64,000 nt of DNA from Actinacidiphila acidipaludis (GTDB taxonomy: Bacteria; Actinomycetota; Actinomycetes; Streptomycetales; Streptomycetaceae). The notes under the pieces are model-generated. The model made no database searches, was not told the DNA's origin, and saw nothing but the letters and a program-made list of their open reading frames with translations. Below are positions 1 to 64,000 of this stretch, piece after piece (position 1 is the stretch's first letter; each line of letters begins with the position of its first letter). Where the stretch lies: positions 1 to 64,000 of the forward strand of contig NZ_JAINZZ010000006.1 in assembly GCF_019890725.1 (NCBI RefSeq), written 5' to 3'. Position numbers and translations under genes: made by a program.

Positions 1-93
1 CAACCTGGCAACTTCCGGTCAACGCACCGTCCGTCGGGCGGGATCGGCACCACGGTGTCCAACAGTCGCGAGAAGAGAAACGGGGAAGCCTGA

Positions 94-1770
94 ATGTCGG
101 ACCGAGAAAAGTGGGATGCGATCGTCGTCGGTTCCGGGCTGGGCGGACTGGTGTGCGCGGCCTATCTGGCCGTCGGCGGCCACCGGGTCCTCGTCCTGGA
201 GCAGCACGACGTCGCCGGCGGGAACAGCCATGTGTTCCGCCGCCGCCGCAAGTACGAGTTCGACGTCGGCGTGCACTACCTCGGCGACTGCGGGCCGGAG
301 GGCATCCTGCCGGCGATCTTCGCGGGGCTCGGTCTCGACAAGCGGGTCCAGTACCGGCCGATGGACCAGGACGGGTTCGACCGCATCGTCATCCCCGGCC
401 TCACGATGGACATGCCGGCCGGTTGGTCCGCCTACCGGGCGCGGCTGAAGCAGGCGCTTCCCACCGACGGGCCCGGCCTCGACCGGTTCGTCGACGTCAT
501 CGCCGGGCTCGGCGAGGAGATGCGGCAGGCGCTGCTGTCGCCGAACGACCTGACCATCACCGAACTCGTCGCGCGGACGCCCGTCACGGTGCAGTGGGGC
601 CGCCGGACGCTCACCGAGCTCTTCGACCACTGCGGCCTGTCGCAGCGCGCCCGGACGGTGCTGGCCGCCCAGTCGCCGAACTACGGCATGGGCCCGGACC
701 AGGCGAGCGTCACCATGCACGCCACGGTCACCGACCACTACGTCCGGGGCGCCTACTACCCGGAGGGCGGCGGCCAGACGCTGGCGGCCGGGCTGGTGGA
801 GACCATCGAGGCGCACGGCGGTGAACTGCGCACCCGCTGCCGGGTCGAGCGCATCCTGGTCGAGGACGGCAAGGTGACCGGCGTCGGCCTGGAGGGCGGC
901 GGCATCCTCCACTCCCCGCTGGTGGTCTCCAACGCGGACTACCGCCGCACCGTGCTGGACCTGGTCGGCCCCGAGCACTTCCCCCGCCGGCTGGTGGCCA
1001 AGACCACCGACGCCACGATGGGCCTGCCCTTCGCCACGCTGTACGTCGCGCTGGACATGGAGCTGCCGCCGCGCCCGAACGCCAACCTGTGGTGGTACCG
1101 CGGCGACGACATCGGCGCCTACTACGACGGCCTGGCCACCAGCGAACTGGACCCGGTGGACTTCCTGTTCGTGTCCTTCGCGTCGCTCAAGGACCCGGGG
1201 TCGCGGACCGTGTGCCCGCCGGGGCACACCAACTTGCAGGTGATGACGCTCTGCCCGTCCAGCTACGACCGCTGGGGCGTGACGAACGGTCCCGCGGACG
1301 GCGAGCGCTACCGCCGCAGGACCGTCTACAAGGAGCAGAAGGCCCGGCTGACCGAAGCGATGCTGACCGCCGCCGAGGAGGCCATCGGGCCGTTCCGCGA
1401 CCACATCGTGCACCTGGAGGCCGCCACGCCCCTGACGCACGAGCGCTACACCCTCTCCACCGGCGGCACCCCGTTCGGCCTGGCGGACTGGGGTGGTTCC
1501 GGCAGCCGCCCGGACACCCGCACCTCCGTCGGCGGGCTCCACGTCGTCGGCGCCAACACCCGGTACGGCAGCGGCATCACCGGCGTCGCGGTGGGCGGCA
1601 TCGCCTGCGCCTCGCAGATCCTCGGCCGCCGGCTGATGCACGAGGTCCACAGCGGCGCCGTCCTGGGCGACGCGGACCTGCTGCCCGAGCGCCCCGAGGA
1701 CTGGGACCCGCTCGCCGTCTCCCGCGGTACCGGGCGCCGTTCCGCCCGCGGCCTGGCCCGGATCGGCTGA
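94..1770 (+). CDS. CrtI/RetSat-like FAD-dependent oxidoreductase
   Basis: A 558-residue flavoprotein of the phytoene desaturase / retinol saturase superfamily. The N-terminal Rossmann motif GSGLGG is at residues 13-18 and is followed by the ADP-binding acidic end (LEQHD). The C-terminal FAD-binding stretch GLHVVGAN...GSGITGV lies near residue 480. The family catalyses desaturation or saturation of isoprenoid or other hydrophobic chains. No carotenoid synthase (crtB, crtE) is visible, so a tailoring role in the neighbouring cluster is likelier than carotenoid synthesis. ATG 94 is preceded by a GGGGAAG ribosome site. The ABC exporter genes follow 122 bases downstream on the same strand. Sequence left of base 94 is non-coding as far as it goes. 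Family assignment is firm; the substrate is unknown. Confidence 0.85.
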   Translation: MSDREKWDAIVVGSGLGGLVCAAYLAVGGHRVLVLEQHDVAGGNSHVFRRRRKYEFDVGVHYLGDCGPEGILPAIFAGLGLDKRVQYRPMDQDGFDRIVIPGLTMDMPAGWSAYRARLKQALPTDGPGLDRFVDVIAGLGEEMRQALLSPNDLTITELVARTPVTVQWGRRTLTELFDHCGLSQRARTVLAAQSPNYGMGPDQASVTMHATVTDHYVRGAYYPEGGGQTLAAGLVETIEAHGGELRTRCRVERILVEDGKVTGVGLEGGGILHSPLVVSNADYRRTVLDLVGPEHFPRRLVAKTTDATMGLPFATLYVALDMELPPRPNANLWWYRGDDIGAYYDGLATSELDPVDFLFVSFASLKDPGSRTVCPPGHTNLQVMTLCPSSYDRWGVTNGPADGERYRRRTVYKEQKARLTEAMLTAAEEAIGPFRDHIVHLEAATPLTHERYTLSTGGTPFGLADWGGSGSRPDTRTSVGGLHVVGANTRYGSGITGVAVGGIACASQILGRRLMHEVHSGAVLGDADLLPERPEDWDPLAVSRGTGRRSARGLARIG

Positions 1771-1892
1771 CCCGGTCCGGCCTCCCGGTGCGGGCCGCGA
1801 CGCCGGTCCGCACCACGCACGTTCCCAACGACGCAGCGCCCGGCGTCCTCAACGGGCGGCATCCATCGGACACTTCCCGTGAGGTGGGGCAC

Positions 1893-2864
1893 ATGAACGA
1901 CCTTGCCATCGAGGCAGCAGGACTACGCAAGAAGTACGGCGACCACCAGGCGCTGTCCGGCATCGATCTGTCGGTGCCGGCCGGCACCGTCCTGGGCGTG
2001 CTGGGCCCCAACGGCGCCGGCAAGACCACGGCGGTCCGGATCCTGGCGACGCTGCTGGAGGCGGACGAGGGCCGGGCCACGATCGCCGGCTACGACGTCG
2101 CCCGCGACCCGCAGGAGGTCCGCAAGCGGATCGGCCTGGCGGGGCAGTACGCGGCCGTCGACGAGCTGCTCACCGGCCGGGAGAACCTGACCCTGATCGG
2201 GAAGCTGCACCGGCTCGGCCGCAACGGCGCCAAGGCGCGCGCCGCCGAGCTGCTGGACCGCTTCGAGCTGACCGACGCCGCGGACCGGGAGGTCAAGACG
2301 TACTCCGGCGGCATGCGCAGGCGGCTGGACCTGGCGGCCTGCCTGCTCGGCGAGCCGCAGGTGCTGTTCCTGGACGAGCCGACCACCGGCCTCGACCTGA
2401 CCAGCCGGATGACGCTGTGGCAGACGGTCCGCGAGCAGGTCGCCGCCGGCGTGACCGTGCTGCTGACCACGCAGTACCTGGAGGAGGCGGACCACCTCGC
2501 GGACCGGATCGCCGTGATCGACAAGGGCACGGTGATCGCCGAGGGCTCGCCCGACGAGCTCAAGACGAAGGTCGGCGGCGAGCGCCTGGAGGTGACGGTC
2601 GCCGACCGGACCGTGCTGGCCGAGACGGCGCGGGTGCTCGGCAAGATCGCGACGGCCGAGCCGTCGGTGTCCGAGGACGACCGGATGGTGTCCGCGGCGG
2701 TGGACGCCGGTATCGACACCATCGCCGAGGCGGCCGCCGCCCTGCGCGAGGCCGGCATCAAGGTGACCGACTTCGCGATGCGCCGGCCGTCGCTGGACGA
2801 CGTGTTCCTGAGCCTGACCGGCCACACCAGCACCACGACCGAGGAAGAGGAGACGGCGGCATGA
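1893..2864 (+). CDS. DrrA-like ABC exporter ATP-binding protein
   Basis: A 323-residue ATPase of the daunorubicin-resistance (DrrA) type. Walker A GPNGAGKTT is at residues 38-46, the signature YSGGM at 137-141, Walker B LFLDEP at 158-163, and the C-terminal DrrA extension ends in LDDVFLSLTG. It powers the membrane partner encoded immediately downstream; the two genes share an ATGA overlap (stop 2862-2864, next start 2861), so translation is coupled. ATG 1893 has GAGGTGGGG upstream. Pairs like this usually export antibiotics or other lipophilic products and confer self-resistance. Placement beside tailoring enzymes supports export of the cluster's product, which is an inference. Confidence 0.92.
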   Translation: MNDLAIEAAGLRKKYGDHQALSGIDLSVPAGTVLGVLGPNGAGKTTAVRILATLLEADEGRATIAGYDVARDPQEVRKRIGLAGQYAAVDELLTGRENLTLIGKLHRLGRNGAKARAAELLDRFELTDAADREVKTYSGGMRRRLDLAACLLGEPQVLFLDEPTTGLDLTSRMTLWQTVREQVAAGVTVLLTTQYLEEADHLADRIAVIDKGTVIAEGSPDELKTKVGGERLEVTVADRTVLAETARVLGKIATAEPSVSEDDRMVSAAVDAGIDTIAEAAAALREAGIKVTDFAMRRPSLDDVFLSLTGHTSTTTEEEETAA

Positions 2865-3649
2865 GCGACCTGGCGTACGACACCATGGCGCTGACCGGGC
2901 GCCACATGCGGCACATCGCCCGCGTCCCGGAGAAGCTGATCGGCGTGACCGTCGGCCCGGTCGTGCTGGTGCTGGTCTTCGGCTACCTCTTCGGCAGCGC
3001 GATGTCGGTGCCGGGCGTGCACTACCGCGAGTACATCATGGCGGGCATCTTCACCCAGGTGATGTTCTCCGCGATCGGCACGAGCGCGGCCGGCGTGGCC
3101 GGGGACCTCAGCAACGGCCTCGTGGACCGGTTCCGTTCGCTGCCGATGTCGCGGTTCGCGGTGCTGCTCGGCCGGACCGTGTCCGACCTGCTGATGACGG
3201 CGCTGAGCTGCGTCGTGATGGCCGTGGTCGGCGCGCTCATCGGCTGGCGGGCGCACCACGGCGTGCTCAAGATCGCCGCGGGCTTCGCGCTGCTGCTGCT
3301 GCTCGGCTTCACCATGTGCTGGCTGGGCGCGCTGCTCGGTCTGGTGGTGCGCAGCCCCGAGGCGGTGAACTCGGTCGCGATGCTGCTGACGATGCCGTTC
3401 ATCTTCCTGTCCAACGCGTTCGTGCCGCTGGACGGGCTGCCCAAGTGGCTGCAGGTGCTGGCCGAGTGGAACCCGATCAGCGCCGTCGTCGCCTCCTGCC
3501 GCAACCTGTGGGGCAACCAGGCGCAGGTGACCAGCCACGCGTTCCCGACGGACCACCCGGTCCTCGTCTCCTGCATCGTCCTGGGCCTGATGCTGGCCCT
3601 GGTGGTCCCGCTCACCGCGCGCGCCTACCAGCGGGCCGCGGCACGTTAG
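2861..3649 (+). CDS. DrrB-like ABC-2 exporter permease
   Basis: A 262-residue ABC-2 type permease, partner of the preceding ATPase. About six hydrophobic segments are visible: one near residues 25-47, one near 57-80, three between roughly 100 and 190, and one near 230-255. The family motif region around the NGLVDRFRSLPMSR stretch is present. The normal DrrB length is about 260-280 residues, so the gene is complete. Its start overlaps the ATPase stop by four bases. A bidirectional hairpin terminator lies 40 bases beyond its stop, separating it from the convergent VioB-like gene. Confidence 0.9.
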   Translation: MSDLAYDTMALTGRHMRHIARVPEKLIGVTVGPVVLVLVFGYLFGSAMSVPGVHYREYIMAGIFTQVMFSAIGTSAAGVAGDLSNGLVDRFRSLPMSRFAVLLGRTVSDLLMTALSCVVMAVVGALIGWRAHHGVLKIAAGFALLLLLGFTMCWLGALLGLVVRSPEAVNSVAMLLTMPFIFLSNAFVPLDGLPKWLQVLAEWNPISAVVASCRNLWGNQAQVTSHAFPTDHPVLVSCIVLGLMLALVVPLTARAYQRAAAR

Positions 3650-3687
3650 GCGTGGCGGGCCCGTCCCCGCTCCCGCGCCGGCGGCAG

Positions 3688-3728
3688 AAGGCCGGGCGGC
3701 CCCTGTGATCCAGGGACCGCCCGGCCTT
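3688..3728. terminator. bidirectional hairpin terminator
   Basis: Inverted repeat with perfect 12-base outer arms AAGGCCGGGCGG (3688-3699) and CCGCCCGGCCTT (3717-3728). An additional near-paired inner segment is CCCTG/CAGGG. It sits between the convergent ABC permease and VioB-like genes. Confidence 0.75.
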
Positions 3729-3763
3729 CCGGTGTATGCGGCCGGCGCCGGCCGCCGGCGGGG

Positions 3764-6511
3764 TCAGGACCCGGTCGTCCCGGGCGACTGGAAGGCCGGG
3801 CCGAGCACCGTGCTCGCGCCCGCCGACGAGGGCGTCGCCACCAGGTTCTTCGCCAGGACCTGGACCTTCGACATCAGGCCGACGATGTTGTCCATCTCCT
3901 CGGGATGCCCGTCGACCATTCGCCCGAGCGCCCCCAGGAGGTTGGTGTAGGCGTCGTCGCAGAGCTGCGAGGCCCGCCGCTCGGGGGAGTCCGCCGGAAG
4001 GGCGTAGGTGTCCGCGTCGTCGATCACCGGGTACACGCCGTCCGGGTCGAAGGGGATCTCCGGGCCCTCGAAGACCCAGGCGCCCTTGGCGTTCCTGACC
4101 AGCTCGTGGCCCTTCACGATCTCCTCGAACCGGTAGTAGTGGCCGAGTTCGTGCGCCGCGGAGGTGTGCCCGATGTCGGTCGGCGTGCCCTCGCCCTGCT
4201 CGATGATCTGGTAGACGGCCAGCAGCGCGGAGCGCTTGTCGGTGATCTGGTACAGCGTCTGGGGGGCGTCGGGCCAGGACACCTGGCGGGCCGGGTCGCC
4301 GGTGAACAGCGTGCCGCCGTGGTCGAGCCGGACGATCGCCCGGGCGATCTGGTTGTAGAGCCAGCCGATCGTCTGCGGCTTGTGCTCGGCCCGGACGAAC
4401 CACCGCTCCAGGGTGTCCATCGCCTTGGGGTCGGCCGACAGCACCCGGCCCCGGTGGTCCAGCCGGGCGCTGTCCGGGCTGATGACGGCGCCCTTGAACA
4501 CCTCGCCGTCCACCACCGGGTACTCCGGCTGCTCGATGGCCATGAACACGTCCTTGACGTGCTCCAGGGACAGCCGGCGCAGCCTGACCTGGAGGTCGGG
4601 CAGGACCGGCCCCGGCAGCTTGCCCGGGTAGGTGGGCACCCGGGCGGGGCGCCCGATCCGCGGCGTGCCGCCCACGGCGTTCAGCAGGTTGCACACCTGC
4701 GCCATGTGCTGCATCTCCTCCAGGACCACGCCGCGGATCAGCTCGGCGATCCTGACGTTGCGGTCCGGCTTGATGGAGATCAGCGCCGCCAGGTACGGCG
4801 GGATGGTCGCGAGCTCCACCAGCGCCGCCTGCTGCAGGACCTGGCGCAGGTCGTCGACGGTGGCGATCTCGAGCAGCGGTGGGGCCGGTGCGGTGTTCAG
4901 CCAACTCACGATCATGTCTCGCTTTCCTGGGGAGAGGTCTCGGGTCACCGGCATGTGGTTGGGGGACTCCTGCGGGGCCGTCAGGGTGCGCCTGATGTAG
5001 GTGGCGTGCCGCAGCACGTGGTTGTAGTTCCCGAGGTCGAGGATGTCCCGCATGACCGGGTAGAGGTTGGCGTACTGCCGGAAGACGGGCTCCACGTCGC
5101 GCACCCACGTCGGGCGTTCCGGCGCCCGGTACACGTCGAACACCCGGAAGTGGATCTGCCCGTCCGGCTCGCCCGGGCGGCGCACCGAGCCGTAGGCCAC
5201 CTGCGCGAGGTCGCCGTCGATGTAGCCGCGGGGGTTGCCGGGGTCCTGGCAGGTGAAGGTCAGCGTGGCGCGGCCGGCCGCGTCCGTCACCACCTCCTCC
5301 GGCAGGGTCAGCGCCTTGCCGGGGCTGACCGGGGTGAAGGAGATGCGCAGCCCGGCGGCCGGTTTGCCGTACCGGGTGGCGTACACCGGGGCCGAGCCCG
5401 ACTCGCCCGCGCCGGTGCCCGCGTAGAGCTTCTGCACGCTCCCGTCGACGTGGATCCAGGTGGCGTCCGCGTTCTCGCTCAGCACGGGCGCCGCCGCGTC
5501 CGAGCCGTCGACGAGGGCGAGCCGGTGTCCGCCGGCGAGCGCCACCTGGTCCGGGGTCAGCCGGGCCGTCGCGATGCCCGCGTCGCGCTCGTAGAAGTCC
5601 GCGTCGCCCAGGCCGGCGAGCGGGGCCAGCACGGTCGGCTTGTCCGCGTCGTCGAGCACGGCCAGCCGCAGTTCCCCGACGTCCGTGAGCGGACCGTTGG
5701 GCTCGGTCGTCGGAACGCTGTTGCCGAGGTCGACGAAGACCGTGCCGGTCGCGTCGTCGATCCGGAAGCACGCGTCGGACAGCGGCCCGCCGTCGCCCAC
5801 CTTGCGCAGCCGGCGGCCGGCCACGAACCGCTGGGGTTCGCCGGAGCGGTACGGTCCGATGGCGCCCACGATGCGTCCGAACGTCGTCCGGTCCGACGGG
5901 CCCGCGAAGCCCAGCTCCACGGAGTCCATCGCGAACCTGATGGACAGCCGGCCCTCCTCGGTGCGGGCGCGCAGCGCGGCCAGCACCGGGGAGTCGAGGT
6001 CGTCGGCCCACTCCAGGCCGGTCAGCACCGACTGGTAGGCGCCGGCCGGGTACGGCACGCCGCCGGCGCCCATCGACCGCAGCCAGATGTCCTCCACCGC
6101 CGTGGTGAGGACCTCCGCGCGCAGCACCTGGCGGCCCGACGCGTCGAGCAGCCGCGGCCGCATCGCGTACAGCTCGGTGATGAGCTGGTCGGACGGGTCG
6201 AGGTCGACGAACTTGCCGTTGGTGCGGACGTCGTCGTCGACCAGCCGGCCGCCGACCAGGCCGTCCTCGCGGGCCTCGGTGGCCCGCGTGCCGTCCGGGG
6301 AGTGGCAGCTCGTCACGCGGACGTCGGTCAGGCGGATGTCGCCCGTTCCGCCCGGGTTCCACCACCCGTTGACGTCGGGGAGCTGCATGGCGCGGGCCAG
6401 GCGGGGCTCCCAAAGGTCACTGTCGAAGTACTCCGGCGTGTTGTTGGCGGTCGGCACATCGGCCTGGAAGGTCCCCGCGAAATTCAGCCGGGGATACCCG
6501 AGATAGGACAC
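3764..6511 (-). CDS. VioB/RebD-related ferritin-like domain protein
   Basis: A 915-residue protein, close in size to violacein VioB and rebeccamycin RebD, the haem/iron enzymes that couple two tryptophan-derived imines. The N-terminus (PRLNFAGTFQADVPTANN) resembles that of VioB. Residues about 375-450 look like an Ig-type beta-sandwich. Residues about 545-800 are the PF12902 ferritin-like domain, with E566 (VELATIPPY), E599 and H602 (EEMQH), E771, H791 and E796 as candidate metal ligands. GTG 6511 is chosen because GGAGAGAAGAGAG precedes it and homology starts there; the frame stays open for 86 more codons upstream. PF12902 is broader than VioB/RebD, so chromopyrrolate-type chemistry is only a possibility. 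No L-Trp oxidase partner is visible in the window. Confidence 0.72.
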   Translation of the reverse strand: MSYLGYPRLNFAGTFQADVPTANNTPEYFDSDLWEPRLARAMQLPDVNGWWNPGGTGDIRLTDVRVTSCHSPDGTRATEAREDGLVGGRLVDDDVRTNGKFVDLDPSDQLITELYAMRPRLLDASGRQVLRAEVLTTAVEDIWLRSMGAGGVPYPAGAYQSVLTGLEWADDLDSPVLAALRARTEEGRLSIRFAMDSVELGFAGPSDRTTFGRIVGAIGPYRSGEPQRFVAGRRLRKVGDGGPLSDACFRIDDATGTVFVDLGNSVPTTEPNGPLTDVGELRLAVLDDADKPTVLAPLAGLGDADFYERDAGIATARLTPDQVALAGGHRLALVDGSDAAAPVLSENADATWIHVDGSVQKLYAGTGAGESGSAPVYATRYGKPAAGLRISFTPVSPGKALTLPEEVVTDAAGRATLTFTCQDPGNPRGYIDGDLAQVAYGSVRRPGEPDGQIHFRVFDVYRAPERPTWVRDVEPVFRQYANLYPVMRDILDLGNYNHVLRHATYIRRTLTAPQESPNHMPVTRDLSPGKRDMIVSWLNTAPAPPLLEIATVDDLRQVLQQAALVELATIPPYLAALISIKPDRNVRIAELIRGVVLEEMQHMAQVCNLLNAVGGTPRIGRPARVPTYPGKLPGPVLPDLQVRLRRLSLEHVKDVFMAIEQPEYPVVDGEVFKGAVISPDSARLDHRGRVLSADPKAMDTLERWFVRAEHKPQTIGWLYNQIARAIVRLDHGGTLFTGDPARQVSWPDAPQTLYQITDKRSALLAVYQIIEQGEGTPTDIGHTSAAHELGHYYRFEEIVKGHELVRNAKGAWVFEGPEIPFDPDGVYPVIDDADTYALPADSPERRASQLCDDAYTNLLGALGRMVDGHPEEMDNIVGLMSKVQVLAKNLVATPSSAGASTVLGPAFQSPGTTGS

Positions 6512-6919
6512 GGCTCTCTTCTCTCCGAGCGAGCGACGGGTGTGCGCACGGACGGGCGGAGACCGGATGCCGGTCCCCCCGCGGCCGTGGTCGTTCCCGG
6601 TGGTCACGTCCCGATCGCCACCAGCACGAACGCACTCGTCGACGACCTGCGGACCGACGCGGACCGGCTCACGCGAGAGTAGGGAGAAGCGTCCCCGGCG
6701 GCCCCCGCGCTGTCCGCTAGCTGCCAGCCGCCGCGCCGCGGCGGCCGCCCGCGCCGGGCTCCGGGCCACTTGCGGTCAGCCGCCGGTGAGCGGCCGGTCG
6801 GCGCGGTGCGGCTGTGGTGCACTGCGCACCGGCGGCGGCAGTGCTTCGCCGTCGCACTGGTTCCGGCACCTTCACCAGCACCGCCGACATCCCGGTGCGC
6901 CGACGAGGAGACGACAGCA
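6512..6919. promoter_or_regulatory. divergent promoter region, VioB-like / GH95-like
   Basis: A 408-base gap between divergently transcribed cluster genes that should hold promoters for both. I see no coding region I can support. A short inverted repeat, GGTGC-ACTGC-GCACC, lies at 6816-6830 and could be an operator. No convincing -35/-10 pair is visible. Confidence 0.4.
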
Positions 6920-8950
6920 GTGAATGCCGAGCTCGGGAGAAGGACGTTCATCCGCACCGCGGCCGCCACCGGCGTCGCGGCGGCCGGCACGACGTGGGCG
7001 GCGGAGGCGGCCTCGGCCGCTCCGGGCGGCCCGAACGGCGGGGCCACCGGATCCGCCGCAGGACCGGGCGCGCACGAGAGCGCGCTGCGGGACGCCCGGA
7101 TGGTGTGGTCCCAGGCGCCGCGCGACCGCTCCGGCGCGCCGTTCCTCGGCGACAACGCGCTGGCCGTGCAGGTCTTCCTGCGGCCGGACGGGAAGGCACT
7201 GCGGTTCTCCCTCGGCACCGCCGGACCCGGCTGGGACAGCGCCCCCGCCTTCCTCGATCTGGTGCCGGCCGGTGCGGTGACCTCGGTGCGGCTGGAGCTC
7301 GACCTGTGGAACGCCGAGCTCACCGGGATGGTCGGCACGACATCCGGGGCGGTGGCGGTCCGCGCCTTCGTCCCCCGCGGCCGCGGCGTGCTGCTGGTCA
7401 CCTCGACCGCCGCCGGCGGCGAGCGGACCGTGCGGTACGCGACCGGCCCGGAGGGCGCCGCGGGCTCCGGAGTGACGCGGGCGGTCCGGCAGTCCGGCAC
7501 CCGCGCGGTGGTCACCGCCACTGCGGGCCCCGGCGACGTCCGGGCGGCCCTGGAGGCGGGAGAGGCCGCGCTGACCGGCGACCACCGCGCCTGGTGGCAC
7601 GCCTTCTACTCGCGCAGCCACCTGTCCGTGCCGGACCGCACCGTGCAGCGCTTCCACTGGCTCCAGCTCTACACCGCCGCCGCCCTGCTGTCGCCGCGCG
7701 CGCCGCTGGCGGCCAGCGCGCCCACCCTGCTCAACCGGTCCGCCCACACCGGCCTCGGCGGCGCCGCGGCCGCGGCCGCCGGCGGGGGGCTGCCGCCCGG
7801 CACCGGGCACCTCAACTGGGCCACCCCGGGGGCGGGTTCGAAGGCCGGCCCGTCGGAGAACCTGCTCCTCGCCTGGGGTGTGCCGCAGGCCTGGGACGCC
7901 TACCGGCACACGGGCGACGAGAACGTCCTGCGCGAGGTGCTGCACCCGCTGCTGCGCAAGGCCGTCGGCTTCTACGCGGGCTATCTCGTCCCGGGCGCGG
8001 ACGGCCACCTCCACCTCCCGGCGACGTACTCCCCCGGCTACGGCGACGTCGTCGACGCCACCCACGACCTGGCGCTGCTGCGCTGGGCCGCCGCCGCCCT
8101 GGTCGAGTCGACCCGCCGCCTGGGCCTGTCCGATCCCGGCCTGAAGCGCTGGCAGGACGTGGCCGCGCGCCTCGCGCCCTACCACCAGGACGCCGACGGG
8201 GTCGCGGTGGGCGCCGGGGTCCGGCTGTCGCGCTCGCACGCGCGCGCCGGCCACCTGCTGTGGCTGTTCCCGCTGTACGAGAAGCGGTGGAGCCGTCCGG
8301 ACGACCGCGCGCTGATGACCAGCAGCTTCGACCACTGGGCGAGCATGCGCCAGGACTGGGACGGCCGGTCCTACGCGGTCGGCGCCTCCATGGCCGCGGC
8401 CGTCCACCGGGGCGGGGAGGCGCACACGCTGCTGCGCCGTCTGCTCGACGGCGAGCCGACGGGCCTGACGGGCCTGCTGCCGAACGCGATGGGCCGCGCC
8501 AAGGACGGGACGAGCGACCTGGCGACCTCGTTCGCCGCCGGACAGGCCGTCCTGGACCTGCTGGTCGCCGGTGACCCGGACGTTGTGGACGTCTTCCCGG
8601 GCGTCCCGGACGAGTGGGCCGACGCCTCGGTCTTCGGACTGCGGGCACCCGGGGCGTTCGTGGTGGACGCCGCCCGGTCGCGGGGACGCACCGACTGGGT
8701 GCGGGTCGGCGGAGCGGCCGGCCGCACCCTGACGCTGCGTCACGGCGTCGAGGCCGACGTCGACATCCGCGTCGAGAAGGCGGGCACGAGCCGCCCGGCG
8801 GACGCCCGGAGCACCGCGCCCGGCACCTGCGTGCTGCGCCTGGACGCCGGCGAGAGCGTCGTGGTCGCCCGCCGTGGCGCGGTCCCCGGGGAGGCGGCGC
8901 AGGAGGTGCCGGCGAACGGCGGCGGACGCCACTGGGGCGGAGCGCTCTGA
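6920..8950 (+). CDS. Tat-secreted GH95-like glycoside hydrolase
   Basis: A 676-residue protein beginning at GTG 6920, with GAGGAG ten bases upstream. A twin-arginine signal (GRRTFIRT followed by an Ala-rich hydrophobic run to AEAASAA) indicates folded export. The body resembles the (alpha/alpha)6 barrel of GH95 (1,2-alpha-L-fucosidase-type) enzymes: WGVPQAWDAYRHTGDENVLRE, then LRKAVGFYAGYLV, then a SPGYG site where GH95 enzymes usually have a Ser-Pro-Glu. The usual catalytic Glu is therefore not obvious. A C-terminal beta domain follows. It heads the halogenase/reductase transcription direction, with a 251-base gap to the halogenase. In this setting it may unmask a glycosylated product outside the cell, which is an inference. 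Fold assignment is moderate; substrate unknown. Confidence 0.62.
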   Translation: MNAELGRRTFIRTAAATGVAAAGTTWAAEAASAAPGGPNGGATGSAAGPGAHESALRDARMVWSQAPRDRSGAPFLGDNALAVQVFLRPDGKALRFSLGTAGPGWDSAPAFLDLVPAGAVTSVRLELDLWNAELTGMVGTTSGAVAVRAFVPRGRGVLLVTSTAAGGERTVRYATGPEGAAGSGVTRAVRQSGTRAVVTATAGPGDVRAALEAGEAALTGDHRAWWHAFYSRSHLSVPDRTVQRFHWLQLYTAAALLSPRAPLAASAPTLLNRSAHTGLGGAAAAAAGGGLPPGTGHLNWATPGAGSKAGPSENLLLAWGVPQAWDAYRHTGDENVLREVLHPLLRKAVGFYAGYLVPGADGHLHLPATYSPGYGDVVDATHDLALLRWAAAALVESTRRLGLSDPGLKRWQDVAARLAPYHQDADGVAVGAGVRLSRSHARAGHLLWLFPLYEKRWSRPDDRALMTSSFDHWASMRQDWDGRSYAVGASMAAAVHRGGEAHTLLRRLLDGEPTGLTGLLPNAMGRAKDGTSDLATSFAAGQAVLDLLVAGDPDVVDVFPGVPDEWADASVFGLRAPGAFVVDAARSRGRTDWVRVGGAAGRTLTLRHGVEADVDIRVEKAGTSRPADARSTAPGTCVLRLDAGESVVVARRGAVPGEAAQEVPANGGGRHWGGAL

Positions 8951-8991
8951 CCGCGGGCACGCAGCGGGAATGCAGCAACCGGACAAGCTGA

Positions 8992-11266
<2,275 letters not shown>

Positions 11267-11274
11267 ACGCGGCA

Positions 11275-11309
11275 GAGCCAGGCCGGGCGCCGCGGGCCCG
11301 GCCTGGCTC
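11275..11309. terminator. bidirectional hairpin terminator
   Basis: Perfect 14-base arms GAGCCAGGCCGGGC (11275-11288) and GCCCGGCCTGGCTC (11296-11309) around a seven-base loop. It lies between the convergent flavin reductase and DUF3995 genes and can stop both. Confidence 0.85.
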
Positions 11310-11316
11310 CTCGTGC

Positions 11317-11904
11317 TCAGACCGCGCTGTCCGGCCCGGCCGGGCCGGGCGTGGCGCGGCGGCGGGACCGGCGGTGGCAGATCGCCGCCAGGAGGAAGAG
11401 GATCCCGCCGAGGGTGAAGTACAGGTCGATCGACGTGCCGGACCAGATGGTGTAGGCCGACGGGTGGGCGACACCGAGTTCCTGCTTGTAGGTGAGCCCG
11501 GTCAGGCCGTTGCGCACCAGGCCCGTGCCGCGCAGGGAGGTGTCGAGCACCCCCGAGAAGCCGCGGACCATCAGGAGGACGCCGCCGATCCAGCAGCAGG
11601 CGGCGAGCACCCAGGCGGGGACCCGCCGGCCCCAGTCCTGGTAGAGCGCGAGCGGCACCACCGTGCCCGCGGCGAACATTCCGAACACGACGACCGAGAA
11701 GATCAGTTTCGCGAGGCTGTCGACTTTCGGCTGCGTTTCCGTGGCGTCACCGAAACCGAATGTCCCGCCGCACGCCCAGTAGACGTGAAAGGCGATGAAC
11801 ACCACGACCCAGACGAATGCGGCCCGACCTGCTTTCCGGAGCGCATCGGACGGGGGCGGGGTGACGACCTCGGGTGCGCGTTGTGTTTTCCAGGAAATAC
11901 TCAT
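11317..11904 (-). CDS. DUF3995 membrane protein
   Basis: A 195-residue integral membrane protein. Four hydrophobic segments are visible: AAFVWVVVFIAFHVYWA, the LIFSVVVFGMFAAG region, VLAACCWIGGVLLM and YFTLGGILFLLAAI. The HVYWACGGTFGF stretch is typical of DUF3995. Start ATG 11904 (MSISWK) has AAGGAG upstream; an in-frame ATG eleven codons earlier is less well placed. Function is unknown. It is downstream of and co-oriented with the glycosyltransferase (129-base gap), so the two may be co-transcribed. Confidence 0.7.
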   Translation of the reverse strand: MSISWKTQRAPEVVTPPPSDALRKAGRAAFVWVVVFIAFHVYWACGGTFGFGDATETQPKVDSLAKLIFSVVVFGMFAAGTVVPLALYQDWGRRVPAWVLAACCWIGGVLLMVRGFSGVLDTSLRGTGLVRNGLTGLTYKQELGVAHPSAYTIWSGTSIDLYFTLGGILFLLAAICHRRSRRRATPGPAGPDSAV

Positions 11905-12033
11905 GGGACGGACTTCTCCTTGCGGGCGCGTCATCACGCGGCGGGCACGGTTAACGAATTCATGAGAACCAGCGTGGCAGGTCCGCCGGGAACGGACGTC
12001 CTACTCCTGGATGATCCGCGTCAGACCGCAGAG

Positions 12034-13245
12034 TTATCTTGCGGCCGCCACGCGCGGAAGGCATTTCTCCACGACGTCGGCCGCGGCCCGCGCACCGCCC
12101 GCCGCGCGCATCGCCGTCCCCAGCGCGGCCAGCCGCTCCGCCACCGCGGGGTCGGCCGCCAGGGTGTCCACCGCCTCGCGCAGCCGCCGCGGCGTCAGGT
12201 CACCGGCCGTGAGCGTCACGCCGACGCCCAGCCGCTCCAGCGCCTCCGCGTTGTGGAACTGGTCGAAGAACTGCGGCACGGCGACCATGGGCACGCCGTG
12301 GTGCAGCCCCTCCAGCGTCGAGCCCATGCCCGCGTGGGTGATGAAGGCGGAGGCCTGCGCCAGCACGCTCACCTGCGGAACCGAGTCGTGCACCTCGAAG
12401 TTCGGCGGCAGCTCGCCGAGCACGCTCCGGTCGGTCATCCGGCCGGCCGCGAGCACCACCTGCCAGGGCGAGTCGCCGAACGCCTCGGCGGACGCCCGGC
12501 AGAACTCCGGGCCCATGTCGGCCACCGAGCCGACGCTGATCAGCAGGACCGGCCGGCCGTCGGCGGGCGCCTGCCAGCTCCCGTCGTGGGCACGCTCGTC
12601 GATGCACGGCCCGACGAAGGTGAAGCGGCCCTCGTCCAGCCGGTCGGCGTCGCGCTGGATCTCCCGCGGGATGGTCACCAGGTACGCGTCGGCCCGACCG
12701 CGGTAGACGAACTCGTCGATGCCCAGGCCGACTCCGCCGGCGTCCAGGAACTCCCGGAAGGCGCGGCGGTGTTCGGTCCACGCCGGATTGCCCTCCAGTG
12801 CCAGGCTGATCAGGTCCATCTCGTCCTCGGCGTCCGGCCCGAAGACGTGCGTCGGTGAGGTGCGCACCGACGGAATGCCCCAACGCCGCGCCAGGATCTG
12901 CGCGTTGAAGGACGCGTAGTCGAAGAGGAGCAGATCGGGGCGGTCCGCCCCGAAGGCCGCCGTCTGCTCCGGCAGCGAGGCGACGGCCTCCTGGAGGAAC
13001 AGGTCGGACATGGCCACCGGATCGCCCAGCGGGTAGGTCTCGCCGCGCTGCGCGGACGGCAGCACGGAGGCGCACACGACGGGTGTCGCCCCCGCCGCGG
13101 CCACCCTCGGGGCGTACTCCGCGCAGGTGGCGTAGCTGACCCGGTGCCCGCGTGCGACGAGCTCGGAGACGATGGGCAGGGTCGGGTTGACGTGGCCGGA
13201 AGCCGGGATGGAGAAGACCGCGATATGGCTCGGAGGGGGCGTCAT
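12034..13245 (-). CDS. OleD/OleI-like macrolide-type glycosyltransferase
   Basis: A 403-residue GT-B fold (GT1) enzyme closely resembling OleD, which glucosylates and inactivates macrolides and many other acceptors with UDP-sugars. The N-terminal motif SIPASGHVNP carries the expected catalytic histidine (H18). A ...VHDSVPQ segment and the donor-binding region with THAGMGSTLEGL and PQFFDQFHNAE are intact. ATG 13245 begins the gene, divergent from the UbiB-like gene. In the oleandomycin producer such enzymes inactivate the antibiotic inside the cell, and a secreted glycosidase reactivates it. Here a secreted glycosidase-like gene and an exporter are nearby, so the same logic is possible. The acceptor could also be a foreign compound. 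Confidence 0.88.
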   Translation of the reverse strand: MTPPPSHIAVFSIPASGHVNPTLPIVSELVARGHRVSYATCAEYAPRVAAAGATPVVCASVLPSAQRGETYPLGDPVAMSDLFLQEAVASLPEQTAAFGADRPDLLLFDYASFNAQILARRWGIPSVRTSPTHVFGPDAEDEMDLISLALEGNPAWTEHRRAFREFLDAGGVGLGIDEFVYRGRADAYLVTIPREIQRDADRLDEGRFTFVGPCIDERAHDGSWQAPADGRPVLLISVGSVADMGPEFCRASAEAFGDSPWQVVLAAGRMTDRSVLGELPPNFEVHDSVPQVSVLAQASAFITHAGMGSTLEGLHHGVPMVAVPQFFDQFHNAEALERLGVGVTLTAGDLTPRRLREAVDTLAADPAVAERLAALGTAMRAAGGARAAADVVEKCLPRVAAAR

Positions 13246-13435
13246 ACCGCTTGTCTACCGCCGTCCCGACGTGGGGTGTCGAGCGCCGGGACAGGTTCCT
13301 GCCAAGCCCCCCGGGCCGGACCTGCGGTCCGTCTAGCGTGGGCCGGACCCCCGCGCGGCCACGACCGCGGACGAGCCGTCGCGCACCGAAGGCGCGCACG
13401 GGACAACGAAGCGGAACGGAGGTCGATCCGGGACC

Positions 13436-15385
13436 ATGAAAGCGGCCGAGTTCGTCAGCGCGTCCCTCGTCCTCGTCCTGTTCGTCACGGCCTTCGCCGT
13501 GGGCGCGCGCCGGCTGCTGGGCGTGCGGACCGGCGCGCTGCGCACCCTGTTCACCGGGTTCGTGGGCATCGGCGGCCTGGCCGTCTTCAGCCTGGTCATG
13601 CAGCGGCCCGAGCAGCGCGGCGTGCTGACCGGGGTGCAGGTGGGCAGTTCGCTGCTGGTCGCGATGGGCTTCCTGGCCCTCTCCGAGGTGGTCGTCCCCA
13701 GCGGCTCGGCGCGTCCCACCGTGTGGCTGCGGAGCCTGCGCTCGCGCGTCGTGCGCAGCCGCCGCTACTCGCACATCAGCTCCATCGTCATCCGGCACGG
13801 GCTGCGCCCCTATCTGCACGGCCGCGACCGGCGGTCCCCCGGCTACGGCAGCCGCGGCGACCGGCTGGCGCGACCGCTGCGGCTGGCGCTGGAGGAGGCC
13901 GGGGCGACGTTCGTCAAGCTCGGCCAGATGCTCTCCACCCGCGACGACCTGCTGCCGCCGGCGTTCGTCGCCGAACTGAGCCGGCTGCAGTCCCAGGTGA
14001 CGCCCGCGCCCTGGCCCGAGGTCGCGGCGGTGCTGCACGAGGCCTACGGCCGGCCGGTCGCCGAGGTGTTCGCCCACTTCGACGAGGTGCCGCTGGCCGC
14101 GGCCTCGGTGGCGCAGGTCCACCTGGCCCGGCTGCAGTGCGGCGAACCGGTCGTGGTCAAGGTGCAGCGGCCGGGCATCCGGCAGGTGGTCGAGCGCGAC
14201 CTGGACATCATCTGCCGGCTCGCCGGGACGCTGGAGGAGCGCACCCACTGGGCCGCCTCGCTCGGCATGGCCGACCTCGCCGAGGGATTCGCCCGGTCGA
14301 TGCACGAGGAGCTCGACTTCCGGGTCGAGGCGAAGAACCTGGCCACCATCGGCAACGCGTGGGCGCGCCGCCCCAAGGACCCGTTCGTCCGGCTGCCCTC
14401 GGTCCACGAGCCGCTGTCCGGTGAGCGGGTCCTGGTGCTGGAGCGCCTGCCGGGCCGGCCGCTCTGCTCGGCCGGCGCCCTGCTGGAGGACCCGGGTCTC
14501 GACCGCGCGGAGCTGGCCAGGGGCCTGCTGGCGAACATGCTGCGGCAGATCATGGCCGACGGCACCTTCCACGCCGACCCGCACCAGGGCAACGTCCTGC
14601 TCCTCGACGACGGCACCGTCGGCCTGGTGGACTTCGGCTCGGTCGGCCGGGTGGACAGCCGGCTGCGGGCCGCCCTGCTGCGGCTGATCGCGCTGGTGCG
14701 CCTCGGCAACGCCACCGCGCTGTGCGACGCGCTGCTGGAAGTGGTCGACCGCCCCGAGGACCTGGACGAACAGGCCCTGGAACGCGCCGTGGGCCGCTTC
14801 ATGGCCCTGCACTTCGCTCCCGGCAGCACCCCCGACTCCCAGGTGTTCGTCGCCCTCTTCCGGATGGTGGCCGCGCACGGGCTGAAGATCCCGCCGGAGA
14901 TCGCCGCCGTCTTCCGGGCGCTGGCCACACTGGAGGGCACGCTGACCCGGATCTCGCCCGGCTTCGACATGGTCGCCGAGTCGCAGGACCTGGTGGCGGA
15001 GCAGCTCGTGGGCGGCGGGGCGGCCGCCGCCCGCGCCACGCTCGGCGCCGAACTCGCCGGAGCCGTCTCGGTACTGCGGCGGCTGCCCCGCCGGCTGGAC
15101 CGGATCACCGGCGCGCTGGAGCAGGGCCGGCTGTTCGTGGGCGTGCGGATGTTCGCCGACCCGCGGGACCGGCAGTACGTCCGCTCGCTCGTGCACGACG
15201 TGCTGCTCACGCTTCTCGGTGCCACCACCGGGGTCATGGGCACGGTGCTGCTGAACGTCGGGCGGGGCCCGATGGTGACCCCGGCGATCAGCTTCTGCGC
15301 GTTCCTCGGCTACCACCTGCTGCTGGTCTCCGCGGTCCTCATCCTGCGCGTGCTGTTCTCCGTCTCCCGCCCCCGGCGGCAGTGA
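13436..15385 (+). CDS. UbiB/AarF/ABC1-family atypical kinase
   Basis: A 649-residue protein of the ADCK/UbiB protein-kinase-like family. The KxGQ motif is K161-LGQ164, the Ala-rich loop AAASVAQVH is at 221-229, the ATP lysine is K242 (VVKVQRPG), the catalytic loop is HADPHQGN, and the metal-binding segment is LVDFGS. Three N-terminal hydrophobic segments (about 5-22, 36-55 and 66-86) and two at the C-terminus make it membrane-bound. The family acts as an ATPase in isoprenoid-quinone or lipid metabolism. It sits between the glycosyltransferase and MbtH genes, but whether it belongs to the cluster is unclear. Confidence 0.85.
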   Translation: MKAAEFVSASLVLVLFVTAFAVGARRLLGVRTGALRTLFTGFVGIGGLAVFSLVMQRPEQRGVLTGVQVGSSLLVAMGFLALSEVVVPSGSARPTVWLRSLRSRVVRSRRYSHISSIVIRHGLRPYLHGRDRRSPGYGSRGDRLARPLRLALEEAGATFVKLGQMLSTRDDLLPPAFVAELSRLQSQVTPAPWPEVAAVLHEAYGRPVAEVFAHFDEVPLAAASVAQVHLARLQCGEPVVVKVQRPGIRQVVERDLDIICRLAGTLEERTHWAASLGMADLAEGFARSMHEELDFRVEAKNLATIGNAWARRPKDPFVRLPSVHEPLSGERVLVLERLPGRPLCSAGALLEDPGLDRAELARGLLANMLRQIMADGTFHADPHQGNVLLLDDGTVGLVDFGSVGRVDSRLRAALLRLIALVRLGNATALCDALLEVVDRPEDLDEQALERAVGRFMALHFAPGSTPDSQVFVALFRMVAAHGLKIPPEIAAVFRALATLEGTLTRISPGFDMVAESQDLVAEQLVGGGAAAARATLGAELAGAVSVLRRLPRRLDRITGALEQGRLFVGVRMFADPRDRQYVRSLVHDVLLTLLGATTGVMGTVLLNVGRGPMVTPAISFCAFLGYHLLLVSAVLILRVLFSVSRPRRQ

Positions 15386-15493
15386 CGGCCGGCCGGTGAC
15401 AGCTACCTGTTGCCGGGCTTGTCGGCTCCGGTGGCCGCTGGTTTGTATGGGACGTCTCCAGCACCACCGCGATCGACGCCGAGGGGAATACCT

Positions 15494-15700
15494 GTGAGCA
15501 ATCCATTCGAGGACGAGGACGGCTCGTTCTACGTCCTGGTGAACGACGAACTCCAGCACTCACTGTGGCCGTCCTACATCGAGGTGCCGGCCGGCTGGCG
15601 GGTGGCCTTCGGCGAGGCGCCCCGCGCCGCGTGCCTGGACCACATCAACGAGAACTGGACGGACATGCGTCCCAAGAGCCTGCAGGACGCCATGGGCTGA
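15494..15700 (+). CDS. MbtH-like protein
   Basis: A 68-residue MbtH-family protein with the diagnostic order [26 protein letters not shown] and C-terminal [11 protein letters not shown] 15494 is chosen because it gives the canonical SNPFED start and has GAGGGG upstream. MbtH proteins bind and activate NRPS adenylation domains. No NRPS is present in the window, so its partner must lie outside it: in the cut-off part of the cluster or elsewhere on the chromosome. Transcription continues in the direction of the two regulators. Confidence 0.93.
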
Positions 15701-15995
15701 CGCCGAGGCGGCCGCCGGCGCCATCGGCGGACGGCGGCCACCGAATTGTTCCGCTGTTCACTTTCCCGTTCACCATCCCCGCCACCCGCAATGCCGGCTA
15801 CAGGAAACTGCCAAACGGGACGCCGTCTCGTTGACTCGGCCGAGGGGTGGGGGATAATCACGTCCGGCAGGCATGCGACGGCGCCGCTACCGTCCGGGAC
15901 AGGGGACTTGTCCGGCGGGGCGTTCAACCGGTCCGCGGGAACCCGGTAAAGGCCGGAGTTCCCGAGATTTCGCTTGTATCAGTCACGGGGGCAAC

Positions 15996-16784
15996 GTGGT
16001 CATCAATGCGACTTTACCTGCGCGCGTCCATACGCGTGAGGACGAGGACAACGACGGATTCGAACGGAGACTTCTGGAGGCGCGGTCCCTCATAGATTCG
16101 ACCGTCATTGCTTATCGCTCCATTTCGGCGCAGCCCACCGCATCCGAGCGGGAATCGGGCCACCCCGCGAGCGACAGCCCGGTCCTGCGGCTCATGAGCG
16201 GCGCCTGCCGGCGCGTCAGCGTGACCGTGTCGGGCGACGCCGCTCAGGCCACCGAACTGGCGGCCGCGCTCGTCCGGCACTGCCGGGAGGGCGACCGTTC
16301 CGTCGCCATCCGGCTGCTGTGCACCCCCAGGGCGCTGGACACCCCGCTCGTGCGCCACATCGTGCCGCGCATCGTGAACTGCGAAGTCCGGGTCACCGAG
16401 GTCGAGCTGGACGAGGCCCTGGTGATCGACGGCCGGGTCGCCGTGGTCCGGCCGGCGCAGGAGAGCGACACCCGCAGCCGGGTGATGGAGGACCCCGCCG
16501 CGGCCAGGACGCTCGAACTGCTCCTCGCCTGCGCCTGGCGCGGAGCCGTGCTCCTGGACGACTACGAACGGCTCGGCGGCCACCTGAACGCCGAGCTGCG
16601 CCAGCGCGTCCTGGAGCGCCTCTACTCCGGGTGCACCGACGCCGACGCGGCCCGGGAGATGAAGGTCTCACTGCGCACCTACCGCCGGCACGTCGCGAAG
16701 ATCATGCGCGACCTCGGGGTGAACTCGCGATTCCAGGCCGGAGTCCGGGCAGCGGAGTTCAACCTGCTGCCCGAGTGCGGCTGA
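15996..16784 (+). CDS. LuxR-type HTH regulator with PLD/TrmB-like sensor (copy 1)
   Basis: A 262-residue regulator. An N-terminal amphipathic segment (GFERRLLEARSLID) is followed by a TrmB/phospholipase-D-like sensor region of alternating strands (VSVTVSGDAAQ, VAIRLLCTPRALD, EALVIDGRVAVV). A C-terminal LuxR/GerE helix-turn-helix ends the protein (TDADAAREMKVSLRTYRRHV). GTG 15996 is preferred because GGGGG lies just upstream; the frame is open for 41 codons further up. It is a clear paralogue of the next gene (shared SxRTYRRxVAxIM and NSRFQAG). Such proteins are often pathway-specific regulators. The ligand is unknown. Confidence 0.75.
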   Translation: MVINATLPARVHTREDEDNDGFERRLLEARSLIDSTVIAYRSISAQPTASERESGHPASDSPVLRLMSGACRRVSVTVSGDAAQATELAAALVRHCREGDRSVAIRLLCTPRALDTPLVRHIVPRIVNCEVRVTEVELDEALVIDGRVAVVRPAQESDTRSRVMEDPAAARTLELLLACAWRGAVLLDDYERLGGHLNAELRQRVLERLYSGCTDADAAREMKVSLRTYRRHVAKIMRDLGVNSRFQAGVRAAEFNLLPECG

Positions 16785-16897
16785 CCCGAACCAGCCCGCC
16801 GGCGACCCGCCGGGCTCAGCCGGTCACCCCCGGCCCCCCGGCGACCGCCAGCACCACCGCCACCACCGTCCCGACAACGCGGCGCAGGGAGCAGGGT

Positions 16898-17749
16898 GTG
16901 AACGACTGGACCACGACGGAACTCGACAGGGACCGCGCCCCGGGGCAGCCGCCCGGCACGGACGGCCGGCCCGGCGACATGAACGACGACTTCGAGCGGG
17001 ACCTGCTGAAGGCCCGCGCGCTCATCGAGCGCACCATGGCGAACTACCGCGACCAGCTCGACAGGGACGCCCAGGTCAGCGAGATCAGACCCGGGGGCGG
17101 CCGGGTGGCCTCCTCGGCCCGGAAGCTGATCGGGGAGGCCACGCACTCGGTCGACATCCTGCTGTCCGGCTCCCCGGACGTGACCCGCGCGGTCAACACG
17201 GCCGTTGACGACCTGCTCACCGCGGACGCCGGGCACATCACCGTCCGCATGCTGTGCACCCGCCACACCCTGGACCCGCGGCTGGCGGAGCGCTTCTCCG
17301 GGGCCAGCGGGCCGCTGCGGATGCGGGTCTTCGTGATCTCCCCGCTGACCGCGGTGATCGTCGACCGCCGCAAGGCGCTCGTCTGCGCGGAGTCCGCGGT
17401 CGGCGTCCGTGCCTCGGTGATCCGGTCGGCCTCCATGATCCGGACCCTGGGCTCGCTGTCCGACACCATCTGGAAGAGCGCGACGGTCACCGGGGACCGC
17501 ATCAGCCTCGGCGACCGGGCCCGCTCCGACACCGTCCGGCAGGTCCTCAGATGCCTGCGGCTGGGGCTCACCGACGACGTCGCCGCCCGCGAGCTGTCGG
17601 TCTCGGTGCGCACCTACCGGCGCTACGTGGCCGACATCATGGCGCTACTCGGGGCCAACTCCCGTTTCCAGGCGGGTGCGCACGCCTCCCAGCGGGGCCT
17701 GCTGGAACCGGCCGGGCCCGACGTTCCGGCCCCGGCGTCCTTCCCGTAG
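16898..17749 (+). CDS. LuxR-type HTH regulator with PLD/TrmB-like sensor (copy 2)
   Basis: A 283-residue tandem paralogue of the preceding regulator with the same layout: helix DDFERDLLKARALIERTMANYRD, sensor region (VDILLSGSPDVT, ITVRMLCTRHTLD, MRVFVISPLTAVIVDRRKALV) and C-terminal LuxR helix-turn-helix (TDDVAARELSVSVRTYRRYV). GTG 16898 has AGGGAGCAGG upstream; ATG 16979 is an alternative start that matches the paralogue's N-terminus. The gap to copy 1 is 113 bases on the same strand. Duplication followed by divergence of sensor regions suggests two signals feeding one target set, which is an inference. Confidence 0.72.
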   Translation: MNDWTTTELDRDRAPGQPPGTDGRPGDMNDDFERDLLKARALIERTMANYRDQLDRDAQVSEIRPGGGRVASSARKLIGEATHSVDILLSGSPDVTRAVNTAVDDLLTADAGHITVRMLCTRHTLDPRLAERFSGASGPLRMRVFVISPLTAVIVDRRKALVCAESAVGVRASVIRSASMIRTLGSLSDTIWKSATVTGDRISLGDRARSDTVRQVLRCLRLGLTDDVAARELSVSVRTYRRYVADIMALLGANSRFQAGAHASQRGLLEPAGPDVPAPASFP

Positions 17750-17773
17750 CCGCCCGGGCCGGCGCGGGCGCGG

Positions 17774-18763
17774 TCAGCCCGTCGCGGACGGCGCCGCCGC
17801 CGCGGCCCGGGGAGGCGGCGGCACGGCGCCGTCGGCCGGGCCCGCGGGGCCGGCCGGGGGGATGGCGCCGGCCGCGGTGCGCAGAGCCTCGAGGACGGGC
17901 CGCAGCAGCGGGTGCTCCTCGGACCCGCGGCGGATCGCGGCGAACACCCGGCGGGTGGCGACGACGCCGTCGACGGGACGCACCACGGCCTGCGACAGGT
18001 CCATGTCCCGCAGCGCGGAACGCGGCACGAGCGCGACGCCCGCACCGGCGGCGGCCAGCGTCACCACCGCCCTGAAGTCGTCGGAGAAGTGTTCCAGGCG
18101 CGGCTGGAAACCCGCGTACTCGCAGGCCAGGACCATCACGTCATGGCAGGGGTTGCCCGCGTAGGGGCCGACCCAGGGGTCCTCGGCGAGCGCCGCGACC
18201 GGCACCGTCTCGGCGCCGGCGAGCGGATGGGTGCGGGGCAGCACCGCGTCGAACGGCTCGGCGTACAGCGGCACGCGCAGCAGCCGGCGGTCGTCGGGGC
18301 TCGGCGCGCCCCGGTACTCCACGGCCACCGCGATGTCGGCCTGCCCCTGCAGCACCATCGGCAGGCTCTCGTCGCCCTCGGCGTCCCGGGCCCGGACCCG
18401 GATCCCGGGCGAGGTCAGCCGCAGCGCGGCGATGGCCGGGGCGAGCACGACCGCGATCCCGGTCGCGAAGGAGGCGACCGTCACCTCACCGGCCGCGCCG
18501 GAGGTGTACGCCGCGATCTCCGCCTCGGCACGCGTGAGCTCGGCGAGCACCGCGCTGGCATGGCTGAGCAGGATCTCGCCGACGGGCGTGAGCCGCACAC
18601 CCCGCTTGTCGCGTTCCAGGACCTTGTGGCCGGTCTCCTGCTCCAGCGAGGCGATCTGCTGGGAGACCGCGGAGGGCGTCAGGAAGAGCGCGGCGGCCGC
18701 GGCGGTGACCGTACCGTGGTCGGCAACGGCCTGCAGGGTGCGCAGCCGCCGTGCATCGATCAC
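17774..18763 (-). CDS. LysR-family regulator
   Basis: A 329-residue LysR-type regulator. The N-terminal winged helix-turn-helix is canonical (LRTLQAVADHGTVTAAAAALFLTPSAVSQQI). It is followed by a periplasmic-binding-like effector domain and an Ala/Pro-rich tail. GTG 18763 gives the expected start; the open frame upstream of it has no homology. It lies four bases downstream of kbl on the same strand, so it appears to be the last gene of a tdh-kbl-lysR unit and may control threonine breakdown. The usual LysR layout is divergent, so this tail position is slightly unusual. Confidence 0.85.
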   Translation of the reverse strand: MIDARRLRTLQAVADHGTVTAAAAALFLTPSAVSQQIASLEQETGHKVLERDKRGVRLTPVGEILLSHASAVLAELTRAEAEIAAYTSGAAGEVTVASFATGIAVVLAPAIAALRLTSPGIRVRARDAEGDESLPMVLQGQADIAVAVEYRGAPSPDDRRLLRVPLYAEPFDAVLPRTHPLAGAETVPVAALAEDPWVGPYAGNPCHDVMVLACEYAGFQPRLEHFSDDFRAVVTLAAAGAGVALVPRSALRDMDLSQAVVRPVDGVVATRRVFAAIRRGSEEHPLLRPVLEALRTAAGAIPPAGPAGPADGAVPPPPRAAAAAPSATG

Positions 18764-18767
18764 CCGT

Positions 18768-19967
<1,200 letters not shown>

Positions 19968-20020
19968 GGAGGGCTCCCTGGGTTGTGCCGGTCGGCGGGC
20001 GCTGTGGCGGTTTCGGGTAC

Positions 20021-20085
20021 GGACTCAGCCGGTCCGCTCCGGGCGCGGACTCAGCCGGTCCGCTCCGGGTGCGGACTCACTCGGT
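20021..20085. repeat. 26-base tandem repeat at the tdh 3' end
   Basis: Two full copies (20021-20046 and 20047-20072) of a 26-base unit beginning GGACTCAGCCGGTCCGCTCC, plus a partial third copy that enters the tdh stop region. The tdh stop codon (20077-20079) is part of the repeat, so the terminal bases of the gene have been duplicated into the tdh-kbl spacer. Confidence 0.8.
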
Positions 20086-21105
20086 CCAGTCGAGGATGAC
20101 CTTGCCGCCGCGGCCGCCGGCCGCGTCGGCGAACGCGGCCTCGTGGTCGCGGTAGCCGTAGCGGCCGGTGATCACCGGGCTGAGGTCGAGGCCGCCCTCG
20201 AGCAGCACCGACATCGCGTACCAGGTCTCGAACATCTCGCGCCCGTACACGCCCTTGATGGTGAGCATGTTCGTGACGATCCGGGACCAGTCCACCGGGA
20301 ACTCCTGCGAGGGCAGGCCCAGCATGGCGATCCGGCCGCCGTTCGTCAGGTTGGCGACGAGGTCGCGCATGGCCTCGGGGCGGCCGGACATCTCCAGGCC
20401 GATGTCGAAGCCCTCGCGCAGGCCCAGCACCCGCTGGCCCTCGGCGACCGTGGTCTCGGCCACGTTCAGCGCCAGGCTCACGCCGATCTTGCGGGCCAGC
20501 TCCAGGCGGTCCTCGCTGACGTCGGTGATGACGACGTTGCGGGCGCCGGCGTGCCGGGCCACCGCGGCGGCCATCAGGCCGATCGGTCCGGCGCCGGTGA
20601 TGAGCACGTCCTCGCCGACGATCGGGAAGGACAGCGCGGTGTGCACGGCGTTGCCGAACGGGTCGAAGATCGCGGCCACGTCGAGGTCGACGGGCACCTT
20701 GTGCACCCACACGTTCGTCGCGGGCAGGGCCACGTACTCGGCGAACGCGCCGTCGCGGCCGACGCCCAGGCCCACGGTCGCCCGGCACATGTGACGGCGG
20801 CCGGCCAGGCAGTTGCGGCACTTGCCGCACACCAGGTGGCCCTCGCCGCTGACCCGGTCGCCGACGGCGATGTCCTCCACGTCGCGGCCGGTCTCGACGA
20901 CCTCGCCGACGAACTCGTGGCCGACGATCAGCGGGGTGCTGATCGCCTGCTGCGCCCAGCCGTCCCAGGCACTGATGTGCAGGTCGGTGCCGCAGATTCC
21001 GGTCCTGAGCACCTTGATCAGGACGTCACCCGGGCCGATCTCCGGCTCCGCGACGTCCATGAGCCGCAGACCCGGCTCCGCCTTCTCCTTGACCAGCGCT
21101 TTCAC
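20077..21105 (-). CDS. tdh: L-threonine 3-dehydrogenase
   Basis: A 342-residue zinc alcohol dehydrogenase family enzyme that oxidises L-threonine to 2-amino-3-ketobutyrate with NAD. The catalytic-zinc cysteine is C38 (GICGTDLH), followed by GHEFVGEV; the structural zinc cysteines are C93, C96, C99 and C107 ([15 protein letters not shown]). GTG 21105 has ACAGGAG upstream and gives the usual length (E. coli Tdh is 341). It is the first gene of the tdh-kbl unit, with a 380-base divergent promoter region. Confidence 0.95.
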
Positions 21106-21485
21106 CGACGCGTCTCCTGTACGAGAGGAAGCCCGGGGCGGTACGGGGGGATATGAGCCGGGCGGCACCACCCTGCCTCCGCTTCCGGGGTCCCGTCCAT
21201 CGATGAATTCTTAAACCGGGCATTAGGGTGGCTTCACGCCGCGCCGGCCACCGGCCCGGCGTACTCCGGGCCGGGGCGCCGAGGGCACCCGGGCGGGTCG
21301 GGAGCGCACCGCCGGGAGAAGCCGGGTGAGGGGCCGTTCGAGGGCCGGGCGCCGCGGCGTCACGGCGTGTTCACGTCACATCCAACGAGGCGCGGGACCC
21401 TGGCGGTTGCCCGTTACCGACTGGTAATACAGCGGGGGCGGCCGCACACGCCCACAGGACACCTCACCCCACAGGAGACCCTGGC
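21106..21485. promoter_or_regulatory. tdh / metallophosphoesterase divergent promoter region
   Basis: A 380-base intergenic region serving both divergent genes. The interrupted palindrome TTAAACCGGGCATTA (21211-21225; outer TAA/TTA arms) resembles a LysR T-N11/12-A site and could bind the LysR protein encoded beyond kbl. At 21358-21379 two 11-base-spaced units, CGTCACGGCGT and GTTCACGTCAC, loosely resemble a Streptomyces PHO box upstream of the secreted phosphoesterase. Both assignments are by eye only. Confidence 0.35.
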
Positions 21486-23231
21486 ATGCGCTCACCCAGC
21501 AGACGCCGCTTCCTCACCGGTGCCTCCGCCACCGCCGCGGCCGCGGCGATGTCGCTGCTCGACAGCGGGTACGCCTCCGCCGCCTCGCGGGACCGCGCCC
21601 TGGCCGCCACGGCCGCCCGGGCGGTACGCGTCGAGGGCACCACGCTGGAGCAGGCCGCCGCCGCGACCGGCACCGGCGGCTACCGCAGGCTCGCGGCCGG
21701 ACCCGGCTGGCCGGTGGTCGTGCGCACCGAACTCGCGGCGGCCGGCGCCGCCCGCGACACCGCCCGCACCGGCGTCGCCTCCTTCGTGCAGTTCACCGAC
21801 CTGCACCTGGCCGACACCGAGTCCCCGGTCCGGTTCGAGTACCTGGCCCGGTACATCGACTCCGCCTACCGCCCGCAGGAGGCGCTCACCGTGCGCGGCG
21901 CGTCCTCGCTCGTCGAGCGCGTCAACTCCCTTGCCGGCGGCCCCTGGACGGGCCTGCCGTTCTCGCTCGTGATGGCGACCGGCGACAACACCGACAACCA
22001 CGAGCAGGTCGAACTCGACTGGTACCTGTCGGTGATGAGCGGCGGCCGCATCACCCCGAACACCGGTGACCTCACGCGGTACGAGGGCGTGCAGAACTCC
22101 GGTTCCGCGGCGTACTGGAACCCCGAGTCGCCGTACCAGGACACCTACAAGAAGGCCGGGTTCCCTCAGGTGCCCGGCTTCCTCGGAGCGGCCGGCGCGG
22201 CGTTTACCGCGCCCGGGCTGCGCACCCCCTGGTACACCACGGTCGGCAACCACGACGACTCCATCGAGGGCACCCTGCCGGACCTCGGGCTGCTCAGCTC
22301 GCTCTACACCGGCGGCGGCAAGATCGAGGGCGTGGACGACGCGACGGCGGCCCGGCTCGCCGACGCCGTCCAGCACGACCCGGCCGCCGCGGTCACCCTG
22401 CTCCTCGGCCTGCTCACCGGCGGCGCGCCGGTCCGCGAGATCACCCCCGACGCGCGGCGGGCGCCGTTCACGCCCAAGCAGTTCGCGCAGGCGCACCTGG
22501 ACCCCGCCCGCACCGGGCCGGGCCCGTTCGGCCACGGCTTCACCGCGGCGGCGGCCGCCAGCGGCAAGCTGTACTACACCTTCAAGATCGCCGACGGTGT
22601 GCTCGGCGTCAGCCTGGACACCACCAACCGGGCGGGCTGGGCGGACGGTTCGATCGGCACCGCACAGCTCGGATGGCTGGAGTCGGTGCTGCAGTCGTAC
22701 AGCACGCACTGGTACGACACCGACGGCAACGTGGTGCGGCGCGGCTCCCAGGACCAGTTGATCGTGCTGTTCAGCCACCACACCAGCACGACGATGGGCA
22801 ACACGCTGCCCGACCCGTACAACCTGTTCGAGGGCCGGCACACCGGTGCCGAACTGGTCGCGCTGGCGCAGCGCTACCCCAACGTCGTCGCCTGGGTGAA
22901 CGGCCACACGCACGCCAACCAGATCACCGCGCACGGCCACGCCGTACCCGAGCGGGCGTTCTGGGAGATCAACACCGCCTCGCACGTGGACTTCCCGCAG
23001 CACGCCCGCCTCATCGAACTCGCCGACAACGGCGACGGCACACTGTCGCTGTTCACCACGCTGGTGGAGTCCGCCGCCCCCTACGCCACCGACTTCGGCT
23101 CCACCTCGGAACCCAACCTGGCAGCCCTCTACCGCGAGTTGTCCTTCAACGACATCTACGCCACCCCCGCCGCCAAACTCGGCGCCGCCCCCGACCACAA
23201 CACCGAACTCCTCCTCCCCAAACCCTTCTGA
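21486..23231 (+). CDS. Tat-secreted metallophosphoesterase (PPA1498 family)
   Basis: A 581-residue calcineurin-like phosphoesterase. The twin-arginine signal SRRRFLTG is followed by an Ala-rich hydrophobic stretch. The five metal-ligand blocks are in order: FTDLHLAD, ATGDNTDN, VGNHDD, FSHH and VNGHTHAN. ATG 21486 has CAGGAGACC upstream. It probably acts outside the cell on a phosphoester; the PPA1498 subfamily has no defined substrate that I know of. The promoter region carries a weak PHO-box-like element, which would fit phosphate-starvation control. Confidence 0.88.
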   Translation: MRSPSRRRFLTGASATAAAAAMSLLDSGYASAASRDRALAATAARAVRVEGTTLEQAAAATGTGGYRRLAAGPGWPVVVRTELAAAGAARDTARTGVASFVQFTDLHLADTESPVRFEYLARYIDSAYRPQEALTVRGASSLVERVNSLAGGPWTGLPFSLVMATGDNTDNHEQVELDWYLSVMSGGRITPNTGDLTRYEGVQNSGSAAYWNPESPYQDTYKKAGFPQVPGFLGAAGAAFTAPGLRTPWYTTVGNHDDSIEGTLPDLGLLSSLYTGGGKIEGVDDATAARLADAVQHDPAAAVTLLLGLLTGGAPVREITPDARRAPFTPKQFAQAHLDPARTGPGPFGHGFTAAAAASGKLYYTFKIADGVLGVSLDTTNRAGWADGSIGTAQLGWLESVLQSYSTHWYDTDGNVVRRGSQDQLIVLFSHHTSTTMGNTLPDPYNLFEGRHTGAELVALAQRYPNVVAWVNGHTHANQITAHGHAVPERAFWEINTASHVDFPQHARLIELADNGDGTLSLFTTLVESAAPYATDFGSTSEPNLAALYRELSFNDIYATPAAKLGAAPDHNTELLLPKPF

Positions 23232-23335
23232 CCCCAGGCGGGCCCGCGCCGGCGCTTCGTGACCGCAAGGGCGGCTCCCGCGGGGGGCGTTGGGCCTAGC
23301 CTGGGGGCGGAGGGCCGACGAGGGGAGCCGGTTCG

Positions 23336-23845
23336 ATGCTTGCCGCGGTGCGAAGGTTCTGCGAACTGCGCTGGGTGACCCGGGTGGCGCCGAAGGTCGT
23401 GCCGCCGGTCGACCTGATGTCGCACCGGCTGACCGGCGGCCGGGTGGTGCCCACCCGGCTGTTCATGCGGACCGTCGTGGTCACCTCCACCGGCCACCGC
23501 ACGGGTCTCCCCCGCCGCCACCCACTGGTCGCCCACCGCGAACCGGACGGCTCCTTCCTCGTCATCGGCTCCAACTTCGGGCAGCAGCACGACCCCGTCT
23601 GGGTCACCAATCTCACCCGCACGCCCGAGGCCACCGTCGAGTGGCGGGCGCGGACGATCCCGGTCCGCGCCCGCCGCCTGACCGCCGAGGAGAAAGCCGC
23701 CGCGCGGCCCGACATCCTGCGCGTGCTCCCCATGTACGACACCTACGCCCGCCGCGCCGCCCCCCGCGACATCCCGGTCTTCCGCCTCACCCCGACACCT
23801 CCAGACGGACCGAGCGGGACGTGGCGGAAAGGACCCGGACGGTGA
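23336..23845 (+). CDS. Ddn-like deazaflavin (F420)-dependent nitroreductase-family protein
   Basis: A 169-residue split-barrel protein of the actinobacterial nitroreductase / Ddn family. Typical blocks are VVVTSTGHRTGLPRRHPL, FLVIGSNFGQQHDPVW and NLTRTPEATVEW. Family members reduce quinones or nitro compounds with F420H2, or bind F420 and lipids. ATG 23336 has GAGGGGAG upstream. Its last 59 bases overlap the 3' end of the convergent lipoprotein gene. Confidence 0.85.
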   Translation: MLAAVRRFCELRWVTRVAPKVVPPVDLMSHRLTGGRVVPTRLFMRTVVVTSTGHRTGLPRRHPLVAHREPDGSFLVIGSNFGQQHDPVWVTNLTRTPEATVEWRARTIPVRARRLTAEEKAAARPDILRVLPMYDTYARRAAPRDIPVFRLTPTPPDGPSGTWRKGPGR

Positions 23846-24260
23846 GCCGGCCGAGGGTGAGGCGGCTGCCTGGGCCGCCGGAGGAGAAGAGGTCGCTTCC
23901 GTTCCCGTCGGCCTCGACGCCGACGCCGTCCGCGCCGATGGTGGTCACCCGGAAGGACGAGAAGCCGAAACGGCGCACGTCGAGGAGGACGCTCCCCGGA
24001 CGCGTGACGGTCAGCACGCACGAGGCCGCGTAACAGGACGCGCCGCCGGGACCGGTCGTGTGCCGGGGGGAGGCCGTGGCCCCCGGGCCGCCGGGACCGG
24101 CCGCCGCAGTGGAACCCGCGGCACCGGCCGCCGCCGTGGACCGCGCGGGGCGGGCCTTCCCGGACGTGCCGCCGGGCGGCGACCCGCAGCCGGAGAGGAC
24201 GGCGGCGGCGACCAGGCCGCCCGCCGCGAGAGCCGGGAAGCGCGGGCGGGGATGCGTCAT
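23787..24260 (-). CDS. putative lipoprotein
   Basis: A 157-residue protein with an N-terminal lipoprotein signal: a hydrophobic run, then lipobox VLSGC with the cysteine near residue 25. A Gly/Ala/Ser/Thr-rich linker to about residue 70 and a small C-terminal beta-rich domain follow (CYAASCVLTVTRPGSVLLDVRRFG, with two cysteines that could pair). I do not recognise the domain. It overlaps tail-to-tail with the Ddn-like gene by 59 bases. It is probably anchored to the outer face of the membrane. Confidence 0.68.
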   Translation of the reverse strand: MTHPRPRFPALAAGGLVAAAVLSGCGSPPGGTSGKARPARSTAAAGAAGSTAAAGPGGPGATASPRHTTGPGGASCYAASCVLTVTRPGSVLLDVRRFGFSSFRVTTIGADGVGVEADGNGSDLFSSGGPGSRLTLGRLTVRVLSATSRSVRLEVSG

Positions 24261-24498
24261 GGAGTGCTCCGGATTCGGGAGGCGGACCTGCCGTGCTCCC
24301 TGTCCAACGGCACGACTCCCCCGGGGTCCCGCGCGCGCTCCGGCCCCCGCTCACGGCGTCAGGACGCCCCCTGCAGGTCTGATACGCTGAGCCAGCGACG
24401 TTCGGTCAGCCCGGTGTGATCATCCAATCACCCAGAGGCAACAAATATCGGTACGAAGCATGCGAGACGGTGTGCAAGAATTGTCTCGCGCAAAGCAA

Positions 24499-24573
24499 GG
24501 TCCTGTGGAGCAGTTTGGAGTGCTCGCCACCCTGTCAAGGTGGAGGCCGCGGGTTCAAATCCCGTCAGGACCG
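24499..24573 (+). tRNA. tRNA-Asp (GTC)
   Basis: A full cloverleaf: acceptor GGTCCTG/CAGGACC, D-stem GAGC/GCTC, anticodon stem CCACC/GGTGG with loop CTGTCAA (anticodon GTC), and T-arm GCGGG-TTCAAAT-CCCGT. CCA is not encoded. A tRNA-Phe follows after four bases without a terminator between them, so they are co-transcribed. An identical 75-base copy lies at 30004-30078. Confidence 0.97.
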
Positions 24574-24577
24574 CTGC

Positions 24578-24651
24578 GGCTGGGTAGCTCAGTTGGTACG
24601 AGCGACCGCCTGAAAAGCGGTAGGTCGCCGGTTCGACCCCGGCCCCAGCCA
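24578..24651 (+). tRNA. tRNA-Phe (GAA)
   Basis: A cloverleaf with acceptor GGCTGGG/CCCAGCC, D-stem GCTC/GAGC, anticodon stem ACCGC/GCGGT, loop CTGAAAA (anticodon GAA) and T-arm GCCGG-TTCGACC-CCGGC. It is the second gene of the Asp-Phe pair and is followed within five bases by a strong hairpin. Confidence 0.96.
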
Positions 24652-24655
24652 CCGC

Positions 24656-24699
24656 ACGACGAAGGGTCCGTCCCCGCAAGGGAACGGGCCCTTCGTCGT
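24656..24699 (+). terminator. tRNA Asp-Phe terminator
   Basis: A 16-pair stem: ACGACGAAGGGTCCGT (24656-24671) against ACGGGCCCTTCGTCGT (24684-24699), with one G-T pair and a 12-base loop, followed by TCCG. It lies directly after the tRNA-Phe gene. Confidence 0.85.
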
Positions 24700-24738
24700 T
24701 CCGTGATGCGGTTCCGCGATGCCCGCGGCGCCGCCCGC

Positions 24739-25752
24739 TCAGCGCCCGCCCGGATGCCGGTGCCGCCACCCCAGGAACACGGCCGTCGACCCCGCCGCCC
24801 AGGCCGTGAGCACCAGGAACGGGAACGCGTGCTGGTGCCCGCCGAAGTAGACCGCGGTGTGCTGCGCGTTCACCGACGCCCCCGGCGGCAGCCACCGGCC
24901 GATGAACCCGAGCAGCGACGGCAGCAGCGGCCAGGAGACCGCGCCGCCGGACGACGGGTTGCCGAGCAGCACCATCAGCCCCCACGTCGGCAGCATCGCC
25001 CACCGGCCGACCAGGGTGTTGAACATCGTGAAGACCATGCCGGAGGTGAACATGGTGAACAGCAGGATCGCCCAGGACTCCGCGAACGGCAGCCGCAGCG
25101 CTCCCAGACCCCAGTCCACGATCGCGGCGATCGCGAACCCGCCCAGCATCGAGTAGGCCAGGGTGAAGGCGATCCGCTCCGCCGGGTTCAGTCCCCGGGC
25201 GTGCACGCTGAGCTGGATCGCGCCGACGAAGCCGAGGATGACCGCGGCCAGCGAGATGTAGAAGACGGCCAGACCGCGCGGGTCGCCGCGCTGCAGCGGC
25301 TTGAGGTCCTGGACGGTGATCGGCACCCCGATCGACGCCGCCACCCTGGGCGCGGTCTCCGCCAGGAGCTGGGCGACGCTCGCCCCGGAGGCCGAGGAGA
25401 CGTACAGCCGCGGATTCGGCACCGGCCCCGGCTCCTGGAGGATCGCGAAGACCCGCTGCGACTCGACCGCGTCGGCCGCGGCCGCGAAGTCGGGATAGGC
25501 GTGCAGGTCGAGCGAGGCGCCCAGCGCCTGTTCCATCGCGGCGACGAACCGCGCCCGCTGGAACTGGGACATCGGCACCCCGGTGACCGCGGTCGGGATG
25601 CTGCGCGGGGTGGGGTTCGCGAAGGCGTAGGTGTAGGAGCCGGCGAAGAGCCCGGCCGCGCCGGCGATCAGCAGCACCAGCACGCACGCCGGCAGGAAGG
25701 GGGACGCCCGGAAGGCCTTCCAGAAGCCGGGGGAGGCGTCGGCGCTGTCCAT
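24739..25752 (-). CDS. YhgE/Pip-like ABC-2-type membrane protein
   Basis: A 337-residue membrane protein. One N-terminal hydrophobic segment (about 20-42) is followed by an extracytoplasmic domain of roughly 150 residues. About five hydrophobic segments follow (AVFYISLAAVILGFVGAIQL onward), ending in FPFLVLTAWAAGSTAVFLGW. This is the layout of YhgE/Pip and DUF3533-type proteins related to ABC-2 permeases, but no ATPase gene is adjacent. ATG 25752 (MDSADASPG) is the best start. It is divergent from hrpA with a 136-base gap. Function is unknown. Confidence 0.7.
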   Translation of the reverse strand: MDSADASPGFWKAFRASPFLPACVLVLLIAGAAGLFAGSYTYAFANPTPRSIPTAVTGVPMSQFQRARFVAAMEQALGASLDLHAYPDFAAAADAVESQRVFAILQEPGPVPNPRLYVSSASGASVAQLLAETAPRVAASIGVPITVQDLKPLQRGDPRGLAVFYISLAAVILGFVGAIQLSVHARGLNPAERIAFTLAYSMLGGFAIAAIVDWGLGALRLPFAESWAILLFTMFTSGMVFTMFNTLVGRWAMLPTWGLMVLLGNPSSGGAVSWPLLPSLLGFIGRWLPPGASVNAQHTAVYFGGHQHAFPFLVLTAWAAGSTAVFLGWRHRHPGGR

Positions 25753-25888
25753 GCAGCCCACGCTAGGCGGGGCCAGCCCGGCGGACGCGCTGACAGGGCC
25801 CACCCGGGCCACGGCGGACGGGCCCCGGGCGACAGGCGGCGAAATGCGTTCGCCGCCGCTCGCCGCCGGATGCGATGCTGGACCGCGT

Positions 25889-28800
25889 ATGTCTACGCAA
25901 CCCTCCCTCGCCGATCTGGCCGGACGGCTCCCCGCGCTGATGCTGCGCGACGAGCAGCGCCTCGGCCGCCGACTCGACGGCGCGCGCCGGATCCGCAAGG
26001 CCGAGGCGCGGGCCGCGGTCCTCACCGAGATCGCCGCCGACCTCGACCGCGCCGAGCAGCGGATAGCCGCGCGCGCCGCCGCCGTGCCCGCGATCAGCTA
26101 TCCCGAGGCGCTGCCGGTCAGCCAGAAGAAGGACGACATCCTGGCCGCGGTCCGCGACCACCAGGTGGTGATCGTCGCCGGTGAGACGGGCTCGGGCAAG
26201 ACCACCCAGATCCCCAAGATCTGCCTGGAGCTCGGCCGCGGGCTGCGCGGCCGGATCGGTCACACCCAGCCCCGCCGCATCGCCGCCAGGACCGTCGCCG
26301 ACCGGGTCGCCGAGGAGCTGCGGACGCCGCTGGGCGAGGCCGTCGGCTGGAAGGTCCGCTTCACCGACCAGGTGGGCGACTCGACACTGGTCAAGCTGAT
26401 GACCGACGGCATCCTGCTCGCCGAGATCCAGACCGACCGCGATCTGCTGGCCTACGACACGCTGATCATCGACGAGGCGCACGAGCGCAGCCTCAACATC
26501 GACTTCCTGCTCGGCTACCTGGCCCAGCTGCTGCCCCGCCGCCCCGACCTGAAGGTGATCATCACCTCGGCGACGATCGACCCGGAGCGCTTCTCCCGGC
26601 ACTTCGGCGACGCCCCGATCGTCGAGGTGAGCGGCCGTACGTACCCGGTCGAGGTGCGCTACCGGCCGCTGCTGGAGGAGGAGTCGCAGGACAGCGACCG
26701 CGACCAGGTCACCGCGATCTGCGACGCCGTCGACGAGCTGCAGGCCGAGGGCCCGGGCGACATCCTGGTCTTCCTATCCGGCGAGCGGGAGATCCGCGAC
26801 ACCGCGGACGCCCTGAACAAACGGAACCTCCGCCTGACCGAGGTGCTGCCGCTGTACGCGCGGCTGTCCTCCGCCGAACAGCACCGGGTCTTCCAGCGGC
26901 CGGGCGGCAACGCGACCCGCCGCATCGTGCTGGCCACCAACGTGGCCGAGACGTCGCTGACCGTGCCGGGCATCAAGTACGTCATCGACCCCGGCACCGC
27001 CCGCATCTCCCGCTACAGCCACCGCACGAAGGTGCAGCGGCTGCCGATCGAGCGGATCAGCCAGGCCAGCGCCAACCAGCGCAAGGGCCGCTGCGGCCGT
27101 ACCTCGGACGGCATCTGCGTCCGGCTGTACGACGAGGACGACTTCCTGTCCCGGCCGGAGTTCACCGACCCCGAGATCCTGCGGACCAACCTCGCGTCGG
27201 TCATCCTGCAGATGACCGCGGCCGGCCTCGGCGACATCGCCAGGTTCCCGTTCATCGACCCGCCGGACAGCCGGAACATCAAGGACGGCGTCCAGCTCCT
27301 GGAGGAACTCGGCGCGCTCGACCCGCGGCAGAAGGACCCGCGCAAGCGGCTCACGGACACCGGCCGCAAGCTGTCGCAGCTCCCGGTCGACCCGCGGCTG
27401 GCCCGCATGGTGCTGGAGGCCGACCGCAACGGCTGTGTGCGCGAGGTGATGGTCATCGCGTCCGCGCTGTCCATCCAGGACCCGCGCGAGCGCCCCTCGG
27501 ACAAGCAGCAGCAGGCGGACCAGCAGCACGCCCGGTTCCGCGACGAGACCAGCGACTTCCTGGCCTTCCTCAACCTGTGGACGTACATCCGCGAGCAGCA
27601 GAAGGCGCTGTCCTCCTCGGCCTTCCGGCGCATGTGCCGCTCGGAGTTCCTCAACTACCTGCGGATCCGCGAGTGGCAGGACATCTACACCCAGCTGCGC
27701 ACGGTGGCACGGCAGTTGGGCATCGACACCGCTGAGCACAAGGGCGACGCGGCGGACCCGCAGCGGGTGCACGTCTCGCTGCTGTCCGGCCTGCTCAGCC
27801 ACATCGGGCTGAAGGACGTCGCCGGTGAGGGCGGCAAGGGCACGGGCAAGAACGAGTACCTGGGCGCGCGCAGCGCCAAGTTCGCGGTGTTCCCCGGCTC
27901 GGCGCTGTTCAAGAAGCCGCCGCGCTGGATCATGTCGGCGGAGCTGGTGGAGACCTCCCGGCTGTGGGCGCGGGTGAACGCCAGGATCGAGCCCGAGTGG
28001 GTCGAGCCGCTGGCCGGGCACCTGGTGAAGCGGACCTACAGCGAGCCGCACTGGGAGAAGGACCAGGCCGCGGTGATGGCGTACGAGAAGGTGACGCTGT
28101 ACGGCGTCCCGCTCGTCGCCCAGCGCAAGGTCAACTACGGGCGGATCGAGCCGGAGGTCGCGCGCGAACTGTTCATCCGCAGCGCGCTGGTCGAGGGCGA
28201 CTGGCGGACGCACCACCAGTTCTTCCACGACAACCGCAAGCTGCTCGGTGAGGTCGAGGAGCTCGAACACCGCGCCCGGCGCCGGGACATCCTCGTCGAC
28301 GACGAGACGCTCTTCGACTTCTACGACGCACGGCTGCCCGAACACGTAGTCTCCGGCGCGCACTTCGACTCGTGGTGGAAGCACAAGCGCCGCGAGGAAC
28401 CGGAGTTGCTGAACTTCGAGCACTCCATGCTGATCAACGAGAACGCGGAGGCGGTCACCAAGGCCGACTACCCGGACTCCTGGCGGCAGGGCGCGCTGAA
28501 GTTCCGGGTGACCTACCAGTTCGAGCCGGGCGCGGACGCCGACGGCGTCACCGTGCACATCCCGCTGCAGGTGCTCAACCAGGTGGTGGCCGACGGCTTC
28601 GACTGGCAGATCCCGGGGCTGCGCGAGGAGGTCGTCACCGAGCTGATCCGCTCGCTGCCCAAGGCGATCCGCCGCCACTACGTACCGGCGCCGAACTACG
28701 CCAAGGCGTTCCTCGACCGTGCCGTGGCCGGACCCGATCCGCTGCCGGACGTGCTCGCCCGGGAGTTGCAGCGGATGGTCGGCGTACCGGTCACCGCGGA

Positions 28801-29869
28801 CGACTTCGACCTGGCGAAGGTGCCGGACCATCTGAAGATCACCTTCCGGGTGATCGACGAGCGCCGCCGCCGGATCGCCGAGGACAAGGACCTGGGCGCG
28901 CTGAAGCTGCGGCTGAAGCCGAAGACGCGGGAGGCCATCACCAGGGCCTTCGAGCGCGCCTCGGACCCCGCGCTGGCGTCGGTGGAGCAGCGCACCGGCC
29001 TGAAGGACTGGACGGTCGGCACGCTGCCGCGCACCTTCCAGACCCGGCGGGCCGGCCAGCCGGTGAAGGCCTATCCGGCGCTGGTGGACGAGGGCGCCTC
29101 GGTCGCGGTGCGGCTGTTCGACACCGAGGCCGAGCAGGCCGCGGCGATGTGGCGCGGCACCCGGCGGCTGATCCTGCTGAACGTCCCGGTGAACCCCGCG
29201 AAGTTCGCCGCGGACACCCTGTCCAACCAGCAGAAGCTGGCCCTGTCCCGGAACCCGCACGGCAGCGTGCAGGCGCTCTTCGAGGACTGCGCGACCGCCG
29301 CGGCGGACCGCCTGATCGCGGACCACGGCGGCCCGGCGTGGGACGAGGAGTCGTACCGCAAGCTCTTCGACGCGGTGCGCACCGACCTGGTGGAGCTGAC
29401 CTCGCGCAGCGTGCAGCGGGTCCAGCAGGTGCTGGCCGCCTGGCAGTCCTGTGAGCGCCGGCTGAAGGACACCACGAGCCTGGCGCTGGTCGCCAACCTC
29501 CAGGACGTCAAGGAGCAGCTGGCGGCCCTGGTGCACCCGGGCTTCGTGACGGACACCGGCCTCAAACGGCTGCCGGACCTGATGCGCTACCTGGTGGCCG
29601 TCGACCGGCGGCTGCAGCAGATGCCCACCGGGGTGCAACGGGACGCAACCCGCATGGAGAAGGTGCGCGAGATCCAGACCGAGTACGCCGAGTTGCTGGC
29701 CGCGCAGCCGCAGGGGCGCCCGGTGCCGGCCGCGATCCGCGACATCCGCTGGATGATCGAGGAGCTGCGGGTCAGCTACTTCGCGCATGCCCTGGGGACG
29801 GCGTTCCCGGTCTCGGACAAGCGCGTCTTCAAGGCGCTGGACGAGGGCTGGGCCCTCACCCGGGGCTGA
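25889..29869 (+). CDS. hrpA: ATP-dependent RNA helicase HrpA
   Basis: A 1326-residue DEAH-box helicase of the HrpA type. Walker A GETGSGKT is at residues 98-105, DEAH at 195-198 (IIDEAHERS) and SAT follows. The helicase C-terminal domain carries NVAETSLTVPGIKYVIDPG and RKGRCGRTSDGICVRLY. It is followed by the HA2/OB region and the long DUF3418 C-terminus characteristic of full-length HrpA. ATG 25889 is preferred over open sequence upstream because homology starts at MSTQPSLADL. In other bacteria HrpA handles mRNA and stalled ribosomes. It is near bldC, as in S. coelicolor. Confidence 0.95.
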   Translation: MSTQPSLADLAGRLPALMLRDEQRLGRRLDGARRIRKAEARAAVLTEIAADLDRAEQRIAARAAAVPAISYPEALPVSQKKDDILAAVRDHQVVIVAGETGSGKTTQIPKICLELGRGLRGRIGHTQPRRIAARTVADRVAEELRTPLGEAVGWKVRFTDQVGDSTLVKLMTDGILLAEIQTDRDLLAYDTLIIDEAHERSLNIDFLLGYLAQLLPRRPDLKVIITSATIDPERFSRHFGDAPIVEVSGRTYPVEVRYRPLLEEESQDSDRDQVTAICDAVDELQAEGPGDILVFLSGEREIRDTADALNKRNLRLTEVLPLYARLSSAEQHRVFQRPGGNATRRIVLATNVAETSLTVPGIKYVIDPGTARISRYSHRTKVQRLPIERISQASANQRKGRCGRTSDGICVRLYDEDDFLSRPEFTDPEILRTNLASVILQMTAAGLGDIARFPFIDPPDSRNIKDGVQLLEELGALDPRQKDPRKRLTDTGRKLSQLPVDPRLARMVLEADRNGCVREVMVIASALSIQDPRERPSDKQQQADQQHARFRDETSDFLAFLNLWTYIREQQKALSSSAFRRMCRSEFLNYLRIREWQDIYTQLRTVARQLGIDTAEHKGDAADPQRVHVSLLSGLLSHIGLKDVAGEGGKGTGKNEYLGARSAKFAVFPGSALFKKPPRWIMSAELVETSRLWARVNARIEPEWVEPLAGHLVKRTYSEPHWEKDQAAVMAYEKVTLYGVPLVAQRKVNYGRIEPEVARELFIRSALVEGDWRTHHQFFHDNRKLLGEVEELEHRARRRDILVDDETLFDFYDARLPEHVVSGAHFDSWWKHKRREEPELLNFEHSMLINENAEAVTKADYPDSWRQGALKFRVTYQFEPGADADGVTVHIPLQVLNQVVADGFDWQIPGLREEVVTELIRSLPKAIRRHYVPAPNYAKAFLDRAVAGPDPLPDVLARELQRMVGVPVTADDFDLAKVPDHLKITFRVIDERRRRIAEDKDLGALKLRLKPKTREAITRAFERASDPALASVEQRTGLKDWTVGTLPRTFQTRRAGQPVKAYPALVDEGASVAVRLFDTEAEQAAAMWRGTRRLILLNVPVNPAKFAADTLSNQQKLALSRNPHGSVQALFEDCATAAADRLIADHGGPAWDEESYRKLFDAVRTDLVELTSRSVQRVQQVLAAWQSCERRLKDTTSLALVANLQDVKEQLAALVHPGFVTDTGLKRLPDLMRYLVAVDRRLQQMPTGVQRDATRMEKVREIQTEYAELLAAQPQGRPVPAAIRDIRWMIEELRVSYFAHALGTAFPVSDKRVFKALDEGWALTRG

Positions 29870-29910
29870 CCTCCCGAGCCCCTTCCGGTCCGCCTCCGCG
29901 CTCACTCCCC

Positions 29911-29957
29911 TTGGGTTCGACTTGGGTTCGACCGCACCGCCTGACCTGCTGTACAGT
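29911..29957 (+). promoter_or_regulatory. putative tRNA-Asp promoter with 11-base direct repeat
   Basis: The unit TTGGGTTCGAC occurs twice in tandem (29911-29921 and 29922-29932). The second copy ends in a possible -35 (TTCGAC), 19 bases before TACAGT at 29952-29957, a good -10 sequence. It lies about 47 bases upstream of the second tRNA-Asp. The promoter call is by eye. Confidence 0.4.
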
Positions 29958-30003
29958 CTGTCTCGCAGCCGCGCACGAAAGTGCGGAACCGGCCGCGACA
30001 CCA

Positions 30004-30078
30004 GGTCCTGTGGAGCAGTTTGGAGTGCTCGCCACCCTGTCAAGGTGGAGGCCGCGGGTTCAAATCCCGTCAGGACCG
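30004..30078 (+). tRNA. tRNA-Asp (GTC), second identical copy
   Basis: Base-for-base the same 75 bases as the tRNA-Asp at 24499-24573, in the same orientation. The flanking sequences are unrelated. It has its own terminator hairpin 13 bases downstream and stands alone rather than in a tRNA operon. Confidence 0.97.
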
Positions 30079-30090
30079 CAGTAGTTCGCC

Positions 30091-30122
30091 GAAGGCCCGG
30101 ATCCCTCAGGATCCGGGCCTTC
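30091..30122 (+). terminator. tRNA-Asp terminator
   Basis: Perfect 14-base arms GAAGGCCCGGATCC (30091-30104) and GGATCCGGGCCTTC (30109-30122) with a four-base loop, followed by TCG. Confidence 0.85.
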
Positions 30123-30410
30123 TCGCGTGCGCGGGACGCGGGGCCTCCCCCGGGTGCCGCTGTGAACCCGGGACGCCGCCGAGACCGCCGAGACCCAGCG
30201 CGGCAAACCCCAAGATCCGTACGGGCGTTCATTACCTCACTCTGAGCAAGATCCACAAGTGGCCGCCGTGTGACGGGAGTCACGCCAAGTCGTTTGAAAA
30301 AAGGGGAACCCCGGGCCCTTCCGGACACCCTCGATTTAATATGTGCAATGGCACCCCCTCTCGCAGGAGTCCCCAAGACCCCACAGACCACCCCGCTTCC
30401 CACCGCGCAG

Positions 30411-30450
30411 CGCCTGCCAACGCCTGCCAGCGCCTGCCAGCGCCTGCCAA
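30411..30450. repeat. four tandem 10-base repeats downstream of bldC
   Basis: CGCCTGCCAA, CGCCTGCCAG, CGCCTGCCAG and CGCCTGCCAA in direct succession; only the tenth base varies. The 10-base period equals about one helical turn. It is just beyond the bldC terminator. Function is unknown. Confidence 0.85.
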
Positions 30451-30467
30451 CACCGCCCAGGACGCAC

Positions 30468-30510
30468 AAAAAAGGACCGCACCGGACCCGGCGGAGTCCG
30501 ATGCGGTCCT
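30468..30510 (-). terminator. bldC intrinsic terminator with T-tract
   Basis: Read on the minus strand, this is a 9-pair outer stem (AGGACCGCA/TGCGGTCCT) plus a 5-pair inner stem (CGGAC/GTCCG) with one mismatch between, followed by six T residues (A-run 30468-30473 on the plus strand). The T-tract is rare in this high-GC window and makes it a textbook terminator. It lies 127 bases beyond the bldC stop. Confidence 0.8.
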
Positions 30511-30636
30511 GGTGGAACCAGGTACATCCATGAAGCTGAGCGTGCTCCCCGATGGCTCTCCCGTTGGGGGCGGGGAGACCACGGGGTCGGGCGGCGGGTC
30601 CGGGGTGGGGGCCCCGTCATCCGCCCAAACGGGCTG

Positions 30637-30843
30637 TCAGGCCTCGCTGCGCTGCTGCGGAATGCCCGCGAGCAGTGCACGGACCTCCGCCTCGCGGTAA
30701 CGGCGGTGCCCGCCGAGCGTCCGGATGGACGTCAGTTTGCCGGCCTTGGCCCAGCGCGTGACCGTCTTGGGGTCGACGCGGAACATGGTCGCGACCTCGG
30801 CAGGGGTAAGCAACGGCTCGGCATCAGGGGTGCGAGCGGTCAT
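30637..30843 (-). CDS. bldC: developmental regulator BldC
   Basis: A 68-residue MerR-type DNA-binding protein with only the winged helix-turn-helix: LLTPAEVATMFRVDPKTVTRWA, then TLGGHRRYRE. It matches Streptomyces BldC in length and sequence as I know it. BldC binds direct repeats cooperatively and represses sporulation genes during vegetative growth. ATG 30843 has GAGGAGG seven bases upstream. Neighbours vdh, DUF3073 and hrpA match the S. coelicolor arrangement. Confidence 0.96.
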   Translation of the reverse strand: MTARTPDAEPLLTPAEVATMFRVDPKTVTRWAKAGKLTSIRTLGGHRRYREAEVRALLAGIPQQRSEA

Positions 30844-31385
30844 GAGCGGCCTCCTCGAGAGAACCGAACCAACGCGGTTCTTTCCTCTAAATTCTGCACC
30901 TTGACCCACGTTGCCCGAAATGGGCGACGCGGGCCGAGTCGGTAATAGGACGAACGGCTTGTCCTCGGCACTACAACTACACCATCCGTCCAGCCGCGTC
31001 GGCCAAACCGATGGATTTGCCCTCTCAGGTGTTGAACCTCGACGGAAGCCGATGGACCATGCCATAGCGGACAGTCACACCAACGTGACGATCAGTCACA
31101 GCACAACCACCTGCAACATCCCCACCTTCGAAACGAGCCCGAGGCGGACCCGATGTCCCATTTTGGCATGACAGATGGTGATGCAGGCAAGAGTCCGGTT
31201 ACGTGCTCTGCGTCACGCTTGGGCCAATACCGCCATCTCTGACGGCAGAAGGCAAGTCTGGAAGGTGAAGAGACACGGAGAGACAACACAGTGCACACAA
31301 GTCCTTCACAGACGCATGCGCCAGGCCACTCGCAGGGCACTTCCCGCGTCGCCCCGGGCACTCCCCGAGTCGACCCGGCCCGCCG
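30844..31385 (-). promoter_or_regulatory. bldC upstream region
   Basis: A 542-base non-coding stretch, relatively AT-rich for this genome, between bldC and the conserved gene upstream on the same strand. It should contain the bldC promoter and a long leader. I can see no sigma-factor consensus I would commit to and no open frame worth calling. Confidence 0.45.
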
Positions 31386-32231
31386 TCAGTTGGAGAACTG
31401 AAGCTCCCGGACCGCCCGCCACCGGTCGGTGAGCCGCTCGTACGCGACCCCCGCGGCGGTCGAGTCGCCCTCGCGCAGGGCCGCCAGACCCTCCGCGACG
31501 TCGGCCGCCGAGTGATCCTCGGCCAGCCGCTCCGGTCCCATGGCGTGCACCAGGCCGCCGTAGTCGAGTTCGACCAGTGAACGCGGATGGAACTCTTCCA
31601 GCCAGCGGCCGACATCGATCAGCCCGTCGATCAACGGGCTCTCCTCCAGGGCGTCCTTGAGCACCCGCAGGGTCCGCGCGACCCGGCGGCGCGCCTGCAC
31701 CATCGGCGTGCGGTAGCGCAGCAGCGGCTCCTTGGACTCGCCCGCGCCGGCCGGCTCGTACTCCCGCTCGTCGTCGCCGACGAGGGTGAACCAGCGCACC
31801 GGCACGTGCCAGGTCGCCGAGCGGATCCACGGCCGGGCGTCGGGGTTGCGCTCCCGCCACGCCTCATGGTCGGCCGCCGCCTGCCGCCGGACCACCGGCG
31901 GCAGCATCGCGTCGAGCACCGGCTCGGACACCAGGTCGCCCGCGTGCTCCAGCGCCATCCAGCCGCGCAGCCGGGTGCGCCACGGGCAGATGTGCGTCAC
32001 ACCGCCCACCACGGCCACGAACGCGTCCCGGCTCTCGTGCACCGGTACCGCGATCGGCGGCACCGGCACCAGATCGGCCAGGGACTGGCGCAGTTCGTCC
32101 TGTGCGGTGCGAACGGTGCCCGAGGCCGCGTACCGGTACCAGTGGGTGCGTTCGGGCTCAGGGAAGGCCGCCAGCGGCTCGTACACGCGCAGGTACGCCG
32201 CGTACGGGACCACCACAGCTGAACCGCCCAC
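31386..32231 (-). CDS. conserved actinobacterial protein of unknown function
   Basis: A 281-residue soluble protein without signal peptide or membrane segment. It is rich in Trp/Arg/Glu and has a conserved-looking core (THICPWRTRLRGWMALEHAGDL, HVPVRWFTLVGDDER). The position between vdh and bldC is where S. coelicolor carries a conserved hypothetical gene. GTG 32231 has GAGGGAG six bases upstream. I recognise no domain. The mid-region TPMVQARRRVARTLRVLKDAL looks helical. Confidence 0.8.
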   Translation of the reverse strand: MGGSAVVVPYAAYLRVYEPLAAFPEPERTHWYRYAASGTVRTAQDELRQSLADLVPVPPIAVPVHESRDAFVAVVGGVTHICPWRTRLRGWMALEHAGDLVSEPVLDAMLPPVVRRQAAADHEAWRERNPDARPWIRSATWHVPVRWFTLVGDDEREYEPAGAGESKEPLLRYRTPMVQARRRVARTLRVLKDALEESPLIDGLIDVGRWLEEFHPRSLVELDYGGLVHAMGPERLAEDHSAADVAEGLAALREGDSTAAGVAYERLTDRWRAVRELQFSN

Positions 32232-32374
32232 ACCCGCTCCCTCGCCGCCCTGCAGAGCCCATGGCCGGCCCGCCGGCCGGTTCGGTACCTCGATCGTCCC
32301 ACGCGGCCCGGCACCCCGGAGGTGATCCCGGCCACTGCGCCCGTGCGCCCCCCGCGTGGCCGGTCACGCCCTCT

Positions 32375-32389
32375 TGATCGGCCGGATCA
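32375..32389. promoter_or_regulatory. possible operator upstream of vdh
   Basis: The inverted repeat TGATC-GGCCG-GATCA lies 124 bases before the vdh start, in the 281-base gap between divergent genes, with another ATGATC just downstream. It could be a regulator site; no regulator is identified. Confidence 0.25.
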
Positions 32390-32512
32390 GTGCTCATGAT
32401 CGGGTCGCCAGGGCCTACCCTGAGGCCATCAAGCCCTCCGCCACCCCTTGGGGGGCGCGAGCCCCATGACTCATCACTCACTGGGACCGACTGGACTATG
32501 GGAGTCACCACC

Positions 32513-33634
32513 GTGACTGACGTACGACAGACCGCCGCCTCGAACGAAGGCGTCGTCGCCAAGCTGTTCCGATCGGAGCAGGGCGGGCACGAGCAGGTCG
32601 TCCTCTGCCAGGACCGCGCATCCGGCCTCAAGGCCGTCATCGCCCTCCACTCCACCGCCCTGGGCCCCGCCCTCGGCGGCACCCGCTTCTTCCCCTACGC
32701 CTCCGACGAGGAGGCCGTGGAAGACGCACTCAACCTCGCCCGCGGCATGTCGTACAAGAACGCGCTCGCCGGCCTCGACCTCGGCGGCGGCAAGGCGGTG
32801 ATCATCGGCGACCCGGACACCCTGAAGTCCGAGGAGCTGCTGCTCGCCTACGGCCGCTGCGTCGCCTCGCTCGGCGGCCGCTACGTGACCGCCTGCGACG
32901 TCGGCACCTACGTCGCCGACATGGACGTCATCGCCCGCGAGAACCGCTGGACCACCGGCCGCTCCCCCGAGAACGGCGGCGCCGGCGACTCCTCGGTGCT
33001 CACCGCGTTCGGCGTCTTCCAGGGCATGCGGGCAGCCGCCAAGGCCCAGTGGGGCGAGTCCACACTCAAGGGCCGCCGGGTCGGCGTGGCCGGCGTCGGC
33101 AAGGTCGGCCACCACCTCGTCGAGCACCTGCTGGACGACGGCGCGGAGGTCGTCATCACCGACGTACGCGCGGAGGCCGTCGAGCGGATCACCGCCCGTC
33201 ACCCGCACGTCACCGCGGTCACCGACGCTGAGGTGCTGGTCCGCACCCCGCTCGACGTCTACGCCCCCTGCGCGCTCGGCCACGCGCTGGACGACCCGAC
33301 CGTGGGCGCGCTGACCGCCACCGTGGTGTGCGGCGCCGCCAACAACCAGCTCGCCCACCCGGGCGTGGAGAAGGACCTCGCCGACCGCGGCATCCTCTAC
33401 GCCCCCGACTACGTGGTGAACGCCGGCGGCGTGATCCAGGTCGCGGACGAGCTGCACGGCTTCGACTTCGAGCGCGCCAAGGCCAAGGCCACCAAGATCT
33501 ACGACACCACGCTCGCGATCTTCGAGCGCGCCAAGGCCGACGGCGTGCCGCCGGCGGTGGCCGCCGACCGCCTGGCCGAGCAGCGGATGGCCGACCGCAC
33601 CCCCTCCTCCGAGTGGCTGCGGCCCTCGGCGTAG
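32513..33634 (+). CDS. vdh: valine/leucine dehydrogenase
   Basis: A 373-residue Glu/Leu/Phe/Val dehydrogenase that oxidatively deaminates branched-chain amino acids to 2-keto acids with NAD, feeding branched fatty acid and polyketide starter supply. The Gly-rich N-terminal lysine region [34 protein letters not shown] and the catalytic lysine in [10 protein letters not shown] are present, with the NAD fold [20 protein letters not shown] 32513 (MTDVRQTA) has GGGAG eight bases upstream; ATG 32498 in frame gives five more residues. A hairpin follows the gene. Confidence 0.93.
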
Positions 33635-33983
33635 GGAAGCGGCGAGGAGTCCGTCCCGGTGTGTTCGTGGCACCGTGTGACGGGGGTTGCCGCGGGGGTC
33701 GCGAGAGGCGCCGACACGCCCTTGCGACCCCCTGGCGTGACCGAGAGCACGGCCCGATAGCAAGTTCGCGCTAGAAGAAGGTAAAATCGGGCCTGACCAG
33801 GCAGGACAGGGCCGCGATTGGCCCCTGTTCCGACGCGCGTCGTGCGGGCGACGTACCGTGCGGCGTCGGAAGCAGGTACCGTTGAGGCCCTACGGACCGG
33901 TTCTCCCCGGGAGACCGCTCCGAATTCATGAACGCGTGTCAAGACTCGGGGCCATCGAGCCCCGCCGTTGAGGGGGTCGAGCC
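33635..33983 (+). other. vdh-DUF3073 intergenic region
   Basis: A 349-base gap. It contains the vdh terminator hairpin and an AT-richer stretch near 33770-33790 (GGTAAAATC) that may be the promoter of the DUF3073 gene. No gene is seen. Confidence 0.5.
33693..33731 (+). terminator. vdh terminator
   Basis: Perfect 9-base arms GGGGGTCGC (33693-33701) and GCGACCCCC (33723-33731), with an additional inner GGCG/CGCC pairing. It lies 58 bases after the vdh stop. Confidence 0.7.
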
Positions 33984-34244
33984 ATGGGGCGCGGCCGGGC
34001 CAAGGCCAAGCAGACGAAGGTCGCCCGCCAGCTGAAGTACAACAGCGGCGGCACGGATCTCTCACGTCTGGCCGAAGAGCTGGGCGCATCGCCGTCGAGG
34101 CCGGTTAATCCGGAGCCTGTCGAGGACGATGACGACGAGTTGGAAGACGACCCGTACGCTCAGTACGCGGATCTTTACAACGACGACGAGGACGACGAGG
34201 ACGAGGACGAGTCCCAGCCCTCTTCGCAGCGTCGTCGCGCTTGA
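33984..34244 (+). CDS. DUF3073 protein
   Basis: An 86-residue actinobacterial DUF3073 protein. The strongly basic N-terminus (MGRGRAKAKQTKVARQLKY) is followed by an acidic Asp/Glu tail from about residue 47 (DDDDELEDDPYAQYADLY...DDEDDEDEDES) and an Arg end. Charge segregation suggests nucleic acid or ribosome association, but no function is established that I know of. ATG 33984 has GAGGGGG upstream. It is convergent with purM and separated by a hairpin. Confidence 0.9.
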   Translation: MGRGRAKAKQTKVARQLKYNSGGTDLSRLAEELGASPSRPVNPEPVEDDDDELEDDPYAQYADLYNDDEDDEDEDESQPSSQRRRA

Positions 34245-34260
34245 CGCTGCTCACACGCTG

Positions 34261-34285
34261 ACCCGGTCCGGTCCCCGGACCGGGT
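34261..34285. terminator. DUF3073/purM bidirectional terminator
   Basis: Perfect 11-base arms ACCCGGTCCGG (34261-34271) and CCGGACCGGGT (34275-34285) with a three-base loop, followed by TTCG on the plus strand. It lies between convergent genes. Confidence 0.8.
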
Positions 34286-34349
34286 TTCGTCGTCGCTTCG
34301 GCACCGGGCCCCCGCACGCCCTCCCGGCCGCGGGGGATCCGGCCGCCGC

Positions 34350-35417
34350 TCAGTTCGCGTAGTCGCCGACCAGTTCCACCGCGGCCGCGCCGGCTTCGCG
34401 TGCCGTGATCTCGCCGGCCACCCAGGCCTCGGCTCCGCGGTCCGCGAGCACGGTCAGCGCGACGTCGACCGACTCCTGCGGCACCACGGCGATCATGCCC
34501 ACGCCCATGTTCAGGGTCTTCTCCAGCTCCAGCCGCGCCACGCCGCCCAGCTCGCCGACCGTCCGGAACACCGCGTCCGGCGTCCAGGTCGACCGGTCGA
34601 CCGTGGCGTGCAGGCCCTCGGGGACGACCCGGGCCAGGTTGTTGGCCAGGCCGCCGCCGGTGATGTGCGAGAACGCGTGCACCTCGGTGGTGCGGGCCAG
34701 CGCCAGGCAGTCCAGCGAGTAGATCCTCGTCGGCTCCAGCAGCTCCTCGCCCAGGGTGCGGCCGAACTCCGGCACCTCCCGGTCCAGCTCCCAGCCGGCC
34801 CGGTCGAAGAACACGTGCCGGACCAGGCTGTACCCGTTGGAGTGAAGTCCGGACGACTCGATCGCGATCACCGCGTCACCCATACGGATACGATCCGCGC
34901 CGAGCAGGGCGTCCGCCTCGACCACGCCGGTTCCGGCGCCCGCCACGTCGAACTCGTCCGCACCGAGCAGGCCCGGGTGCTCCGCGGTCTCGCCGCCGAC
35001 GAGCGCGCAGCCGGCCAGCACACACCCCTCGGCGATGCCCTTGACGATGGCCGCGACCCGCTCCGGGTGCACCTTGCCGACGCAGATGTAGTCCGTCATG
35101 AACAGCGGCTCGGCCCCGCACACCACCAGGTCGTCCACGACCATGCCGACCAGGTCGTGGCCGATGGTGTCGTAGACGCCCATCCGGCGGGCGATGTCGA
35201 CCTTGGTGCCGACGCCGTCGGTGGCCGAGGCGAGCAGCGGCCGCTCGTAGCGCTTGAGGGCGGAGGCGTCGAAGAGTCCGGCGAAGCCGCCGATGCCGCC
35301 GACGACCTCGGGGCGGGTGGCCTTGCGCACCCACTCCTTCATCAGGGTGACGGCGCGGTCGCCCGCCTCGATGTCGACGCCGGCGGCGGCGTAGCTGGCA
35401 CCGGGTGTCTCAGACAT
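34350..35417 (-). CDS. purM: phosphoribosylformylglycinamidine cyclo-ligase (AIR synthetase)
   Basis: A 355-residue PurM; it closes the imidazole ring of FGAM with ATP to give AIR, purine step 5. Conserved blocks are SYAAAGVDIEAGDRAV, the ATP-binding DGVGTKVDIA, VVCGAEPLFMTDYI, GGETAEHPG and FSHITGGGLANNL. ATG 35417 is the family start. It lies 93 bases downstream of purF on the same strand and is presumably co-transcribed with it. Confidence 0.97.
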   Translation of the reverse strand: MSETPGASYAAAGVDIEAGDRAVTLMKEWVRKATRPEVVGGIGGFAGLFDASALKRYERPLLASATDGVGTKVDIARRMGVYDTIGHDLVGMVVDDLVVCGAEPLFMTDYICVGKVHPERVAAIVKGIAEGCVLAGCALVGGETAEHPGLLGADEFDVAGAGTGVVEADALLGADRIRMGDAVIAIESSGLHSNGYSLVRHVFFDRAGWELDREVPEFGRTLGEELLEPTRIYSLDCLALARTTEVHAFSHITGGGLANNLARVVPEGLHATVDRSTWTPDAVFRTVGELGGVARLELEKTLNMGVGMIAVVPQESVDVALTVLADRGAEAWVAGEITAREAGAAAVELVGDYAN

Positions 35418-35510
35418 GGCTGGCACTTTCGTGTCGGGTTGCTGCGGGAACCGGAGCGCGGGTCGTGCGGACACTCCCGGCGCTCCGGGACAAGGGGCGG
35501 GACCGACGGC

Positions 35511-37028
35511 TCACGGCCGGCGGAGGGCGTCGGCGGCGTCCGCGCCACCGGCCAGCTCGACCTCCAGCAGCTGCTTGCCGAGCAGCTCGGGGTCGGGCAG
35601 CTCCATCGGGTACTCGCCGTCGAAGCAGGCCCGGCACAGGTTGGGCTTGGCGATGGTGGTCGCCTCGACCATGGCGTCGATGGAGATGTAGGCGAGCGAG
35701 TCGGCTCCCAGCGAGGCGCCGATCTCCTCCACGCTCATCCCGTTGGCGATCAGTTCGGCGCGGGTGGCGAAGTCGATGCCGAAGAAGCACGGCCACTTCA
35801 CCGGCGGCGAGGAGATCCGCACGTGGACCTCGGCTGCGCCCGCCTCGCGCAGCATCCGGACCAGCGCGCGCTGCGTGTTGCCGCGGACGATCGAGTCGTC
35901 GACGACCACCAGGCGCTTGCCGCGGATCACTTCCTTGAGCGGGTTGAGCTTGAGCCGGATGCCGAGCTGGCGGATGGTCTGCGAGGGCTGGATGAAGGTC
36001 CGGCCGACGTAGGAGTTCTTGACCAGGCCCGAGCCGTAGGGGATGCCGCTGGCCTCGGCGTAACCGACGGCGGCCGGGGTGCCGGACTCCGGAGTCGGTA
36101 TCACCAGGTCGGCGTCGACCGGCGCCTCCTTGGCCAGCCGGCGGCCCATCTCGACCCGCGACAGGTAGACGTTGCGGCCGGCGATGTCCGTGTCGGGACG
36201 CGCCAGGTAGACGTACTCGAAGACGCAGCCCTTGGGCCGGGCCTCGGCGAAGCGCGAGGTCCGTACGCCGTTCTCGTCGATCGCGATGAGCTCGCCCGGC
36301 TCGATCTCGCGGACGAAGCTGGCGCCGCAGATGTCCAGCGCGGCGGTCTCCGAGGCGACCACCCAGCCGCGCTCCAGCCGGCCCAGCACCAGCGGGCGGA
36401 TGCCCTGCGGGTCGCGGGCGGCGTACAGCGTGTGCTCGTCCATGTAGACGAGGCTGAAGGCGCCCTTGACCTTCGGCAGTATCCGCGCGGCGGCGGCCTC
36501 GACGGACAGCGGCGTGCCGTCCTCGTCGGTCTGCCCGGCGAGCAGCGCCGTGATCAGGTCGGTGTCGTTGGTCGCGGCGACCTTGGTGGCCCGGCCGGGC
36601 CCCTGCGGCAGCTCGGCGACCAGCTCGGCCAGCTCGGCCGTGTTGACCAGGTTGCCGTTGTGCCCGAGCGCGATCGAGCCCTGCGCGGTCGCGCGGAAGG
36701 TCGGCTGGGCGTTCTCCCACACGGACGCGCCGGTGGTCGAGTACCGGGCGTGCCCGACCGCGATGTGGCCGGTCAGGGAGCCGAGCGAGGTCTCGTCGAA
36801 GACCTGGGAGACCAGACCCATGTCCTTGAAGACCAGGATCTGGGAGCCGTTGCTCACTGCGATGCCCGCGGACTCCTGTCCGCGGTGCTGCAGGGCGTAC
36901 AGCCCGAAGTAGGTGAGTTTGGCGACCTCTTCACCGGGGGCCCAGACACCGAACACGCCGCAGGCGTCCTGGGGGCCCTTCTCGCCGGGAAGGAGGTCGT
37001 GGCTGAGTCGTCCGTCACCACGAGGCAC
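35511..37028 (-). CDS. purF: amidophosphoribosyltransferase
   Basis: A 505-residue PurF, the committing step of purine synthesis (PRPP plus glutamine to phosphoribosylamine). The N-terminal nucleophile is C23 in DACGVFGVW, so a 22-residue propeptide is removed. Glutaminase blocks (LYALQHRGQESAGI, GHARYSTTG, LGHNGNL) and the PRPP loop (VVDDSIVRGNT) are intact. GTG 37028 (VPRGDGRLSHD) begins the protein; the frame extends far upstream without homology. First gene of purF-purM. Confidence 0.97.
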   Translation of the reverse strand: MPRGDGRLSHDLLPGEKGPQDACGVFGVWAPGEEVAKLTYFGLYALQHRGQESAGIAVSNGSQILVFKDMGLVSQVFDETSLGSLTGHIAVGHARYSTTGASVWENAQPTFRATAQGSIALGHNGNLVNTAELAELVAELPQGPGRATKVAATNDTDLITALLAGQTDEDGTPLSVEAAAARILPKVKGAFSLVYMDEHTLYAARDPQGIRPLVLGRLERGWVVASETAALDICGASFVREIEPGELIAIDENGVRTSRFAEARPKGCVFEYVYLARPDTDIAGRNVYLSRVEMGRRLAKEAPVDADLVIPTPESGTPAAVGYAEASGIPYGSGLVKNSYVGRTFIQPSQTIRQLGIRLKLNPLKEVIRGKRLVVVDDSIVRGNTQRALVRMLREAGAAEVHVRISSPPVKWPCFFGIDFATRAELIANGMSVEEIGASLGADSLAYISIDAMVEATTIAKPNLCRACFDGEYPMELPDPELLGKQLLEVELAGGADAADALRRP

Positions 37029-37366
37029 GATGACGAGTCTAGGGCAGGATCGCCCATCGTCCGAACGAGGGATCCTCGGATTCCACCGCTCTATGCGCGT
37101 AGCGCCATGGGGGACAAGGGATGTGACGTGCGTCGTGCTCGCTCGCGGAGACGGCGGGCGGCCCGGAACCGCGCGGGGCGTGCGAGTCCGGCCGGCAGCG
37201 GGGAGGGGCGGCGGGAACCCTGAGTAACCGGCTGCCGCCGGGGTGCGCGGCGTTCGGGTGGGGCCGGGCCGGGCGGCGGCTCCGGTGGGGACCCGGGGGC
37301 CGGAGGCCGGCGGGGGGCCGGCGGCCGGCGAGGGGCCGGCGGGGGGCCGGCGGCCGGCGGGTGCGC
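37029..37366 (-). promoter_or_regulatory. purF upstream region
   Basis: A 338-base gap that should carry the purF promoter in its left part. Its right part is almost pure G+C and includes the 29-base tandem duplication listed separately. No gene can be supported; the open frames are GC-skew artefacts. Confidence 0.45.
37305..37362. repeat. 29-base tandem duplication, GC-only
   Basis: Two adjacent 29-base copies (37305-37333 and 37334-37362), each containing GGCCGGC three times around a run of six G. The copies differ only in the last few bases. It lies between the 3' end of the mycothiol-type gene and the purF promoter. The palindromic GGCCGGC units could form several alternative hairpins. 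Confidence 0.75.
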
Positions 37367-38185
37367 TCAGCCCATCACGGGGAGGTAGGAGCCGAGGTCC
37401 GCCCGTTCGCCGCTCGCCGCGACCTTGGCGGCGTCCAGCGCCTCGCGCCACGAGAGGCGGCCGGCGGCCAGCCGGATCCACGTCAGCGGGTCGGTCTCGA
37501 CGACGTTGGGCGGAGTGCCGCGGGTGTGCCGCGGCCCTTCGACGCACTGCACGGCCGCGTACGGCGGGATGCGGACCTCCACGGAGTTGCCGGGCGCGGC
37601 GGCGGCCAGCGCGTCGGCGAGCACCCGGACCACGGCCGCGACGGCCTGCCGGTCGAAGGCGACGTCGACGCCGGTGGCCCTGGCCAGGTCGTCGCTGTGC
37701 ACGACCAGCTCGACGAGCCGGGTCACCGTGAAGTCCAGGGCGCGCATCGCGGTGAACACGTGCGGGACGACGAGGTCCGCGCGCACCGCGTTCTGCTCCT
37801 GCCCGGCCAGCAGCCCGGCCTCGGCGGCGAGCGCGGCCTGCGGGTCGGGGGTGGCCGCCGCGCTCTCGCGGGTGTCCTCGTCCAGGAGGTCCGCGATGCC
37901 GGCGGTGGACCGCGCCCAGGTGTCGAGCCCGGTGACCGCGGTGCCCGGCGGCAGCGGGTCCTGCGCGAGAAGCTCCCGCACCGCGGTCACCTGCCGGACG
38001 ATGTGCACGACCAGGGTGCGCACGTCCCACCCCGGCAGACCGCTGTCCGCCGCCCACTGCTCGGGTGTCAACTCCCGCACGGCGGCCTGCACATGCCCGA
38101 CCTGCGCGAGCAACGCGGCCCAGGTGCGGCCGGGATCGTACGAACGGGCGCGGCGAGCGGCGGCGGAACGGCGAGCGGTCGGCAT
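37367..38185 (-). CDS. maleylpyruvate isomerase-family mycothiol-dependent enzyme
   Basis: A 272-residue protein. An N-terminal DinB/MDMPI-type four-helix domain (VGHVQAAVRELTPEQWAADSGLPGWDVRTLVVHI) has the metal-site histidine region in VRTLVVHI and VVHSDDLARATG. It is followed by a C-terminal SCP2-like domain (VEVRIPPYAAVQCVEGPRHTRGTPPNVVETDPLTWIRLAAG). Family members use mycothiol in detoxification or isomerisation; the substrate here is unknown. ATG 38185 is the only good start. Confidence 0.8.
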   Translation of the reverse strand: MPTARRSAAARRARSYDPGRTWAALLAQVGHVQAAVRELTPEQWAADSGLPGWDVRTLVVHIVRQVTAVRELLAQDPLPPGTAVTGLDTWARSTAGIADLLDEDTRESAAATPDPQAALAAEAGLLAGQEQNAVRADLVVPHVFTAMRALDFTVTRLVELVVHSDDLARATGVDVAFDRQAVAAVVRVLADALAAAAPGNSVEVRIPPYAAVQCVEGPRHTRGTPPNVVETDPLTWIRLAAGRLSWREALDAAKVAASGERADLGSYLPVMG

Positions 38186-38225
38186 GCCCCGAGACTATCC
38201 GCGCCCGCCCGCCGGGTCCCCTCGC

Positions 38226-38837
38226 TCAGCTACGAGCGGACTTCACGAGCTGCAGCAGCTCCTGGGTGTCCAGGGTCAGTCCGACAGGCTCGGGCAGGGT
38301 GATCGGCTCACCGAAGACGACGGCATGCACGTCGCGGTAACACCCGTTCGAGGGCTTGCTGTGCGCGATGACCTGGCCGGCGTCCCGGTCCACGAGAACG
38401 AAGACGGGAACGCCGGCCTCCGCGTAGGCCCGCGGCTTGTCGACCCGGTCCCGCTGTGTCGTGTCGCGGTCGTACGAGGTGACCTCGACCGTCATGAGGA
38501 CCCCGCCGGGCTCGGCCCAGTCGCCGGCGTCGAGGAAGTAACCGCGCGGCGCCAGGACACCGTCCGGGATGGCCCGGCCGTTGCGGTAGGTCTCGACCTT
38601 CAGCCCCATGCCCGTATAGAGGCGACTGGGTTTGAGCTGCATGCACACGTCCTGCAGCCAGGCGATGACCTCACCGTGAAGCCCGTCCGGCATGGGCTGG
38701 ACCCCCAACTTCCCACCGAGGAACTCGAACCGGAGCCCTTCCTCCGCGCGCTCGGCCTCGGCAGCCAGATGCTCGAAGACGTCCAGGCTCATCTGCGCGT
38801 GATCCCGGGTCTGCGGCCGGTCGTCCACTGCGGTCAC
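38226..38837 (-). CDS. Uma2-family PD-(D/E)xK nuclease-fold protein
   Basis: A 203-residue Uma2 (DUF820) protein. The nuclease core has IPDGVLAP (Asp) and LMTVEVTSYDRDT (Glu-x-Thr in place of the usual Glu-x-Leu/Lys), with KPRAYAEAGVPVFVLVD afterwards. GTG 38837 has AGGGAGG six bases upstream. Uma2 genes are numerous in Streptomyces, cyanobacteria and other genomes, and their role is unclear. It stands alone between a mycothiol-type gene and DUF4177. Confidence 0.85.
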   Translation of the reverse strand: MTAVDDRPQTRDHAQMSLDVFEHLAAEAERAEEGLRFEFLGGKLGVQPMPDGLHGEVIAWLQDVCMQLKPSRLYTGMGLKVETYRNGRAIPDGVLAPRGYFLDAGDWAEPGGVLMTVEVTSYDRDTTQRDRVDKPRAYAEAGVPVFVLVDRDAGQVIAHSKPSNGCYRDVHAVVFGEPITLPEPVGLTLDTQELLQLVKSARS

Positions 38838-38980
38838 CCCGCACCTCCCTGTAGCCGAAAGCTCACGCTCAGCTGGTGATCATATAGGGTTCACGGCTGA
38901 GCGTGAGCAGGCGACTACTCGCGCCAAGTCCCTCTGCTGACAACGAGCGTAGTGGCCGCCCGGCCACGAGGGGCGGTACG

Positions 38981-39181
38981 TCAGGCGCGGGGGCGCTCGA
39001 AGGTGAGGAGGAGGCCCTCGACGGCGCCGGGACCTATGCGGCCCTTCACGTCGGCCGCGGTGATGGCCTTCAGCGCCCACCCCTCCTCGGCGTGCTTGTT
39101 GAGCGTCTTCTCCAACTTGTCGCTGTCGAGGGCGTCGCCGATCAGCGACTCGCGGAAGGTGACGACCTTGTACTCGAACAT
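38981..39181 (-). CDS. DUF4177-type small protein
   Basis: A 66-residue protein with the DUF4177 pattern: MFEYKVVTFRESLIG at the start, LEKTLNKHAEEGWAL in the middle and a final hydrophobic strand VEGLLLTFERP. ATG 39181 has GAAGGA upstream. It is a conserved small soluble protein of unknown function in this neighbourhood. Confidence 0.82.
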   Translation of the reverse strand: MFEYKVVTFRESLIGDALDSDKLEKTLNKHAEEGWALKAITAADVKGRIGPGAVEGLLLTFERPRA

Positions 39182-39262
39182 GCCCGGTCCTTCGCTGTGG
39201 TTGCGTTCATACGGTCATACGAACGTGGCGGGGACAGCCAACCATGAACGGAGGACGGCGAG

Positions 39263-39751
39263 TCAGTCACGCGGCCGTGTGGCGTTGACCCGGCGGTAGC
39301 TCCAGACGATCAGGCCGAGCAGGATCGTGCCGGACAGGATGAGGCTGGAGCCGGTGCTCCAGCCGCCGAACGGCAGCCGCGGGAACAGGCGCGCGCCCCA
39401 CACGATGCCGGCGGCGATGAGTGCGAGGCCGGCGAGCACGGACCAGGCGATGCGCCACGGGGAGGCGACGCTCGCCTCCGTCGCCTGCATCGCGCGGACG
39501 CGGACCGGCGCCTCGAACCGGGACACCGCGGGGACGGCCCGGCCGAGCACGATCAGCCCGGCCAGCACGAGCAGCAGCCCGGGGCCGGGCAGCACCAGCA
39601 GGGCGAGCCCCACCAGCAGCAGGATGACGCCGACGGTGGCCAGGACCACCCGTTTGACCGGGTGCAGCGGCTTCCGCCCGTCGGGGACGTGCGGGCGCGC
39701 CGGCTGCCGCGCCTCCCGCTCACCCTCGTCCGCCCGCCGTGCCGCACTCAC
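39263..39751 (-). CDS. TIGR02611/PGPGW-type transmembrane protein
   Basis: A 162-residue membrane protein. After a charged N-terminus of about 32 residues come hydrophobic pairs around the family motif LPGPGLLLVLAGL (about 35-72), then two more segments (about 97-120 and 130-152) and a basic tail. GTG 39751 is weakly supported as start; no strong ribosome site is visible. Function is unknown. It is conserved in actinomycetes. Confidence 0.8.
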   Translation of the reverse strand: MSAARRADEGEREARQPARPHVPDGRKPLHPVKRVVLATVGVILLLVGLALLVLPGPGLLLVLAGLIVLGRAVPAVSRFEAPVRVRAMQATEASVASPWRIAWSVLAGLALIAAGIVWGARLFPRLPFGGWSTGSSLILSGTILLGLIVWSYRRVNATRPRD

Positions 39752-39829
39752 CCGCCCACCGTAACCGCGCCACCCCTCCCCCCGCCGCGACCGCGCCGTC
39801 CAGGTCAGCCTTCGCGGGCGGGATCACGG

Positions 39830-42800
39830 TCACAGGAGGGACCGGTAGGTCTGCCACGCCCAGCCGATCTTCACGCGGGGACCGACCGCCCCCGTCCAGG
39901 CGTACCGGTAGCGCCACAGGTCACCCGCACCGTCCCGAGCGACCAGGTACGGCGACCCGTCGTCCAGCCGGCCCACGCCCACCAGGGAGTTGTAGATGTT
40001 CCAGCCCGCGCCGATCCGCTGACGCGTCTGCAGGCCTCCCTGACCCGAGGTGACGTAGTTCCACAGCACACCCGCGCTGTCGCGGGCGACCAGGGATCCC
40101 GGCTCGCCGTCGGCCGCGCCGCCCATGCCGGTCATCACGCTGTAGATGCCGAACCCCCAGCCGATCTTCACTCGGGGCGCGAACACCCCTGATGATGTCG
40201 TCGCGTACAGGTACAGATCTCCCGATGGCGTACGCGCCAGCAGGTCTGCGCGACCGTCGCCCGTGAGGTCTCCCGGCGCGATCAGGGTGTTGTAGACGTT
40301 CCAGCCGCCCCCGATGAGCGTGCGGGCCCCCGAGGGCACGAACGCCTTCCCGCACTGGCCCGCGTAGCGCCACAACTGTCCGGCGGCGTTGCGCACCAGC
40401 AGGTCGTTGCACCGGTCCCCGTCCAGGTCCGTGAAGGGGACGTAGGTGGAAGTGGTGGGCCACCCCTGAGCGCCGGGACCGGCGCCGATGCCGCCCTTGC
40501 CGTTGCCGGGCCGGACGTCGAGCCTGCCGCCGGGGGTGAGCGCGAGCAGGTCGCCCGTTCCGTCGCCGGTGAAGTCCCGCCAGGCCGCCCCTCCCCTGAC
40601 GGTCAACGTTCCGGCAGTCGTGGGGGTGGCCGGCGCGGCGGAGCCGTCGGCGAACGCCGCGGACCAGGAGTAGACGCCGTCGCGGACGGCGTGGCCCGCC
40701 TGGTCGGTGTAGTCCCAGACCAGCGAGGGTGTCCAGGTACCCGACACGGAGGAACCGCTGACCGTCGCCACCACCGCCCCCGTCGAGCCACGCACGGTCA
40801 GGGCCCAGGAGGTGGCCGGCCGGGACAGGACCGGGCTCCAGCGCCACGCGTCCGCCGCGGGTACCGGTCCGGGTCCCAGATCGATGTTCCCGCTGTACCA
40901 GGGGACGGAGCCGAGGACCCAGACCGGGCCCGGCGGGACGTCGATGTGTCGCAGGTGGATCTGCTGGGCGGTGTCGACGTACGCCAGGGTGCCCGACACC
41001 TTGTCGACCGACCAGGTGATGCCGGGACCCCCGGCGGCGGTGCCGGTGAAGTCGGCGAGGTCCTGGGACGTCGCGGTGCCCGTGTGGAAGTCGGTCAGGA
41101 CCAGTTTTCCGGCCGCGGTGTCGTCGCGGACCAGGAAACCGTCTCCGAGCTGCGTGGTGCCCGGGGGCACGGCGATCTCGTGGCCGTCCCGCAGGTCACG
41201 GACCCCCGCGGAGGATCCGCAGGACCAGTACAGCCACAGGCCGTCCGCCTGGAGCGAGTCCGGCACGCACGATGATCCGATGGAGACGGTCTGGGTGACG
41301 CGCCCGCTCCTGAGGTCGTACGCCTGCACGGTTCCCGCAGTGGCGCCCGGCCTCCACAGCGTGTCCGCCCACAGCGCGTTCACGCCGCCGACGAACTCCC
41401 GGTCCTGGAAGCCCGGGCGCAGCCCGACGACATCCGTGATGCCGTAGGTCTTGTCGTAGAACACGGCGTAGTCGAGCGAGGCGTCGCTGATCGCGGCCCG
41501 TTGCGCCGGGTAGCCGGCCGGCTGACGGGAGTCGTCGGGGCCGACCACCGGGGGGGAGACGGTGGTGCCGCTGCCGTCCTGACGGACGAACGACCCGTCG
41601 CCGCGCCCGACGAGCGGGCCCGTGGTCGGTCCGGTCCCGAGCGTCTGCGGGTCGCCCACGGCCGGCGGACTGTCCTGGGACACGGACCGCCTGAGCGTCG
41701 AGATCTGCTCCGGCTCATCGGTGGTGTACGCGAGTTGCCCCCCGCTCACCGAGATACCGGAGACGTGGGCCGGACTGCGCAGCGCACGCACCAGGGTGGC
41801 GGCAAACGTTCCGTCGGACGCCTGACGGATGCGCTGCACACCCCAGTCGTCGACGTCGGTGCCGCCGACGACCAGCACCGTCCCGTCAGGACCGACGGCG
41901 AGGGACGACTCCTCGGACGTCCCGGCCACGACCTCCTGTGCCGGACCGCCGGCCAGGGGGACGGCGGAGACCGCGCCGCCCCAGCGCGCCGACGCCCACT
42001 GGCCGACGAGGACGTGGTCGCCCACGAGCGCGAGTGAGCCCGCGGTGCCGTTCGGGGACACCGGCAGGGAGGTCCGCTCCGAGGGACCCGCGAGGTCGTC
42101 CCGCGACACCGTGTACAGCGATGTGCAGGAGTAGTCCGAGCAGACCCCCACCCGGTCCGCGCCGACGACGTAATGCTGCAGGCTGGGCGCGGACACGTCC
42201 GCGAAGATGCGGGTCAGCGTCCCGGTCCTGAGGTCCAGGGCGTAGGCGGGGTGGGTGTTCGGATGCGCGTCCAAGTCCACGCTGGTCAGCACGGCCATGC
42301 CGGGACCGGTCGCGGACACCCCGACGCCGCCGTTGTCGTCCGGCAGGGCGCCCGTGACCGTCCGGTCCTCGACGCCGCCGTCGGTGGCGGTCAGCAGGTG
42401 GAGCGACGTGGTGTGATCCGGCCCGCCGGTGGTGGTGAGCAGGGTGTCGCCGGTGAACGCCTCTGTCCACTGCTGGCCGTCCGGCAGAGGGATCCGTGCG
42501 GTGGTCCCGGCATCCAGGTCGACCAGATCGACACTGCGGGCACCGGGGCGCTCTTCGACGGCACCCTGCGTGTGCGCGACGTACCCCCGGGGCAGCGGTC
42601 CGCCGTCCGTGTTCGTCCCCAGGTCGATCCAGTGCCGGGACCCGTCTTCGGCCCCCAGGACGTAGCCGTGCGCGCCGAAGCCATCGACGTACGACTCGTC
42701 CGCCTGCCCCCGCAAACCGGTGTGGATCACCGTCTCAGCCGGTGCCGGGCCGTCGTCGGCGCGGGCCGATGGCGGCAGCGGCGCTGCTGCGGCGGCCAGG

Positions 42801-42850
42801 ACGGCTGCGGCCACCACCACTCCGCGGCGGACTGCGGTACTGCGGATCAC
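39830..42850 (-). CDS. secreted FG-GAP/VCBS repeat protein
   Basis: A 1006-residue exported protein. The signal peptide occupies about residues 1-31 (basic start, long Ala/Val run, ending PPSARA). The N-terminal two-thirds looks like a beta-propeller (repeated short strands with Gly/Asp turns). From about residue 755 to the end there are FG-GAP-like repeats with calcium-type loops: DFTGDGTGDLLAL, DLDGDRCNDLLVR, DLTGDGRADLLAR. GTG 42850 has GGGAGGGAAG upstream. Close sequence repeats inside the C-terminus (RVKIGWGFGIYS, RVKIGWAWQTYR) suggest recent duplication. The role is unknown, possibly binding or enzymatic at the cell surface. Confidence 0.82.
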   Translation of the reverse strand: MIRSTAVRRGVVVAAAVLAAAAAPLPPSARADDGPAPAETVIHTGLRGQADESYVDGFGAHGYVLGAEDGSRHWIDLGTNTDGGPLPRGYVAHTQGAVEERPGARSVDLVDLDAGTTARIPLPDGQQWTEAFTGDTLLTTTGGPDHTTSLHLLTATDGGVEDRTVTGALPDDNGGVGVSATGPGMAVLTSVDLDAHPNTHPAYALDLRTGTLTRIFADVSAPSLQHYVVGADRVGVCSDYSCTSLYTVSRDDLAGPSERTSLPVSPNGTAGSLALVGDHVLVGQWASARWGGAVSAVPLAGGPAQEVVAGTSEESSLAVGPDGTVLVVGGTDVDDWGVQRIRQASDGTFAATLVRALRSPAHVSGISVSGGQLAYTTDEPEQISTLRRSVSQDSPPAVGDPQTLGTGPTTGPLVGRGDGSFVRQDGSGTTVSPPVVGPDDSRQPAGYPAQRAAISDASLDYAVFYDKTYGITDVVGLRPGFQDREFVGGVNALWADTLWRPGATAGTVQAYDLRSGRVTQTVSIGSSCVPDSLQADGLWLYWSCGSSAGVRDLRDGHEIAVPPGTTQLGDGFLVRDDTAAGKLVLTDFHTGTATSQDLADFTGTAAGGPGITWSVDKVSGTLAYVDTAQQIHLRHIDVPPGPVWVLGSVPWYSGNIDLGPGPVPAADAWRWSPVLSRPATSWALTVRGSTGAVVATVSGSSVSGTWTPSLVWDYTDQAGHAVRDGVYSWSAAFADGSAAPATPTTAGTLTVRGGAAWRDFTGDGTGDLLALTPGGRLDVRPGNGKGGIGAGPGAQGWPTTSTYVPFTDLDGDRCNDLLVRNAAGQLWRYAGQCGKAFVPSGARTLIGGGWNVYNTLIAPGDLTGDGRADLLARTPSGDLYLYATTSSGVFAPRVKIGWGFGIYSVMTGMGGAADGEPGSLVARDSAGVLWNYVTSGQGGLQTRQRIGAGWNIYNSLVGVGRLDDGSPYLVARDGAGDLWRYRYAWTGAVGPRVKIGWAWQTYRSLL

Positions 42851-43203
42851 GCGCTTCCCTCCCCGGCAGGGCCCGGCGCCTGCGCGCGGGGACCTGCGAC
42901 CGGCCCATGACGGCCGGATACGACGTTGGGGAGGTACTCATGGCCCGAAGGCGAGCGGGCAGGCGCGTCGCGGCCCGTGCCGGCAACGCCGGCAGAAGCG
43001 GGTGGCCCCCCAGCCCTTGATCATCCCCCCAGCAGGACAGCGCACTTTAGCAGTAGCGGCGGGCGGCGGGGAACGTCACAGAACCGGCCGGCCGCGGCGA
43101 TGGCCGCTCCCGCGCCCCCGGAGAGTCCGTGAAGCGGGTCCGCCCGGCGGGGGACGTGAACTCCCCGGCCGGGCGGACCTGTTGGCGCTGAACGCCGGGC
43201 GGG
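42851..43203. other. FG-GAP / purL intergenic region
   Basis: A 353-base gap. It contains the promoter of the FG-GAP gene on its left and the purL terminator on its right. No coding sequence is supported. Confidence 0.5.
43138..43179 (-). terminator. purSQL operon terminator
   Basis: Long arms GGTCCGCCCGGCGGGG (43138-43153) and CCCCGGCCGGGCGGACC (43163-43179) with a single bulge. They lie 25 bases beyond the purL stop when read on the minus strand. Confidence 0.75.
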
Positions 43204-45449
<2,246 letters not shown>

Positions 45450-45453
<4 letters not shown>

Positions 45454-46154
45454 GCAGAGACCAACTTCTTGAGTACCGAGGTGAAGAAGCCGAGCCCGTC
45501 GGTGCCGCCGGTGCCGACGAGCGGCTCCACGGCGTGCTCGGGGTGCGGCATCAGGCCGACGACGTTGCCCGCCGCGTTGGTGATGCCGGCGATGTCGCGC
45601 AGTGACCCGTTGGGGTTGCCGTAACCGCCGGCCGCCGGGCCGCCGGTGGCGTACCGGAAGGCCACCCGGCCCTCGGCCTCCAGCTCGTCCAGGGTGTGCT
45701 CGTCGGCGGTGTAGCGGCCGTCGATGTTCTTCAGCGGGATGGAGATCTCCTGGCCCGCGGTGTAGTCGGCGGTCCAGGCCGTGGCGGCGTTCTCGACCCG
45801 CAGCCGCTGGTCCCGGCAGACGAAGTGCAGCGCGGTGTTGCGCAGCATCGCGCCGGGCAGCAGGTGCGCCTCGCACAGCACCTGGAAGCCGTTGCAGATG
45901 CCGAGAACCGGCATTCCCGCGCGGGCCTGCTCGATGATCGTTTCCATGACGGGCGAGAAACGCGAGATCGCGCCGGCCCGCAGATAGTCGCCGTAACTGA
46001 ACCCGCCCGGCAGAACGACCGCGTCGACCTGCTTCAGGTCCTTGTCGCGGTGCCACAGCGGCACCGCTTCGGCGCCCGCGACACGCACCGCGCGCTGACT
46101 GTCGTGGTCGTCGAGTGTTCCCGGGAATGTGACGACGCCAATGCGTGCAGTCAC
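45450..46154 (-). CDS. purQ: FGAM synthase glutaminase subunit PurQ
   Basis: A 234-residue class I glutamine amidotransferase that supplies ammonia to PurL. The nucleophile is C87 in [11 protein letters not shown] and the His/Glu pair is in MPHPEHAVE. Length is normal for free-standing PurQ. The start overlaps the purS stop by four bases and its stop overlaps the purL start by four, giving an S-Q-L chain of coupled genes. Confidence 0.97.
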
Positions 46155-46396
46155 GACTCCACCTTTACATTGAAGTCCTCGATCACGGTGTTGGCGAGAA
46201 ACGTTTCCGCCATCTCCCGAATGCGGGCGAGGGCGGCCTCGTCGACCGGCCCCTCGACCTCGAGTTCAAAGCGCTTTCCCTGACGGACGTCGGAGATCCC
46301 CTCGAAGCCCAGTCGAGGCAGCGCGCGCTGCACGGCCTGGCCCTGAGGGTCGAGGATCTCCGGCTTGAGCATGACGTCGACGACGACGCGTGCCAC
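46151..46396 (-). CDS. purS: FGAM synthase subunit PurS
   Basis: An 81-residue PurS, the small dimeric subunit that bridges PurL and PurQ. The sequence [20 protein letters not shown] and the end [10 protein letters not shown] are typical. GTG 46396 gives the canonical start; GTG 46402 is two codons longer and is too close to the GGGAG ribosome site. First gene of the purSQL operon. Confidence 0.93.
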
Positions 46397-46818
46397 TGAC
46401 ACTCCCGGTGGTGTGGTGCGTGAGGTTCTCTCAGCGTACCCGGTGCCAAAATCTACGCGCGTTGATATCGCCGCGGGAGACTCCGGTCCGGGATCGGGTC
46501 CGGATCACGTTTATGTATCGGCTGACGAAATGCCTGGGGAAACCCCGGCGGAAAACATAGGGTCCCCGTGCGACAGGCAGACACCTGATGCTTGCGGCAG
46601 GGCTTCTGCGGGAATTATCAGGAACGTCGGGTATCCCCGTCCCCGCCTTTTCGTGACAACACACATGTGACTCATGTGACGTCAGCACAAATGAAAACTT
46701 GTCGACACAACCGGTTGGCCCGCCGCAACCGGGCGGACCGGCTCCGGCACCCCGCCGTGACCGCCCGTCCGAGGCGGCCCCCGGGCGAGCCGATGGCCCG
46801 AGAAAGGACCGATCCCCC
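46397..46818. promoter_or_regulatory. purS / lsr2-like divergent promoter region
   Basis: A 422-base divergent region. Near 46650-46690 it is unusually AT-rich and repetitive: ACATGTGAC (46663-46671) is followed directly by TCATGTGAC (46672-46680), then TGACGTCA, a perfect palindrome (46677-46684). CACATGTG at 46662-46669 is a second perfect palindrome. These could be overlapping regulator sites controlling either gene. I cannot assign -10/-35 boxes. Confidence 0.4.
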
Positions 46819-47136
46819 ATGGCGCAACGCGTACTGGTCACCCTCGCCGACGACCTGGACGGCGGCGAAGCCGCGGAAACCATCGCATTCGGCGTCGACG
46901 GACAGTGGTACGAGATCGACCTCTCGACCAAGAACGCGGACAAACTGCGCACCGATCTCGCGCCTTACGTGGAGGCCGGCCGCAGGCGAACCCTTTCCGG
47001 TCGCGCCTACAAGCGCACTCCCATCGCCCCGACGCCCGCCACCGTGCGCGCCTGGGCCCAGTCCAACGGCTTCGAGGTCCCGGCCCGCGGCCGGATCCCC
47101 AAGAAGGTCTACGAGGCGTTCAACAAGGCGGGCTGA
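46819..47136 (+). CDS. Lsr2-family nucleoid-associated protein
   Basis: A 105-residue Lsr2 homologue. The N-terminal dimerisation domain (MAQRVLVTLADDLDGG, then TIAFGVDGQWYEIDLSTKNADKLR) is joined to the C-terminal AT-hook-like DNA-binding domain: VRAWAQSNGFEVPARGRIPKKVYEAF, where the RGR motif enters the minor groove. ATG 46819 has AGAAAGGA upstream. Lsr2 proteins silence AT-rich foreign DNA and many biosynthetic clusters in Streptomyces. Its position beside purS suggests the second paralogue (LsrL-type), from memory of S. coelicolor order. Confidence 0.92.
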   Translation: MAQRVLVTLADDLDGGEAAETIAFGVDGQWYEIDLSTKNADKLRTDLAPYVEAGRRRTLSGRAYKRTPIAPTPATVRAWAQSNGFEVPARGRIPKKVYEAFNKAG

Positions 47137-47302
47137 CCCGCCGGTTGGCCGGCCGGTCGATCACCTGGCGACGGGCGGCGGGGCGCGCGGCACGTGCGCG
47201 ACCCGGCCGCCCAGGCCGATTGGACAGCCACCCCCACCCGTCCGCTAATGTGGTGTCCACGCCGAGGACGGGGGCCGAAAAGCCCAGGTCAGCGGAGTAC
47301 AT

Positions 47303-47374
47303 GCGGGTGTAGCTCAGTAGTAGAGCGCCCCCCTTCCAGGGGGGAGGCGCAGTGTGCAATTCCTGTCGCCCGCT
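47303..47374 (+). tRNA. tRNA-Gly (TCC) with an atypical T arm
   Basis: Acceptor GCGGGTG/CGCCCGC (one G-T pair), D-stem GCTC/GAGC and anticodon stem CCCCC/GGGGG with loop CTTCCAG (anticodon TCC) are sound. The T arm is not: where GTTCRANNC is expected the sequence is GTGCAATTC, and the stem pairs poorly in standard register (CAGTG against CCTGT); a shifted register gives about four pairs and an enlarged loop. CCA is not encoded. It is the first of three Gly tRNA genes in a row. Confidence 0.88.
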
Positions 47375-47385
47375 CTGGTCACTGG

Positions 47386-47391
47386 TATAGT
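47386..47391 (+). promoter_or_regulatory. possible -10 of tRNA-Gly (GCC) copy 1
   Basis: TATAGT lies 13 bases before the tRNA, immediately after the tRNA-Gly (TCC) gene, suggesting that the GCC tRNA has its own promoter. No clear -35 is seen because that position falls inside the preceding tRNA. Confidence 0.3.
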
Positions 47392-47404
47392 GATCGCAGC
47401 ACGT

Positions 47405-47480
47405 GCGGACGTGGCTCAGTTGGTAGAGCATCACCTTGCCAAGGTGAGGGTCGCGAGTTCGAATCTCGTCGTCCGCTCCA
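47405..47480 (+). tRNA. tRNA-Gly (GCC) copy 1
   Basis: A canonical cloverleaf: acceptor GCGGACG/CGTCCGC, anticodon loop TTGCCAA (GCC), T-arm GCGAG-TTCGAAT-CTCGT and encoded CCA. Identical to copy 2 at 47641-47716. A terminator hairpin follows after five bases. Confidence 0.98.
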
Positions 47481-47485
47481 CAAGG

Positions 47486-47516
47486 CGAAGGCCCCGGTCA
47501 TCGACCGGGGCCTTCG
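47486..47516 (+). terminator. tRNA-Gly copy 1 terminator
   Basis: Perfect 14-base arms CGAAGGCCCCGGTC (47486-47499) and GACCGGGGCCTTCG (47503-47516) with a three-base loop, then TCG. Confidence 0.88.
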
Positions 47517-47640
47517 TCGTGTCCAGGCCCGGACCCGGCCAGCGGGCGGCTCCTGGTCGCCCCCGGGCGGCTCCCCTCGCCGGGCGGCCAAAAGGCGTTC
47601 GGGCTTCGCGGACGCATCGGGTACAGTGTCTTCACGCCCT

Positions 47641-47716
47641 GCGGACGTGGCTCAGTTGGTAGAGCATCACCTTGCCAAGGTGAGGGTCGCGAGTTCGAAT
47701 CTCGTCGTCCGCTCCA
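47641..47716 (+). tRNA. tRNA-Gly (GCC) copy 2
   Basis: Identical in all 76 bases to copy 1, including the encoded CCA. TACAGT at 47622-47627 is a candidate -10, so it probably has its own promoter. It is followed by a near-copy of the same terminator, in which one base pair is changed on both arms. Confidence 0.98.
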
Positions 47717-47721
47717 CAAAG

Positions 47722-47752
47722 CGAAGGCCCTGGTCATCGACCAGGGCCTTCG
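47722..47752 (+). terminator. tRNA-Gly copy 2 / purC terminator
   Basis: Perfect 14-base arms CGAAGGCCCTGGTC (47722-47735) and GACCAGGGCCTTCG (47739-47752). Compared with the copy 1 hairpin, one C-G pair has become T-A on both sides. It also lies just past the 3' end of the convergent purC gene and could stop it too. Confidence 0.85.
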
Positions 47753-47792
47753 TCGTGTCCGGGCAAGGTGCGGGCAGGGCCGACGCCGGGGC

Positions 47793-48695
47793 CTACTGCC
47801 AGCTGGTGCCCGTCAGCAGCTCGTACGCCTCCACGTAGCGGGACCGGGCGCGGTCCACCACGTCCGCCGGCAGGCGCGGCGGCGGCTGCTCGCTGTGGCG
47901 GTCCCAGCCCGAGGCGCCGGAGGTCAGCCAGTCGCGGATGATCTGCTTGTCGAACGACGGCTGGGACCGGCCCGGCTGCCACACGTCGGACGGCCAGAAG
48001 CGCGAGGAGTCAGGCGTGAGCACCTCGTCGGCGATGACGAGGGTGCCGTCGTCGTCGTACCCGAACTCGAACTTGGTGTCGGCGAGGATGATGCCCCGCT
48101 CGCGTGCCATGTCCCGGCCGCGCGAGTAGACCGCCAGGGTGGCCTGACGGAGCTGGGTGGCGGTCTCGGCGCCGACCTGACGCGCGACCTCCTCGTACGA
48201 GACGTTCTCGTCGTGCTCGCCCACCGCGGCCTTGGTCGCGGGGGTGAAGATCGCGGCGGGCAGCTCGGACCCGTCGACCAGGCCCTCGGGGAGCGCGAGC
48301 CCGCAGACCGTCTGGTGCTCCTGGTACTCCAGGAGGCCCGAACCGGTGAGGTAGCCTCGGGCCACGCACTCGACCGGGACCATCCGCAGCGGGCGGCACA
48401 CCATGGTGCGGCCCGCCCAGTCGGCGGGGGCGCCCTCGGGCACCTCGGTGGAGATCACGTGGTTGGGGACCAGGTCGGCGAGGCGCTCGAACCACCACAG
48501 GGACATCTGGGTCAGGATCCGGCCCTTGTCCGGGATCTCGGTCGGCAGCACCCAGTCGAAGGCCGAGGTGCGGTCGCTGGCGACCATCACCAGCTCCCCG
48601 GCCGCGTTCTGGTACAGCTCGCGTACCTTCCCGGTGTGCAGGTGGACAAGCCCCGGCACCTGGACGGGCTCGGGCTTGTCGACGAATCCGGACAT
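47793..48695 (-). CDS. purC: SAICAR synthetase (phosphoribosylaminoimidazole-succinocarboxamide synthase)
   Basis: A 300-residue PurC that joins CAIR and aspartate with ATP, purine step 8. Blocks seen: LHTGKVRELYQN, VASDRTSAFDWVLPTEIPDKGRIL, the ECVARGYLTGSGL site and ILADTKFEFGYDDDG. ATG 48695 has GGGAGG seven bases upstream; the longer frame lacks a ribosome site. It is convergent with the tRNA-Gly genes. Confidence 0.97.
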   Translation of the reverse strand: MSGFVDKPEPVQVPGLVHLHTGKVRELYQNAAGELVMVASDRTSAFDWVLPTEIPDKGRILTQMSLWWFERLADLVPNHVISTEVPEGAPADWAGRTMVCRPLRMVPVECVARGYLTGSGLLEYQEHQTVCGLALPEGLVDGSELPAAIFTPATKAAVGEHDENVSYEEVARQVGAETATQLRQATLAVYSRGRDMARERGIILADTKFEFGYDDDGTLVIADEVLTPDSSRFWPSDVWQPGRSQPSFDKQIIRDWLTSGASGWDRHSEQPPPRLPADVVDRARSRYVEAYELLTGTSWQ

Positions 48696-48857
48696 GGGCG
48701 GTCCTCCCCAATCGGTGGCTCGGTCCCGATTCTCGCGCACCCGCGACCGGGCGGCGCGCACGGGATGCGGCCGGCGCCGCGCGAGGACCCCGCGGACGGC
48801 CCGCCCGGACGGAACCGATGTCGCCCGGCGACCGGCGGGACGCCGCCGGAACGGGCC

Positions 48858-50345
48858 TCAGATGTGCTTGCAGATCCGGTCGAGGAGATTGGCGGTCGCC
48901 CGCTGGATCCGCCCGTCGACGTGACCCGGCCGGTCCAGCGCCGGGGACCAGGCGAACGTCCCGGACGCGAAGACGTACGCACCGCTCGGCGCGCGGTACA
49001 GCGACGTCTCCTGGTGGCCGCGGCGGCCGTCCGCGCCCTGGTACGGGGAGTGCGCCAGCAGGATCCGCTCGGTGGACTCCGGCAGCGGCACCCGCGGGAA
49101 GTAGTGGTCGGCCTCGCCCGCCACGAGGTCCGGGATCTCCTCGCCCTCGGCCGCGCCGGTCGCCTCCCACAGCCAGTGGTCGGCGTTGCGGACGACCAGC
49201 GGGGACGGCTGCGGAACCCGCCCCGCGTACTGCACGCCCAGCAGCAACTGCTCGGGCCGGCCCTGGTCCCGCCACAGCGCGGTCCGGCCCGGGGCGGCGC
49301 CGCGGCGCTTGCGGCACGACAGCAGCCGGTCCCGGTCGCCGGCCGGCGAGGGCGCCAGGTCGACCTGCCAGTACATGGTGTTGGCGGACAGGAACACCAG
49401 CGAGGTGCCGGCCTCCCGGGCGGCCTCCGCGGCCCGGCGCATCGGCGGCGACCAGTACTCGTCGTGCCCGGGGAAGACCAGGCCCCGGTAGCGGGACGGA
49501 TCCACACGGCCCGCGTGCAGGTCACGGGCGTCGGCGTAGGCGAGGTCGTAGCCGTAGCGCTCGGCGAAGCGCACGAAGTCGTAGGCGTGGCCGATGTGCA
49601 GGGGCAGCCCCGCGCCGGCGTAGGGGCGGTCGAAGGACACCGTGGTGGCCGCCTCCTCCTCGCCGAGCAGCCGGCCCTCGCCGTCCCACGCGTGGTACAG
49701 GCTCGCGCCCGTGCGGCCGTCCTCCGGATAGAGGTTGTACGCCTGCCAGGTGACGTCCGGCAGCAGGAGGAGCAGATCGGCGCGGGCCGTCAGGTCCCGG
49801 ACGGTGAACGGGACGTGGCTGCGGAAACCGTCCGCCGTGGTCAGCACCGCCACATAGGCGCCGGGCTGCCAGGACGGCGGGACCTGCAGCCGCCACGACT
49901 GCCACCAGTGGTGGCAGGAAACGGTCCGTCCGGCGGCCAGCGGCGTGGGCTGCGCGATACCGGCCAGCCGCGGGCTCGCACTGACCTGCTGCGCGCCGTC
50001 CCCGCCGTAGTGGCCGATGCGGTAGACGTCCACCGTGTACTCCTGCGGCGGGTCGACCGTGATCCGGAAGTCGATCGCCCCACCCGGCTCGACCGCCCCT
50101 TCGGTGGCGAACCCCTTGATCTGCCGGCGTACGTCGTCCGCGGTACGCGGACCCGGCAGATGCGGCTTGCTAGGCGACTTCCCGCTGCTCACGGCCAGGT
50201 CGACGTACCAGGGAACGACCTGCCCGTCGTCGTCCAGGTACTGCGACGCGCCCCGCAGCCACGGCAGGGGGCCCTGCCCGAACGGGTCCGACGCACCGTG
50301 CGCGAGCGCCCCCGACTCCCACCGGCGGATCTGTCCGACACCCAT
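48858..50345 (-). CDS. N,N-dimethylformamidase large-subunit-like protein
   Basis: A 495-residue protein resembling the C-terminal catalytic part of N,N-dimethylformamidase beta subunits. An N-terminal Ig-like sandwich (FRITVDPPQEYTVDVYRIGHYGGDGAQQV) is followed by a flavodoxin/amidohydrolase-like core (LLPDVTWQAYNLY, ...YRGLVFPGHDEYWSPPMRR, LVFLSANTMYWQVDL). The bacterial enzyme hydrolyses dimethylformamide using a small alpha subunit, which I do not see here. The physiological substrate in Streptomyces is unknown. ATG 50345 has GGGAGGG upstream. It lies upstream of purC on the same strand, 162 bases away. Confidence 0.72.
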   Translation of the reverse strand: MGVGQIRRWESGALAHGASDPFGQGPLPWLRGASQYLDDDGQVVPWYVDLAVSSGKSPSKPHLPGPRTADDVRRQIKGFATEGAVEPGGAIDFRITVDPPQEYTVDVYRIGHYGGDGAQQVSASPRLAGIAQPTPLAAGRTVSCHHWWQSWRLQVPPSWQPGAYVAVLTTADGFRSHVPFTVRDLTARADLLLLLPDVTWQAYNLYPEDGRTGASLYHAWDGEGRLLGEEEAATTVSFDRPYAGAGLPLHIGHAYDFVRFAERYGYDLAYADARDLHAGRVDPSRYRGLVFPGHDEYWSPPMRRAAEAAREAGTSLVFLSANTMYWQVDLAPSPAGDRDRLLSCRKRRGAAPGRTALWRDQGRPEQLLLGVQYAGRVPQPSPLVVRNADHWLWEATGAAEGEEIPDLVAGEADHYFPRVPLPESTERILLAHSPYQGADGRRGHQETSLYRAPSGAYVFASGTFAWSPALDRPGHVDGRIQRATANLLDRICKHI

Positions 50346-50543
50346 CGCGCCCCTCCCTCCCGCGCTCCGCGTCGCGCTTCCGCGAGCGGCGGAGCAAGGA
50401 TGCGGCTTTCCTACAGCACATCACACAAAGCACCACGGCGGTCACCGTTCGTGGCGTTTTCCGGGGCCAATTTGCCTACGCAGCGCGTGGTTTCGGCCAT
50501 GGCCGCCGTCACGGCGCCGCTGCCACGCGGCAGGAGACCGCGG

Positions 50544-52166
50544 CTAGGACCGGTCGGGCCGGCCCTGGTCGAGGCGCAGCTCGACATCCAGGGGGATCCC
50601 GGTGGCCGCGAGCCACTCCCGCAGCGACGCCGGGTCGCCGTGCTCCACCAGTCCCAGCACGGGCCCGGCCAGATCCGTGCGGCGGCTCCCGGCGACCAGC
50701 AGGGCCGGGCCGTCGAGCCAGTCCAGGCCCGGGCGGGCCCCCGCGGAGTCCAGGGCGGCGCAGCACACCACCGCGGCGACGTGGTCGGCGAGCAGGTCAC
50801 GCCCGGTCCGGCGCGGCACCAGCTCGTCCACCAGCCCGGTACCCCCGGCACCCCCGGCGGCGCCCAGCGCGGCCGCCCGGCCGACCGCGGCGTCCAGCCG
50901 GGCGGACAGCTCCTCCGCGCGGCCCGGCGGCGACACACGGTCCAGCACCGCCGCCAGCGTCACCCGCCCGCCGGTCTCCCCCACCAGCACCCCCCTCCCG
51001 CGCCCGTACACCGGCGACAGCGCCGGGGCGACGGACAGCGGATGCGTCTCGCTCAGGACGCGTATCAGGCGCGCCGCGTCCGACCGCCAGATCCGCTCCA
51101 CGACCTCCTCGGGATAGCGCGCCCAGCTCACCGGCGCCCAGCCGCCGCCCGCACGCTCCGGTCCGGCGTGGAACAGCCTCGCGGCCAGCAGCGAGACGGC
51201 CTCGTCCACGACGCCCGGCTCCTCCAGCAGATCGCACGCCGGCCGCTCGCCCAGCCGCGACTCGAAACCTTCCGCGAGCCGGTCACGCCGGGACAGGTCG
51301 GTGAGCGCGGCCACCACGCCCGCGTCCAGCCGGGCAGGCCAGCGCCCCATGCGCCACGCGGGCAGCGCGACCCGGGTCAGCAGCCGGTCCCAGCCCGCGT
51401 ACGCCAGGCCGACCTGCTCCTGGGCGACGATCCGCAGCCCGTAGTCCACCGCCTGCGCCCGCTCGGAGGCGGCCGCGGCGACCCCGCGCTCCATCTCGCC
51501 CGCGTGCACCCGGCAGCCGCGCAGCAGCAGCCGGACCGTCCAGCCCAGCAGGGCGTAGGCGGGACGCAGCGGTGCCCAGCGCCCGGCCGCCGCGATGCCC
51601 GCGGCGGTGTCGAGCCCGCGGACGAAGCGCCGCGCGGCCGCTATCTCCGGATCGGCGGCGGCGCCGGTGCCGGCCACCACGGGCGCCAGCAGCGCGCGCA
51701 GTTCGGCGATGCGCATCCACCACAGGAACGGCGAGCCGATCACCAGCACGGGCCCCGGCAGCCGGCCCGGCCGTCCGTCGCCGGGCTCCAGCCAGCTGTC
51801 GCAGTCCGGGGTGAGCTCTATCGCCTCGGGCGCCGGTACGTGCAGCCGCTCGGCGAGGTCCCGCACCATCCGGTACAGGTCGGGAGCGGCCGACTCGGTG
51901 ACCGGCACGGTGGGCGCGGGCGCCGGCTTGGCCCGCAGCATCACCGCGGCCATCGCGGCCGCCGCCGCGAGCACCACGCACGCCACCGCGGTCACCCCCC
52001 AGCGTGCGGCGTCCCACCCCTGGCCGAGGCGGCCGGTGGCCGACGCGACGTGCAGCACGACGGCCGCGGCGGCCGGCAGCAGGGCGGCGCCGAGTGCGGC
52101 CCCGCGGATCCGCAGCACCGCCAGCGCGCGAGCCCGCGCGAAGGCTTCCCCTGCTTCTCCGGCCAT
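50544..52166 (-). CDS. degenerate M48-like membrane protein
   Basis: A 540-residue protein with two N-terminal membrane segments (about residues 20-42 and 52-76). The following region has the layout of M48 metalloproteases: DLYRMVRDLAERLHVPAPEAIELTPD, then PVLVIGSPFLWW, then AELRALLAPVVAG exactly where M48 enzymes have the zinc motif HExxH. The zinc histidines are therefore absent and the protein is presumably not a protease. The C-terminal 300 residues are unlike known domains to me. ATG 52166 starts the membrane segment properly. Role unknown. Confidence 0.65.
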   Translation of the reverse strand: MAGEAGEAFARARALAVLRIRGAALGAALLPAAAAVVLHVASATGRLGQGWDAARWGVTAVACVVLAAAAAMAAVMLRAKPAPAPTVPVTESAAPDLYRMVRDLAERLHVPAPEAIELTPDCDSWLEPGDGRPGRLPGPVLVIGSPFLWWMRIAELRALLAPVVAGTGAAADPEIAAARRFVRGLDTAAGIAAAGRWAPLRPAYALLGWTVRLLLRGCRVHAGEMERGVAAAASERAQAVDYGLRIVAQEQVGLAYAGWDRLLTRVALPAWRMGRWPARLDAGVVAALTDLSRRDRLAEGFESRLGERPACDLLEEPGVVDEAVSLLAARLFHAGPERAGGGWAPVSWARYPEEVVERIWRSDAARLIRVLSETHPLSVAPALSPVYGRGRGVLVGETGGRVTLAAVLDRVSPPGRAEELSARLDAAVGRAAALGAAGGAGGTGLVDELVPRRTGRDLLADHVAAVVCCAALDSAGARPGLDWLDGPALLVAGSRRTDLAGPVLGLVEHGDPASLREWLAATGIPLDVELRLDQGRPDRS

Positions 52167-52745
52167 CGGCGGTTCACCCCCAGCGCCAGTGGTGACCGCC
52201 CCGGTGACGGCCTCTTCCCCACTGTCGCACCGCCCACCGACATCGCAATGCCGTACGGCTGATTGCCGCAATGTCCTGCGGTGCGTCTGCGGGGCACCAT
52301 AGTTGGGCCCCGCCGACCGGTCAGCCGTATGGCCGAGCCATCACTCCTTGGAGTGTCTTTTCAGCCGCCCCGGCCCCCCGTCGCCACGTGCGCCACCATC
52401 GCGCCTCGTCGCGCCCCTTTAGGAGCTTGCCCGGGAACGAGAGGGAAGGGGGGTACCCCTGTACTGCCCCTGCGGCACTCGTCGCTGCCAGGGGGTGGGG
52501 AGGAAGCGATCCCCGCAGGAATGTGCATCCGCCCGACCAACTGACCGGAAGTACCCGTCATGCACAGTCCGAGGAGACGCTTCCGGACTGCCCCCGACAA
52601 GTGGACGAACGGCAAGCGACAACAGGGGCGCGAGGTCCCCCGGACTTCGTCCGGGGGAAGTGCCCCCAGCGCGAGCAGCCCACCACCGGCCGCAAAGCCG
52701 GGAACGCACCGCAAGGGGCACCCCGGAAGCCGTTACCCGGGGACC
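52167..52745 (-). other. 579-base region between purD and the M48-like gene
   Basis: No gene I can support. It is less GC-rich around 52260-52620 and presumably carries the M48-like promoter and purD transcription end. At 52636-52658 there is a perfect 10-pair hairpin, TCCCCCGGAC-TTC-GTCCGGGGGA. A 117-codon open frame on the minus strand (52361-52714) has no recognisable features. Confidence 0.5.
52636..52658. terminator. hairpin downstream of purD
   Basis: A 10-pair perfect stem with a TTC loop, 88 bases after the purD stop on the minus strand. No T-tract follows. It is probably the purD terminator; it could also be part of an untranslated structure. Confidence 0.5.
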
Positions 52746-54038
52746 TCAGGCGGAGCCGGCGGAGCCGGCACTGGCGGCTGCCGCAATATCCCCGCGATGG
52801 TGCCCACCGTCCAGCCCGATCCGCCCCACCGCCGCGTACACCCGCTCGCGGGCCACCGCCAGATCCGGCCCCGTCGCCGTGACGGACAGCACCCGCCCGC
52901 CGGCCGACACGACCCGCCCGTCGTCCTCCCGCCGCGTCCCCGCGTGCAGCACATACGCGTTCTCGTCCGCGACCTCCTCCAGCCCGGTGATCGTGTCACC
53001 GGTCCGGGGGGTGTCCGGGTAGTTGTGCGAGGCGATGACCACCGTCACGGCGGCGCCGTCGCTCCAGTGAAGTTCGGGGAACGCCGCGAGCTGCCCGGTC
53101 GCCGCGGCCCGCAGCAGCGGGGCCAGCGGGGTGCGCAGCCGGGCCAGCACGACCTGGGTCTCGGGGTCGCCGAAGCGCGCGTTGAACTCGATGACCCGCA
53201 CGCCGCGCGAGGTGATCGCCAGCCCCGCGTACAGCAGGCCCGCGAACGGCGTGCCGCGGCGCCGCAGTTCGTCGACCGTCGGCTGCAGCACGGTGCGCTC
53301 GACCTCGGCGACGAGGTTCTGGTCGGCCCACGGCAGCGGCGAATAGGCGCCCATGCCGCCGGTGTTGGGGCCCTCGTCGCCGTCGAGTGCGCGCTTGAAG
53401 TCCTGGGCGGGCTGCAGCGGCACGACCGTACGGCCGTCGGTCACCGCGAAGAGCGACACCTCGGGGCCGTCCAGGTACTCCTCGATCACCACGCGGCCGG
53501 TGGGCTCCCCGCCGTCGCCGGCAGGCCCGACGCAGGCCAGCGCGTGCGCCCGGGCCGCGTCGATGTCGGAGGTGACGACGACGCCCTTGCCGGCCGCGAG
53601 ACCGTCGTCCTTGACGACGTACGGCGCTCCGAACGCGTCCAGCGCCGCGTCGATCTCCTGCGCGGTGGTGCACACGTACGAGCGGGCGGTCGGCACGTTG
53701 GCCGCGGCCATCACGTCCTTGGCGAAGGCCTTGGAGCCCTCCAGCGCGGCGGCCTCACGGGAGGGGCCGAAGCAGTCGACGCCGCGCTCGCGGACCGCGT
53801 CCGCGACCCCGGCGACCAGCGGCGCCTCGGGACCGACGATCACGAAGTCCGCGCCGAGCGAGACGGCGAGGTCCGCGACCGCCGGGCCGTCCAGGATGTC
53901 GACGGGGTGCAGTTCGGCGACCTCGGCGATCCCGGCGTTGCCGGGCGCGCAGTGCAGCGACGTCACGTCGGGGTCGAGGGACAGAGAGCGGCACAGGGCG
54001 TGTTCGCGGGCACCGCCGCCGATGACAAGGACCTTCAC
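52746..54038 (-). CDS. purD: phosphoribosylamine-glycine ligase (GAR synthetase)
   Basis: A 430-residue ATP-grasp enzyme, purine step 2. Blocks seen: KVLVIGGGAREHAL at the start, CAPGNAGIAEVAE, ATP-grasp lid YVVKDDGLAAGKGVVV, PAQDFKRALDGDEGPNTGGMGAYSP and IEFNARFGDPETQ. GTG 54038 gives the canonical MKVLVIG start; GTG 54044 two codons earlier is possible. The C-terminus ends in a low-complexity Ala/Gly/Ser tail encoded by a 9-base repeat. It stands alone, away from the other pur operons. Confidence 0.96.
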   Translation of the reverse strand: MKVLVIGGGAREHALCRSLSLDPDVTSLHCAPGNAGIAEVAELHPVDILDGPAVADLAVSLGADFVIVGPEAPLVAGVADAVRERGVDCFGPSREAAALEGSKAFAKDVMAAANVPTARSYVCTTAQEIDAALDAFGAPYVVKDDGLAAGKGVVVTSDIDAARAHALACVGPAGDGGEPTGRVVIEEYLDGPEVSLFAVTDGRTVVPLQPAQDFKRALDGDEGPNTGGMGAYSPLPWADQNLVAEVERTVLQPTVDELRRRGTPFAGLLYAGLAITSRGVRVIEFNARFGDPETQVVLARLRTPLAPLLRAAATGQLAAFPELHWSDGAAVTVVIASHNYPDTPRTGDTITGLEEVADENAYVLHAGTRREDDGRVVSAGGRVLSVTATGPDLAVARERVYAAVGRIGLDGGHHRGDIAAAASAGSAGSA

Positions 54039-54248
54039 GCGCACCAGGGTAGTGGGCGGCGTGTGCCGTGCCCGCCGTCACTCTTTCGAGCGATCGCGGA
54101 AATGCCTCCATACCCGATCAGGCGGCCCGTACGGGCACACTTCCGGTCATCACCGTCCCGGCCTCAGCCGTTCGGCGGTAAGAAGAGAGCTTCACACCGG
54201 GCCGGTGGGCCGAGCCGTCAGGTCGTGTGTCATCCCAGGGAGTGCGCA

Positions 54249-54995
54249 GTGAGCAGCCAGCCGGACCAGTTCCCCGAAGAGGCCCCTCGTGAGGAGCCCA
54301 GGCGGCGGGCGCTGCACCACCAGCGGGAGGACCTGCGGGCGCTGCCGTTCCCGCTGGGCGACTGGGGTGAGCCGGCCGAGCGGCTGGCGCAGCTCTACCG
54401 CTGGGCGGAGGACGGCGCGCTGCGCACGGCCGACTGGTACCTGGCCGACCGGGTCGTCAAGCGCCGTGCCGCGCGGTCGCTGCGGACCGCGGCGGCGTGC
54501 CTGGTCACGGCCGGTGCGGTGCTGCCGCTGATCGAGCTCGCGCACGGCCCGGAGACCGCGGCCGTGTGGGGCTACACGGCCCTGCTGCTCGCGGCGGTGT
54601 GCGTGGCCGTCGACAAGGTGTTCGGGCTGACCGCGGGGTGGATGCGGGACATGGCGACCGCGCAGGCGGTGCAGCGGCGCCTGGAGGTCCTGCGGTTCGA
54701 CTGGGCGTCGGAGAGCGTCCGGGAGGTGCTGGGACCCACCGAGGGGACGGCCGCGGAGGCCGCCGAGCGCTGTCTGACGATCCTGCGTCGCTTCTGCGAG
54801 GACGTCGCGGACCTGGTGCGCATGGAGACGGCGGACTGGATGCTGGGTTTCGGCGCCCAGGGCGCCGCCGCGCCGCTGCGTACGCAGTCCGCGGCGTGGT
54901 GGCCCTCCCGGCAGGAGCCGACGGCCCCTCGCCTGGCCCACCCCAGCACCCGGCCCAACATGCCCCGCCAGCGCCCCCCGGAGCACCCCCGGTAG
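54249..54995 (+). CDS. SLATT/DUF4231-type two-TM protein
   Basis: A 248-residue protein. A charged N-terminal 40 residues precedes WAEDGALRTADWYLADRVVKRRAARSLR, then two close hydrophobic segments (about residues 83-103 and 107-127), and then long helices (MRDMATAQAVQRRLEVLRFDWASESV...) and a Pro-rich tail. This is the SLATT (SMODS-SLOG-associated two-TM) pattern. SLATT proteins in defence loci are thought to be membrane effectors, but no nucleotidyltransferase or SLOG gene is adjacent. GTG 54249 has AGGGAG upstream. It is divergent from purD. Confidence 0.7.
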   Translation: MSSQPDQFPEEAPREEPRRRALHHQREDLRALPFPLGDWGEPAERLAQLYRWAEDGALRTADWYLADRVVKRRAARSLRTAAACLVTAGAVLPLIELAHGPETAAVWGYTALLLAAVCVAVDKVFGLTAGWMRDMATAQAVQRRLEVLRFDWASESVREVLGPTEGTAAEAAERCLTILRRFCEDVADLVRMETADWMLGFGAQGAAAPLRTQSAAWWPSRQEPTAPRLAHPSTRPNMPRQRPPEHPR

Positions 54996-55079
54996 GCCCG
55001 GGGGTGCCGGAGCGCGAGAACACGCGGGAACACGCGGGAACACACGAGAACCGCGGGACGGAGACAGGGCAGAAGCGGA

Positions 55080-55739
55080 TCAGCTGAAGACGATCATGGA
55101 GCCCTGGCCCAGGGAGCGGGTGGCGGCGGCGTGCAGGCCGAGCCAGACGTGGTGCTCGCGGGCGAAGGGCCCGTCGGTGGGCCGCGGCGGGGTGACGGCG
55201 GGTTCCTCCAGAGTGGTGTGGCGGTCCGGCGGCGCCGGCGCGGCCGGCGGGTTGGCCGGGTCGATGCCGATGGCCGACGCCACGAACTCCAGCTCGCGCA
55301 GCAGCCCGTGGCTGGAGCCCAGCGGGCCGCCGCCCTCCAGCAGTTCGTCGTTGACCACGGGCACCGGGAAGTCCAGCGGGACGTACGCGCCCGCGTGGTC
55401 GTAGTGCCACACCAGATGGGAGCGCTGGGCCGCGCCCTCGAACATCTCCAGCAGCTGCTCGTAGTCGCCGCCGAGCGCGTCGACCGGCGTGACCTCCAGC
55501 CCCTGGAGGCGCAGCAGATAGGCGCGGCGCAGGAAGTGCAGCGCGTCGTAGTCGAAGCAGGCGACCGGCGCGACGTCGCCCGACAGACCCGGCATGTAGC
55601 TGTAGACGGGGATCGGCGGCTGTCCGGCCTCGCTCAACGCCTTGTCGTAGCGGGCCAGTTCCTCGGAGAAGGGGTTTTCCGGGCTGTGGCAGAGCACGTC
55701 CACGAGTGGCACCAGCCACAAGTCGCAGGCCACGAACAC
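55080..55739 (-). CDS. conserved protein of unknown function
   Basis: A 219-residue soluble protein. Recognisable stretches are CDLWLVPLVDVLCHSPENPFSEELARYDKAL, PVACFDYDALHFLRRAYLLRLQG, and a C-terminal Pro-rich linker followed by HHVWLGLHAAATRSLGQGSMIVFS. I do not recognise the family. GTG 55739 is the likely start. It is convergent with the SLATT-type gene (84-base gap) and upstream of nothing on its strand. Confidence 0.65.
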   Translation of the reverse strand: MFVACDLWLVPLVDVLCHSPENPFSEELARYDKALSEAGQPPIPVYSYMPGLSGDVAPVACFDYDALHFLRRAYLLRLQGLEVTPVDALGGDYEQLLEMFEGAAQRSHLVWHYDHAGAYVPLDFPVPVVNDELLEGGGPLGSSHGLLRELEFVASAIGIDPANPPAAPAPPDRHTTLEEPAVTPPRPTDGPFAREHHVWLGLHAAATRSLGQGSMIVFS

Positions 55740-55807
55740 TCCATCCGGTCGGGGGCGTACAGCGTAGTTGGCCCGGACCTCTCACGTCAGCGCCGCCACG
55801 GCCGCGC

Positions 55808-56494
55808 TCAGGGGTGTGCGGGGGTGAGCTTCTCCACGAGAGCGCCTGTGTGCGTGCTGTGGTCGAGGGTGAGGCGGCGTGCCGCGGCGGTGTCGCGGGC
55901 GGCCACGGCGTCGACCAGCGCGACATGGTCGGCCCAGCACACCCCGGCCAGGTCCGGCACGGCCCGCAGGTGGGGCACCGCGTAGATCCAGGTCTGCACC
56001 CGCAGCCGGTCCAGGAACTCGTTGATGTGCGGGTTGCCGCCGATCGCGGTGAGCTCGCGCCAGAAGCGCAGGTCGCAGCCGATGAGCACGTCCAGGTCGC
56101 CGGCCCGGGCGGCGCGCGCCGCGGCCTCGGCCCGGCGCCGCACGGACGCGATGGCCTGCGGCGGCAGCTCCCCCATGCCGTGCTCGGCCATCATGCGGAA
56201 GGCCGCCTCGATCACGAAGACCCGCGCCTCGGCGAGCGACCGGAAGTCTTCCGCGGTGAACCGCCGCACCTGGAAGCCGCGGTGCTGCTCGACCTCCAGC
56301 AGGCCCTGCGCGGCGAGGTCCACCAGCGCCTCGCGCACGGGCGTGGCGGAGACGCCGTAGTTCTCGGCGATCTGCTTGACGCTGAAGTGCCGGCCGCTCT
56401 CCATACGGCCGGTGAGTACCTCGTCGCGCAGAGCGTCGGCGATCTGCTGGCGCAGGCTGCTGCGCCGCACCGGCGGTCCGCCGTCCTCCGGCAT
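55808..56494 (-). CDS. GntR-family (FadR/FCD) regulator
   Basis: A 228-residue GntR regulator. The N-terminal winged helix is canonical (LRQQIADALRDEVLTGRMESGRHFSVKQIAENYGVSATPVREALVDLAAQGLL). The C-terminal FCD effector domain has metal-type residues in GCDLRFWRELTAIGGNPHINE and DHVALVDAV. ATG 56494 has GAGAGGA upstream. It lies downstream of the aminotransferase gene on the same strand, and probably regulates it in response to an amine or acid substrate. Confidence 0.87.
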   Translation of the reverse strand: MPEDGGPPVRRSSLRQQIADALRDEVLTGRMESGRHFSVKQIAENYGVSATPVREALVDLAAQGLLEVEQHRGFQVRRFTAEDFRSLAEARVFVIEAAFRMMAEHGMGELPPQAIASVRRRAEAAARAARAGDLDVLIGCDLRFWRELTAIGGNPHINEFLDRLRVQTWIYAVPHLRAVPDLAGVCWADHVALVDAVAARDTAAARRLTLDHSTHTGALVEKLTPAHP

Positions 56495-56603
56495 GCGCTC
56501 GTCCTCTCGCCCGATCGTCGTACAGACTCATGACCGTACGAACCGATGGCCGTACGGATGACCCCGCACACGATAGGCGAGCGGCGGCGCGGGTGCGGGA
56601 CGG

Positions 56604-58010
56604 TCAGCCCGCCGCCGCGACCGTGTGGCGGTCGGCGACGGCCAGCGCCTGGTCGAGCAGCTCCAGACCCTCCTTGGCCTCCGCCTCGGTGATCGTGCAG
56701 GGCGGCACGACATGCGTCCGGTTCATGTTGACGAACGGCCACAGGCCGGAGCGCTTGCAGGCGGCGGTGAACTCGGCCATCGGGGTGTTGTCGGCCCCCG
56801 CGGCGTTGTACGGCACCAGGGGCTGGCGGGTGATCTTGTCCTTCACCAGGTCCAGCGCCCAGAAGACGCCCATGCCGCGCACCTCGCCGACCGACGGGTG
56901 GCGCTCGGCGATGGCCCGCAGCCCGGGGCCGAGCACGGTCTCGCCGATGAACGCGGCGTTCTCGACGATCCGCTCCTCGCGCATGGCGTTGATGGTCGCG
57001 ACCGCGGACGCGCAGGCCAGCGGGTGCCCGGAGTACGTCAGGCCACCCGGGTAGGGCCGGGTGGCGAAGGTCGCGGCGATCCGCTCGGAGATGGCGACGC
57101 CGCCGAGCGGCACATAGCCGGAGTTGACGCCCTTGGCGAAGGTCAGCAGGTCGGGCACGGCGTCCCAGTGGTCGGCGGCGAACCAGCGCCCGGTGCGGCC
57201 GAAGCCCGCCATCACCTCGTCGAGGATGAAGACGATCCCGTACCGGTCGCACAGCTCGCGGACCCCGGCGAGGTAGCCGTCCGGCGGGACCAGCACGCCC
57301 GCGGTGCCGACCACGGTCTCCAGCAGGATCGCCGCGATGGACTGCGGCCCCTCGAAGGCGATGAGCTGCTCCAGGTGCTCCAGGGCGCGCCGGCACTCCT
57401 CGGCCTCGTCGGCGGCGTGGAACTGCGAGCGGTAAAGGTAGGGGCCCCAGAAGTGGACGACGCCGGCCGAGGCGGTGTCGGAGGCCCAGCGTCGCGGGTC
57501 ACCCGTGAGGTTGATCGCGGCGGCCGTCGCGCCGTGGTAGGAGCGGTAGGCGCTCAGCACCTTGGGGCGGCCGGTGTGCAGCCGGGCCATCCGCACCGCG
57601 TTCTCCACGGCCTCGGCCCCGCCGTTGGTGAAGAAGATCTTGTCGAGGTCGCCCGGCGTCAGCTCGGCGATCAGCCGCGCCGCCTCGGACCGGACGTCGA
57701 TGGCGAACGCGGGCGCGAAGGTGGCGAGTTTCGCGGCCTGCCGCTGGATCGCCTCGACCACCTTGGGGTGCTGGTGGCCGATGTTGGTGTTCACCAGCTG
57801 GGAGGAGAAGTCCAGATAGCGGTTGCCGTCGTAGTCCCAGAAGTAGGAACCCTCCGCGCCGGCGACCGCCAGCGGGTCGATGACCTCCTGGGCCGACCAC
57901 GAATGGAAGACGTGCTTGCGGTCGGCCGCCTTCACCGCGGCCCCGGTCTCGGGGTCGGCGACGGGGGCGCCGGGCAGGGTGTCGGCGGGCTGAGCAGGCA
58001 GGGTGGTCAT
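56604..58010 (-). CDS. class III PLP aminotransferase
   Basis: A 468-residue omega-aminotransferase. Conserved blocks are FFTNGGAEAVENAVRMAR, RSYHGAT, ILDEVMAGFGRTGRWFA and the PLP lysine in LLTFAKGVNSGYVPLGG. The family transfers amino groups from omega-amines such as GABA, beta-alanine or polyamines to pyruvate or 2-oxoglutarate; the specific substrate is uncertain. The linked GntR regulator suggests a catabolic role. A repeat-containing intergenic region lies upstream. Confidence 0.9.
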   Translation of the reverse strand: MTTLPAQPADTLPGAPVADPETGAAVKAADRKHVFHSWSAQEVIDPLAVAGAEGSYFWDYDGNRYLDFSSQLVNTNIGHQHPKVVEAIQRQAAKLATFAPAFAIDVRSEAARLIAELTPGDLDKIFFTNGGAEAVENAVRMARLHTGRPKVLSAYRSYHGATAAAINLTGDPRRWASDTASAGVVHFWGPYLYRSQFHAADEAEECRRALEHLEQLIAFEGPQSIAAILLETVVGTAGVLVPPDGYLAGVRELCDRYGIVFILDEVMAGFGRTGRWFAADHWDAVPDLLTFAKGVNSGYVPLGGVAISERIAATFATRPYPGGLTYSGHPLACASAVATINAMREERIVENAAFIGETVLGPGLRAIAERHPSVGEVRGMGVFWALDLVKDKITRQPLVPYNAAGADNTPMAEFTAACKRSGLWPFVNMNRTHVVPPCTITEAEAKEGLELLDQALAVADRHTVAAAG

Positions 58011-58336
58011 GGGTCCAGGCTAGGGAGGCCCGGCGCGAACGGCACAGCGGCAGCCTGTATGGCCGTGGGCCGCGACGGCGACACGCTGTCAAGGCGCCCG
58101 CCCGCACGACGGGTGCCGCCGCGTCTTCGTGTGGGTGACCGCCGTGTCTCCGTGTGGGTGAGCGCACCGTCTCCGCAACGGTGAACAGGCCGTCTCCGTG
58201 CGGGTGAAGGCGACGGGGCGAGCAGAGGGTGACGGTCCGCGCCCACCACTCACCCGCGGGCGTTCGTACGCATATTCTTCGGCCGTACGAGTGTGGGGCG
58301 GCCGGCTGCCCGCGCCGGCCGAGACGGGGGGCATCG
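58011..58336. promoter_or_regulatory. divergent region, aminotransferase / Ser-Thr kinase
   Basis: A 326-base divergent promoter region containing the fourfold degenerate repeat listed separately. No gene is seen. Promoters for both flanking genes should lie here. Confidence 0.4.
58121..58208. repeat. four degenerate ~22-base direct repeats
   Basis: Four successive units share the core CGTCTCCGTGTGGGTGA with one to five changes each (GCGTCTTCGTGTGGGTGA; CGTGTCTCCGTGTGGGTGA; CCGTCTCCGCAACGGTGA; CCGTCTCCGTGCGGGTGA). The spacing of about 21-23 bases is near two helical turns. It lies in a divergent promoter region, so a regulator array is plausible. Confidence 0.7.
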
Positions 58337-60226
58337 ATGGACGAGCTGCGAGCCGCCGATCCGCGGTGGATCGGCTCCTACCGGCTGCTGGGGCGACTCG
58401 GCACCGGCGGCATGGGCCGCGTCTACCTCGCCCGCTCCCAGCGCGGCCGCACCGTCGCCGTGAAGCTGGTCCGCGCCGAACTCGCCGAACAGGAGGAGTT
58501 CCGCACCCGGTTCCGGCGGGAGGTGCACGCCGCGCGGCGGGTCGGCGGCCGCTGGACCGCGCCGGTGCTCGACGCCGACACCGAGGCCGCGATCCCCTGG
58601 GTGGCGACGGGGTACGTCGCGGGGCCCTCGCTGCAGCAGGTCGTCGCGAAGGACCACGGCCCGCTGCCGGAGTCCTCGGTGCGGGTGCTGGCGTCCGGGC
58701 TCGCCCACGCGCTCGCGGACATCCACGCCGCGGGCCTGGTGCACCGCGACCTCAAGCCGTCCAACGTGATGATCACCATCGACGGCCCCCGGGTCATCGA
58801 CTTCGGCATCGCGCGGGCCCTGGAGACCGTCGCGGACGACGGCGACGGCACCACCGTCACCACCACCGGGGCGATGGTCGGCTCGCCCGCCTTCATGTCG
58901 CCCGAGCAGGTGCGCGGCGACCGGGTCACCCCGGCGTGCGACATCTTCTGCCTCGGCTCGGTGCTCGCGTACGCCGCGACCGGGCTGCAGCCGTTCGGGG
59001 CGGCCGCGAGCGGCGTGCACGCGCAGATGTTCCGCATCGTGCAGGAGCCGCCGGACCTGGACGCCGTGCCCGCGGGCCTGCGCGACCTGGTCGCCGCGTG
59101 CCTGGTCAAGGATCCGCTGGAGCGGCCGTCGCTGGCGGAGGTGCAGGAACGGATCGCCGCGGCCGAGGCGGCGGCTCTCGAAGCGACCCGCGGCACGCGG
59201 GACGCGGGCGCCGCGGACGGCACGAGCGGCGGGCGCGTCGCCCCCGCGGAGCCGTGGCTGCCCGGCGCGATCGTCGCGCAGCTCGGCCGCCAGGCGGTGC
59301 GGCTGCTGGAACTGGAGGCGGCCGAGACGGGTTCGATGCCGGTGGTGACCGCGGCGGAGGCCGCGACCCGCGTGCAGCGTCCGGCAGCCGCCCCGCCCGC
59401 CGCACGCCCGGATGAGCCGGAGGCCGCACGCGGGCCGGAAGCGGCCGGGCGGCCCGCGCCTGAACCCGTCACCGCCTCGCTGCCCCGGCCGCGGCAGCCC
59501 GCCGAGGACAGCACCCTGTACGCCGGACCCGCGGAGCAGCCGGCACCCGCCGCGCACTCCACCACCGCCGCACACCCCGCCGCCGCACCGGCGGACCCCG
59601 CCGCACCGGCCGACCCCGCCGGCCGCCGGCCCGCCCACCGCGAGCCCGCCGGCCCCGGCCCCGAGTCCGCCGCCCCCGGCAGACGGAAGCGCCGCGGCGC
59701 CCTCGTCGCGGTCCTGGCCCTGCTCGCGGTGGTCGCGGGCGGTGCGACGGCCCTCGTGGCGCTGCGGGCCGGCGGTCACGGCAGCGGTGGCGACGCCGGC
59801 CGGACGCACACCGCGCCCCCGCAGACGGCGCCCGCCGGCCGGGCGGCCACCACGGCGCCCACGCCCGCCGCCGGAGCCGCCGCCGTCCCCGCGCCCGCCG
59901 GCCTCGTCGGCACCTGGCACGCGGTGTTCGACAGCGGGCAGGGCGGCCAGAGCAGCGAGAACGAGCGGACGCTGACCGTCCACCCGGACGGCTCGGTGGT
60001 GCTGACCGGCAGCGGCGGCACCTACGACTGCGCCTGGTCGATGCACGTCACGTCCGCCGGTCCGCCCACCGCCCTGAGCGCGTCCGAGGTCACCCGTGGC
60101 GAGCCGGCCGGGGCGTGCCTGCCGGGCGTGGAGACCTCCCTCACCCTCCTCGACCCCACCCACCTGCGCCGGGACAACAACCCCGACGCGGGCAAGGCGC
60201 CGCTGACGTACGAGAAGACGGGCTGA
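58337..60226 (+). CDS. membrane-anchored Ser/Thr protein kinase (PknB-type)
   Basis: A 629-residue Hanks-type kinase. Glycine loop GTGGMGRVY is at residues 22-30, the ATP lysine is K43 (VAVKLVR), the catalytic loop is HRDLKPSN at 136-143 and DFG at 155-157, with the SPAFMSPEQVRG activation segment. A Pro/Ala-rich linker from about 300 to 445 precedes one transmembrane helix (RGALVAVLALLAVVAGGATALVAL). An extracellular domain of roughly 130 residues contains a GTW...NERTLTVHPDGSVVLTGSGG motif. ATG 58337 is the only sensible start. The sensor ligand is unknown. Convergent with purA. Confidence 0.93.
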   Translation: MDELRAADPRWIGSYRLLGRLGTGGMGRVYLARSQRGRTVAVKLVRAELAEQEEFRTRFRREVHAARRVGGRWTAPVLDADTEAAIPWVATGYVAGPSLQQVVAKDHGPLPESSVRVLASGLAHALADIHAAGLVHRDLKPSNVMITIDGPRVIDFGIARALETVADDGDGTTVTTTGAMVGSPAFMSPEQVRGDRVTPACDIFCLGSVLAYAATGLQPFGAAASGVHAQMFRIVQEPPDLDAVPAGLRDLVAACLVKDPLERPSLAEVQERIAAAEAAALEATRGTRDAGAADGTSGGRVAPAEPWLPGAIVAQLGRQAVRLLELEAAETGSMPVVTAAEAATRVQRPAAAPPAARPDEPEAARGPEAAGRPAPEPVTASLPRPRQPAEDSTLYAGPAEQPAPAAHSTTAAHPAAAPADPAAPADPAGRRPAHREPAGPGPESAAPGRRKRRGALVAVLALLAVVAGGATALVALRAGGHGSGGDAGRTHTAPPQTAPAGRAATTAPTPAAGAAAVPAPAGLVGTWHAVFDSGQGGQSSENERTLTVHPDGSVVLTGSGGTYDCAWSMHVTSAGPPTALSASEVTRGEPAGACLPGVETSLTLLDPTHLRRDNNPDAGKAPLTYEKTG

Positions 60227-60268
60227 GAGCACGCGCCCACGCGGCCACGCCCGGCCCCGGACACGGCA

Positions 60269-60300
60269 CTGCCCGGCGCCGAGGTGACGGCGCCGGGCAG
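60269..60300. terminator. kinase / purA bidirectional terminator
   Basis: Perfect 12-base arms CTGCCCGGCGCC (60269-60280) and GGCGCCGGGCAG (60289-60300) with an eight-base loop between the convergent genes. Confidence 0.8.
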
Positions 60301-60329
60301 GACGGCCGGGGGAAACCGGGACCGGAGAC

Positions 60330-61613
<1,284 letters not shown>

Positions 61614-61747
61614 AGGCGTACACCCCTTCCGGGCGGGGCATGTCCAACGTGCAGAGTGCCGTCGAACCTGCCCCGGAATAGACGAAGCCCCTGACGCAAA
61701 GGCGCAAGGGGCTCTTGCACCGAGATTTTACCTGAGGAAGGACCACC

Positions 61748-62584
61748 GTGTCGGCTCACGTCCCGGCCGGACAATCCCTGCTCGTCGTCGTCGATCCCGC
61801 GGCACGGGCAACCGACGGCGAGTCCGTGCGGATCGCCAAGGACGTGCTGTGCGCGGGCGCGGCCTCCCTGAAGATCGTTCTGCCGGAAACGGCGGCCGAG
61901 GCCGAGCACGCGCTGGTGCACCGCGGCAGGCGGCATCCGGTTGTGCTCGGCGACGACGCGGCACTGCTGCGCACGGTCCGGATCCTGCACCGCGACCGGT
62001 CGTTGCGCGAGGCGCCGGTGTCGGTGGTGCCGATCGGGCCGCGCTCGACGCTGGCCCGCGCGCTGGGCGTCCCGGACCAGGTGCCGGCCGCCGCCCGCGC
62101 GGTGCTCGACGGCGCCGAGCGCGAACTGGACCTGCTGGTCGACGACAGCGGCGGCATCGTGCTGGGCGCGCTCAGCATCCCCTGCGGCAACCCCGTCGCG
62201 CACACCGCGGCGCACTGGTGGACGCCGGTGGAGAAGACCGCCCGCTCCCTGGTCCGCACCCTCACCGCGCCGATCCCGGTCAACGGCCAGCCGCCGCAGC
62301 GTCAGCAGCGGCTGCGGGTCGAGGCGGACGGTGTGCTGCTCGCCGACCTGGACCAGCCGGTGCACGAGGTGTCGGTGCGCACGGCGCCCGCCGGCTTCGC
62401 CGAGGTGTCGGTCCGCCGTGCCGAGGGCGACGCTCAGGTGCGGACGCGGGCCCGCACGGTCACCGTCTCCGGCCGGGACTTCCGCTACCGGGCGGACTCC
62501 GCGGTCACCGGCCCGGTGCGCACCCGCACCTGGACGGTCGAGCCGTCGGCCTGGCGCCTGACGGTTCCCCGCGTCACCAGGTGA
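61748..62584 (+). CDS. diacylglycerol kinase-like protein
   Basis: A 278-residue protein with the fold pattern of the DAGK/LCB5 family catalytic domain: LLVVVDPAARATDGES at the start, a nucleotide region ending VSVVPIGPRSTLARALGVP (where lipid kinases have PxGTxNDxAR), and a C-terminal beta-sandwich (LRVEADGVLLADL...). The GGDGT loop is not evident: VVLGDDAALL stands in its place. Catalysis is therefore uncertain. GTG 61748 has GAGGAAGGA upstream. Position next to purA matches S. coelicolor as I remember it. Confidence 0.7.
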   Translation: MSAHVPAGQSLLVVVDPAARATDGESVRIAKDVLCAGAASLKIVLPETAAEAEHALVHRGRRHPVVLGDDAALLRTVRILHRDRSLREAPVSVVPIGPRSTLARALGVPDQVPAAARAVLDGAERELDLLVDDSGGIVLGALSIPCGNPVAHTAAHWWTPVEKTARSLVRTLTAPIPVNGQPPQRQQRLRVEADGVLLADLDQPVHEVSVRTAPAGFAEVSVRRAEGDAQVRTRARTVTVSGRDFRYRADSAVTGPVRTRTWTVEPSAWRLTVPRVTR

Positions 62585-63875
62585 CGAGCATCTCCTCGGG
62601 CCCGCGGATCACATAGCCGGGACGCCACTTCGGCTCCTCGACCAGGCGCATGCCGGGGGCGTCGCGCAGCAGCGTGCCGAAGGACGTGACGAGTTCGAGG
62701 CGGGCCAGCGGGGCGCCCAGGCAGTAGTGGATGCCCGCGCCGAAGGACACGTGCTTGTTGTCGGCGGCCGGCCGCGTCACGTCGAACCGGTCGGGGTCGG
62801 TGAAACGCGCGGGGTCGCGGTTGGCGGAGCCGAAGAGCAGCGCGACCTCCGAGCCGCGCGGGACGACCGTGCCGTCCACCTCGATGTCGTCCAGCACCCA
62901 CCGCTCGAAGAGCTGCAGCGGGGTGTCGTAGCGCAGCATCTCCTCGACGCCGTCCCGCAGCCGCTCCGGGTTCCGCTGGAGAACCGCCAGCTGGTCGGGG
63001 TGGTGGAAGAGCGCGAGCCACCCCAGGACGGTGGTGTTGACCGTGGCCTCGTGGCCGGCGTTGAGCAGCAGCACGCAGGTGGAGATCATCTCCTGCTCGC
63101 TGAGCACGTCACCGCCGTCGTGCGCCGCGATCAGGGCGCTGATCAGGTCCTCGCCGGGCTCCCGGCGGCGGACCGCGATCAGCTCCCGCAGATACGCGGA
63201 GAACTCCTCGCTGGCCCGCACGGCCAGCCGCGCGGTCTCCTCGCTCGGGTTCAGCTCGAACATGCCGGTGATCGCCGCGGACCAGGGACGCAGCAGCCCG
63301 CGGTCGGCGGGCGGCACACCGAGCATCTCGGCGATCACCGCGACCGGCAGCGGCTCGGCGACGCGGGCCAGCAGGTCGCCGCCGCCGTCGGCGCGCAGGG
63401 ACGTGATGAGCTCGCCGGCCAGCCGCGTCACGGTCGGCGCGAGGTCCTCGACCATGCGCGGGGTGAACGCCTTCGAGACCAGGCGGCGGATCCGGGCGTG
63501 GGCCGGGTCCTCCAGGTCGAGCATCCCCTCGCCGTTGAGGGTGACGAACGGCTCGTGCTCGGGCGGCGGGGCCTGACGGCCGAACTCCTCGTGGGTGAAG
63601 CGGTGCAGGTAGGTGCGGCCCAGACGCCGGTCCCGCAGCAGCGCGCTGACGTCGTCGTGGTGCGGGATCAGCCACTGGTTCGTCGGCTCGAACCAGTGCG
63701 CCCGGCCGCCCGCCCGCAGCGCCTCGTACGCCGGGTACGGGTCGGTGACGAAGGACGGCTCCCAGGGCCTGAACAGCGACGTTGACGCCTTGGACGCTGT
63801 TGACGTCATGCACGCCGTTGACGCGTTCGACGCACTGAGCGGGGTCGGTGATGTCGGTGAGGTCGGTGAGGTCAT
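62574..63875 (-). CDS. cytochrome P450 (CYP107-like)
   Basis: A 433-residue bacterial class I P450. The haem ligand is C385 in FGAGIHYCLGAPLAR, the I-helix is NAGHEATVN (about 272-280) and the ExxR pair is E312/R315. ATG 63875 overlaps the upstream gene's stop (ATGA). The first 33 residues are low complexity (TSPTSPTSP, then Ser/Thr/Ala) and encoded by short DNA repeats, so a start further in, such as Met23, is possible. The substrate is unknown; a P450 of this type lies near purA in S. coelicolor. The 3' end overlaps the convergent DAGK-like gene by 11 bases. Confidence 0.9.
   Translation of the reverse strand: MTSPTSPTSPTPLSASNASTACMTSTASKASTSLFRPWEPSFVTDPYPAYEALRAGGRAHWFEPTNQWLIPHHDDVSALLRDRRLGRTYLHRFTHEEFGRQAPPPEHEPFVTLNGEGMLDLEDPAHARIRRLVSKAFTPRMVEDLAPTVTRLAGELITSLRADGGGDLLARVAEPLPVAVIAEMLGVPPADRGLLRPWSAAITGMFELNPSEETARLAVRASEEFSAYLRELIAVRRREPGEDLISALIAAHDGGDVLSEQEMISTCVLLLNAGHEATVNTTVLGWLALFHHPDQLAVLQRNPERLRDGVEEMLRYDTPLQLFERWVLDDIEVDGTVVPRGSEVALLFGSANRDPARFTDPDRFDVTRPAADNKHVSFGAGIHYCLGAPLARLELVTSFGTLLRDAPGMRLVEEPKWRPGYVIRGPEEMLVTW
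63776..63872. repeat. short repeats encoding the P450 N-terminus
   Basis: GGTCGGTGA occurs twice in tandem (about 63861-63872, preceded by a diverged copy). GTTGACGC-like units recur between 63780 and 63830. The region encodes the Ser/Thr/Pro-rich P450 leader and looks like slippage-expanded sequence. Confidence 0.5.
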
Positions 63876-64000
63876 GGCAGCTCGATCAGTCCGTGTTCCC
63901 GCAGGTAGTCCATCTGCGCGCGGACGGACAGCTCGGCGGCGGGCCACAGCGAGCGGTCCACGTCGGCGTAGACGTGCGCGACGACGTCGGGGGCCGTGTG
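63872..64000 (-). CDS. MBL-fold metallo-hydrolase, 3' end only
   Basis: The final 42 codons and stop of a gene running off the right edge. The encoded tail, APDVVAHVYADVDRSLWPAA then SVRAQMDYLREHGLIELP, resembles the C-terminal winged-helix (BLACT_WH) of metallo-beta-lactamase-fold hydrolases. Its stop overlaps the P450 start by the ATGA arrangement, so the P450 is translated as part of the same unit. Confidence 0.6.
   Translation of the reverse strand, partial: HTAPDVVAHVYADVDRSLWPAAELSVRAQMDYLREHGLIELP

Follow-up and report, generated by a model that had tools for sequence, protein, structure and literature searches.

A deviant tRNA-Gly(UCC) kept across most of the Streptomycetaceae may serve glycine transfer outside the ribosome

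The window, a stretch of 64,000 nucleotides from Actinacidiphila acidipaludis (contig NZ_JAINZZ010000006.1), carries a 72-nt gene for a deviant tRNA-Gly(UCC) at 47303 to 47374 on the forward strand. The gene was matched as a cloverleaf by the Rfam model RF00005 with 51.5 bits (gathering threshold of 29; E value of 1.1e-9) and by our own covariance model with 102 bits, and its assignment is supported by conservation and covariation. ARAGORN gave no report of the window copy at 47303 to 47374 and called a tRNA-Gly(TCC) on several of its orthologues. Two normal tRNA-Gly(GCC) genes lie 3' of the deviant gene on the same strand, the first at 47405 to 47477, with a GTTC arm and G51-C63, and the second at 47641 to 47713. 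The group is flanked by a gene for an Lsr2-like protein (46699 to 47136, forward strand; taken from the list of open reading frames, with the true start probably later) and by purC, encoding SAICAR synthase (47793 to 48761, reverse strand), which served as the flank marker for synteny and for the tree. Both protein names were assigned by reading the sequences.

A probable promoter, TTGGAC ... TAATGT, was read from the sequence at 47220 to 47251 on the forward strand and starts 83 nt upstream of the tRNA. Other orthologues showed the promoter-like pair TTGGACA ... TAGAGT or TAGTGT, and one strict form, TTG[GA]AC-N17-21-TANNNT, was found upstream of 30 of 177 genes. A generic promoter scan found no promoter upstream of the deviant tRNA gene. 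Just upstream of the tRNA, at 47262 to 47295 on the forward strand, folding gave a leader hairpin interrupted by internal loops and closed by a GAAA-type cap, and three example leaders gave z scores of -2.8, -4.2, and -5.4. This hairpin, placed between the promoter-like pair and the tRNA, often reads GGCC-GAAA-GGCC with small internal loops, and a similar hairpin was formed by many, not all, of the folded leaders from other genera. The window gene encodes no CCA, and CCA directly follows position 73 in 13 of the 177 genes.

The T loop of the window gene reads T-G-C-A-A-T-T after G53, giving G53-U54-G55-C56, and the anticodon is TCC. Thus, the replacement of GTTC by GTGC, on which the original prediction was built, was read correctly. 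The weak T stem that it described was also confirmed. In the RF00005 alignment, the T-stem pairs are G49.U65, C50-G64, A51-U63, G52-C62, and G53-C61, and the weakness of the stem arises from this pair set together with one unpaired U between positions 52 and 53. The same prediction had passed over A18 in the D loop, which reads AGTAGTA with G19 kept, compared with AATGGTA in the normal tRNA-Gly(UCC) of the same genome. Further features of the gene are a C32-G38 pair and U73.

The normal tRNA-Gly(UCC) gene of the genome lies at G000:C101:27608-27678. It has the anticodon and U73 in common with the deviant gene, and the acceptor stems are nearly identical, but it differs in having GTTC, G18 G19, G51-C63, C32/A38, an encoded CCA, and no extra U. 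The genome also contains a CCC gene, another copy of the GCC gene, and an odd TCC gene, the third with that anticodon. In 23 genomes, all 105 normal tRNA-Gly genes had G-C or C-G at 51-63, GTTC, and GG at 18-19; this tally used a full-length pattern, which genes with A3-U70 escape, and was counted by eye from 114 rows, nine of which were deviant. In a set of 25 distinct normal genes, the T arms agreed with it. Among the tRNA-Gly genes counted, A51-U63 occurred only in the deviant isoacceptor. Counted by eye, 22 of the 23 genomes had a match to a normal UCC tRNA; in the remaining one, G038, the pattern found none. A second, normal TCC tRNA, the presence of which had been left to be checked, is therefore found beside the deviant one, and the reading of the deviant gene as the only GGA/GGG decoder was rejected for the window genome and for 22 of 23 genomes. 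The odd third gene, at G000:C116:170744-170814 on the reverse strand, has a five-base D loop without GG. A search of 51 genomes gave genes of this type in four, including the window genome, with three copies in genome G010, and a comparison of three stretches for a shared neighbourhood matched only overlapping open reading frames at the gene itself.

The distribution of the deviant tRNA was taken from a covariance model because a DNA query with a g2 sequence did not recover every orthologue, that of genome G001 being among those missed. The model was built from 30 orthologues and run on 200 Streptomycetaceae genomes (with the stricter filters that apply to sets of more than 40 genomes), and carriers were counted from the resulting table. 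Scores were two-peaked: orthologues reached at least 89.8 bits, and the highest score of any other match listed was 72.8 bits. The deviant tRNA was found in 132 of the 200 genomes. In the window genus (g1, Actinacidiphila), 34 of 35 genomes carry it by both the model and a DNA query, the exception (G014) being a 71% complete assembly, and the gene is identical over 72 nt in eight of the 35, including the window genome. Carriers made up 63 of 63 g22 (Streptomyces) genomes, 14 of 14 g3 (Streptacidiphilus) genomes, and 20 of 20 sampled members of g2, g17, g18, g19, g20, g21, g23, g25, g26, g28, and g30 together. Among these genera, g26 is Streptantibioticus, and for g2 and g18 our guess is Yinghuangia and Embleya. 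By the same model, the deviant tRNA was absent from 63 of 63 g27 genomes and from 3 of 3 g24 genomes. The genus g27 is probably Kitasatospora, an assignment supported in part by its position next to Streptacidiphilus in the PurC tree (97/86). In g29, one of two genomes carries the tRNA. The noncarrier, G084, gave no PurC match, and its assembly may therefore lack the region; at G084:C23:106900-109000, one GCC gene is clustered with three further model matches of 49.8 to 54.5 bits, in a place that differs from the GCC locus.

Of 394 genomes from the class, a strict pattern for the GTGC tRNA-Gly(UCC) picked out 40, all from Streptomycetaceae; none of the 354 genomes of other families and orders matched. 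A DNA query of 15 genomes from other families of the same order gave one match, which was a normal UCC gene. Conservation of the arm, which the original prediction proposed to compare across actinomycetes, thus holds for most of the Streptomycetaceae and was not seen with the strict pattern in the other families scanned. A pattern scan of named genomes, some of which overlap the set of 200, matched at least 118 records, all labelled Streptomycetaceae except two among the matches listed, 'Actinobacteria bacterium OK074' and Streptosporangium nondiastaticum. The latter record (NZ_PXWG01000042.1) carries the deviant tRNA in three tandem copies, and over 3.3 kb its locus matches that of a Streptomyces at 92% identity; it is probably a mislabelled strain.

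We examined 95 genes from 89 carrier genomes, comprising 44 distinct sequences; one 71-nt gene was left out of the column counts, giving 94 genes. The extraction pattern fixed parts of the D arm and U33-UCC, and G10, G19, C35, and C36 were therefore required. No orthologue locus failed the pattern, and the five loci in which it found nothing lie around short partial hits. Pairwise identity among 34 genes of the window genus averaged 96% over the gene itself, compared with 70% over the preceding 100 nt and 41% over the 30 nt that follow. Compensating pair changes were seen in the acceptor, D, and anticodon stems. In an alignment of 29 distinct sequences, both sides changed in 9 of the 24 pairs tested, a number reached by none of 500 shuffles, and a control with a sliding partner gave at most three pairs; the structure used in this test was drawn from the same sequences. 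One of five covariation measures, that of further pair types, fell below the shuffles (12 versus a mean of 16.0). Because the T stem is nearly invariant, its covariation says little. A51-U63 was present in 94 of 94 full-length deviant genes, and position 49-65 was G49.U65 in 80 and A49-U65 in 14. Positions 32 and 38 covary as Watson-Crick pairs, C-G in 55 of 94 genes and U-A in 39, while A37 was kept in all 94, as were U33 and the anticodon UCC, both of which were fixed by the pattern.

Positions 18 and 55 changed together. A18/G55 was found in 88 of 95 genes and G18/U55 in seven, from g2 and g18, with no mixtures; correspondingly, GTGC occurred in 88 genes and GTTC in seven. Although the pattern allowed U55, all of the at least 123 genes from at least 118 named records among the matches listed had A18/G55 and GTGC. 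The switch between the two states may have been a single event. In one gene, G067:C68:38105-38176, the extra U lies one pair lower (CATGG compared with CAGTG), and the odd base therefore persists even though its place has moved, as if the bulge itself, rather than its place, were under selection. Tandem copies were also observed, with three in genome G175 and four in Streptomyces sp. I05A-00742, the highest number seen among the matches listed.

The order deviant tRNA, GCC gene, and purC was found in sampled g1, g2, g18, and g21 genomes, which suggests that this is the ancestral arrangement; some genera lack the purC neighbourhood. Reading by eye placed the 3' end of the Lsr2-like gene before the GCC pair in eight noncarrier genomes, five from g27 and three from g24. 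These eight stretches held no remnant of the deviant tRNA at the GCC locus; the promoter-like stretch and two GCC genes remain, and the matches of the covariance model at these loci were the GCC genes. In the PurC tree, g2 and g18 together split from the rest (100/100), and g27 joins the carrier G036 (97/86). The tree was midpoint rooted, three outgroup rows having been dropped because the motif used did not pick out PurC in them, and 14 of its 24 inner branches, including the place of g24, are open. If the root is right, the simplest order of events would be a bulged A51-U63 form, then the A18/G55 switch, and then losses in g27 and g24.

Next, we compared the gene with published determinants of charging and delivery. 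Bacterial glycyl-tRNA synthetase (GlyRS) is reported to read U73, G1-C72, C2-G71, C35, and C36, and the Thermus enzyme also reads C50-G64, G10, and U16 (PMC9976931). All of these were present in 94 of 94 deviant genes (G10, C35, and C36 being required by the pattern), except U16, which was present in 91. In Staphylococcus aureus, the escape from EF-Tu is described as the change of G49-U65 and G51-C63 to A49-U65 and A51-U63 and of G18 G19 to UU or CU (PMC4052509), and one nonproteinogenic tRNA-Gly of this species is reported to be well charged, poorly recognised by EF-Tu, and used in the wall (PMC8007984). From the intact charging signals, the weakened EF-Tu side, and the remodelled elbow, found together in this isoacceptor alone, we infer normal charging and poor delivery to the ribosome.

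As for a user of the glycine, FemX is reported to add the single bridge glycine in Streptomyces coelicolor, with VanK doing so in the presence of vancomycin (PMC4790382). The window genome encodes two FemAB proteins, one of which adjoins an open reading frame read as rpsF. A search of 45 other genomes found FemAB proteins, with predicted glycine transfer, in 44: 25 of 26 Streptomycetaceae carriers of the deviant tRNA, 14 of 14 Streptomycetaceae noncarriers, and 5 of 5 genomes of the same order. Several carriers have just one FemAB protein, and the carrier G078 (96% complete, 410 contigs) gave no FemAB match. The presence of FemAB was rejected as a phylogenetic correlate of the deviant tRNA since it does not discriminate carriers from noncarriers. 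FemX can therefore work without the deviant tRNA, and the link to the wall is not tight. Some other families of the class also have glycine bridges.

Taken together, we hold with moderate confidence that the deviant gene yields a Gly-tRNA that is charged normally, is poorly captured by EF-Tu, and is reserved for nonribosomal transfer, with FemX the likeliest user. In this scheme, GlyRS would charge the tRNA, and the T-stem and elbow changes would alter the surface and shape read by EF-Tu, so that the weak A51-U63, the unpaired T-stem U, and A18/G55 in place of G18/psi55 would lead to poor capture. The charged tRNA would stay free for nonribosomal glycine transfer, probably by FemX, which would place the single glycine bridge onto peptidoglycan precursors, and decoding would be left to the ordinary UCC, CCC, and GCC tRNAs. 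U73, reported to act against bacterial D-aminoacyl-tRNA deacylase (PMC9976931), would through its invariance help an EF-Tu-free pool to survive that enzyme. Charging, weak EF-Tu binding, and use by FemX are here all predicted from the genomes. Several observations count against this reading: the window gene keeps G49.U65, a strong EF-Tu pair, and G19; FemAB proteins occur in all 14 noncarriers searched and were not matched in the carrier G078; and none of the 354 genomes outside the family matched the strict pattern.

A tentative alternative is a nontranslating Gly-tRNA that would serve another user, either a different Gly-tRNA-dependent transferase or the regulation of glycine or purine supply by the tRNA in its uncharged or charged form. 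The distribution does not follow FemX, since g27, g24, and one g29 genome lack the deviant tRNA and keep FemAB, and the tRNA adjoins purC in some lineages. However, that neighbourhood is not shared by all genera, and several carriers have a single FemAB protein. Natural-product clusters are sporadic in distribution, whereas the tRNA is found in every sampled Streptomyces genome. Other users of Gly-tRNA are known in Orf11, for BD-12 synthesis in Streptomyces luteocolor, and in DhpK, for dehydrophos synthesis, as reported in PMC12945691.

It is unlikely that the gene is an ordinary GGA/GGG decoder tolerating an odd elbow, with the elbow and T stem having drifted together and being held by structure alone. 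The invariant A37, the U33 and UCC that the extraction pattern required, and the G49.U65 of most genes would fit a decoder, but a normal UCC tRNA accompanies the deviant one in nearly all genomes counted, A51-U63 is confined to this isoacceptor among the tRNA-Gly genes counted, and the 32-38 Watson-Crick pair stands against C32/A38 in the normal UCC tRNA of the genome. Moreover, the traceless absence at the locus in the eight g27 and g24 genomes indicates that decoding does not depend on the tRNA in these genomes. A pseudogene or decaying copy, to which the low Rfam score and the ARAGORN miss in its own genome might point, is very improbable given the family-wide conservation with compensating changes, the tandem amplification, and the far higher identity within the gene than in its flanks. 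Random decay, raised with the original prediction, and sequencing error were rejected on the same conservation and compensating changes and on the identical copies across the genus.

The reading of a glycine tRNA withheld from translation recalls the staphylococcal cell-wall tRNA-Gly(UCC), which also has a GTGC T loop. The likeness to it, as originally proposed, is borne out in part. Both are extra UCC isoacceptors beside normal ones, both have D- and T-arm changes and A51-U63, and Fem-type proteins are found in the host genomes; the GlyRS positions are kept in the streptomycete gene, and efficient charging is reported in Staphylococcus (PMC8007984). In contrast, S. aureus is described as having UU or CU at 18-19 and A49-U65 (PMC4052509), whereas the streptomycete gene has A18 with G19 kept and mostly retains G49.U65. 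The streptomycete gene also adjoins a tRNA-Gly(GCC) and has an extra T-stem U and a 32-38 pair. The latter two features are not known from staphylococci. The comparison was made with published descriptions of the staphylococcal tRNA. Because two described staphylococcal features, A49-U65 and UU or CU at 18-19, were not found, we do not file the gene as a member of that system, and it looks like a parallel solution; since staphylococci belong to another phylum, its origin was probably independent. The tRNA-Other (pseudo-tRNA) of Bacillus cereus is likewise an odd tRNA-like gene with a putative extratranslational role, and its deletion is reported to thin the wall, but it is described as having a Trp anticodon, being poorly charged, and lying within a longer iron-regulated RNA, with no glycine link described (PMC3399842). 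Among the matches listed, the titles and opening abstract text of open-licence PMC papers held no description of the deviant tRNA in streptomycetes.

Altogether, there is about an even chance that streptomycetes evolved, independently of staphylococci, a ribosome-bypassing tRNA-Gly that was kept across most of the family, in which the elbow switched as a unit from G18/U55 to A18/G55 atop an older, weakened, and bulged T stem, and which separates wall glycine from protein glycine. According to PMC4052509, in which S. aureus is the worked case, it is in most cases somewhat unclear how charged tRNAs come to be used for building the wall. If the reading is true, the deviant tRNA would add another case, apparently of independent origin, in streptomycetes, which are genetically tractable, with Kitasatospora as a natural knockout and g2 and g18 as an earlier stage. 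It would also bear on the question, posed in PMC4880308, of how a Gly-tRNA that EF-Tu binds poorly is spared by D-aminoacyl-tRNA deacylase. The losses and the possible halfway form across genera would allow the deciding tRNA positions to be tested directly.
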